From contig JAFTZJ010000066.1 of NCBI GenBank assembly GCA_017461045.1, positions 1 to 37,687 of the forward strand: 37,687 nt of DNA, in the 5' to 3' direction. This DNA comes from Lachnospiraceae bacterium (GTDB taxonomy: Bacteria > Bacillota > Clostridia > Lachnospirales > Lachnospiraceae). How positions within the stretch are numbered: position 1 is the first letter of the stretch; every line of letters starts with the position of its first letter. The notes beneath the pieces were generated by a model. It was not told the DNA's origin. It saw only the letters and a program-made list of their open reading frames with translations, and did no database searches. Shown here piece by piece: positions 1-37,687 of the stretch. Made by a program: the position numbers and the translations under genes.

Positions 1-2340
1 AAACGAAAAAAGGCAATGAATATTATTGTTCTATTATTTATTATTCTTGCCACAATGTTTGTTTCCTCAAGTGTTAACAACATTATAAATGTTACCGCAG
101 CATTGGATAGTTATTTTGAAATGGCGGATGTACCGGACTTTTTTGTAACTACCGTGAATAAAAATCTTGATGTTAGCATTGATGAAACATTAAGTGAAGC
201 AAGAGAAGTAGAACGTTATTCTGTGGAAAATGTATTATTTCTGGCGACTGAAAATATTGCATTTGAGGATGAGGATATTATTGTTGCATATGGTACTAAT
301 CTAATCCAAAGTGACATTTGCCTGAATTATTTTCTTGCTGATGGAAGTGTCCTTGAAACAGTAGAGCCGGGCGAGTTTTATATGACAGAAGGAAAGGCGG
401 AAGCGCTCGGTGTTGATGTAGGCGATAAGCTTACTATAGAGTTAAATGGTGTAAGCTGTGAATTTGTTTTGAAAGGTACAATTAAAGATGCACTTTTGGG
501 AGCAAATCAGGTGAATATAGTTCGTTATATTATAAGCGAGGAGGATTATAGCAGCTTTATATCTGCAGAAAATACAGTAGAGAATTATGGCGGCTCGCTT
601 GTATACATATATTATTCCGATGTGGAAGAGGCTCTGTTGCAGATCAAACCACTTGTGGATAACAGTATTCTTACGTTGGATAGAACCAATATGGAATTCC
701 TATATATATTTGATATGATTCTGGTAGGAGTCTTGCTTGTAGTTAGTATTATTCTTATTATAATAGCATTTGTGGTTTTACGATTTACTATTACATTTAC
801 ACTTTCAGAGGAATTCCGCGAAATCGGTGTAATGAAAGCGATTGGTATCAGGAATTTCAAAATCCGAGGTTTGTATCTTGTGAAATATCTGGGGATTTCT
901 GTTATCGGTGCAGCAATCGGTCTTGTATTGAGCTTTCCATTCGGACAAATGCTTATGGGTGTTTCCTCGCAGACAATTATTGTGGGAAATCAGAGTCCGA
1001 TTGTGGTAAATATTCTTTGTGCAGTTCTTGTTATTGCAGTTATTTTAATGTTTTGTTACATCTGCACCGGTAAGGTTAAAAAAATGTCACCTATAGATGC
1101 TATTCGAAATGGTCAGACGGGGGAACGCTTCCGTAAAAAGAGCATAATGAGTCTTGGCAAATCAAAACTTCCGGCCACAGTTTTTCTTGCAATGAATGAC
1201 ATAGTAAGTAATCCTAAGCGTTATGGTATTATCACATTTACTTTTTTCCTATGTCTTTCGCTTATGCTTATACTTTCGGCTACTGTTACGACTATGAACA
1301 GTGGAAGTTTGGCTGCGACGTTTGGTTGGGCAGACTGTGATATATACATTGACGATAAAATTGGTTCGGAATGTATGTTTGAAGATGGACACGAAAAACT
1401 TGAAAAATACCTTGATGGAATGGAACAGACTCTTGCTGAAAATGATATTCCGGCAAAATGCTATCAGGAAATGATGTTTAACTTGCCAGTGGTCTTTGGA
1501 GAAAATGAAAGCAATATTAATATATACCAAGGCACAGGCACGACAATGGATATGTATGAATATACTGCGGGTACTGCACCACAGAATACTGACGAAATAG
1601 CGATTACCCGAATTTCCGCAGATGAACTGAATGTAACGATTGGTGATACTGTTACAATTAAAACCGTTGACGGAGATAAGGAATATATGATTACTGCATT
1701 TTTTCAGTCAATGAACAGTTTTGGCAATGGTATCAGACTTCATTCAGAGGAAGAAATAAATTATATTCAGGCAACAGGATATATAAATACACAGATTATG
1801 TTTACGGATAATCCTGACAGTAAGGAGATTGAAGGTCGAATAGATGAAATTCAGAGAATTTTCCCGGATTGCGAAGAGATAAAAACCTGCGCTGAATCAA
1901 CAAAAGAAATGCTTGGTGTTGTAGATACGCTTGCTACAGTAAAAGCCCTTGTTGTTATGCTTACCATTGTGTTGGCCGCCCTCATAACCGTACTTATGGA
2001 GCGTTCCTTTATTGCAAAGGAGCAGGGAGAAATTGCACTCATGAAAGCTGTAGGTACACGAAACGGAAAAATCTATGCATACCACACATTGAGATTTTTC
2101 TTTGTGGGAGTGATTGCAGTGTTAATTGGCGAAATTTTTGCAATGCCTCTTACACATCTCTGTATTGACCCGGTATTTAAAATGATGGGTATGGAACTTG
2201 CAGTTGACTATGTTGTTAATCCGTTAGAAATGTATCTTACATTCCCGATTGTAATTCTTCTGACAACAACTGTAAGTGCATTTGCGACTTCGCTTTACAC
2301 AAGAAGAATTAAATCATCTGACACTGCTAACATTGAATAA
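1..2340 (+). CDS. FtsX-like ABC transporter permease, 5' end cut by window edge
   Basis: Membrane subunit of an ABC transporter of the MacB/FtsX mechanotransmission type; the substrate cannot be told from sequence. The frame is open from base 1 (KRKKA precedes the first Met at base 16), and that Met opens directly into a hydrophobic segment, so the true N-terminus probably lies upstream. Counting from the Met at 16, I see a TM at about 1-25, an extracellular domain to about 230, three TMs between 232 and 355, a TM near 408-432, a second extracellular domain to about 630, and three C-terminal TMs. That is the duplicated MacB_PCD plus FtsX layout. The ATPase gene starts 14 bases downstream and is surely its partner. 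Leucine is often CTT here, unlike the TTA/TTG/CTG habit of the housekeeping genes to the right, which hints at separate ancestry. Family call is firm; substrate unknown. Confidence 0.88.
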   Translation, partial: KRKKAMNIIVLLFIILATMFVSSSVNNIINVTAALDSYFEMADVPDFFVTTVNKNLDVSIDETLSEAREVERYSVENVLFLATENIAFEDEDIIVAYGTNLIQSDICLNYFLADGSVLETVEPGEFYMTEGKAEALGVDVGDKLTIELNGVSCEFVLKGTIKDALLGANQVNIVRYIISEEDYSSFISAENTVENYGGSLVYIYYSDVEEALLQIKPLVDNSILTLDRTNMEFLYIFDMILVGVLLVVSIILIIIAFVVLRFTITFTLSEEFREIGVMKAIGIRNFKIRGLYLVKYLGISVIGAAIGLVLSFPFGQMLMGVSSQTIIVGNQSPIVVNILCAVLVIAVILMFCYICTGKVKKMSPIDAIRNGQTGERFRKKSIMSLGKSKLPATVFLAMNDIVSNPKRYGIITFTFFLCLSLMLILSATVTTMNSGSLAATFGWADCDIYIDDKIGSECMFEDGHEKLEKYLDGMEQTLAENDIPAKCYQEMMFNLPVVFGENESNINIYQGTGTTMDMYEYTAGTAPQNTDEIAITRISADELNVTIGDTVTIKTVDGDKEYMITAFFQSMNSFGNGIRLHSEEEINYIQATGYINTQIMFTDNPDSKEIEGRIDEIQRIFPDCEEIKTCAESTKEMLGVVDTLATVKALVVMLTIVLAALITVLMERSFIAKEQGEIALMKAVGTRNGKIYAYHTLRFFFVGVIAVLIGEIFAMPLTHLCIDPVFKMMGMELAVDYVVNPLEMYLTFPIVILLTTTVSAFATSLYTRRIKSSDTANIE

Positions 2341-2354
2341 GAAAGGAAGCTATT

Positions 2355-3116
2355 ATGAATATTTTAGAAGTAAAAGACCTCTGTAAAACATATATCGTTA
2401 ATAAACGCCAGAACAATGTTTTGAAAAATGTAAACTTCACCGTTTCTGAAGGAGAAATGGTAGCCGTTATGGGACCGTCTGGTTCCGGTAAATCAACTCT
2501 TCTGTATACCGTTTCAGGTATGGATTCAATTACTGCAGGCGAAGTGAAGTTCTGTGAAAAAAACATTGCAAAAATGGGCGCAAAGGAGCTTGCAGATTTA
2601 CGTCTTGATGAAATGGGCTTTATTTTTCAGCAGATGTATATGCTTAAGAATCTGACGGTTTTTGATAATATTATTCTTCCTGCAGTACAGTCAAAAAAGA
2701 ATACTGAAACGCGTAAGGAAACGGTTGCACGTGGACAGGATTTAATGCGCAAGTTGGGTATCATTGACATTGCTGATAACGACATCAATGAAGTTTCGGG
2801 AGGACAGCTTCAAAGAGCTTGTATCTGCAGAAGTATGATCAATACACCTAAGGTTTTGTTTGCGGATGAGCCTACGGGAGCACTGAATAGATCTGCCTCA
2901 AATGAGGTAATGGAAGAGTTGGTAAAGTTAAACGAAGAAGGAACAACGATTATGATGGTAACCCATGATGCAAAAGTGGCTGCAAAGTGTTCCAGAGTGT
3001 TGTACATTGTAGATGGTAATATTAAGGGCGAGTATATAAGTCCTAAGGATTTAGAGATAAAAGAGAAGGATAGGGAGAGATTGTTAAACAACTGGTTATT
3101 AGAACTGGGATGGTAA
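2355..3116 (+). CDS. ABC transporter ATP-binding protein (LolD/MacB/BceA type)
   Basis: Cytoplasmic ATPase that powers the FtsX-type permease just upstream. It has a Walker A (GPSGSGKST, about residues 40-48), a Q-loop (FIFQQMYML), the ABC signature VSGGQLQRA, Walker B VLFADEPTGAL and an H-loop VTHD. The length of 253 aa fits the LolD/MacB/BceA ATPases, and the phrase DEPTGAL is characteristic of that branch. The start ATG lies behind a purine-rich AGAAAGGAAG site. The pair could move lipoproteins, peptides or antimicrobials. A two-component system lies close by but is separated by an unrelated gene and its own upstream region, so a Bce-like sensing module is only a possibility. Confidence 0.93.
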   Translation: MNILEVKDLCKTYIVNKRQNNVLKNVNFTVSEGEMVAVMGPSGSGKSTLLYTVSGMDSITAGEVKFCEKNIAKMGAKELADLRLDEMGFIFQQMYMLKNLTVFDNIILPAVQSKKNTETRKETVARGQDLMRKLGIIDIADNDINEVSGGQLQRACICRSMINTPKVLFADEPTGALNRSASNEVMEELVKLNEEGTTIMMVTHDAKVAAKCSRVLYIVDGNIKGEYISPKDLEIKEKDRERLLNNWLLELGW

Positions 3117-3202
3117 ATGTTTTCCTGCTTTGATATATTAATAAACGAGCATACGCAGTGTTTTCAAGGGTGCTTATTAAGCGTGCATAGAAGTGAAATA
3201 TT

Positions 3203-3211
3203 TGTTATAAT
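3203..3211 (+). promoter_or_regulatory. Possible extended -10 promoter
   Basis: TGT followed by TATAAT makes an extended -10 element. No good -35 is seen 17 bases upstream. It would transcribe the short hydrophobic ORF at 3255 and the split-barrel gene at 3407. Confidence 0.35.
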
Positions 3212-3254
3212 GAGTTGGAAGAAATAGAAGATATCCAATAAGGGAGATAGAACG

Positions 3255-3332
3255 ATTCAAATTTATACAATTATTGCAAATCTCGTTATCTTTTGTGTTT
3301 GGGTGGTTTACGGATTCTTAAAGAACCGATAA
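3255..3332 (+). CDS. Possible 25-aa hydrophobic peptide or gene remnant
   Basis: A short frame starting at ATT behind AAGGGAG (8-base spacing) encodes a 25-residue peptide with a hydrophobic core (ANLVIFCVWVVYGF) and a basic end (KNR), the profile of a single-span small membrane protein. No ATG, GTG or TTG is available in the frame, so it needs a rare ATT start. It may equally be a remnant of a lost gene. It sits inside the 290-base gap between the ABC ATPase and the split-barrel gene, where I see nothing else beyond the possible promoter and a weak inverted repeat (TTAATAA...TTATTAA, about 3137-3175). Confidence 0.2.
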   Translation: MQIYTIIANLVIFCVWVVYGFLKNR

Positions 3333-3406
3333 CTAAGCTGCTGAGTAATAGTCATTTGCAGAAGCAGGAGAAAACTGATTCGAAAGTATGATAAGGAGCG
3401 TATACA

Positions 3407-3883
3407 GTGTTTAGGGAATTAACCAGAAAAAATAAGAAATTATCCATGGAAGAATGTCTTCACATTCTGAAAACAGAGAAACGAGGTGTTCTTTCTGTTC
3501 ATGGAGACAACGACTATCCATATGGTATGCCAATGAATCATTGGTACAATGAAGAGGATGATAAAATCTACTTTCATTGTGGCAATATAGGTCACAGATT
3601 GGATGCATTAAAAATGGATAATAAAGTCTCTTTTTGTATATATGATGAGGGATATCGCAATCCGGGGGAATGGGCGCTTAATATTAAAAGTGTTATTGTG
3701 TTTGGAAAAATAGAGATTGTAGATGACTTAGACCGAATTATTGATATTACGACAAAGCTCAGTCATAAATTTACACAGGATGATGAATACATCAAGACTG
3801 AGATTGAACAGCACGCTCACAGAACCTTATTACTGGTTTTGACACCGGAGTACATATGTGGGAAAATAGTACAAGAGTCATAA
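3407..3883 (+). CDS. Pyridoxamine 5'-phosphate oxidase family (NimA-like) flavin split-barrel protein
   Basis: A 158-aa protein of the FMN-binding split-barrel superfamily, close to the NimA/nitroimidazole-resistance-like group. Visible signs are the N-terminal Lys-rich helix, the stretch GVLSVHGDNDYPYGMPMN near residues 32-49, IYFHCGNIGHRLDAL near 74-88 (the usual flavin phosphate-contacting region) and KVSFCIYDEG. The start is GTG behind a good AAGGAG; no upstream ATG in frame has a ribosome site. Such proteins reduce or bind flavin or small oxidants in the cytoplasm, but the physiological substrate is unknown. It stands alone between the ABC pair and the two-component system. The family is secure; calling it a resistance gene would be unsupported. 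Confidence 0.85.
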   Translation: MFRELTRKNKKLSMEECLHILKTEKRGVLSVHGDNDYPYGMPMNHWYNEEDDKIYFHCGNIGHRLDALKMDNKVSFCIYDEGYRNPGEWALNIKSVIVFGKIEIVDDLDRIIDITTKLSHKFTQDDEYIKTEIEQHAHRTLLLVLTPEYICGKIVQES

Positions 3884-3955
3884 TTTGAAGCTGGAATTTA
3901 TGCGGTTCTGGAACGTATAAAAAACATATGAATGGTACAGGGAGTTGAGGTACAC

Positions 3956-4624
3956 ATGTTAGATATTTTAATTGTAGAAGATAATAAAGAAATTGCTACC
4001 TTGCTGTGTGATTTTTTGCGCAAAGAGAATTACACGGTAAGTGTTGCGGATTCCGGAGAAAAAGCTTTGGAAATCTATGAAAAATACGGTGCTAAGCTGA
4101 TTGTGTTGGATGTTATGCTTCCGGGGGTAGATGGGTTCTCTGTTTGCTCCAAAATCAGAGAAACATCCAATACCCATATTTTAATTGCAAGTGCCAGGGT
4201 AGAGAAGCATGATAAATTAAAAGGACTGAATCTCGGTGCAGATGACTATATAGAAAAGCCGTATGATATAGATATTCTAATTGCTAAAATCAAAGGCATT
4301 TTTAAGAGAAAGTACGCACAGGAAGAACTGATAGAAGGTAAGCTGCGGTTGAATACAGTGCAACAGGCATTGTATGTAGACGGGAAAAAGACAGATGTTA
4401 CAGAAAAGGAATTTGAGTTGTTGAAACTTCTGATTGAGAATAAGAATGTGACCATGAAGAAGGAATATTTATTCAATACTGTTTGGGGAAGTGACAGTGA
4501 TTCAGAGTTGCAGACCCTGACAGTACATATTAAATGGCTTCGGGAAAAGATTGAAGAGGATCCGAAGAAGCCAAAGCATATCATTACAGAATGGGGAGTC
4601 GGATACAGATTTGAATCGGTTTAA
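3956..4624 (+). CDS. OmpR/PhoB-type response regulator
   Basis: DNA-binding response regulator of 222 aa, partner of the kinase that overlaps its 3' end. The receiver has the acidic pair E8/D9, the phospho-acceptor D52 (VLDVMLPGVDG) and the conserved K101 (EKPYD). The C-terminal winged helix carries the hallmark VTEKEFELLKLL, then TLTVHIKWLREKIEED and WGVGYRFE. A longer frame begins at 3932, but ATG 3956 is preferred because it has GGAG/GAGG purines in front and gives the standard N-terminus MLDILIVEDN. Target genes cannot be read directly; the ABC transporter upstream is an obvious but unproven candidate. One oddity is the Ala-rich stretch (LIASAR) where most receivers carry a Ser/Thr switch followed by Ala. 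Confidence 0.93.
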   Translation: MLDILIVEDNKEIATLLCDFLRKENYTVSVADSGEKALEIYEKYGAKLIVLDVMLPGVDGFSVCSKIRETSNTHILIASARVEKHDKLKGLNLGADDYIEKPYDIDILIAKIKGIFKRKYAQEELIEGKLRLNTVQQALYVDGKKTDVTEKEFELLKLLIENKNVTMKKEYLFNTVWGSDSDSELQTLTVHIKWLREKIEEDPKKPKHIITEWGVGYRFESV

Positions 4625-5846
4625 AACATTTGTTTGTTTCATAATTATCATAGAAATTGCATTGGTAGGACTTTGTAATGGTTTATATATCTACCGGGCG
4701 AGCAGTGGTGCCGAACGGATGGATCGGGTAGAAGCCAAGCGGGTTGTGTTAGAGATTGAGGAACGGCAATTGACAGATGAAGCCATTGCACAGATGGATT
4801 TGTCAGAGTATGAAACCATTGTGCAGGTTCGGGAATTCGTAGCTGGAGAAGTCTGCAACAATGACTATGTAGTGGATGAAATCAATGATAAATTGTATCG
4901 AATTGAATATAAGCATTCTCAAAGTTTTTGTGGATTGATATACATGGATTGCGCCTTACTTGGTATGGTACTGGTAACGGTGGTAATCCTTCTTTACGTG
5001 TATCAAAAAGTATTAAAGCCATTTCACGCAATGAGTAATCTGTCTTGTGAACTGGCAAAGGGAAATCTGTCAGTGCCAATTAAAGAAGAAAAGAGCAAAT
5101 TCTTTGGACGATTTCTTTGGGGGCTGGATATGCTGCGGGAACAGCTTGAGGACAATAAACAAAAGGAATTGGAATTCCAGAAGGATAGAAAAACCTTGAT
5201 TTTGTCATTGTCCCATGATATTAAAACTCCGCTTGCATCTATTGAATTATATTCGAAAGCATTGTCAGATCATTTATATGATACGGAGGAAAAGAAAGAG
5301 GAGGCCTTACAGGGAATTGCCAGAAATGTAAAGGAAATCAAACAGTATGTTGATGAAATTGTGAAGGCATCCAGAGAAGATTTTCTGAATTTGGAAGTGG
5401 TAGAAGGCGAAGTGTATTTAACCGAAATCATCAAAGCAATACAAATCTATTATCATGACAAATTATCGGTTGTTCATACGGAATTTTATGTAGAAGACGT
5501 TTCGGAATGCCTGGTCAAAGGAGACACGAATCGTCTAATTGAAGTACTCCAAAATGTTATAGAGAATGCAATAAAATATGGGGACGGAAAGGCAATCCGC
5601 ATTTCCTTTGAGGATGAAGAAGACTGTAAGCTGATTCATATTAAGAATTCCGGTAGAGGTCCGGAAGAAGCGGAATTACCGAATTTATTTGATTCCTTTT
5701 ATCGGGGAAGTAATAGTCATGGTGTGAATGGAAACGGTTTGGGCTTGTATATCTGTAAGTCTTTGATGCATAAAATGGACGGCGCGATTTATGCAGAAAA
5801 CCAGGCGGAAAGCTTTGTAGTAACAGTAGTGGTGCGAAAGGCATAA
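4611..5846 (+). CDS. Membrane sensor histidine kinase
   Basis: Sensor kinase of the two-component pair. The best start is TTG 4611, which overlaps the response regulator stop by 14 bases and follows GGGGAG inside that gene; another TTG in frame lies at 4551. From 4611, TM1 spans about residues 7-28, an extracytoplasmic sensor of roughly 80 aa follows, TM2 lies near 108-132, then a HAMP-like linker, the H-box SHDIKTPLAS with His at about 202, an N-box (NVIENAIKYG) and a G-box (GNGLGLYICK). The large external loop argues against the intramembrane-sensing BceS class. The overlap predicts translational coupling with the regulator. The ligand is unknown. Confidence 0.9.
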   Translation: MNRFKTFVCFIIIIEIALVGLCNGLYIYRASSGAERMDRVEAKRVVLEIEERQLTDEAIAQMDLSEYETIVQVREFVAGEVCNNDYVVDEINDKLYRIEYKHSQSFCGLIYMDCALLGMVLVTVVILLYVYQKVLKPFHAMSNLSCELAKGNLSVPIKEEKSKFFGRFLWGLDMLREQLEDNKQKELEFQKDRKTLILSLSHDIKTPLASIELYSKALSDHLYDTEEKKEEALQGIARNVKEIKQYVDEIVKASREDFLNLEVVEGEVYLTEIIKAIQIYYHDKLSVVHTEFYVEDVSECLVKGDTNRLIEVLQNVIENAIKYGDGKAIRISFEDEEDCKLIHIKNSGRGPEEAELPNLFDSFYRGSNSHGVNGNGLGLYICKSLMHKMDGAIYAENQAESFVVTVVVRKA

Positions 5847-5870
5847 GGATATGGAGCACTTATTTTTTAG

Positions 5871-5899
5871 TTGAAATGAAATGTCAAATTATTTATAAT
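5871..5899 (+). promoter_or_regulatory. Sigma-A type promoter before the BECR-like gene
   Basis: TTGAAA, 17 bases, TATAAT. It lies just after the kinase gene and gives the 5981 gene its own transcription start near 5906. TGTCAAA, a match to the degenerate Spo0A box core TGNCRAA, lies in the spacer at 5882-5888; a 7-base match may be chance. Confidence 0.7.
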
Positions 5900-5910
5900 G
5901 TATTTATAAA

Positions 5911-5930
5911 GAAAAATTTTCTGATTTTTC
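5911..5930 (+). promoter_or_regulatory. Leader hairpin in 5' UTR
   Basis: GAAAAAT and ATTTTTC form a 7-bp stem around a 6-base loop at the start of the predicted leader of the next gene. AT-rich and therefore weak; not followed by a T tract, so not a terminator. Confidence 0.3.
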
Positions 5931-5980
5931 ATGGCGTTCGCCGAAGATTTCATTTAAGAGTAAATTTGAAAGGAGTTTGA

Positions 5981-6499
5981 ATGGAGAGTATTTTCATGGA
6001 TGAAGAACTTTCACGATATAATCTGGATGGGAAATGGAATGATTATATTGGGGTTCAAAAGGAAGTGCTAGATGTACTTAGAGTTGAAAAAGGCTTTACA
6101 TATGGAGAAATAATTAATAAACAAACGGGGATGTGTATCCGAATTAACGCAAAAGGTATAAAAGAAACGCTTGGACCTGGAAAGAGGTTTCAAGCATTGC
6201 CCAAGAGATTAAAACAATATAAGATTGCAACTTTGGTTCATTTAAGAAGCATTATAGAAAATGCAGAATTGATTATGGACAAAGTACCAAATTATCATTA
6301 TAAAAATCAGGATACATTTGCTTATTTTGAATCACGAATGGAGATAAACCAGGAATTAGTAAGTGTAAGAATTACAGTTAAAAAGAAAATTTCCTCAAAT
6401 TGGTTCTGGATGCATAATATTAATGAAATGAAAAAAGTTCCAAATTACTCGACCCATCTATTAGATGGAATTAAAAGAGATTCAGAACTTCTGAGTTAA
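5981..6499 (+). CDS. Stand-alone BECR/LPD3-like nuclease-fold protein
   Basis: A 172-aa soluble protein without signal peptide. From about residue 38 on, it resembles the domain I know from the C-termini of large polyvalent proteins of phages and conjugative elements, the LPD3/phage-BECR (Barnase-EndoU-ColicinE5-RelE-like) group. Matching landmarks are FTYGEI near 39-44, GIKETLGPGKRF at 59-70, LPK plus KIAT at 73-84, VPNYH at 102-106, DTFAYFES at 111-118 and VRITVKKK...NWFWMHNI at 129-147. The start ATG follows AAAGGAG. No antitoxin-like partner is adjacent, and flanking genes are unrelated. It may be an RNase-like effector, or a domesticated fragment of a mobile element. The similarity is from memory and the activity is inferred; catalytic residues are not assigned. 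Confidence 0.6.
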   Translation: MESIFMDEELSRYNLDGKWNDYIGVQKEVLDVLRVEKGFTYGEIINKQTGMCIRINAKGIKETLGPGKRFQALPKRLKQYKIATLVHLRSIIENAELIMDKVPNYHYKNQDTFAYFESRMEINQELVSVRITVKKKISSNWFWMHNINEMKKVPNYSTHLLDGIKRDSELLS

Positions 6500-6610
6500 A
6501 AGTAGCATAAAAAAAATATGATGTCAATGATTTTTAATATGAGGAAGAAAAAGATTATTGATTAGTTAGTTAATGAATCTTGGGTTGTAATTGTTTACCT
6601 TAAAAAGCTA

Positions 6611-6639
6611 ATGCAACTACCATCGTTTTGTGATAAAAT
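6611..6639 (+). promoter_or_regulatory. Probable promoter with extended -10
   Basis: TGA directly before TAAAAT at 6634-6639 forms an extended -10; the -35 (ATGCAA, 17-base spacer) is weak. It would start transcription about 50 bases before the 757-aa gene. Confidence 0.45.
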
Positions 6640-6695
6640 AACTCTATATTGATGAACGGAATTATGAAAAAAAACGAGCACTAGAGAGGCATAGT

Positions 6696-8969
6696 ATGGA
6701 GATAATTAAGGTTGCACGTGATCAAGTCATAGCAAAGAAAAATGACATAGTAAAATATTGGTATCTGGTACAGGAGGGGACTGTTGTACAGAAATTCGGT
6801 TTTTCTGAAGTGAAACTGGAAAAGAATGCTATAATCGGATTTCTGGAACGGGACATGTATTTGTTTGATTATGTGGCTTCTGAAGATACGGTACTGGCAG
6901 CTTTTGTCTGTGAGAACTCAGAGGATTTGTTGAAAATCTTAACCGGACAGGAAAAGGTGCGAAGTGTATTTTTAAGAGCGGCCATTGAACAACGGCATCA
7001 ATTGCTGAGTTTGTATTCAGAATTGAATAATAAAAGTCGGCAATTTCATATGTTTGTAGAGACTGTATACAATGATTACAAAGGCTTATGCACGAAGTAC
7101 AAGGTGGAACAACTGTCTTTTACCCGAATGGAGCATCTGAATCCTCTGGTAATGCAACACAAAGCAGAAGCCTGGGAAGTGAACAATAGTGTTAGTCTGA
7201 TGAAAAACTATAAGCAGGAATATTTACAGCTTATGGAAAAGGATGATAGTCTGACCGTTGGTGTAATTATGGAGGCGGCTGCACAGATGCGACGGTTCTC
7301 TTTGGGAATCGGCGAGATGGAAGCTTATTTGCAATATAACCGGGACATTTTGTTAGGTGACAACTACAATACGTTATTTGATTTGTATTTTGATTTGGCT
7401 ATGAAAATGAGTCTAAAGAAATATGATATCAAGGTGGTAATAGAAAAAGTTCAGTTAATCGTGAAATTTGCAGAGAAACTGGGATTTTATAATCAGCGGA
7501 TGATGCAGCGACGATTAAATGAATTCTTGAATTATGATTTTGCTTCCATGAATTCGGCAGGAAGTGCATCGAAGGATGAAAAGGTGCATAAAGAAGTTGA
7601 TATTACAACAGTGGATTGTCTGGGGCAGATATTGGAGTATGCGGAATATCCGGATGAAGAATTTGAGCAGATTCAAAAGCGGATTATCAGTTATCGGGAA
7701 TTGCCGGATATGATGTCTACGGATAGTGAAGTATATAGCTTGCGGAAGAAGATAGCGGCTGATTTCTATGATATTTACTATCGGGTATTTGTTCACGCTA
7801 TGGAGGATGAATCTTCCATAACGCCGATCATCGAAATGTTTTTGAATTTTGGATTTATGGATGTAGGATACATCGGTGAAGAACGGGCAAAGGATTTGTA
7901 TGAACTTTGTGCTCACTTGGATATTTGTCATGGTCCGAATGTGTATACAATTTTTGAATGGCTGAAATGCATCTATTACGGAGAAAAAGAGCCATCCAAG
8001 AATGAATTTGATATGTCCTATACAGTGTATCTGGCAGAGCAGGGTAGAACCGGCAAAATGAATCAAGAGCAGATGAAGGAAGCATATCAGAATCCAAATA
8101 TGCGTGTGGAATTTGAAATTAAGAATATGTTTGCTTCGGTAAATAAAGCGACTTATGGAAAGCCTACTACCTTCTGTCCAATCTTAAATAAAAATGATTT
8201 GATTACTACAATTGATAAAATGCTGGTAACGGCAGAACGGTTGGAGCAGGCAATGAATGAAGTGCGAAAAATAGACTATTCCGTATTCTATCGAGAAATT
8301 GCTTTTAGCGATCCGCAAAAGGGAATCAATAGCGAATGGATTATGAAAGAGATTTTGCCGGATATTATTTTGATGCCGAATGCCGGTAGCCGGGTTATGA
8401 TGTGGCAGGAAATTACCGGTGTGAAAAGTGATACACAGGGACGGTTTATGTTCCCGGTTTTCACTGCAGGTGATTTGGACGATATGATGTTAGAAGTGGT
8501 TGGACGCTTCCGTTGGGAGATGTGCCGACGGATTCAAGGTGTTCGTTGGAATGATGTGCGCGAGAAATCATTAACGGCGGAATATTGTACATACATTCAA
8601 TTCTATCGTAAGAACCATGAACTGTCGCCGGAGGCAAAGGAGAAGATTAAGGGGGCTCTGGTACGGGCAAAGAACAATTACCGGGAAGTTTTTGTGCGTG
8701 ATTATATGAACTGGATAAAGTTCGAAGCCAAAGGCAGCTTCCGATTGAATAAGATTGTTCGGGATATTCTGGTTCGGTATTGTCCATTTACAAAAAATGT
8801 ACGGGATGAATTAAAAGCCAATCCATTATATCAGACCTCTATTACACGATTTGAAGCCGAGACTGCAAAGAAGCTGCAGCGGTACAAGGGTGTTTATCTA
8901 AAATACGAAAAGGCTGGCGGAATAATCAATGCTGACCTGAAAGAGAATCTTATTTTTTATGAAATGTAA
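6696..8969 (+). CDS. Uncharacterised 757-aa protein with cyclic-nucleotide-binding-like N-terminus
   Basis: A long cytoplasmic protein with no TM segment or signal peptide. Residues 1-95 read like a cNMP-binding beta-barrel: repeated short beta runs, the phrase KYWYLVQEGTVVQ matching the usual xYxIxxGxVxV strand, and IGFLER matching the loop after it. The phosphate-binding cassette (GExAL...RxA) is absent, so ligand binding is doubtful. Residues 100-300 are helical. The rest, about 300-757, is rich in W, Y, R and acidic residues (for example MMWQEITGVKSD and FRWEMCRRIQGVRWND) and matches no family I can name. It has its own promoter, stops 336 bases before two Spo0A paralogs, and a terminator follows it. 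A structural or signalling role is possible, but I do not recognise a function. Confidence 0.75.
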   Translation: MEIIKVARDQVIAKKNDIVKYWYLVQEGTVVQKFGFSEVKLEKNAIIGFLERDMYLFDYVASEDTVLAAFVCENSEDLLKILTGQEKVRSVFLRAAIEQRHQLLSLYSELNNKSRQFHMFVETVYNDYKGLCTKYKVEQLSFTRMEHLNPLVMQHKAEAWEVNNSVSLMKNYKQEYLQLMEKDDSLTVGVIMEAAAQMRRFSLGIGEMEAYLQYNRDILLGDNYNTLFDLYFDLAMKMSLKKYDIKVVIEKVQLIVKFAEKLGFYNQRMMQRRLNEFLNYDFASMNSAGSASKDEKVHKEVDITTVDCLGQILEYAEYPDEEFEQIQKRIISYRELPDMMSTDSEVYSLRKKIAADFYDIYYRVFVHAMEDESSITPIIEMFLNFGFMDVGYIGEERAKDLYELCAHLDICHGPNVYTIFEWLKCIYYGEKEPSKNEFDMSYTVYLAEQGRTGKMNQEQMKEAYQNPNMRVEFEIKNMFASVNKATYGKPTTFCPILNKNDLITTIDKMLVTAERLEQAMNEVRKIDYSVFYREIAFSDPQKGINSEWIMKEILPDIILMPNAGSRVMMWQEITGVKSDTQGRFMFPVFTAGDLDDMMLEVVGRFRWEMCRRIQGVRWNDVREKSLTAEYCTYIQFYRKNHELSPEAKEKIKGALVRAKNNYREVFVRDYMNWIKFEAKGSFRLNKIVRDILVRYCPFTKNVRDELKANPLYQTSITRFEAETAKKLQRYKGVYLKYEKAGGIINADLKENLIFYEM

Positions 8970-9048
8970 AATAAATTACATGAATTAGGTGTAAATACAG
9001 ATAATTTTAAGCCGGAGTAAGTTGTTGTTTCCAGTGTAAGGCTTTGTG

Positions 9049-9087
9049 AGAAAGTGTCTCTTAAGTTTGAGAGGCACTTTCTTTTTG
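9049..9087 (+). terminator. Intrinsic terminator after the 757-aa gene
   Basis: AGAAAGTG-TCTC pairs with GAGA-(GG bulge)-CACTTTCT across an 8-base loop and is followed by TTTTT. It is the main feature of the 336-base gap 8970-9305. The same gap also holds an inverted repeat at 9125-9140 and a promoter at 9231-9259; the short frame across it is not convincing as a gene. Confidence 0.85.
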
Positions 9088-9124
9088 TATGTATGCAGAT
9101 GACAAAAATTTCGCCGAAACCCTA

Positions 9125-9140
9125 TGGTGTTTCAACACCA
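9125..9140. promoter_or_regulatory. Inverted repeat, possible operator
   Basis: TGGTGT-TTCA-ACACCA is a perfect 6-bp inverted repeat with a 4-base centre. It lies about 90 bases upstream of the Spo0A-like gene's promoter. It has no T tract and could be a protein-binding site. Confidence 0.3.
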
Positions 9141-9230
9141 ATCAACAGTATTCGAATCGAAAAAAATGTGAATAATACGAATGGGCAGAGGAAGGGCGAA
9201 AATGTGTCAATAATTGCGAAGGATACCCCC

Positions 9231-9259
9231 TTTTCACTGTTTTTTAATTCAACTATAAT
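9231..9259 (+). promoter_or_regulatory. Promoter of the tandem Spo0A-like genes
   Basis: TTTTCA, 17 bases, TATAAT. The -35 is imperfect and the -10 is consensus. The predicted start lies near 9266, about 40 bases before the first ATG. I found no convincing sigma-H promoter and no exact Spo0A box in this region. Confidence 0.55.
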
Positions 9260-9305
9260 TGCAAAGGAACAACAAATTGGGAAGTAAAAGTACAGGAGGC
9301 GAGCC

Positions 9306-10103
9306 ATGAACGACATAAAAGTTGCAATTGTGAATCACGACAAATGTGCCTTGCAGAAAATCCACCAGTTCTTAGCAGAAGAGGACCGGGTTCGAGTGGT
9401 GGGAATGGCACAGGATGGACAAGAAGCTGTTGCTATGATTCGGGAACGAAAGCCGGAGGTAGTGGTATTGGACTTGATTATGCCGCATATTGATGGGGTA
9501 GGCATTATGGAGCAGGTTGAGTACCAAAATGGTAAAGAGGGGTGTCCGAAATACATTGTTGGAATGATGAAAGGACAAGAATTCATGTTCCAAATGGCGG
9601 CAGAGAGTCAAACCGTAGTGGGGGTTGGGGCAAAGTTTTCCCAGACAGATTTAAAACATGCCCTTCAAATGTTAAATGGTAATCGAAAACCAGCCCGTTG
9701 GAATGGAGTGCAAAGTGCTGCAATTACGGTTGCACCACCGGAGGACAAGCTGGAACTGATAGTTACAGATATTATTCATGAAATTGGAGTTCCGGCACAT
9801 ATTAAAGGATATCAATATCTTAGAACTGCGATATTGATGTCTGTGGCCGACATGGATATTCTGAATTCTATTACGAAGCAGTTATATCCGGAAATAGCGA
9901 AAATATATGGGACAACACCAAGTCGGGTAGAACGAGCAATTCGGCATGCCATTGAAGTGGCATGGGGCAGAGGGCATATGGATACTATTGATGAATTATT
10001 TGGGTATACCATACATGCCGGAAAAGGGAAACCAACCAATTCGGAATTTATAGCACTCATAGCAGATAAGATTCGGTTGGATCAGAAAATGAAAAGTGCA
10101 TAG
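9306..10103 (+). CDS. Spo0A-family response regulator, paralog 1 (degenerate receiver)
   Basis: A 265-aa relative of the sporulation master regulator Spo0A. The N-terminal receiver keeps the phospho-acceptor D56 ([11 protein letters not shown]), but the metal-binding acidic pair D10/D11 of Bacillus subtilis Spo0A aligns with N10/H11, and the Thr switch region reads VGMMKG. The C-terminal effector domain (about 145-265) is strongly conserved: [15 protein letters not shown], then the recognition-helix region [15 protein letters not shown] and [22 protein letters not shown] 9306 follows CAGGAGG. The second paralog starts 36 bases after the stop, so the two are probably cotranscribed. The damaged acidic pocket suggests weak or no phosphorylation, so it may act constitutively or as a partner of paralog 2. 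The usual spoIVB neighbour of spo0A is not here, so I do not give it the name spo0A. Confidence 0.88.
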
Positions 10104-10139
10104 GGAGTAATGTGTTAAGAACAGAAAGATGGGGACAAT

Positions 10140-10940
10140 ATGGAAAATTTAGGGAAGTTGAAGGTGATGGCTGCGGATCAGGATTTGATTCAGGAGCTTA
10201 GTCGATATGATTTCATTTCCAGAGACGGAAGTATGGAAATAATCGGAAGATACTTAGATGGTGAGGAATTATACAGTGCAATTGTAGAACAACGGCCGGA
10301 TTTAGTGGTGATGGATGCATTGTTAAAATCCACAGACGGAATTGAATTATTAAGAAGAATGAAGGAGGAACATCCGGAGATTTCTACGCGATTCATTCTG
10401 CTAACTACCATTGGTTCGGAAAGTGTTATTGAAACGGCATTTATGATGGGAGCGTCTTATTATATGCTAAAGCCCTTTGATAACCAGATTCTCAAGCGGA
10501 GAATGAAGCAAATATTGATGACAGAAGCCACCGCAGAAGAAGAACGGGTGTTGGAGCTTGGGGAGGATCTGGCACCATATCTGAAGGAACGCAATCTTGA
10601 GGGAGAAGTAACGGAAATTATCCGGGAAATTGGAATCCCGGCACATATTAAAGGATACCAGTATATTCGGGAAGGAATTATGATGGCAGTAGAAGATCCG
10701 AATATGCTGAATTACATAACAAAATTACTATATCCGACTATAGCAAAGAAGTATAAAACAACATCCTCCAGTGTGGAACGTGCTATCCGTCATGCTATTG
10801 AAGTAGCATGGAGTCGCGGAAAAATGGATGTGATTCAGGATTTATTTGGTTATACCATTCATGCCGGCAAAGGAAAACCAACGAATTCAGAGTTTATTGC
10901 TTTGATTGCTGATAAGCTTCGATTAGAGTATGAATTATAA
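10140..10940 (+). CDS. Spo0A-family response regulator, paralog 2
   Basis: A 266-aa Spo0A-type protein. Its receiver is nearer to functional than that of paralog 1: AADQD near residues 11-15 keeps one acidic pocket residue, D59 is the predicted phospho-acceptor ([12 protein letters not shown]), LLTT carries the Thr switch and LKPFD carries the conserved Lys (K111). The loop after D59 reads LLKSTDG instead of the usual MPHLDG. The effector domain is almost the same as in paralog 1 ([49 protein letters not shown]), so both should recognise similar DNA. The start ATG is 36 bases after paralog 1. Either gene could be the organism's functional Spo0A; the receiver makes this one the better candidate. 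It is also possible that a canonical copy lies elsewhere. Confidence 0.88.
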
Positions 10941-10952
10941 GAAAAATAAAGG

Positions 10953-10981
10953 TTTCCTTTGTTGGTAAATTGTGCTATACT
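10953..10981 (+). promoter_or_regulatory. Promoter before glgA
   Basis: TGC-TATACT forms an extended -10 with a weak -35 (TTTCCT) 17 bases upstream. It fits a start about 45 bases before the glgA ATG. Confidence 0.5.
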
Positions 10982-11032
10982 TTTTTCATACTAGTTTCAT
11001 AAAAGAAAGGAACACTGGGAGGGTTATCTAGC

Positions 11033-12469
11033 ATGAAGAAAGTGGCGTATGTTGCATCAGAATGTGTACCATTTATAAAGACAGGCGGTCTTGCAGACGT
11101 AGTAGGAACATTACCTAAGATGTTTGATCGTAACGAATATGATGTTCGTATTATTATTCCGAACTATTTGTGTATTCCACCAAAGTATCGGGAAAAGATG
11201 AAGTATTTAACACATTTCCAGATGGAAATCGGCTGGAGACAGCAGTATGTTGGTGTTATGTATATGGAGTATGAAGGTATTCCGGTTTATTTTATTGATA
11301 ATGAGTATTATTTTAACGGCTTCACACCATATGGTGATGTGAAGTGGGATATTGAGAAGTTCTCATTCTTCTCTAAGGCAGCATTGTCGATTTTGCCGGT
11401 AATCGGGTTCCGTCCGGACATTATTCACTGCCATGACTGGCAGTCAGGTTTGGTTCCGGTATACTTGAAGACATTATTTGCAAGTAATCCGTTTTTCCAG
11501 GGAATTAAGTCGTTGATGACAATTCATAACCTGAAGTTCCAAGGAAATTGGGATATCGATACAGTACAGAGTTATTCCGGTTTGCCATCCTATGTATTTA
11601 CACCGGACAAGCTGGAGTATCAGAAAGATGCCAGCATGTTAAAGGGTGGTCTGGTATATGCAGATAAGATTACAACTGTAAGTAATACTTATGCAGGGGA
11701 AATTCAGACACAGGAATATGGTGAAGGATTGGAAGGTTTGCTCTTTGCCAGAAGACATGACCTTTGGGGTATTGTAAATGGTATCGATTATGATATTTAC
11801 AATCCGGCAAAGGATCCAATGATTTACAAGAATTATTCGGTTAAGAGTTATAAGAAGGCAAAAGCAGAGAATAAGCGGAAGATGCAGGAAGAATTCGGTC
11901 TTCCGGTTGATGATAAACAGTTTGTAATCGGAATTATTTCCAGATTGACAGACCAGAAGGGTCTGGATTTGGTTGACTGTGTGATGAATGAAATATGCCA
12001 GGATGGTGTTCAATTTGTTGTTCTGGGTACCGGTGAACAGCGGTACGAGGATATGTTCCGGTATTATCAGGGTATTCATCCACACAAGGTATCAGCGAAT
12101 ATTTATTATTCCGATGAACGTTCACACAAGATGTATGCAGGCTGTGATGTAATGCTGGTTCCTTCACGGTTTGAGCCATGTGGTTTGACACAGTTAATGG
12201 CACTTCGTTATGGTACCATTCCGTTGGTTCGTGAGACCGGTGGTTTGAAGGATACAGTAGAACCATATAATGAGTTTGAAAAGACCGGTACCGGATTTAG
12301 TTTCCGGAATTATAACGCACATGAGATGTTGAATACCATCAACTATGCGAAGGAAGTATATTATAACGACAAAGCAAGCTGGTATGGTATTATGGAACGG
12401 GCGATGAAGGCAGATTACTCATGGCAGAAATCTGCAGAAAAATATCAGGAATTATACAATCAGGTATAG
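11033..12469 (+). CDS. glgA: Glycogen synthase (ADP-glucose starch/glycogen glucosyltransferase)
   Basis: Transfers glucose from ADP-glucose to the end of an alpha-1,4-glucan in the cytoplasm (GT5 family). At 478 aa it has normal length. The N-terminal substrate loop KTGGLADVVGTLP is at residues 16-28, HCHDWQSGLVP is the acceptor-side motif, and the C-terminal GT-B half has SRLTDQKGLDLV and the nucleotide-sugar site PSRFEPCGLTQLMALRYG followed by RETGGLKDTV. It is a single-gene unit with its own promoter and a strong terminator after it; no other glg gene is in the window. Clostridia often store glycogen before sporulation, and the Spo0A-like genes directly upstream make that link tempting, but adjacency alone does not show it. 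Confidence 0.97.
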   Translation: MKKVAYVASECVPFIKTGGLADVVGTLPKMFDRNEYDVRIIIPNYLCIPPKYREKMKYLTHFQMEIGWRQQYVGVMYMEYEGIPVYFIDNEYYFNGFTPYGDVKWDIEKFSFFSKAALSILPVIGFRPDIIHCHDWQSGLVPVYLKTLFASNPFFQGIKSLMTIHNLKFQGNWDIDTVQSYSGLPSYVFTPDKLEYQKDASMLKGGLVYADKITTVSNTYAGEIQTQEYGEGLEGLLFARRHDLWGIVNGIDYDIYNPAKDPMIYKNYSVKSYKKAKAENKRKMQEEFGLPVDDKQFVIGIISRLTDQKGLDLVDCVMNEICQDGVQFVVLGTGEQRYEDMFRYYQGIHPHKVSANIYYSDERSHKMYAGCDVMLVPSRFEPCGLTQLMALRYGTIPLVRETGGLKDTVEPYNEFEKTGTGFSFRNYNAHEMLNTINYAKEVYYNDKASWYGIMERAMKADYSWQKSAEKYQELYNQV

Positions 12470-12493
12470 AGAGGCAGTTAGCCTAAGTCTAAG

Positions 12494-12546
12494 ACACAGA
12501 ACGGTCAGAGGGAATGTTTTATTCTCGCCTGACTGTTCTGTGTTTT
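12494..12546 (+). terminator. Terminator after glgA
   Basis: ACACAGAAC-G-GTCAG pairs with CTGAC-T-GTTCTGTGT (15 bp including one G-T) around a 20-base loop, followed by TTTT. Confidence 0.85.
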
Positions 12547-12556
12547 GCCGTATAAG
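12529..12556 (+). promoter_or_regulatory. Possible promoter before rqcH
   Basis: CTGACT, 16 bases, TATAAG. It overlaps the 3' arm of the glgA terminator. Moderate match only. Confidence 0.3.
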
Positions 12557-12593
12557 ATATGCTTAAATGATTGATTAGGAGAAAGGAACCATT

Positions 12594-14354
12594 ATGGCAT
12601 TTGACGGAATTGTAATTGCAAATATCATACATGAGTTAAAGACCAATGTGTTGAATAGTCGGATTTACAAAATCTATCAGCCGGAACCGGATGAATTGAA
12701 TCTGATTATCAAAAGTCCACAGGGAAATTATCGACTTTTATTGTCGGCAAGTGCTACATTGCCATTGATTTATCTGTCAACCGAAAGTAAGAACAACCCT
12801 ATGACAGCCCCGAATTTCTGTATGCTGTTGCGGAAGCACATTGGTAACGGGCGAATTGTCCGGATAGAACAGCCGGGATTTGAGCGAATTGTGGTTTTGC
12901 ACATTGAACATCTGGATGAAATGGGTGATTTATGTACCAAGAAGTTGATTATAGAAATCATGGGTAAGCACAGTAATATTATTTTCTGTGATGACAAGGA
13001 TATGATTATTGACAGCATCAAACGAATCGGTGCACAGATGAGCTCTGTGCGGGAAGTACTTCCGGGACGAATCTATGAGTTGCCACCGGCACAGGAGAAA
13101 ATCAGTCCCTTGGAGTTGACTAAAGAATACTATGAAACTGTGATGCTGGCAAAACCATTGAATCTGTGTAAAATGATTTATACATCCGTAACCGGATTTA
13201 GTCCGGTGGTGGCAAATGAAATCTGTGATCGGGCAGGCTTGGACGGAGACAGTAGTGCGGCATGCTTGTTGGAAGAAGGTTCCGAGGGCAAGGAACGCTT
13301 GTGGACAGAATTGGAACAGGTTATCGTTCAGATTCGGAATGAACAATTTGAACCGGGTATTTATTATGATGAAGAAGAAAGTCCTATTGAATTCTCAGCT
13401 ATTTCCCTGGGTATGTATTCGGATTTGGAATGGAAACGAAAAGAATCCATATCCGAAGTTTTACAGGAATACTATGCAATGAAGAATAATGTTACCCGAA
13501 TTCGTCAGAAGTCATCGGATTTGCGGCGAGTGGTTGCAACTGCAATCGAACGGACTGCTAAAAAATATGATTTGCAGTTGAGTCAGTTAAAGGATACGGA
13601 AAAGCGGGATAAATATCGGGTGTATGGGGAATTGATTAACACTTACGGTTACGGAATTGAGCCGGAAGCCAAGTCTTTTCAGGCATTAAATTATTACACC
13701 AATGAAGAAATTACGATTCCGTTAGATTCTACCATTCCGCCGGCAGAAAATGCGAAGCGATATTTTGCAAAATACAATAAACTGAAGCGGACCTATGAAG
13801 CGTTAACGGAGCAGGTTGCGCAGACCAAACAGGAACTTAACCATTTGCAATCCATTCAGACTGCTTTGGATATTACGTTAGAAGAAACAGATTTAGCAGA
13901 AATCAAACGTGAGTTAATGGAATACGGTTATATTAAGTTCAAGAGCGAAGGAAAGAAAAAGGGGAAAATGCCAAAGAGCAAGCCATTTCACTATATTTCT
14001 TCGGATGGCTACCACATGTATGTAGGAAAGAATAATTACCAGAACGAAGAATTAACTTTCAAAGTAGCCAATGGAGGAGATTTGTGGTTCCATGCCAAGC
14101 AGGCACCGGGCTCCCATGTAATCCTGAAGACAGAGGGACAAGAGGAGATTCCGGACCGCACGTATGAAGAAGCAGCACGGTTGGCAGCCTATTATTCTTC
14201 CGCCAGAACCGGTTCAAAGGTTGATATTGATTATACCAGACGGTCCAATCTAAAAAAGACACCGGGTGGGGCACCCGGATTTGTGATTTATCACACCAAT
14301 TATTCTATGACAATAGAACCGGATATCCGGGGGATTGAGGAAGTGGAGGAATAA
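12594..14354 (+). CDS. rqcH: Ribosome quality control protein RqcH (NFACT/FbpA family)
   Basis: Binds stalled 50S subunits carrying peptidyl-tRNA and recruits tRNA-Ala to add C-terminal alanine tails that mark incomplete proteins for decay. At 586 aa it has the NFACT layout: NFACT-N (1-180, with EIMGKHSNIIF), HhH and coiled coil (about 300-430, KRTYEALTEQVAQTKQELNHL), then NFACT-R (about 450-560) with DGYHMYVGKNNYQNEELTF, DLWFHAKQAPGSHVIL and YTRRSNLKKTPGGAPGFV. The D97/R98 pair of B. subtilis RqcH appears as E97/R98 (GFERI), a conservative change. Older annotation calls the family fibronectin-binding protein. The next gene, yicC, keeps the usual Firmicutes neighbour relationship. Confidence 0.95.
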   Translation: MAFDGIVIANIIHELKTNVLNSRIYKIYQPEPDELNLIIKSPQGNYRLLLSASATLPLIYLSTESKNNPMTAPNFCMLLRKHIGNGRIVRIEQPGFERIVVLHIEHLDEMGDLCTKKLIIEIMGKHSNIIFCDDKDMIIDSIKRIGAQMSSVREVLPGRIYELPPAQEKISPLELTKEYYETVMLAKPLNLCKMIYTSVTGFSPVVANEICDRAGLDGDSSAACLLEEGSEGKERLWTELEQVIVQIRNEQFEPGIYYDEEESPIEFSAISLGMYSDLEWKRKESISEVLQEYYAMKNNVTRIRQKSSDLRRVVATAIERTAKKYDLQLSQLKDTEKRDKYRVYGELINTYGYGIEPEAKSFQALNYYTNEEITIPLDSTIPPAENAKRYFAKYNKLKRTYEALTEQVAQTKQELNHLQSIQTALDITLEETDLAEIKRELMEYGYIKFKSEGKKKGKMPKSKPFHYISSDGYHMYVGKNNYQNEELTFKVANGGDLWFHAKQAPGSHVILKTEGQEEIPDRTYEEAARLAAYYSSARTGSKVDIDYTRRSNLKKTPGGAPGFVIYHTNYSMTIEPDIRGIEEVEE

Positions 14355-14364
14355 TCGGTTTTTA

Positions 14365-14394
14365 TTGACTTTTACCGGTATTTTACCGTATAAT
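14365..14394 (+). promoter_or_regulatory. Promoter of the yicC-gmk-rpoZ operon
   Basis: TTGACT, 18 bases, TATAAT, a strong sigma-A match directly after rqcH. The predicted start near 14401 leaves a leader of about 60 bases before yicC. Confidence 0.75.
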
Positions 14395-14459
14395 AGATTG
14401 GATATAGAACAAGCGATAATAATAAGTAAACGAGAATAACTATAAGAAAAGGTGACGAT

Positions 14460-15338
14460 ATGATTCGCAGTATGACAGGCTTTGGCCGTAGCGAAACAAT
14501 TACAACAGAGTATAAATTGATTGTAGAGATGAAGGCAGTGAATCATCGCTACAGTGAATTTGGTATTAAGATGCCGAAGAAGCTGAATTTATTTGAAGCA
14601 AATATTCGGGCATTGTTAAAGGAATACATTAATCGTGGTAAGGTAGATGTATTTATTACCTATGAGGATTACCGGGAATCCAATGCTTGTATCAAGTACA
14701 ATGCGGAGATTGCCAAGGAGTATTTGGAGCATTTGAAGCAGATGGAAGCAGAATTCCGGATACCAAATGATATTACTGTGACGAAGCTGGCCGGTTTTTC
14801 CGATGTATTTTCCAAGGAAGAACAATCCATTGATGAAGAACAGTTATGGAGTATTTTGGAGACGGGAATTCGTCAGGCATCTGAGCAGTTTGTTGCGGCA
14901 AGAGAGCGGGAAGGCGAGAATCTGAAGAATGATTTGTTAAGCAAGCTGGATGCTATGCTTGGTATTGTAGATTACATTGAGCAGGAAGCACCCCAATTGA
15001 TTCAGGATTACCGGAGCAAGCTGGAAGCTAAGGTACAGGAATTATTGGAAGGCAGTAACATTGACGAATCCAGAATTGCAACAGAGGTTGTAATCTATGC
15101 AGATAAAATATGTGTAGATGAAGAAACGGTTCGTTTAAGAAGCCACATTACCAGCACCAAGGAAATAATTGCAGAAGGCGGAAGCATTGGACGGAAGCTG
15201 GATTTCATTGCACAGGAAATGAACCGGGAAGCTAATACCATTCTTTCCAAAGCCAATTCCTTGGATATTTCGAATAAGGCAATCGACTTGAAGACCGAAA
15301 TCGAAAAGGTTCGGGAACAGATTCAGAATATTGAATAA
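14460..15338 (+). CDS. YicC/YloC family endoribonuclease
   Basis: A 292-aa member of the YicC family (YloC in Bacillus), reported as an endoribonuclease acting on structured RNA. The N-terminal hallmark MIRSMTGFGRSE is intact, followed by VEMKAVNHRYSEFGIKMP. The C-terminal DUF1732 region has EVVIYADKICVDEETVRLRSH and GRKLDFIAQEMNREANTILSKA, which hold the conserved acidic and Arg residues of the family. ATG 14460 follows AAAGGTGA. Gmk follows after 14 bases. In many Firmicutes remA lies between these two, and it is missing here. Confidence 0.93.
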   Translation: MIRSMTGFGRSETITTEYKLIVEMKAVNHRYSEFGIKMPKKLNLFEANIRALLKEYINRGKVDVFITYEDYRESNACIKYNAEIAKEYLEHLKQMEAEFRIPNDITVTKLAGFSDVFSKEEQSIDEEQLWSILETGIRQASEQFVAAREREGENLKNDLLSKLDAMLGIVDYIEQEAPQLIQDYRSKLEAKVQELLEGSNIDESRIATEVVIYADKICVDEETVRLRSHITSTKEIIAEGGSIGRKLDFIAQEMNREANTILSKANSLDISNKAIDLKTEIEKVREQIQNIE

Positions 15339-15352
15339 GGTCAGGTGATAAT

Positions 15353-15970
15353 ATGGAGAAAAAAGGAACATTAATTGTTGTATCCGGGTTTTCCGGAGTT
15401 GGTAAAGGTACCGTGGTAAAGCGGTTGGTAGAGGATTATGGTTATAGTCTTTCCATTTCTGCTACAACCCGTGCACCAAGAGAAGGAGAAGTAGACGGTA
15501 GAGAATACTACTTCAAGACAAGAGAAGAATTCATGAGCCTGATTGATTATAATGGGTTGATTGAATGGGCTGTTTACGTAGACAATTACTATGGAACCCC
15601 AAGAGCTTTTGTTGAAAGAGAATTAGCAGCGGGACATAACGTTATTTTGGAAATAGAAGTGCAAGGTGCTATGAATATTAAGAGTCAGTATCCGGATTCG
15701 GTATTGATTTTCTTGACCGCACCAAGTGCAGAGGAATTAAAGAATCGTTTGATTGGACGGGGAACGGAAGACCCTGCAGTAATCGAAAAGAGAATGAAGC
15801 GTGCAGTAGAAGAATCTGAGGACATGGAGCAATATGAATATATTGTAGTCAATGACGACTTGGATCAGTGCGTAAAAGATGTGAATTCTGTCATAGTAGC
15901 AAAGAGCTGCAGACTGGAAGAAAATAAAGAATTTATGAATAAGATGAAAGCAGAATTAAAGGCTTTATAG
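15353..15970 (+). CDS. gmk: Guanylate kinase
   Basis: Converts GMP plus ATP to GDP plus ADP, feeding GTP and (p)ppGpp pools. At 205 aa it has normal length. The P-loop is GFSGVGKGT (residues 12-20), where most homologs have GPSGAGKxT; the required G, K and T remain. GMP-binding features follow: SISATTRAPREGEVDGREYY and FIEWA-like LIEWAVYVDNYYGTP, then ILEIEVQGA and the lid GRGTEDPAVIEKRM. The start ATG is placed by AGGTGAT in front. The rpoZ gene follows after 14 bases, the classical gmk-rpoZ pair. Confidence 0.97.
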   Translation: MEKKGTLIVVSGFSGVGKGTVVKRLVEDYGYSLSISATTRAPREGEVDGREYYFKTREEFMSLIDYNGLIEWAVYVDNYYGTPRAFVERELAAGHNVILEIEVQGAMNIKSQYPDSVLIFLTAPSAEELKNRLIGRGTEDPAVIEKRMKRAVEESEDMEQYEYIVVNDDLDQCVKDVNSVIVAKSCRLEENKEFMNKMKAELKAL

Positions 15971-15984
15971 AAAGGAGTTTTATT

Positions 15985-16218
15985 ATGATACATCCATCAT
16001 ATTCTGATTTAATGGCAGTGGTTAACAGTGAGGTAGAACCGGGCGAGCAGCCGGTAGTACAGAGCCGTTATTCTATCGTACTTGCAACTGCAAAGCGTGC
16101 AAGACAGATTGTTGCGGGCTCACAGCCGCTGGTAGATGCTTCTAACCAGAAGCCATTATCCCTTGCAGTAGAAGAATTATACAGAGGGAAAGTAAAGATT
16201 GTCGGTGATGACGAATAA
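15985..16218 (+). CDS. rpoZ: RNA polymerase omega subunit
   Basis: Small 77-aa subunit that helps fold and hold beta-prime in RNA polymerase. It begins MIHPSYSDLMAVVNSE and carries the family core SRYSIVLATAKRARQI followed by the conserved acidic helix SLAVEELYRGKV. ATG follows AAAGGAG. It is last in the yicC-gmk-rpoZ unit, with a strong hairpin right after the stop. Confidence 0.95.
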   Translation: MIHPSYSDLMAVVNSEVEPGEQPVVQSRYSIVLATAKRARQIVAGSQPLVDASNQKPLSLAVEELYRGKVKIVGDDE

Positions 16219-16221
16219 GAT

Positions 16222-16254
16222 TAAGAAGGGAGCTTAATATAAGCTCCCTTCTTA
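16222..16254 (+). terminator. Perfect 14-bp hairpin between rpoZ and murE
   Basis: TAAGAAGGGAGCTT and AAGCTCCCTTCTTA form an uninterrupted 14-bp stem with a 5-base loop. No T tract follows (the next bases are TGCACAG), so termination may be partial, or the hairpin may protect the 3' end of the upstream mRNA. Confidence 0.55.
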
Positions 16255-16282
16255 TGCACAGCATAGAAATGGAGGGCATGAC

Positions 16283-17782
16283 ATGAAACTATCAGAACTC
16301 ATACAATCCCTGGATTACACCTTGCTACAAGGTTCTATTGATACAGAAGTGAAAGAAATTGAAAATGATTCCCGAAAGGTAAAGGAAGGATATCTATTCT
16401 TCTGTATTGCAGGTAGCCTTCGTGACGGGCATGATTTTGCAAAGGAAGTAGCGGAAAAGGGCGCCGGTGTATTGATTGTAGAAAAACCGGTGGAAGTACC
16501 GGAGAATGTAACTGTAATACAGGTTCCAAGCAGTCGATATGCAATGGGTATTATTTCTTCTATGTTTTATGGAGAGCCATCCAAGCAATTAACGGTAATT
16601 GGAATTACCGGAACAAAAGGCAAGACTACAACCACCTATATGATTCAGTCCATGCTGGAGCAGACCGGACACCATACCGGGTTAATCGGAACCATTGAAA
16701 TTATCAATGGAAAAGAGCGGATTCCGGCAGCGAATACCACACCGGAGTCGTTGAAACTGCAACGTGTATTACGGGAAATGGTAGACAACGGCTTGGATAG
16801 CGTGGTAATGGAGGTATCTTCCCAAGGACTTATGCTGGATCGAGTGGCCGGAGTAGATTTTGATTACGGTATTTTTACCAATTTATCGGAAGACCATATT
16901 GGTCCTAATGAACATGCCAGCTTCGAAGAATACTGTATGTGGAAGGGAAAAATGTTCCAACTGTGCAAGGTTGGTATTTTCAATCAGGATGACCCGTATT
17001 ATGAAGAGATACAAAAGGATCACACCTGTCAGGTGGTAACCTATGGTATGGCAGATGGGGCTGATTATCAGGCAAGTAACTGGAAGCTTCATAGAGAAGA
17101 CGGACAACTGGGAATTGAGTATCATTTATCCGGAAAAGCAAATGGTCAGATGATGGTAAATGTTCCGGGTAAGTTTAGTATCTATAATTCATTGGCGGCT
17201 GTTGCAGTAGCTAACGAAATGCAAGTGGATTTTAAGGTAATTCAAAAGGTATTAACAACCGTTAAGGTGCGAGGCAGAGTGGAGTTAATTCCGATTTCAG
17301 ATGCCTTTACCATATTGATTGATTACGCACACAATGCAATGAGCTTGGAAAGTATTTTGGAAACCCTGCGGGAATACAATCCGGGACGTTTGGTTTCTGT
17401 ATTTGGCTGTGGCGGTAACCGTTCCAAGACACGTCGCTATGAAATGGGTGAAGTATCCGGCCGTTTAGCGGATTTCACGATTATAACATCGGATAATCCA
17501 AGATTTGAGGAGCCGCAGGATATTATCAATGATATTGTAACCGGTATTTCTAAGACTGATGGAAAATATATCGAAATAATTGAACGGAAGGAAGCTTTCC
17601 GTTATGCAATATTGCATGCACAGCCGGGAGATGTAATTGTTCTGGCTGGTAAGGGACATGAAGACTATCAGGAAATCAAAGGTGTGAAATACCATATGGA
17701 TGAACGAGAGCTGATTCGGGAAGTATTGGAGGAAGAGGATGTCAGCAAAATATGTGGATATAATAATCGATATTTCGCATGA
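16283..17782 (+). CDS. murE: UDP-MurNAc-tripeptide synthetase (meso-DAP type)
   Basis: Adds the third stem amino acid to UDP-MurNAc-L-Ala-D-Glu in cytoplasmic peptidoglycan synthesis. The 499-aa protein has the N-terminal uridine-binding domain (NDSRKVKEGYLFFCI at 28-42), the ATP loop GITGTKGKTTT (107-117), the substrate region NTTPES, the KGKMF Lys region near 221-225, and the C-terminal ligase domain with IDYAHN and SDNPRFEEP. DNPR at 404-407 is the signature for meso-diaminopimelate rather than lysine. The last 44 bases overlap the start of priA. Its location in the gmk-priA cluster, away from a dcw cluster, is unusual compared with textbook genomes; a second murE may exist elsewhere. Confidence 0.93.
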   Translation: MKLSELIQSLDYTLLQGSIDTEVKEIENDSRKVKEGYLFFCIAGSLRDGHDFAKEVAEKGAGVLIVEKPVEVPENVTVIQVPSSRYAMGIISSMFYGEPSKQLTVIGITGTKGKTTTTYMIQSMLEQTGHHTGLIGTIEIINGKERIPAANTTPESLKLQRVLREMVDNGLDSVVMEVSSQGLMLDRVAGVDFDYGIFTNLSEDHIGPNEHASFEEYCMWKGKMFQLCKVGIFNQDDPYYEEIQKDHTCQVVTYGMADGADYQASNWKLHREDGQLGIEYHLSGKANGQMMVNVPGKFSIYNSLAAVAVANEMQVDFKVIQKVLTTVKVRGRVELIPISDAFTILIDYAHNAMSLESILETLREYNPGRLVSVFGCGGNRSKTRRYEMGEVSGRLADFTIITSDNPRFEEPQDIINDIVTGISKTDGKYIEIIERKEAFRYAILHAQPGDVIVLAGKGHEDYQEIKGVKYHMDERELIREVLEEEDVSKICGYNNRYFA

Positions 17783-19994
17783 AGCCATTGATCGGGCATT
17801 TCAGTATGAAGTGCCCCTTTCTTTGTCTGAGAAAATTTCCTTAGGTATGCAGGTACAGGTTCCGTTTGGCAATGGAAACCGACTTCGGACCGGTTATGTT
17901 ATCGGCATGGGAGATGAACCTAAATGGCAGGTAGATAAGATAAAGCAGGTGCAGGGTATAGTAGAAAAACAGGTGCCTGTAGAAGGACAATTGATTCAGT
18001 TGGCCGGCTGGATGAAGGAAACCTATGGTTCAACCATGTATCAGGCATTAATGACGGTTATGCCTGTAAAGAAGAAGATACGACCGGTGGAAAAAAAGAC
18101 ACTTCAACTGGCGTTGGAAGCAGAAGAAGGGAATCTGCGTTTGTTAGAATACCGCAGAAAGCATTATGTAGCGAAGGCGCGTTTATTAGAAGCGTTATTG
18201 GAACATGGTGCAATCCCCTATGATTTGGCAAAAGAAAAACTAAATATCAGTCCTACAACCTGCGAACGTTTACGAGAAGAAGGAACGTTGGAAATCCTTA
18301 CGGAAACCCAATACCGGCAGGCAGGAACCAGAAAGCAACTCTTGGAACCGGAACCGGATTTGAACGAAAGCCAAAAACAGTTGGTAAATGCGTTCACATC
18401 TGATTATCTGGCAGAGGATTACAAAACGTATTTATTGCATGGTATAACCGGCAGTGGTAAGACTGAAGTTTATATGCACGCTATTGATGTAGTGATACAA
18501 AAGGGATGTCAGGCAATTGTACTGATTCCGGAAATATCCCTGACCTTCCAGACGGTTATGCGGTTTCGCCGACACTTTGGGGATCGGATTACCATATTGA
18601 ATTCCCGCATGAATGATGGAGAACGCTACGACCAGTTTGAACGGATTCGAAAAGGAGAAGTAGATATTGTGATTGGCCCACGTTCGGCTTTGTTTGCACC
18701 ATTTTCCAATCTGGGATTGATTGTAATGGACGAAGAACACGAAAGTAGCTATAAAAGCGACAATGTTCCGAAGTATCATGCCAGGGAGGTGGCATTGCAA
18801 CGGGCTAAGATGTGCGGTGCCAGTGTAATTCTTGGTTCAGCAACACCATCGGTAATGTCGTATTACAAGGCAGGGCAAGGAGAGTATCAGTTATGGAAGC
18901 TGGAACAGCGGGCGAAAGCAGCGCAATTGCCGACGGTTGAAGTAGTAGACTTACGGGAAGAATTACGTATGGGCAATCGGAGTCGTTTTAGTTATCGGTT
19001 GCAGGAATTAATTCAGAACCGTTTAGAGCAGGGACAACAATCCATTTTATTTATGAATCGTCGCGGATACGCAAGTTTTGTATCCTGTCGAAGTTGTGGA
19101 GAGGTAGTAAATTGTCCTCATTGTCAGGTTTCATTAACCTATCATGACCATAACACCAAGACACCGAAGCTGGTGTGTCATTATTGTGGATATACGGAAC
19201 CATTTATTAAAAAGTGCAAGTCTTGTGGTTCCGGTATGATTGGCCGGTTTGGTTCCGGTACGCAGATGGTAGAGGCAGAATTAAAAGAGTATTTTCCGAA
19301 TGCGCGGATTCTGCGAATGGATGCGGATACCACCAAGGGAAAAGATGGGCATGAAGCTATATTATCGGCGTTTGGAGAAGGTAAGGCAGACATTCTGGTA
19401 GGTACACAGATGATTGTAAAGGGACATGATTTTCCAAATGTAACCTTAGTAGGGATTCTGGCGGCGGATTTGTCCTTGCATAGTCAGGATTATATGGCAG
19501 GAGAACGAACCTTTGATTTGTTAACGCAGGCGGCAGGACGTGCCGGACGGGGAGAACAGGCAGGTACGGTTGTGATTCAGACCTACGATCCGGAAAATGC
19601 GGTTGTTCAGACTGCGGCAAATCAAGATTATGAAGGATTCTATGAAAATGAAATATCCTATCGGAATGCATTAAAATATCCACCGGTTTGTTCTATGATT
19701 GCTGTGCTCATTACAGCAGAGCAGGAAGAATTGGTGGAACGGGTGGCTGGTGAATTGGCAAAGCGGATGCGAACCTTGACTCAGGCTGTTCGTGTGATTG
19801 GCCCAACGCCGCCGGTAATTTCCAAGATAAAGGATATTTATCGCAGAGTCATATATCTAAAGGCACAAGGAGAACCGGATTTGTTAGAAGCAAAAAGCCG
19901 GATGGAGCAGGAAGCAGAAAGTCTGGCTTCAGAATTCGATTCCTTAGGGGAATTCAAGATTTATTTTGATTTGAATCCTATGAAGGGATATTAG
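17739..19994 (+). CDS. priA: Primosomal protein N' (replication restart helicase PriA)
   Basis: 3'-to-5' DNA helicase that reloads the replisome at collapsed forks. At 751 aa it contains the N-terminal 3'-OH-binding domain (AFQYEVP...VPFGNGNRLRTGYV), Walker A GITGSGKTEV, the DEAH-type box DEEHESSYK, SATPS, and a zinc region with eight Cys (CRSCGEVVNCPHC, then CHYCGYTEPFIKKCKSCGS). The helicase C lobe shows VGTQMIVKGHDFPNV and QAAGRAGRG. ATG 17739 lies 44 bases inside murE behind GAGGAAGAGG, so translation is probably coupled. Elsewhere in Firmicutes coaBC often sits just before priA; here murE occupies that place. Confidence 0.97.
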   Translation: MSAKYVDIIIDISHEAIDRAFQYEVPLSLSEKISLGMQVQVPFGNGNRLRTGYVIGMGDEPKWQVDKIKQVQGIVEKQVPVEGQLIQLAGWMKETYGSTMYQALMTVMPVKKKIRPVEKKTLQLALEAEEGNLRLLEYRRKHYVAKARLLEALLEHGAIPYDLAKEKLNISPTTCERLREEGTLEILTETQYRQAGTRKQLLEPEPDLNESQKQLVNAFTSDYLAEDYKTYLLHGITGSGKTEVYMHAIDVVIQKGCQAIVLIPEISLTFQTVMRFRRHFGDRITILNSRMNDGERYDQFERIRKGEVDIVIGPRSALFAPFSNLGLIVMDEEHESSYKSDNVPKYHAREVALQRAKMCGASVILGSATPSVMSYYKAGQGEYQLWKLEQRAKAAQLPTVEVVDLREELRMGNRSRFSYRLQELIQNRLEQGQQSILFMNRRGYASFVSCRSCGEVVNCPHCQVSLTYHDHNTKTPKLVCHYCGYTEPFIKKCKSCGSGMIGRFGSGTQMVEAELKEYFPNARILRMDADTTKGKDGHEAILSAFGEGKADILVGTQMIVKGHDFPNVTLVGILAADLSLHSQDYMAGERTFDLLTQAAGRAGRGEQAGTVVIQTYDPENAVVQTAANQDYEGFYENEISYRNALKYPPVCSMIAVLITAEQEELVERVAGELAKRMRTLTQAVRVIGPTPPVISKIKDIYRRVIYLKAQGEPDLLEAKSRMEQEAESLASEFDSLGEFKIYFDLNPMKGY

Positions 19995-20003
19995 ATTTGA
20001 AAA

Positions 20004-20032
20004 TTGCATAAATAGGCAAAAAATGATAAAAT
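20004..20032 (+). promoter_or_regulatory. Promoter of the def-fmt-rsmB-rlmN-prpC-prkC run
   Basis: TTGCAT, 17 bases, TAAAAT, lying just past the priA stop. It would supply a start about 35 bases before def. Confidence 0.6.
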
Positions 20033-20072
20033 ATTAGGTTGATGGAGTACAACGAAAGGTAGGAACAAGAAC

Positions 20073-20534
20073 ATGGCAATACGCAAAATACGAGTAGATG
20101 GAGATTTAGTTTTAAGAAAGCAGTGCAAACCAATTGATAAAATGACACCACGATTATTAGAGTTGATTGATGATATGTTTGATACGATGTATGAGGCCAA
20201 TGGTGTTGGTTTGGCAGCACCGCAGGTTGGTATTTTGAAGCGTGTTGTTGTTATTGATATTGGTGACGATAATCCATTGGTATTAATCAATCCGGAGATT
20301 TTGGAAAGAGATGGTGAGCAGACCGGAGATGAAGGTTGCTTAAGTCTGCCGGGTAAGGTTGGTACCGTTACCCGTCCGAACTATGTAAAGTGTAAAGCGT
20401 TAGACGAGAATATGGAAGAATTCATTGTAGAAGGCACTGAATTATTAGCAAGAGCTATCTGCCATGAATTGGATCATTTGGAAGGCGTGCTATATAAGGA
20501 TCATGTAAGCGATGGCTTACGGGAAGTAGAATAG
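20073..20534 (+). CDS. def: Peptide deformylase
   Basis: Metalloenzyme that removes the formyl group from the N-terminal Met of new proteins. The 153-aa protein has all three motifs: [10 protein letters not shown] (44-53), EGCLSLPG with metal ligand C89, and HELDH with ligands H131 and H135 and catalytic E132. The ATG is preceded by an AAAGGTAGGAAC purine stretch. It pairs with fmt 56 bases downstream, the common def-fmt arrangement that puts formylation and deformylation together. Confidence 0.97.
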
Positions 20535-20590
20535 AAGGATTAGACCAGAAGGATTGAAATAGAATCAGAAACAAGGGAGCAGACGTATTT

Positions 20591-21529
20591 ATGCGAATTA
20601 TTTTTATGGGAACACCGGATTTTGCAGTTCAGGTGTTAGATGCAATTATTAAAGAAGGACATGAAGTGGTTGGTGTCTACACCCAGCCGGATAAACCAAA
20701 AGGCAGAGGAAAAAGCATGCAGTTTACACCGGTAAAAGAGAAGGCAGTCGAGTATGATATTCCCGTTTATCAACCAATAAAAGTACGAGAGCCGGAAGTG
20801 GTAGAAGAAATGAAACAGTTACAGCCGGATGTGATTGTAGTGGTTGCATTTGGACAGATTCTGCCGGAAACGATACTGAACCTGCCACCACTTGGTTGCA
20901 TTAATGTACATGCCTCCCTGCTTCCAAAGTACCGGGGAGCGGCACCGATTCAACGTGTAATTATTGATGGAGAGAAGGAAAGTGGCGTTACTACCATGTA
21001 TATGGCTAAGGGGTTGGATACCGGCGATATGATTGAGAAGACTGTAGTGCCGATTGATGCGAAGGAAACCGGTGGTTCTTATCATGATAAATTAGCAGTT
21101 GCAGGAGCAGAGCTTTGTTTATCCACGTTGAAGAAGTTGGAAGACGGAACTGCACAGAGAACACCGCAGGATGACAGTCAAAGCTGTTACGCACACATGC
21201 TGAATAAAGGAATGGGTGTATTGGACTTTCAGAAATCGGCAGTAGAATTGGAACGATTAATTCGAGGACTGAATCCATGGCCAAGTGCATATACACAGTT
21301 ACAGGGAAAGACCTTGAAGGTCTTTGAGGCTGATGTAATGGATGAAAATGTGGCGGCAACGGCAGCACCGGGAACGGTAGTGGCTGTAGATAAGAAATCC
21401 TTTACCGTACAATGCGGTACAGGAGCCTTGAAGATTCTTTCCTTGCAGTTAGAAGGAAAGAAGCGAATGGAAACTGCAGCATTTTTGTTGGGCTATACGA
21501 TTACCCCGGGTATGGTATTAGGGGAATAA
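20591..21529 (+). CDS. fmt: Methionyl-tRNA formyltransferase
   Basis: Formylates Met-tRNAfMet with 10-formyl-THF to make the initiator tRNA. The 312-aa protein begins MRIIFMGTPDFAV; the catalytic N105 and H107 lie in INVHASLLPKYRGAAPI, and the folate loop GRGKSMQFTPVK and the TGVTTMYM-like segment (ESGVTTMYMAKGLDTGDM) are intact. The C-terminal OB-fold for tRNA binding is about residues 205-312 (GLNPWPSAYTQLQGK). The start ATG follows AAGGGAGC. The rsmB gene follows after 31 bases. Confidence 0.97.
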   Translation: MRIIFMGTPDFAVQVLDAIIKEGHEVVGVYTQPDKPKGRGKSMQFTPVKEKAVEYDIPVYQPIKVREPEVVEEMKQLQPDVIVVVAFGQILPETILNLPPLGCINVHASLLPKYRGAAPIQRVIIDGEKESGVTTMYMAKGLDTGDMIEKTVVPIDAKETGGSYHDKLAVAGAELCLSTLKKLEDGTAQRTPQDDSQSCYAHMLNKGMGVLDFQKSAVELERLIRGLNPWPSAYTQLQGKTLKVFEADVMDENVAATAAPGTVVAVDKKSFTVQCGTGALKILSLQLEGKKRMETAAFLLGYTITPGMVLGE

Positions 21530-21560
21530 TTTAATGCGAATATGGCAATAGGTGAATAAC

Positions 21561-22928
21561 ATGGCAAATGAAATAAATGTCCGGGAATTGGTATTGGAAA
21601 CCTTGACAGATATTGATCGGGGAAATAAAAATGCCAGTGAAGCAATTAGCGGCACTCTTCGGAATTATCAATATATGAGTAAGCAGGATCGTAGTTTTTA
21701 TACCCGCCTGTGCGAAGGTACCTTGGAATATCGAATACAATTGGATTATATAATTAATCAGGTTTCAAAAACTCCGGTGAATAAATGCAAACCGTACATT
21801 CGGAATCTGTTACGCATGAGTCTGTATCAAATTCGTTATATGGATGCAGTTCCGGCAGAAGCCGCATGCAATGAAGCGGTAAAATTGGCAAAGAAAAAAG
21901 GCTTTCAGCAGTTAAGTGGATTTGTAAATGGTGTATTACGGAATTTGGTACGAAAGCAGGATATCATTGAGTTTCCAAAACGCCAGGAGAATCTTCCGGC
22001 GTATTTGTCCATTACGTATTCTATGCCGGAATGGCTGGTTCAGCAATTCCTGTCATGGTATTCAGAAGAACTTGTGGAACAACTGTTACAGGCTTTTTTG
22101 AAGGAAGCACCGCTAACGGTTCGCGTGAATTTGACAAGAACAGATAAGGAATCGGTTCGGGAAGCCTTATTAGAAGAAGGAATAAAAGTAGAAGATGGTA
22201 GTTATACGGAGAATACCTTACGGCTGTCAGATATTAATTATATGAAGCGAATCAAGCCATTTCGTCAAGGCTTGATAACAGTACAGGATGAAAGCTCAGT
22301 GTTACAGGGCTGTCTTTTGCAACCAAAATCGGGAGATTTGATTCTGGATATCTGTGCGGCACCGGGAGGAAAGTCCCTGCATGCAGCGGAGAAGAATTCT
22401 TCCGGAATGGTAATTGCAAGAGATTTATCAGAAGCCAAAACGGAGCGGATTGAAGAGAATATAGAGCGCATGCAATATGAGAATGTAAAGGTAGAGGTCT
22501 GGGATGCATTGAAACCGGATAAAAGCTTATTGCATCAGGTTGATATTGTTATGGCAGATGTGCCTTGCTCCGGTTTGGGTGTTATCGGAAGAAAGCCGGA
22601 TATTAAATATCATGTAAACAAGGAGCAATTATCAGAGTTACAGGATTTACAAAGAAACATATTAAAAGTAGCAACCCAATATGTAAAGAAAGGTGGCTAT
22701 TTTGTTTACAGCACCTGTACCATAAATCCGGGAGAAAATGAAGAACAGGCAACTTGGCTAGAACAACAGGGATTTACCCCTGTGGATATCACAGCTTTAT
22801 TGCCGGAAAAACTGGTAGTACAGGTGAAGGAACAACCGGGTACATGCTTGGAAAAGGGATATTGTACCTTGCTTCCGGGACAGCAGGACTGCGACGGATT
22901 TTTCTTTGCATTGTTCCGGATGGAATAA
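21561..22928 (+). CDS. rsmB: 16S rRNA m5C967 methyltransferase
   Basis: SAM-dependent enzyme that methylates C967 of 16S rRNA. Residues 1-140 form the NusB-like RNA-binding domain (DRSFYTRLCEGTLEYRIQLD), followed by the Rossmann methyltransferase: DICAAPGGKSLHAAE for SAM, ADVPCSGLGVIGRKPDIKY with one conserved Cys, and VYSTCTINPGENEEQ with the nucleophilic Cys. A GTG lies at 21552, but ATG 21561 is chosen because AGGTGA lies 5-6 bases before it. The product is 455 aa. The gene continues the def-fmt-rsmB-rlmN order. Confidence 0.95.
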   Translation: MANEINVRELVLETLTDIDRGNKNASEAISGTLRNYQYMSKQDRSFYTRLCEGTLEYRIQLDYIINQVSKTPVNKCKPYIRNLLRMSLYQIRYMDAVPAEAACNEAVKLAKKKGFQQLSGFVNGVLRNLVRKQDIIEFPKRQENLPAYLSITYSMPEWLVQQFLSWYSEELVEQLLQAFLKEAPLTVRVNLTRTDKESVREALLEEGIKVEDGSYTENTLRLSDINYMKRIKPFRQGLITVQDESSVLQGCLLQPKSGDLILDICAAPGGKSLHAAEKNSSGMVIARDLSEAKTERIEENIERMQYENVKVEVWDALKPDKSLLHQVDIVMADVPCSGLGVIGRKPDIKYHVNKEQLSELQDLQRNILKVATQYVKKGGYFVYSTCTINPGENEEQATWLEQQGFTPVDITALLPEKLVVQVKEQPGTCLEKGYCTLLPGQQDCDGFFFALFRME

Positions 22929-22991
22929 ATGAAATGGAAATATCAAATTAGGTAATAATGAATTAGATTGATAAAAATACGAGGTGGCCCC

Positions 22992-24020
22992 ATGGACATT
23001 CGTTCGCTGACATTCGAAGAATTAGAATTGTATATAAAAGAACAGGGATTTCCAAAGTTTCGGGCAGGACAGATATATCAATGGATACATCAAAAACTGG
23101 TACGGAGTCCGGAGGAAATGAGCAATCTTCCCAAAGACATTCGGGAATCCTTAAAAGAGCATTGGATTGGTGTGGAAGAGGAAGCGCGGTTTACATCCAA
23201 GTTGGATGGAACCAATAAGTTTTTGTTCCGGTTGCAGGATGATAATCTGATTGAGAGCGTGTGGATGCCTTATAAGCATGGAAATTCCGTCTGTATATCC
23301 TCACAGGTAGGCTGTCGTATGGGCTGTAAGTTCTGTGCGTCTACCATAGACGGTGTGGTACGGAATCTGACTGCATCAGAAATGTTGGATCAGGTCTATG
23401 CCATGCAGTATTTAATGGGAGAACGGGTTTCCAATATTGTGGTTATGGGTTCTGGTGAGCCTTTAGACAATTATGAGAATTTGATTCGGTTCTTGCAATT
23501 GATTTCAGATGAAAAGGGACTTCATATCAGTCAACGGAACATTACGGTATCCAGCTGCGGTCTGGTTCCGGAGATTCGCCGACTGGCAGAGGAAGGGTTC
23601 CAGATAACATTTGCGTTGTCTTTACATGCTTCCACGGATGAGGAACGACAGGAATTGATGCCAATTGCAAGAAAGTATTGTTTGGCAGAGGTGTTAGAAG
23701 CGTGTCAGTATTATTTTCAGCAGACCGGACGGCGGGTAACCTATGAATACAGTTTGGTGCAAGGCGTAAATGATTCGCCGGAACATGCAAAACGACTGGC
23801 AGGAATATTAAAAATGCAGGCACCGTGTCATGTAAATTTGATTCCTGTGAACCCGATAAAAGAGCGAGAGTTTCGACGAGCAACCGACAAAACCATACAA
23901 AATTTCAAATATATACTTGAAAATAATCAAATAAATGTTACACTAAGAAGAGGTATGGGTAGCGATATTGATGCTGCTTGTGGCCAATTACGGAGAAATT
24001 ATATTCAGAAAAACAAGTAG
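22992..24020 (+). CDS. rlmN: Dual-specificity 23S rRNA/tRNA adenine C2-methyltransferase
   Basis: Radical SAM enzyme making m2A2503 in 23S rRNA and m2A37 in tRNA. The radical SAM cluster ligands are C108, C112 and C115 in CRMGCKFC. Other family marks are GEPLDNYENL, ALSLHASTDEERQELMP, NLIPVNPI, and the C-terminal VTLRRGMGSDIDAACGQL with the methyl-carrying Cys. A frame extends upstream to TTG 22968, but ATG 22992 has GAGGTG at proper distance and gives MDIRSLTFEEL, the usual opening; the product is then 342 aa. The prpC start follows 13 bases later. Confidence 0.96.
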   Translation: MDIRSLTFEELELYIKEQGFPKFRAGQIYQWIHQKLVRSPEEMSNLPKDIRESLKEHWIGVEEEARFTSKLDGTNKFLFRLQDDNLIESVWMPYKHGNSVCISSQVGCRMGCKFCASTIDGVVRNLTASEMLDQVYAMQYLMGERVSNIVVMGSGEPLDNYENLIRFLQLISDEKGLHISQRNITVSSCGLVPEIRRLAEEGFQITFALSLHASTDEERQELMPIARKYCLAEVLEACQYYFQQTGRRVTYEYSLVQGVNDSPEHAKRLAGILKMQAPCHVNLIPVNPIKEREFRRATDKTIQNFKYILENNQINVTLRRGMGSDIDAACGQLRRNYIQKNK

Positions 24021-24033
24021 GAGGAAGCGGATT

Positions 24034-24756
24034 TTGTTATCATTTGGAAAAACAGATATCGGTAAGAAGCGTAGCATGAATCAGGATAATCTGTTCTTTA
24101 GCGATGAACCAGTTGGCTGTTTACCGAATCTATACATCGTAGCCGATGGTATGGGTGGTCATAAGGCCGGTGATTATGCTTCTTCTTATGCCGTGTATCG
24201 ATTTGTGGAATTTGTGAAGCAATGCGAAGACACGAATCCGATTACCGTAATGAAGAAAGGTATTCGTACCGTAAATGAGGGAATTCGAGCTGCTTCAAAG
24301 GAGCGGGAAGAGTTAAGCGGAATGGGTACCACATTTGTATGTGCAGTGATTATTGAGAATCATCTATATGTTGCAAATGTTGGCGATAGCCGATTGTATT
24401 TGCTGGATAAGGATTCGATTCGTCAAATTACGTTAGATCATTCATTGGTAGAGGAATTAATTCGTACCGGTCAGTTGGATCCGCTGAAAGTGCGGAACCA
24501 TCCGGAAAAGAATATAATTACAAGAGCTATGGGCGTGGGAGAAGAGGTAGTACCGGATTTCTTTGAACTGGAATTGCACATGGACGAGAGAATATTAATG
24601 TGTTCAGACGGTTTGTCAAATATGGTTGAAGATGACGAACTTTTGAATATTATTATGGAAGCAGAAAAACCGAAAGCCGCAGTAGAACGCTTGATTGAAC
24701 GGGCGAATTATTACGGTGGCAAAGATAATATAGCAGCCCTTGTGGCGGTACAGTAA
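24034..24756 (+). CDS. prpC: PP2C-type Ser/Thr phosphatase (PrpC/Stp)
   Basis: Metal-dependent phosphatase that reverses phosphorylation by the PASTA kinase encoded next. Start TTG 24034 is chosen because AGGAGG lies about 9 bases ahead and the protein then opens MLSFGKTDIGKKRSMNQDN, the family norm; an earlier frame start at 23968 would run back inside rlmN without a site. The metal-binding motifs are RSMNQDN, VADGMGGHKAGDYAS, ELSGMGTTFV, VANVGDSRLYL, MCSDGLSNMVEDDEL and GGKDNIAAL. The product is 240 aa, close to Bacillus PrpC. The stop is 16 bases before prkC. Confidence 0.95.
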   Translation: MLSFGKTDIGKKRSMNQDNLFFSDEPVGCLPNLYIVADGMGGHKAGDYASSYAVYRFVEFVKQCEDTNPITVMKKGIRTVNEGIRAASKEREELSGMGTTFVCAVIIENHLYVANVGDSRLYLLDKDSIRQITLDHSLVEELIRTGQLDPLKVRNHPEKNIITRAMGVGEEVVPDFFELELHMDERILMCSDGLSNMVEDDELLNIIMEAEKPKAAVERLIERANYYGGKDNIAALVAVQ

Positions 24757-24772
24757 GTTGAGAGGTGTAAAA

Positions 24773-27028
24773 ATGTTAAAACCAGGAATCATGTTAGGCG
24801 ATCGATATGAGATTATCGAGCTGGTAGGCTCAGGCGGAATGTCTGAGGTATACAAGGCAAAGGATCATAAGTTAAATCGATACGTAGCGGTAAAGGTATT
24901 AAAGAACGAATTTAGTGATGATCGGAATTTTGTTTCAAAGTTCCGTGTGGAGGCACAGTCTGCAGCAGGACTTGCACATCCGAATATTGTTAATGTATAT
25001 GATGTTGGAGAAGATGAAGGCATCTATTACATTGTTATGGAATTCGTAGAGGGTATTACCTTAAAAGAATACATTATGAATAATGGTAGATTACCGGCTG
25101 AACAGGCGTTAGAGTTTGCATTGCAAATCGCTTCCGGTATTGAAGTGGCACATCAGAATCACACCATTCATCGTGACATTAAGCCACAGAATATTATTGT
25201 ATCCAAGACAGGGACTTTAAAAGTAACGGATTTTGGTATTGCCAGAGCTGCAACCTCTAATACAGTTGCTTCCAATGCAATGGGTAGTGTACATTATGTA
25301 TCACCGGAGCAGGCAAGAGGCGGATACAGTGATGAGAAGAGTGATATTTATTCCTTGGGTATTACCATGTATGAAATGGTAACCGGTAAGGTTCCGTTTG
25401 AGGGTGACAATAATGTTACCGTTGCCCTGATGCACATTCAGGGTGAGATGATTCCGCCAAGAGAGTATTATCCGGACATTCCTGCAAGCTTTGAAAAAGT
25501 AATTTTGAAGTGTACGCAGAAGAAGCCGGAACGCAGATATTTGACAGCCAGTGCTTTGATTGCAGATTTGAAGCGTGTGGCAACCAATCCAAATGGTGAT
25601 TTTGTAGTACTTGGTACGAATTCCTCTGCAGATGCACCAACCGTTATGATGTCTGATGCAGAGATGAATACAATCAAAGAAACTGTAGCCCAGAAGGCTA
25701 TGGAGGAACCAACAGAGACAGCAACCTATGCCGGTTCATATCAGAATGAGGGTACTGCACCTGTACGTCCGACTGCACCGCAGACACCTGCACGTCCGAC
25801 CGCACCACAACCTGCATCACCACAACCGGAGGCTCCACAGTCTACTATGGATGCAGATTTTGATCCGGATGACGATGATTACAAATATGATTATGAAGAT
25901 GAAGACGATGACGACGATGATGATGTAGTTGCTCCGATTCCAAACAATGACGAAGAAGACGAAATCGATCCAAAGCTTCAGCGAATTGTAATGATTGGTG
26001 GTATTATTGCTGCAGTTATTATTGCTATGTTCGTTATGCTGTTGGTAGGTAAGGCTGCCGGATGGTTCAAGTTCGGTGGCGGTAATAACACAGAAGACCA
26101 GAAGGAAGATCAGTCTATCGAAATGTCGGTGGATGTAGTTGGTATGAACATTGAGGATGCGGAAGCGAAATTAGATGCTGCCGATATCCCATATACCGTA
26201 GAACATGTAAATGACGATGCAATTGATGCTGATATTGTTATTTCACAGAGCTATGACAAGGGCGATATGATTCCGGAAGGCATACAAGTAAAAATCGTTG
26301 TAAGTGCCGGTAAGGAAGAGGTATCTGTACCAAATGTAGTTGGCTATGAAGTATCCCGTGCAGAAACTATGTTAGAGGATGCAGATTTAGATGTGACACA
26401 TGCGTATGAATATAGTGATGAAGTAGAAAAGGATCATGTTATCAGCCAGGAGCCTGGTGCAACCCAGATGGTAGCTAAATTCTCTAAGATTAAGATTGTA
26501 ATCAGTAACGGTCCGGAAGTGAAAGAAACAGAAGTGCCGGATTTACGTGGTAAGACACAGCAGGAAGCACAGGCAGAATTGCAGAACCGCAACTTGACGC
26601 TTGGTAATGTAACAGAAGAGCATAGTGATACAGTTGAAGTAGGCAAGGTTATTCACCAGAGCACCAGTCAGGGTACCAAGGTAACAGAAGGTTCTACTGT
26701 AGATGTTACGATTAGTAAAGGTCCGGAACCGACTTCAGAGGAAGCACCAAAGACCTATACGGCAACATTTAGCGGAAGTATTACATTTACCGGAGCGGCA
26801 GATTCTACAAATAGTTATAATGTAGAGGTTCGCTATGTAGTGGGTGGAGATATTAAGCAGGTATTGGCACCGACCGGTTTATCTGCTTCAAATCCAAGCA
26901 TATCATTGCAGGGAATTACTTTGACCGGTTTGGCTTCTGCCGGTGAATTGCAGGTAGTATATAATGGTGCTACAGCAACACCAAGCGATGTTTCACAGTC
27001 TGTAAATGTTCAGATTGCAGAAGAATAG
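24773..27028 (+). CDS. prkC: Membrane Ser/Thr protein kinase with three PASTA repeats
   Basis: Senses cell-wall muropeptides outside and phosphorylates Ser/Thr targets inside. ATG 24773 follows AGAGGTG; an upstream TTG at 24740 lacks one. Kinase domain 1-270: glycine loop GSGGMSEVYKAK, K41, HRDIKPQN (D135), DFG 153-155, activation loop with Thr/Ser. A linker (about 300-400) is first Pro/Ala/Gln rich, then a run of Asp/Glu. One TM lies at about 404-428, then three PASTA repeats (about 449-512, 513-580, 583-653) and an extra beta-rich tail of about 95 aa to the end. The tail resembles no domain I can name. The product is 751 aa. Genes prpC and prkC are translated as a pair. Confidence 0.96.
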   Translation: MLKPGIMLGDRYEIIELVGSGGMSEVYKAKDHKLNRYVAVKVLKNEFSDDRNFVSKFRVEAQSAAGLAHPNIVNVYDVGEDEGIYYIVMEFVEGITLKEYIMNNGRLPAEQALEFALQIASGIEVAHQNHTIHRDIKPQNIIVSKTGTLKVTDFGIARAATSNTVASNAMGSVHYVSPEQARGGYSDEKSDIYSLGITMYEMVTGKVPFEGDNNVTVALMHIQGEMIPPREYYPDIPASFEKVILKCTQKKPERRYLTASALIADLKRVATNPNGDFVVLGTNSSADAPTVMMSDAEMNTIKETVAQKAMEEPTETATYAGSYQNEGTAPVRPTAPQTPARPTAPQPASPQPEAPQSTMDADFDPDDDDYKYDYEDEDDDDDDDVVAPIPNNDEEDEIDPKLQRIVMIGGIIAAVIIAMFVMLLVGKAAGWFKFGGGNNTEDQKEDQSIEMSVDVVGMNIEDAEAKLDAADIPYTVEHVNDDAIDADIVISQSYDKGDMIPEGIQVKIVVSAGKEEVSVPNVVGYEVSRAETMLEDADLDVTHAYEYSDEVEKDHVISQEPGATQMVAKFSKIKIVISNGPEVKETEVPDLRGKTQQEAQAELQNRNLTLGNVTEEHSDTVEVGKVIHQSTSQGTKVTEGSTVDVTISKGPEPTSEEAPKTYTATFSGSITFTGAADSTNSYNVEVRYVVGGDIKQVLAPTGLSASNPSISLQGITLTGLASAGELQVVYNGATATPSDVSQSVNVQIAEE

Positions 27029-27036
27029 GCAGGAAT

Positions 27037-27915
27037 ATGCAAGGAAAAATAATGAAAGGAATCGGCGGATTCTACTACGTGGATGTGCCGGAGCATGGAT
27101 TATATGAGTGTAAAGCAAAGGGAAGCTTTCGGAATCAGAAAGTGAAGCCTTTGCCGGGAGATGATGTAATCATTGATGTTCTGGATGAAGAAAAGAAACT
27201 GGGGAATATCGTCGAGATTTCAGAACGAATAAATGAATTAATACGGCCAGCAGTTGCAAATGTGGATCAGGCGTTGATTGAATTTGCAGCTGCACAGCCG
27301 AATCCAAATCTTAACCTGTTGGATCGGTTCTTGTTGCTTATGAGCCATCAGCAGGTTAATACTATCATATGCTTTAACAAGATTGATATTGCAGAGCCGG
27401 AAGTATTGGAACGCTTAGCAAGTATCTATGAAAAAAGCGGTTATCCGGTGGTGTTTGTCAGTACCTATACCGGTCGGGGCATGAATAAGATTCATCAGTT
27501 ACTAAGGGGGAAAACAACCGTATTTGCAGGACCTTCCGGGGTAGGTAAATCCTCTTTGTTGAATGAATTAATGCCGGAGGCCAATGCAAAAACCGGAGAA
27601 ATTAGTGAAAAAATCAAACGAGGTAAGCATACAACCCGACATTCGGAATTAATGAAGGCGGAGGAAGGAACTTATCTGATTGATACACCGGGATTCAGTA
27701 CATTATATCTGAATCCCATTGAAAAAGAAGAACTAAAGGCGTATTATGCAGAATTCCAACCTTATGAGGAAGAATGCCGGTTCTTAGGCTGTTCTCATAC
27801 ACATGAACCGGATTGCGGAGTGAAGCAGGCTGTAGAACAAGGGGAAATTCATAAGGTTCGGTATAAGAATTACGTTGAGTTTTATGAAGAATTAAAGAAT
27901 ACAAGGAGTTGGTAG
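27037..27915 (+). CDS. rsgA: Small-ribosomal-subunit biogenesis GTPase RsgA
   Basis: Circularly permuted GTPase that checks late maturation of the 30S subunit. It has an N-terminal OB-fold (1-65, [11 protein letters not shown]), G4-like NKID (CFNKIDI), the P-loop [12 protein letters not shown] near residue 165, the G2/G3 segments KRGKHTTRH and DTPGFS, and a zinc site [16 protein letters not shown]. The 292-aa length is normal. ATG 27037 is 8 bases after the prkC stop and rpe starts right after it, so it belongs to the prkC run. Confidence 0.96.
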
Positions 27916-27916
27916 C

Positions 27917-28567
27917 ATGAAATTATCACCATCAGTATTATCAGCAGATTTTACGAATTTAGGGGAACAAATCAAACTGGTTGATGAAGCAGGGGCAGAT
28001 TATATTCATTTGGATGTTATGGATGGACACTTTGTTCCGAATATTTCTTTTGGAATTCCGGTAATTGAGGCAATTCGCAAAGTGACGGATAAACCATTGG
28101 ATGTGCATTTAATGATTGACGAACCGATTCGCTATTTGCAGGAGTTTAAGGATGCGGGAGCGGATATTGTTACGGTTCATGCGGAAGCATGTACCCATTT
28201 GCATCGTACTATCAGCAAGATTCGGGAATTAGACATGAAGGCAGGTGTTGCGTTGAATCCGGCAACCTCGGTCAATGTATTGAATTATATATTTGATGAT
28301 ATTGATTTGGCATTGGTTATGAGTGTGAATCCTGGCTTTGGCGGACAGACCTTTATACCGTCTATGCTGGATAAGATCAAACGTATTCACAAGATTGCTG
28401 ATGATAAAGGCTTGAAGAATCTTGAAATTCAGGTAGATGGCGGAATTACTTTGAATAATGTAGCAGCAGTTGTGGATGCAGGTGCGAATGTTATTGTTGC
28501 CGGATCTGCAATTTTCAATGGTGATGTAACTGCGAACGTGAAAGAATTTTTGAAGAGAATGTATTAA
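27917..28567 (+). CDS. rpe: Ribulose-phosphate 3-epimerase
   Basis: Interconverts ribulose 5-phosphate and xylulose 5-phosphate in the pentose phosphate pathway. A TIM barrel of 216 aa with the metal and acid/base residues in [12 protein letters not shown] (H31, D33), DVHLMI and EIQVDGGI, and the phosphate loop VAGSAIF. ATG lies one base after the rsgA stop, behind AAGGAG. The rsgA-rpe-thiN order is conserved in Firmicutes. Confidence 0.97.
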
Positions 28568-28568
28568 T

Positions 28569-29243
28569 ATGAGTAAACGATGTTTAATCGTAGCAGGAGG
28601 CGAATTGCATTGGGAATTCGCCTCTTGTTATATCAAAACAAAATATGCACCCGAACAACCGGAATATGTGATAGCAGTCGATGGTGGACTAGAAGCGATT
28701 ATGCAGTTGGGTTTGAATCCGGATTTGATTTTGGGAGACTATGATTCGGTTGCCCATAATGTGTTGGAGAAGTACCGGAATCTGGACACTGCGAGTATCC
28801 TTCAATATCCATCAGAGAAGGATTATACAGACTTACATTTGGCGGTTGAGAAGGCGGTAGAAGGTGGTACAACGGAAATCTGTATTCTTGGAGCAACCGG
28901 CAGACGGTTAGATCATGGTTTGGCAAATCTGGGTTTACTAAAAATATGTCTGGATGCAGGAATTCCGACAGAGATTACCGATGCGTATAATCGTATTCGG
29001 ATGATAAAGGATACTATGGAACTATCAAAAGAAGAGCAGTATGGTACCTATGTATCTTTGATTCCCTTTACAGAGCAAGTATCCGGGATTACTTTAACCG
29101 GATTCAAGTACCCCCTAGAAAATTCTACGCTGGAACAAGGAATCAGTCGTGGTATCAGTAATGAAATTCAAAATGAAACAGCACGGATACAACTGACAGA
29201 TGGTATCTTGCTTGTCATTGAAAGCAAGGATTCAGTTAAGTAA
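28569..29243 (+). CDS. thiN: Thiamine pyrophosphokinase
   Basis: Makes thiamine diphosphate from thiamine and ATP. The 224-aa protein has the family segments VIAVDGGLEAIMQLGLNPD, ILGDYDSV, YPSEKDYTDLHLAV and GATGRRLDHGLANLGLL, followed by the C-terminal beta domain that binds thiamine (SLIPFTEQVSGITLTGFKY). It starts one base after rpe and ends the operon. No TPP riboswitch is visible, as expected inside an operon. Confidence 0.95.
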   Translation: MSKRCLIVAGGELHWEFASCYIKTKYAPEQPEYVIAVDGGLEAIMQLGLNPDLILGDYDSVAHNVLEKYRNLDTASILQYPSEKDYTDLHLAVEKAVEGGTTEICILGATGRRLDHGLANLGLLKICLDAGIPTEITDAYNRIRMIKDTMELSKEEQYGTYVSLIPFTEQVSGITLTGFKYPLENSTLEQGISRGISNEIQNETARIQLTDGILLVIESKDSVK

Positions 29244-29263
29244 GAATGGGTTTTAAAATTAAA

Positions 29264-29293
29264 ATAAGCATCCAGCCGAACCTGAATGCTTAT
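29264..29293 (+). terminator. Weak hairpin after thiN
   Basis: ATAAGCAT-C-CAG pairs with CTG-A-ATGCTTAT (11 bp, one mismatch) around a 6-base loop. There is no clear T tract, so it may be an imperfect terminator. Confidence 0.45.
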
Positions 29294-29382
29294 GTTATGA
29301 GAAGAGAGAATATATGAAATAAAGTTAATTTCATGTATTTTATATTTGTATTATATCTGTAAATTATGAACAAAATATGAAT

Positions 29383-29413
29383 TTGAAAAAAACTTTATGT
29401 AAAAAAGTATATT
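29383..29413 (+). promoter_or_regulatory. Possible promoter before the RlmH-like gene
   Basis: TTGAAA and TATATT with a rather long 19-base spacer in an AT-rich stretch. Placement is uncertain because several AT-rich alternatives overlap. Confidence 0.35.
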
Positions 29414-29441
29414 ATTCAAGGGAAATGGAAGAAAAGTAGCA

Positions 29442-29903
29442 ATGAAAATACGGATTTTATGTGTGGGAAAAATAAAAGAAGACTTCTATCGGAAGAAACT
29501 AGAGGAGTATTCGAAGCAGATTAATAAGCAGTATACCTTTGAAATCATAGAAGTGGAAGATGAAAAGACCCAGGAACAACTTAGCGACGTAGAACGGGAT
29601 AAGATTCTAAGAATTGAAGGAGAACGATTGTTAAAATATCTGAAACAGGAAACCGGAGATTACGTAGTTGCACTATGCATAAATGGTCGAAAATATACAA
29701 CTGCAGAATGGACAGAGGTTCTGAAAAAAAGAATTCTGCAACAGGAGTATAGACAGGTTACTTATGTCATTGGAGGTTCTTTGGGATTGGATGCATCTGT
29801 AGTAAAGCTGGCTGATACGAAGCTTAGTTTTTCGGATTTAACATTTCCGCATCAATTAATGCGGGTGATTTTGGCAGAACAGATATTAACCTGTAGCATC
29901 TAG
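29442..29903 (+). CDS. RlmH-family SPOUT methyltransferase lacking the conserved C-terminal tail
   Basis: Related to RlmH, which methylates pseudouridine 1915 of 23S rRNA at N3. The start MKIRILCVGKIKEDFYRKKLEEY, shortened here to its opening MKIRILCVGKIKE, and the SAM-binding loop YVIGGSLGL (GGSLGL at 111-116) are intact, as is LSFSDLTFPHQLMR (128-141). The family then normally continues EQIYRAxRIxxxxPYHK; here it reads EQILTCSI and stops at 153 aa. I looked in the other two frames past the stop and found no PYHK, so this is not a simple frameshift. The convergent gene 44 bases away is a second RlmH relative with the opposite loss. It could be an active partner of that protein, a repurposed enzyme, or decaying. 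I withhold the name rlmH because the tail is considered part of the active site. Confidence 0.85.
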   Translation: MKIRILCVGKIKEDFYRKKLEEYSKQINKQYTFEIIEVEDEKTQEQLSDVERDKILRIEGERLLKYLKQETGDYVVALCINGRKYTTAEWTEVLKKRILQQEYRQVTYVIGGSLGLDASVVKLADTKLSFSDLTFPHQLMRVILAEQILTCSI

Positions 29904-29933
29904 CTGTAAAAAGAGAAAATGTAATTACAGAAA

Positions 29934-29949
29934 AATCCGAAAACGGATT
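29934..29949. terminator. Short hairpin between the convergent RlmH-like genes
   Basis: AATCCG-AAAA-CGGATT is a perfect 6-bp stem. Read on the - strand it is followed by a T-rich stretch (TTTTCTG), so it probably serves the - strand gene, whose stop codon lies partly inside the hairpin. On the + strand it is followed by ATTTG and could act weakly there too. Confidence 0.5.
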
Positions 29950-30385
29950 ATTTGTGATAAGGCTGGTTGTTTAAAATGCGATAGCCACGATAGATTTGCT
30001 CGAAGAGTACCACCCCGGTTAATCCGATGGATAAATCCATAGAGGACAGGGAGAGGGAGTGTATGGACGGTAAATCAAGCTCCTGTGTAGTGGTTACATT
30101 TTCATAACCGATGAAAATATAAATCGTAGAGATTCCCTGTAAACCGATTTGGTTAATGTTCGAAGCAAGTACTTCGGAACTTGGAGTATCCTTGCCGGGT
30201 ACTACGGAAACCAAACAGCTGTGTTCGGAGTTTTTGATTTTGGTAAGCAGGTCGTTCAGTTTGGATGCCGGTTGTAAATGATAGCTTGTTTTACAATAAG
30301 CCCCCAGCCGTTTGGTATATTCCAGCATGGCCTGTTCGTCGTTTTTATTCAATTTCTTAGTGTTCAAATATACAAAATAATTCAT
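29948..30385 (-). CDS. RlmH-like protein with degenerate SAM site and intact C-terminal tail
   Basis: A 145-aa protein that aligns with RlmH end to end but with unusual changes. Its opening (MNYFVYLNTKKLNKND, then EYTKRLGAYCKTSYH) matches the RlmH N-terminal strand and helix. The SAM loop that should read VIGGSLGL is FIGYENV (91-97), and the region that should read SFSxMTFPHQLMR is LSSMDLSIGLTG. In contrast, the C-terminus EQIYRGYRILNNQPYHK is canonical. It is thus the mirror image of the neighbour at 29442. The start codon follows AGGAAA on the - strand. The tRNA-Arg promoter upstream could read into it. A non-catalytic subunit, an RNA-binding relative or a remnant are all possible; it is not annotated as an enzyme. 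Confidence 0.75.
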   Translation of the reverse strand: MNYFVYLNTKKLNKNDEQAMLEYTKRLGAYCKTSYHLQPASKLNDLLTKIKNSEHSCLVSVVPGKDTPSSEVLASNINQIGLQGISTIYIFIGYENVTTTQELDLPSIHSLSLSSMDLSIGLTGVVLFEQIYRGYRILNNQPYHK

Positions 30386-30438
30386 AGTATTTTCCTAATA
30401 TCGTCTTTCGAATATATTCTGTTTTTAAAAAAGAAAAA

Positions 30439-30510
30439 TGCATCAGATAGGAATCGAACCTACGCACCTGGCTCCGGAGGCCAGTGCTCTATCCACTGAG
30501 CTACTGATGC
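30439..30510 (-). tRNA. tRNA-Arg (anticodon CCG)
   Basis: Read on the - strand, acceptor GCATCAG pairs with CTGATGC, the D arm is GCTC-AGTGGATA-GAGC, the anticodon arm CTGGC-CTCCGGA-GCCAG carries CCG, the variable loop has 4 bases and the T arm is GTAGG-TTCGATT-CCTAT. Discriminator A; CCA is not encoded. It is 72 bases long and is followed by a T-rich stretch (TTTTTCTTTTTT) that can end transcription. Confidence 0.95.
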
Positions 30511-30520
30511 ATCAGTTGGT

Positions 30521-30549
30521 ATTATAACGCAAAAAGAAAGAAAGTGCAA
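30521..30549 (-). promoter_or_regulatory. Promoter of the tRNA-Arg gene
   Basis: On the - strand, TTGCAC, 17 bases, TATAAT, ending 10 bases before the mature tRNA. A strong sigma-A match. Confidence 0.75.
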
Positions 30550-30559
30550 ACACTTATTA

Positions 30560-30588
30560 TTGATTTTTATTTGGTGGTTTGATAGAAT
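30560..30588 (+). promoter_or_regulatory. Promoter of the 243-aa membrane-anchored protein gene
   Basis: TTGATT, 17 bases, TAGAAT. It is divergent from the tRNA promoter, with only 10 bases between the two -35 boxes. Confidence 0.55.
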
Positions 30589-30637
30589 ATTTATGTCGTG
30601 ATTTGTTATTATTTGGAATGCTTAGAGGAATTGCAAT

Positions 30638-31369
30638 ATGCAGGAAAATTTTTGGAAAAAGATTAATCGTAAATATGATGAATTACATTTGCAGGATACG
30701 GAAATTCGGACCAGTGGAGAGTCAGTTTTTATCAACCCAACAGTAAAATTGGTGGTTGCCTGGGGACTTTTCTTGCTTGTATTTATATTGTTTTTGGTTA
30801 TTGGCAAACCATTTGCCAAGGATGACAAGCCTGCAGTAGGAATGGATGGAACCATTATCAGTAATGAGGAATACATACCTTTCGAGCGGAATGAGTATCC
30901 GGAGGTAAATTCCTTTGTAGAGAATTATTTGAATGCCATTACAACGGCGGATATCAATGTGTTAAGTACAATGGTGGTAGATCCGGCACAGTTTGATGTG
31001 GCAATTCTGGAACGCAAGAAACAGATGGTATTGAATTATTCGAATGTGGATTGTTATACAAAGCCGGGATTAACAGAGGGCTCCTATGTAGTATATGCAG
31101 TGGTAAATACACAGATTGCAGGCGTAGAGATTCAACCTTTGAGTCTGCATCAGTTTTATTTGATGCCGAATGAATTCGGTGGTTTTGTTCAGAACAACAC
31201 AGCAAGTACCAATCCGGAAATTGATGCATATATGAACCAGATTGACCGTGATCCGGATGTGGTTGATTTGTATAAGCGTGTGAATGATAATAATACAGAA
31301 TCAGCAAAGAATGACGAAGCATTACGGGCATTTTATGAAAGTATTAATGTACAGTTAGATTATGATTAA
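30638..31369 (+). CDS. Single-span membrane-anchored protein of unknown function
   Basis: A 243-aa protein with a short cytoplasmic N-terminus rich in charged residues, one TM at about residues 36-56 (VKLVVAWGLFLLVFILFLVIG) and an outward-facing domain of about 185 aa. From about residue 86 the domain begins YPEVNSFVENYLNAITTAD, the kind of opening helix seen in NTF2/SnoaL-like folds, followed by predicted beta strands (YVVYAVVNTQIA, HQFYLMP). That fold assignment is inference. I do not recognise the family. It forms its own transcription unit with a promoter divergent from tRNA-Arg and a strong terminator behind it. Confidence 0.8.
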   Translation: MQENFWKKINRKYDELHLQDTEIRTSGESVFINPTVKLVVAWGLFLLVFILFLVIGKPFAKDDKPAVGMDGTIISNEEYIPFERNEYPEVNSFVENYLNAITTADINVLSTMVVDPAQFDVAILERKKQMVLNYSNVDCYTKPGLTEGSYVVYAVVNTQIAGVEIQPLSLHQFYLMPNEFGGFVQNNTASTNPEIDAYMNQIDRDPDVVDLYKRVNDNNTESAKNDEALRAFYESINVQLDYD

Positions 31370-31381
31370 TTCAGTGAATTC

Positions 31382-31411
31382 TTGAGACGGGTGTTCCCGT
31401 CTCAATTATTG
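31382..31411 (+). terminator. Terminator after the membrane-anchored protein gene
   Basis: TTGAGACGGG-TGTT-CCCGTCTCAA is a perfect 10-bp stem with a tetraloop, followed by TTATT. Confidence 0.8.
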
Positions 31412-31468
31412 TATAAGAGAAGGAATAAAATGATTAGACCAATGCAAAGATGCATTTGAGAGGAAGAT

Positions 31469-32182
31469 ATGGAATCAAAAGGGATTCGAATTAATAAATT
31501 TTTAAGTGAAGCCGGTGTTTGTTCCCGGAGAAAAGCAGATGAATACATTGAAGCAGGCTGGGTGTGTGTGAATGATGTAATTGCAGAAAAGGGAACAAAG
31601 GTGACAACCGGTGACCGGGTGACGGTGAAAGGCACTGAGGTTTCTGTTCAGGAACAAAAGGTCGTATTAGCCTTTTACAAACCACGAGGGTTGGTATGCT
31701 CTGCGCAAGGACAGGGGGCGACTACCGTTTTTGACTATCTGCAATATCCGGGGAATTTATACTATGTAGGTCGATTGGATAAGGATTCGGAAGGATTGCT
31801 TTTATTGACCAATGACGGTGATTTGGCAAATGCTATTAGTAAGGCTAGATATGGACATGAAAAGGAGTATGAAGTCGTTGTTAATCGACCGGTTAACGAA
31901 GGATTTATTCGAAAGATGTCCCAGGGAGTACCGATTTTGGATACCGTTACAAAAGAGTGTCAGGTATGGCAAACCGGTCAGAAGCAGTTTTCGATTATTC
32001 TGACTCAAGGGTTAAACCGACAGATTCGCCGTATGTGTGAATATTGTGGTTATCGGGTGAAAAGACTAAAACGAGTTCGTGTTATGAATATAGAATTAGG
32101 TGATTTGGAACCGGGGGCATATCGGGAATTGAACAGTCAGGAACTGACGGAATTGCAACGTCGGATACATGAACGGGAATAA
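31469..32182 (+). CDS. rluF: 23S rRNA pseudouridine synthase, RluF-like
   Basis: RsuA/RluB/RluE/RluF family enzyme that isomerises uridine in large rRNA. Residues 1-60 form the S4 RNA-binding domain (RINKFLSEAGVCSRRKADEYI). The catalytic Asp is D104 in GRLDKDSEGLLLLTNDGDL. The sequence is closer to RluF than to RluB or RsuA: HEKEYEV, MSQGVPILDTVTKECQV, LTQGLNRQIRRMCEYCGY and RVRVMNIELGDL mirror the RluF pattern, where position 2604 (and in tRNA-Tyr U35 for E. coli) is the known target. The 237-aa length fits. The ATG follows GAGAGGAAG. The exact target in this organism is inferred from the subfamily. Confidence 0.85.
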   Translation: MESKGIRINKFLSEAGVCSRRKADEYIEAGWVCVNDVIAEKGTKVTTGDRVTVKGTEVSVQEQKVVLAFYKPRGLVCSAQGQGATTVFDYLQYPGNLYYVGRLDKDSEGLLLLTNDGDLANAISKARYGHEKEYEVVVNRPVNEGFIRKMSQGVPILDTVTKECQVWQTGQKQFSIILTQGLNRQIRRMCEYCGYRVKRLKRVRVMNIELGDLEPGAYRELNSQELTELQRRIHERE

Positions 32183-32209
32183 AAGATTTAGTATAGAAAT
32201 GAGGATACG

Positions 32210-34168
32210 ATGGAATTAGAACGAATTAAAGAATTAGTAGAATTATTAAATCAAGCAGGTCGTGCCTATTATCAGGAAGACCGGGAAATTATGAGCAACC
32301 GGGAGTATGATGCTTTATATGACGAATTGGTTGCGTTGGAGAGTAAGACTGGCGTAGTGTTGGCAAATAGTCCAACAATTCATGTAGGCTATGAAGTGTT
32401 AAGTGAATTGGCAAAGGAAAAACACAGTTCTCCAATGCTGTCTCTGGATAAAACCAAGGATGTGGATGCGTTGGCTGCCTGGTTAGGAGATCAGAAGGGT
32501 GTGCTTTCCTGGAAAATGGACGGGTTGACTGTTGTTTTGACCTATCGGAACGGTGAATTGGAGAAAGCAGTTACCCGCGGAAATGGTGAAATAGGAGAAG
32601 TAATTACCAACAATGCAAAAACCTTCTGTAATTTACCGAGACGGATTCCTTATACCGGTGAATTGATTATTCGAGGAGAAGCGGTTATTACTTATTCTGA
32701 TTTTGAAAAAATCAATGCCGGCATTGAAGATGTAGAGGCGAAGTACAAGAATCCCCGGAATCTGTGTAGTGGAACTGTACGTCAATTGAACAATCAGATT
32801 ACTGCAGAACGGAATGTTCACTTTTTTGCATTTAACTTAGTGGATATTGAAGATGTTGATTTTCAGAATTCTATGGAAGCCCGTTTTGTTTGGTTAAAAC
32901 AAATGGGATTTGATGTGGTGGAATATGAAATGGTAACTGCAGATACCATTCGTGATGCAGTTGCCGGGTTTGCAAATCGAATTCAGACCAATGATTTTCC
33001 GTCTGATGGATTGGTGCTGTTATATGATGATATTGCCTATGGTAAAAGTTTGGGGACTACAGCAAAGTTTCCGAGAGATTCCATAGCATTTAAGTGGGCA
33101 GATGAGCTGGCAACCACACATTTGCGTTATATTGAGTGGAGTCCGTCCCGTACCGGTTTGATTAATCCGGTTGCGGTGTTTGAACCGGTTGAATTAGAAG
33201 GAACCTCTGTAAGTCGCGCCAGTATGCATAACATTAGTATTTTGGAAAGTTTTCAGATGGGCGAAGGGGATGAAATCAGCGTTTTCAAGGCGAACATGAT
33301 TATTCCGCAGGTGGCAGAGAATCGTACCCGTAGTGGTACTGTTCAGATTCCACAGCATTGTCCTGCTTGCGGAGCTCCAACGGAGATTCGTCAGGTAAAT
33401 GATGTTCGGGCGTTGTACTGTACGAATGAATTTTGTAGTGCAAAGAAATTAAAACTGTTTAGTCATTTTGTTTCCCGAAATGCCATGAATATTGATGGTT
33501 TATCGGAAGCCACCTTGGATAAGTTTATCGAGGAAGGATTCTTGGAAGATTTATATGATTTGTATCGGTTAGAACCATATCGGATGCAGATTGTGGTTAT
33601 GGAAGGATTTGGGGATAAATCCTATGAGAATTTACAGAAATCCATTGAGACTTCCAGAACTACCACATTAGCCAGATTCTTGTATGGCTTAGGCATTATG
33701 AATATCGGCGTAGCAACGGCTAAATTAATTTGCAAACATTTTAAGAATGATTTAGCGGCGATTCAAACTGCCGGTGTGGAAGAACTGGTTGAAATTGAAG
33801 GAATCGGTCAGGTAATCGCAGAAGCCTTTGTGGCCTACTTTAAGCATGAAGAGAATTTGCATCGAATTCAGGAATTATTAAAGGAAATTCGATTTGAAGA
33901 AGAGGAAATTCAAGCTGGAGAGCAAATCTTTGAAGGAAAGAATTTTGTAATTACGGGTAGTGTAAATCATTTTGCCAATCGGGATGAGGTAAAGGCTGTA
34001 ATTGAAGGGAAAGGTGGAAAGGTCACCGGCTCTGTAACCTCCAAAACCCATTACCTGATTAATAATGATGTGACTTCGAATTCATCAAAGAATAAGAAGG
34101 CCAAAGAATTAGGAGTGCCGATTATTTCGGAGGATGATTTCATCCGGATGATGAATGGAGAAATGTAA
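32210..34168 (+). CDS. ligA: NAD-dependent DNA ligase, divergent LigA type
   Basis: Seals DNA nicks using NAD. The 652-aa protein has the domain Ia opener (YYQEDREIMSNREYDALYDEL), the adenylation motif KMDG with nucleophile K102, an OB-fold (TGLINPVAVFEPVELEGTSVSRASMHN), a four-Cys zinc module (CPACG...CTNEFC), helix-hairpin-helix repeats (GLGIMNIGVATA, VEIEGIGQVIAEAF) and a C-terminal BRCT (about 575-652). It departs from the consensus at several places: TRGNGEIGE instead of TRGDGxxGE, and NPRNLCSGTVRQL instead of NPRNAAAGSLRQL. Key catalytic residues remain, so activity is expected. Such divergent copies are often a second LigA; whether a standard copy exists elsewhere is unknown. Confidence 0.9.
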   Translation: MELERIKELVELLNQAGRAYYQEDREIMSNREYDALYDELVALESKTGVVLANSPTIHVGYEVLSELAKEKHSSPMLSLDKTKDVDALAAWLGDQKGVLSWKMDGLTVVLTYRNGELEKAVTRGNGEIGEVITNNAKTFCNLPRRIPYTGELIIRGEAVITYSDFEKINAGIEDVEAKYKNPRNLCSGTVRQLNNQITAERNVHFFAFNLVDIEDVDFQNSMEARFVWLKQMGFDVVEYEMVTADTIRDAVAGFANRIQTNDFPSDGLVLLYDDIAYGKSLGTTAKFPRDSIAFKWADELATTHLRYIEWSPSRTGLINPVAVFEPVELEGTSVSRASMHNISILESFQMGEGDEISVFKANMIIPQVAENRTRSGTVQIPQHCPACGAPTEIRQVNDVRALYCTNEFCSAKKLKLFSHFVSRNAMNIDGLSEATLDKFIEEGFLEDLYDLYRLEPYRMQIVVMEGFGDKSYENLQKSIETSRTTTLARFLYGLGIMNIGVATAKLICKHFKNDLAAIQTAGVEELVEIEGIGQVIAEAFVAYFKHEENLHRIQELLKEIRFEEEEIQAGEQIFEGKNFVITGSVNHFANRDEVKAVIEGKGGKVTGSVTSKTHYLINNDVTSNSSKNKKAKELGVPIISEDDFIRMMNGEM

Positions 34169-34175
34169 GATATAC

Positions 34176-34204
34176 TTGAAGGAAGAATCAAGAAATAGTA
34201 AGAT
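34176..34204 (+). promoter_or_regulatory. Possible promoter before metA
   Basis: TTGAAG, 17 bases, TAAGAT, just after ligA. The gap before metA is only about 100 bases and shows no SAM or T-box riboswitch core. Confidence 0.4.
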
Positions 34205-34270
34205 AGAACACAGATATGGCCTGAATTTTATTCGCCCATAGAGTGATAACCAGGAAAGAAGGAAACGATT

Positions 34271-35179
34271 ATGCCAATTCGCATAGCTAATGATTTGCCT
34301 GTAAAGAAGATATTAGAGGCAGAAAATATATTTGTTATGGACGAGGATCGTGCAATGACACAGGATATCCGTCCGTTATCCATTTTAATTTTGAATCTGA
34401 TGCCGTTAAAGGAGGACACGGAGCTTCAGCTGATGCGAAGCTTATCAAATACTCCGTTGCAGGTAAATATTACATTGATTCGTACAGATTCCTATGAATC
34501 CAAGCATGTGGCAAAGAATCATATGGAGCGGTTTTATACTACATTTGAAGAAATTAGGGATAAGAAATACGATGGTTTGATTATTACCGGAGCACCGGTG
34601 GAGCAGTTGGAATTTGAAGATGTGGAGTATTGGAAGGAATTGACGGAAATCATGGACTGGTCCGAACGAAATGTAACCTCTACTCTTCATATATGTTGGG
34701 GAGCACAGGCAGGCTTGTATTATCGTTACGGAGTTCCGAAGATTCAATTGTCAGAGAAGATTTCCGGTGTGTATAAGCACAATACATTCCATAAGAAAAC
34801 ACCATTGGTACGGGGGTTTGATGATACGTTTTTAGTACCCCAGTCTCGATATACGGGAGTTGACCGGGAGAAGATTGAACAGGATGAACGATTAGAAATT
34901 GTTGCGGATTCTAAGAAGACAGGACCGTATTTGATTATTGGTGATGGTGGTAAGAATATATTTGTGACAGGTCATCCGGAATATGATACATTGACTTTAG
35001 ATCAGGAATATAAGCGAGATATAGGACGCGGTCTGAATCCGAATATACCGGAGAATTATTATCCGGAAAATAATCCGGATAATCCGCCAATCAAATCGTG
35101 GCGGTGTCATGCCAATACCCTTTATACAAACTGGTTGAATTACTACGTATATCAAAATACACCGTATGATTGGGCATAA
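34271..35179 (+). CDS. metA: Homoserine O-acetyltransferase (MetA family)
   Basis: Activates homoserine at the first committed step of methionine synthesis. The 302-aa protein has catalytic C142 (HICWGAQAG), H235 and E237 (VTGHPEYD), and opens MPIRIANDLPV like other MetA proteins. Position 111 is Glu (GAPVEQLEF); published work on MetA links Glu here to acetyl-CoA use and Gly, as in E. coli, to succinyl-CoA use. I therefore predict acetyl transfer despite the family's usual name, homoserine O-succinyltransferase. The ATG follows AAAGAAGG. No linked methionine genes are seen. Confidence 0.92.
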   Translation: MPIRIANDLPVKKILEAENIFVMDEDRAMTQDIRPLSILILNLMPLKEDTELQLMRSLSNTPLQVNITLIRTDSYESKHVAKNHMERFYTTFEEIRDKKYDGLIITGAPVEQLEFEDVEYWKELTEIMDWSERNVTSTLHICWGAQAGLYYRYGVPKIQLSEKISGVYKHNTFHKKTPLVRGFDDTFLVPQSRYTGVDREKIEQDERLEIVADSKKTGPYLIIGDGGKNIFVTGHPEYDTLTLDQEYKRDIGRGLNPNIPENYYPENNPDNPPIKSWRCHANTLYTNWLNYYVYQNTPYDWA

Positions 35180-35231
35180 GATTGAAAATTATTCATAAAT
35201 TCGACATGGATATGTTGTAGAGCGGAGGAAT

Positions 35232-35762
35232 ATGCAAATGAAAAAGTTGGAAGACTATGTTGTAACTATACCGGATTTCCCGGAACCGGGAATTATGTTT
35301 CGGGATGTAACCAGTGTTATTCAGGATGCAGATGGACTGCAACTTGCCATTGACAGCTTGCAGGATTTGCTGAAGGATGTAGAGTTTGATGTAATGGTTG
35401 GTGCGGAATCCAGAGGATTTATTTTTGGTATGCCGTTGGCATATAATTTGCATAAGCCTTTTGTGTTGGTTCGGAAGAAGGGAAAACTTCCGAGAGAAAC
35501 TATAAGCAAAGAATATGCATTAGAATACGGAACGGCAGAGATTGAAATTCATAAGGATGCAATTAAGCCGGGACAAAAAGTAGTTCTGGTTGATGATTTG
35601 ATTGCAACCGGCGGTACTATGAAGGCAGCGGCTGAGATGATAGAGGAATTAGGCGGAGAGGTAGTGAAGGTGATTTTCTTGATGGAACTTGCCGGATTGC
35701 ATGGCCGCGATGTTTTAAAGGGATATGACGTAGAAGCTGTTATTACTTACGAAGGAAAGTAA
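35232..35762 (+). CDS. apt: Adenine phosphoribosyltransferase
   Basis: Salvages adenine with PRPP to make AMP. The 176-aa protein has the usual opening YVVTIPDFPEPGIMFRDVT, the hood segment GAESRGFIFG, KGKLPRETISKEYALEYG and the PRPP loop VVLVDDLIATGGT. ATG 35232 follows GGAGG; another ATG two codons later (35238) could also serve. It stands 20 bases ahead of aroC. Confidence 0.96.
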   Translation: MQMKKLEDYVVTIPDFPEPGIMFRDVTSVIQDADGLQLAIDSLQDLLKDVEFDVMVGAESRGFIFGMPLAYNLHKPFVLVRKKGKLPRETISKEYALEYGTAEIEIHKDAIKPGQKVVLVDDLIATGGTMKAAAEMIEELGGEVVKVIFLMELAGLHGRDVLKGYDVEAVITYEGK

Positions 35763-35782
35763 TCAGATTACAGGAGGAAACA

Positions 35783-36883
35783 ATGGCTGGTTCAATTTAT
35801 GGTAAATTATTTCGAGTTTCCACTTGGGGAGAATCGCATGGAAAGGGCGTCGGCGTAGTTGTGGATGGATGCCCGGCAGGATTAGAACTTTCCGAGGAAG
35901 ATATTCAAACGTATTTGAATCGTCGGAAACCGGGACAATCCAAGTACGCAACACCAAGAAAAGAAGATGATTTAGTAGAAATCTTGTCCGGAGTGTTTGA
36001 AGGAAAGACCACAGGAACGCCAATTTCCATGGTGGTTATGAATCAGACCCAACGGTCTTCGGATTATAGTGAAATTGCCGGTTATTATCGACCGGGACAT
36101 GCGGATTTTACTTTTGATGAAAAATATGGTTTTCGGGATTATCGGGGAGGCGGTCGTTCTTCCGGACGAGAAACCATTGCCAGAGTTGCAGCAGGTGCAA
36201 TTGCAGCAAAGCTGTTACAGCAATTCGGAATTGAAATTTTAACTTATACCAAGTCTATCGGACCGGTATCCATTGACTATGACAAATTCGATAAGAATGC
36301 CATTATGGAGAATTGTCTGTATATGCCGGATGCAAAAGCAGCAGAAGAGGCTGGTGCTTACATAGAAGAGATGATGAAAGCCCACGATTCTGTTGGAGGA
36401 ATGGCAGAATGTGTAGTAACCGGAATGCCTACCGGTATCGGAGAAACGGTATTTGACAAGTTAGATGCCAATCTGGCAAAAGCGATTGTGTCTATTGGGG
36501 CTGTTAAAGGATTCGAAATCGGCGATGGTATGGCAGTTGCTCAGGCCATTGGTTCTGTAAATAACGATGGATTCGCTATGCAGGATGGTAAGGTTACAAA
36601 ACTTACCAATCATGCCGGAGGCACATTGGGTGGTATGAGTGATGGTTCCCCGATTGTGATTCGGGCAGCATTTAAGCCAACACCGTCAATTTTGCATGAA
36701 CAGTCTACAGTGAATCGTTCCGGTGAAGATATTATGGTATCTATTAAAGGTCGCCATGATCCGATTATTGTGGCAAGAGCGATAGTGGTAGTGGAGTCTA
36801 TGGTTGCACTAACATTAATAGACGGACTCATGGAAAATATGTGTGCAAGATTGGATAAAATGAAGGAATTCTATGAACAATAA
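35783..36883 (+). CDS. aroC: Chorismate synthase
   Basis: Last step of the shikimate pathway: 5-enolpyruvylshikimate 3-phosphate to chorismate, using reduced FMN. The 366-aa protein contains the signatures WGESHGKGVGVVVDGCPAG, GYYRPGHADFTFDEKYGFRDYR (shortened: GHADFTFDEKYG), GGGRSSGRETIARVAAGA and GRHDPIIVARA near the C-terminus. ATG follows AGGAGGAAAC. No other aromatic amino acid genes are linked here. Confidence 0.97.
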   Translation: MAGSIYGKLFRVSTWGESHGKGVGVVVDGCPAGLELSEEDIQTYLNRRKPGQSKYATPRKEDDLVEILSGVFEGKTTGTPISMVVMNQTQRSSDYSEIAGYYRPGHADFTFDEKYGFRDYRGGGRSSGRETIARVAAGAIAAKLLQQFGIEILTYTKSIGPVSIDYDKFDKNAIMENCLYMPDAKAAEEAGAYIEEMMKAHDSVGGMAECVVTGMPTGIGETVFDKLDANLAKAIVSIGAVKGFEIGDGMAVAQAIGSVNNDGFAMQDGKVTKLTNHAGGTLGGMSDGSPIVIRAAFKPTPSILHEQSTVNRSGEDIMVSIKGRHDPIIVARAIVVVESMVALTLIDGLMENMCARLDKMKEFYEQ

Positions 36884-36891
36884 AATTCTTA

Positions 36892-36920
36892 TTTACAAGT
36901 GAAATACTTTGTGCTATTAT
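36892..36920 (+). promoter_or_regulatory. Promoter of rpsO
   Basis: TTTACA, 17 bases, TATTAT. It lies just past aroC and gives a leader of about 85 bases before rpsO. Confidence 0.6.
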
Positions 36921-36936
36921 ACCAATGTTGTGATTT

Positions 36937-36984
36937 AGCCAGTGCTCGGGTATCGGACACTCCGACCGTATCTTAGTGCAGGCT
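36937..36984 (+). promoter_or_regulatory. Structured rpsO leader, possible S15 autoregulatory element
   Basis: AGCC (36937) can pair with GGCT (36981), closing a region with two alternative inner hairpins: GG-TA-TCGGA/TCCGA-CC (36949-36967) or AGTGCTCG/CGGACACT (36941-36961). Mutually exclusive folds just upstream of rpsO are what one expects of an S15-responsive leader, several unrelated types of which are known. The assignment is inference. Confidence 0.4.
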
Positions 36985-37010
36985 GTATGAAATAAAAGGA
37001 GGAATTAATT

Positions 37011-37277
37011 ATGATTACAACAGAAATGAAAGCAGACATCATCAAGAAGTATGGTCGTTCAGAAGGCGATACCGGTTCACCAGAGGTTCAGGTTGCTTTA
37101 TTAACAGCAAGAATCAATGATTTACAGGATCACTTTAAGGCAAATCCACATGATCATCATTCAAGAAGAGGTCTTTTGAAGATGGTAGGTCAGAGAAGAA
37201 ATCTGTTAGCTTACTTAAAGAAGAAAGATATTAATCGTTACAGAACATTAATCGAAAGCTTAGGCTTAAGAAAGTAA
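37011..37277 (+). CDS. rpsO: 30S ribosomal protein S15
   Basis: Primary-binding small-subunit protein that contacts 16S rRNA helices 20-22 and the 50S bridge. The 88-aa sequence is standard, with [35 protein letters not shown] and [25 protein letters not shown] precedes the ATG. The order rpsO-pnp is conserved across bacteria. Confidence 0.98.
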
Positions 37278-37288
37278 TGAAACACATG

Positions 37289-37320
37289 AAGCACAGGTGC
37301 AATGCACCTGTGCTTTTCTT
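37289..37320 (+). terminator. Terminator after rpsO
   Basis: AAGCACAGGTGC-AAT-GCACCTGTGCTT is a perfect 12-bp stem followed by TTCTT. It separates rpsO from pnp, which has its own promoter. Confidence 0.85.
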
Positions 37321-37330
37321 ATATATTTGC

Positions 37331-37359
37331 TTGTGTTTCTAATGTAAATGTGTTAAAAT
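37331..37359 (+). promoter_or_regulatory. Promoter of pnp
   Basis: TTGTGT, 17 bases, TAAAAT. The predicted start near 37366 falls just ahead of the long leader hairpin. Confidence 0.6.
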
Positions 37360-37369
37360 ATAACAGATT

Positions 37370-37444
37370 GTGTAAGACGCTAACCGAGACTGCTAAAAAG
37401 TACATTGAGGCAGTGTATTTTTTAGTTGTTTCGGTGTCTTATAC
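37370..37444 (+). promoter_or_regulatory. Long pnp leader hairpin
   Basis: Three stacked stems make a near-continuous hairpin of 28 bp: GTGTAAGAC/GTCTTATAC (37370-78 with 37436-44), CCGAGAC/GTTTCGG (37384-90 with 37428-34) and CTAAAAAGTACA/TGTATTTTTTAG (37393-37404 with 37414-25), with a 9-base loop. It occupies the pnp 5' UTR and looks like an RNase III target. Confidence 0.75.
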
Positions 37445-37471
37445 AAAAATAAGATAAAAGGAGAAACAAAC

Positions 37472-37687
37472 ATGTATAAGCAATTTACAATGGACTTAGC
37501 CGGCAGAACCCTTCGTGTAGATGTTGGCAGAGTTGGTGCACAGGCAAATGGTTGTGCATTCATGCATTACGGTGACACGGTTGTTTTATGTACAGCAACT
37601 GCATCGGAAAAGCCAAGAGAAGGAATTGATTTCTTCCCATTGAGCGTAGAATATGAGGAGAAGATGTACGCAGTAGGTAAGATTCCT
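37472..37687 (+). CDS. pnp: Polyribonucleotide nucleotidyltransferase, 3' end cut by window
   Basis: Phosphorolytic 3'-to-5' exoribonuclease. Only the first 72 codons are in the window. The opening [19 protein letters not shown] and the RNase PH-domain segment [20 protein letters not shown], then [18 protein letters not shown], match PNPase. ATG 37472 follows AAAGGAG. The gene lies after rpsO as usual and behind a long hairpin leader. Confidence 0.96.

Follow-up and report, generated by a model that had tools for sequence, protein, structure and literature searches.

The methyltransferase RlmH, also known as YbeA or OrfX (PF02590, COG1576; E. coli, S. aureus, B. subtilis), acts on N3 of pseudouridine 1915 in 23S rRNA. 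In the crystal structure of the E. coli enzyme the SAM pocket is contributed by one subunit, and R25, R26, R142 and R154 together with the tail come from the other; the second SAM site is nearly empty and fills only near 1 mM (PMC5430550). Mutants in E138, Y152, H153 and R154 are inactive, among them all three single mutants of the tail (Y152, H153, R154), and the inactive proteins retain ribosome binding and are inhibitory (PMC5430550). The 3' end of rlmH is also the place where SCCmec and Enterococcus cassette chromosome elements with their large serine recombinases CcrAB are reported (PMC6222049). Nearly all SPOUT proteins are described as homodimers in the accessible portion of a review of the group, which does not mention the word 'heterodimer'. 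Engineered NHR heterodimers are reported to show that a single working subunit is enough for a SPOUT dimer to methylate (PMC4409310), and Ymr310c was suggested as a possible inactive subunit in a survey of 2007 (PMC1829167). A literature search, with subscription papers and preprints largely outside its scope, returned no report of a two-gene RlmH and no natural SPOUT pair with such a division between subunits.

Here we describe a locus in a genome of the Lachnospiraceae in which the two halves of this composite site appear to be distributed over two genes. The window, by which we mean the whole stretch of DNA analysed (37,687 nucleotides of contig JAFTZJ010000066.1), contains the convergent genes rlmH-A and rlmH-B (A and B in the following), whose stop codons lie 44 bp apart (Table 1). 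A sequence-only reading had reported convergent RlmH paralogs with complementary losses at this place, and the open reading frames, motifs and ends are exactly as it described them. None of the frames just 3' of A encodes a tail for it, and the B protein is devoid of a PHQ motif. Because the same convergent pair is present in seven of eight genomes of the genus (own included), assembly error or chance can be excluded. Judged from their sequences, A and B are very probably the subunits of an obligate heterodimeric RlmH. Compared with the canonical enzyme, the fold, the family and, over A and B together, the composite-site residues are the same, but two genes stand in place of one and each protein is without half of the site.

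Table 1. Features of the rlmH-A/rlmH-B locus in the window (positions are those of the whole stretch).
Feature	Position	Strand	Remarks
rlmH-A, putative SAM-binding RlmH subunit without tail	29442..29903	+	153 aa; PF02590 137.2 bits, profile positions 1-141 of 154
SAM loop GGSLGL of A	29772..29789	+	corresponds to the E. coli 103GGPEG107 region
TFPHQLMR of A	29841..29864	+	corresponds to the E. coli H129 region
Truncated end of A, EQILTCSI* (protein ends AEQILTCSI*)	29877..29903	+	Y152-H153-R/K154 tail missing
rlmH-B, putative RlmH subunit without SAM site, candidate tail donor	29948..30385	-	145 aa; PF02590 58.3 bits, model 3-154
Predicted catalytic tail of B, EQIYRGYRILNNQPYHK*	29951..30001	-	
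FIGYENV of B	30095..30115	-	degenerate SAM-loop position
EYTKRL of B	30305..30322	-	corresponds to E. coli R25/R26, RNA-facing charges of the tail-giving subunit
tRNA-Arg(CCG)	30438-30511	-	just upstream of B, same strand

Both proteins score above the Pfam cut-off of PF02590 (27 bits) and below that of the best NCBIfam RlmH equivalog model (172 bits; A 160.8, B 60.9). Single-chain AlphaFold2 models reach a pLDDT of 90.1 and a pTM of 0.86 for A, and 83.6 and 0.79 for B. All of the first 15 ranks of a Foldseek search with the B model are occupied by RlmH-family chains, and A aligns by sequence to 1to0 and 4fak across 149 residues, so that an RlmH-type SPOUT fold is predicted for both, for B by Foldseek and for A by the sequence match together with a confident model. 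Neither chain combines SAM loop, PH motif and YH(R/K) tail: loop and PH motif are present in A only, the tail in B only.

The distribution of individual residues was compared among 52 canonical RlmH, 29 A and 29 B proteins in E. coli numbering, with the B of G770 left out and that of G546 counted. G103, G104 and G107 are retained in 29, 28 and 29 of the 29 A proteins and in 15, 0 and 1 of the 29 B proteins, and H129 is present in every A (29/29) and in no B (0/29). Positions 25, 26 and 142, counted as K or R, are kept in 17, 12 and 10 of the A proteins and in all 29 B proteins, which without exception have K at position 25 and R26. Likewise, Y152 and H153 are found in 29/29 B and 0/29 A, and the R154 position is occupied by K in 29/29 B, the two apparent matches in A being end residues that the aligner put there. 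E138 is kept on both sides (28/29 A, as E or D; 29/29 B). Of the three charges named for the SAM subunit in E. coli, K42 is present in 21/29 A and 7/29 B, and K11 and R43 have no conserved counterpart in the canonical sequences used; the comparison on this side covers K42 only. Of the 52 columns that are conserved among the canonical RlmH, 27 are retained (80% threshold) in A only, 15 in B only, one in both and nine in neither; retention in A and B is anticorrelated (Spearman -0.69), with columns that are non-independent and a p-value that serves as a guide only. As far as alignments can tell, A and B have lost complementary parts, in agreement with the way the E. coli structure assigns residues to the two subunits (PMC5430550), and A and B together form one full predicted active site. 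The complete set of active-site residues is present in the two proteins taken together, the exception being E138 in G770. In this genome (L161, L157) the B protein has K at this essential position and the A protein has D; the pair may be decaying or re-wired.

In the heterodimer that we propose, A would supply the knotted SAM pocket (GGSLGL, PHQ), and B would keep the SPOUT fold and give the RNA-facing R25/R26 and the E138-R142-Y152-H153-R/K154 tail to the active site of A. Such an A:B dimer would have one composite active site, compared with two equivalent, half-used ones in the homodimer, and A2 is predicted to bind SAM without catalysis, B2 to do neither. We infer that A and B pair physically and that the pair methylates pseudouridine 1915. 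A SAM subunit that depends on a partner for its activity, as A appears to be from sequence only, is also part of TRM6-TRM61 and METTL3-METTL14, which are described as methyltransferase heterodimers in which one of the subunits lacks SAM binding. Unlike the SPOUT proteins A and B, these are Rossmann-fold enzymes. The NHR heterodimers, on the other hand, are laboratory-made and not a natural gene pair.

A search with PF02590 in the window's genome matches A and B only; as this genome is only 67.5% complete, the absence of a third RlmH rests on its relatives. Exactly two PF02590 matches, convergent and with match edges 15-69 bp apart, are present in seven of the eight genomes of the genus (own included), and G002 (99% complete) and G006 (98%) possess the A/B pair and no other RlmH. 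The remaining member, G004, has no PF02590 match, and neither A nor B. In a sample of 397 genomes of the family, 363 have a PF02590 match and 14 have two, of which 12 are true pairs; the other two (G102, G261) represent a canonical gene plus, or lying across, contig-edge fragments. Genus and family sample together comprise 17 pairs in 11 of 334 genera, and in all 17 the A protein stops a few residues at most from the E138 position, and B ends in YHK and has no SAM loop. A class sample of 243 genomes added pairs in G427, G463, G496, G528, G594, G603 and G473, and a tandem A/B pair was found in L140 (Clostridiales bacterium MAG21). Five of six genomes in the family of G463 contain both A and B, the sixth only B, at a contig edge. 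A strict B profile (E <= 1e-43), which overlooks diverged B (for example in G594 and G194), detected B in 7 of 391 class genomes and, among 299 genomes of the phylum, in the window's own genome only. In all, 29 A/B pairs from eight families and one unplaced record were translated (17 in the window's family, 12 outside), and two extra B are without a visible A (G546, contig edge; L141, a 4.8-kb contig). A and B elsewhere range from tandem neighbours to a distance of up to 46 kb, or lie on separate contigs.

Most pairs were spotted through two matches per genome, and the link between tail loss and B therefore rests on controls. All 33 of 33 class genomes with a single weak match extend to the end of the family model, and all 150 places among the matches listed in the family survey reach PF02590 model position 154. 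Three of the 150 places listed in the class survey end early: two of them, in G603 and G473, belong to genomes with B, and the third, in G554, runs into the end of a contig. Every tail-less A examined is accompanied by B. Several candidate pairs were rejected: G493, G590, G523 and G627 have a canonical gene plus fragments, G517 a single canonical gene with a frame break, and G070 and G361 edge fragments, and the only gene of G273 is full-length but divergent. L142, which had been retrieved for its relation to B, proved to be a canonical RlmH, and a B-only profile at a loose threshold was useless, canonical RlmH reaching 140.6 bits against it. Among the matches listed for known plasmids and for phages, those to B are of canonical length or annotated as rlmH, with <=40% identity in both cases, and a database search of viral contigs gave no match to B. 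The 1.5-Mb single-contig genome of G594 (L089, L101) contains a very diverged tandem A-B with unsure tree placement, its A with GGSEGV and TYPHQ and its B with a full tail. Two relatives of G496 in family f23 show a different condition: G474 (L090) has an 81-residue B-like remnant only and no A, and G535 (L091) has no convincing RlmH, as if A and B had decayed jointly.

The sequence-only reading had itself offered the alternative that one or both genes are decaying copies and that a normal rlmH resides elsewhere; such a gene would have been missed in a draft genome. The low completeness of the window's genome and the motifs missing from both proteins would fit such a decay, but genus members that are 98-99% complete have only the A/B pair, the retained residues are complementary and not random, and selection has acted on A and B alike. 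Values of dN/dS (NG86) for close pairs are 0.154, 0.157 and 0.129 for A and 0.177, 0.112 and 0.184 for B, and 0.109 for the B of G603 against that of G473, the calculation being restricted to close pairs with dS saturated in wider comparisons. The genus survey and these values (0.11-0.18) largely refute the alternative, which we consider very improbable. The heterodimer suggested by the same reading gains support from the absence of a third, canonical RlmH in the window's genome and in the seven pair-bearing genomes of the genus, from the co-occurrence of A and B in 17 pairs within the family and 12 outside, and from purifying selection on both genes. It is also conceivable that the two proteins have separate roles, A being a SAM-dependent enzyme that acts on a different target or an RlmH that needs no tail, and B an RNA-binding factor or a regulator that competes for helix 69. 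The SAM site of A and, in the model, its fold are intact, B retains the ribosome-facing charges, and the binding and inhibition by inactive E. coli mutants (PMC5430550) would provide a precedent. Nevertheless, B keeps the catalytic Y152, H153 and R142, beyond what binding would demand, in 29/29 counted, each tail-less A examined comes with a B, and not one of the E. coli tail mutants is active (PMC5430550), so that we regard separate roles as unlikely. The observations that speak against the obligate heterodimer are K and D at the E138 position of the G770 pair, the SAM-subunit charges K11 and R43 without a conserved counterpart, the B of G546 (contig edge) for which no A was found, and G004 with neither gene.

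Two genomes outside the window's family point to the way in which the tail of a resident RlmH can be lost. The A of G603 is without PYHK and that of G473 without YHK only. A large serine recombinase of 704 aa (PF00239, PF07508, PF13408) begins 89 bp past A in G603 and is followed by HsdR, HsdM and HsdS domains and then a tyrosine integrase domain, with B 14 kb from A. An 18-base inverted arm is present at both element ends, ~15.9 kb apart, and beyond the far arm lies an in-frame G-E-P-Y-H-K-stop, the displaced end of rlmH, which places B within the element. By this arrangement, the tail in G603 is cut off by a putative serine-recombinase element of ~15.9 kb that inserted in rlmH with B aboard. 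The G603 element resembles SCC in the large serine recombinase adjoining rlmH (a comparison by Pfam domains only), in a site in the last rlmH codons and in type I restriction-modification genes. It differs in that the 3' end of rlmH is not preserved, the tail codons being displaced to the far end (GEPYHK), and in carrying a separate tail-giving RlmH. In G473, a member of another family, the arm of the G603 element recurs after A, and a related one lies past B. An apparent IS200/IS605-type insert, identified by eye, covers the far junction of G473, and past it comes the gene that lies 3' of rlmH in the relatives L107 and L109. The B genes of G603 and G473 share 92.4% DNA identity over 460 bp, compared with 67-69% in the A regions, and B is patchy in both families (1/22 genomes in that of G603 with the strict profile, 1/6 in that of G473). 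In G448, from the family of G603, L103 1501-3474 comprises a canonical rlmH intact to GEPYHR and, directly after it, an arm-like stretch and then a large serine recombinase that is 70% identical to that of G603 over 474 aa, and B is absent from G448; this one genome appears to harbour the same kind of element with the tail kept in cis and without a tail donor. In G427 the idea that a large element separates A from B was rejected, the 46 kb consisting of ordinary-looking chromosomal genes (named by eye), and no element was seen between A and B in G723 or in the remaining pair lineages. In G523 (L098), G493 (L099) and G590 (L100) the 3' end of rlmH is present in additional copies away from the full gene, as expected if other elements integrate at the end of rlmH in Clostridia.

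The phylogenies bear on how often such pairs arose. On a tree of 23 A and 52 canonical RlmH, with tail columns excluded, tail loss needs six state changes, three of which are forced by the starred branches alone; monophyly of A is rejected (AU p 0.0026), and the A of G603, G473 and G496 are nested among the canonical RlmH of their own families. According to these trees, the tail of the resident RlmH was apparently lost on several separate occasions. The B sequences lie together on one side of a branch whose SH-aLRT is 100 in a quick tree of 101 rows and whose support is 100/99 in a careful tree with five long rows removed; B thus looks like one clade and one gene family. Of the earlier proposal that one homodimeric enzyme was split into two genes, the two complementary genes stand, but a single split origin does not, given the repeated tail losses in A and a B that is seemingly one family. 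A heterodimer whose B came instead from several local duplications of rlmH, lineage by lineage and not by one origin and transfer, is possible, if rather doubtful: A and B are tandem neighbours in several genomes, and a constraint that groups the B of family f1 with the canonical RlmH of f1 is not rejected at the 5% level (AU p 0.0598), but the B branch is present in all of the 200 bootstrap trees, and the B of G603 and G473, from different families, are much closer to each other than their A regions. A scan of upstream-gene motifs for the ancestral locus in canonical family members was uninformative. We give an even chance to the possibility that B is a mobile tail donor, i.e. that a recombinase element removes the host's tail and supplies an RlmH without SAM site in trans, and that homodimers became obligate heterodimers in this way several times, the window's lineage included. 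Elements with serine recombinases would integrate within the last rlmH codons, the host would keep m3Psi1915 only as A:B and so depend on the element's gene, and the element would decay later while the A/B pair stays fixed. We infer an arrival of B on a mobile element in the other lineages too.

The tRNA-Arg(CCG) gene next to B recurs within the window's family. It lies within ~150 bp upstream of B in 11 of the 17 family pairs (G000, G001, G002, G003, G005, G007, G340, G194, G265, G325 and G168), ~0.9 kb from B in G006 and 0.8 kb away on the opposite strand in G189, and was not found in the stretches examined around the B of G137, G249, G047 and G077. It may mark the entry site of B in this family or reflect co-transcription with B.

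If our reading is correct, A and B represent a composite active site that nature has divided between two genes, exactly along the line between the subunits in the crystal structure of E. coli RlmH, and would provide a ready experiment on the question why just one of the two sites is in use in RlmH. The elements of G603 and G473 suggest a new use of an essential-type host gene, in which the catalytic end is cut off and supplied in trans, a strategy that would make the host dependent on the element. Obligate heterodimers could then arise through the acquisition of a partner, and not by duplication alone.
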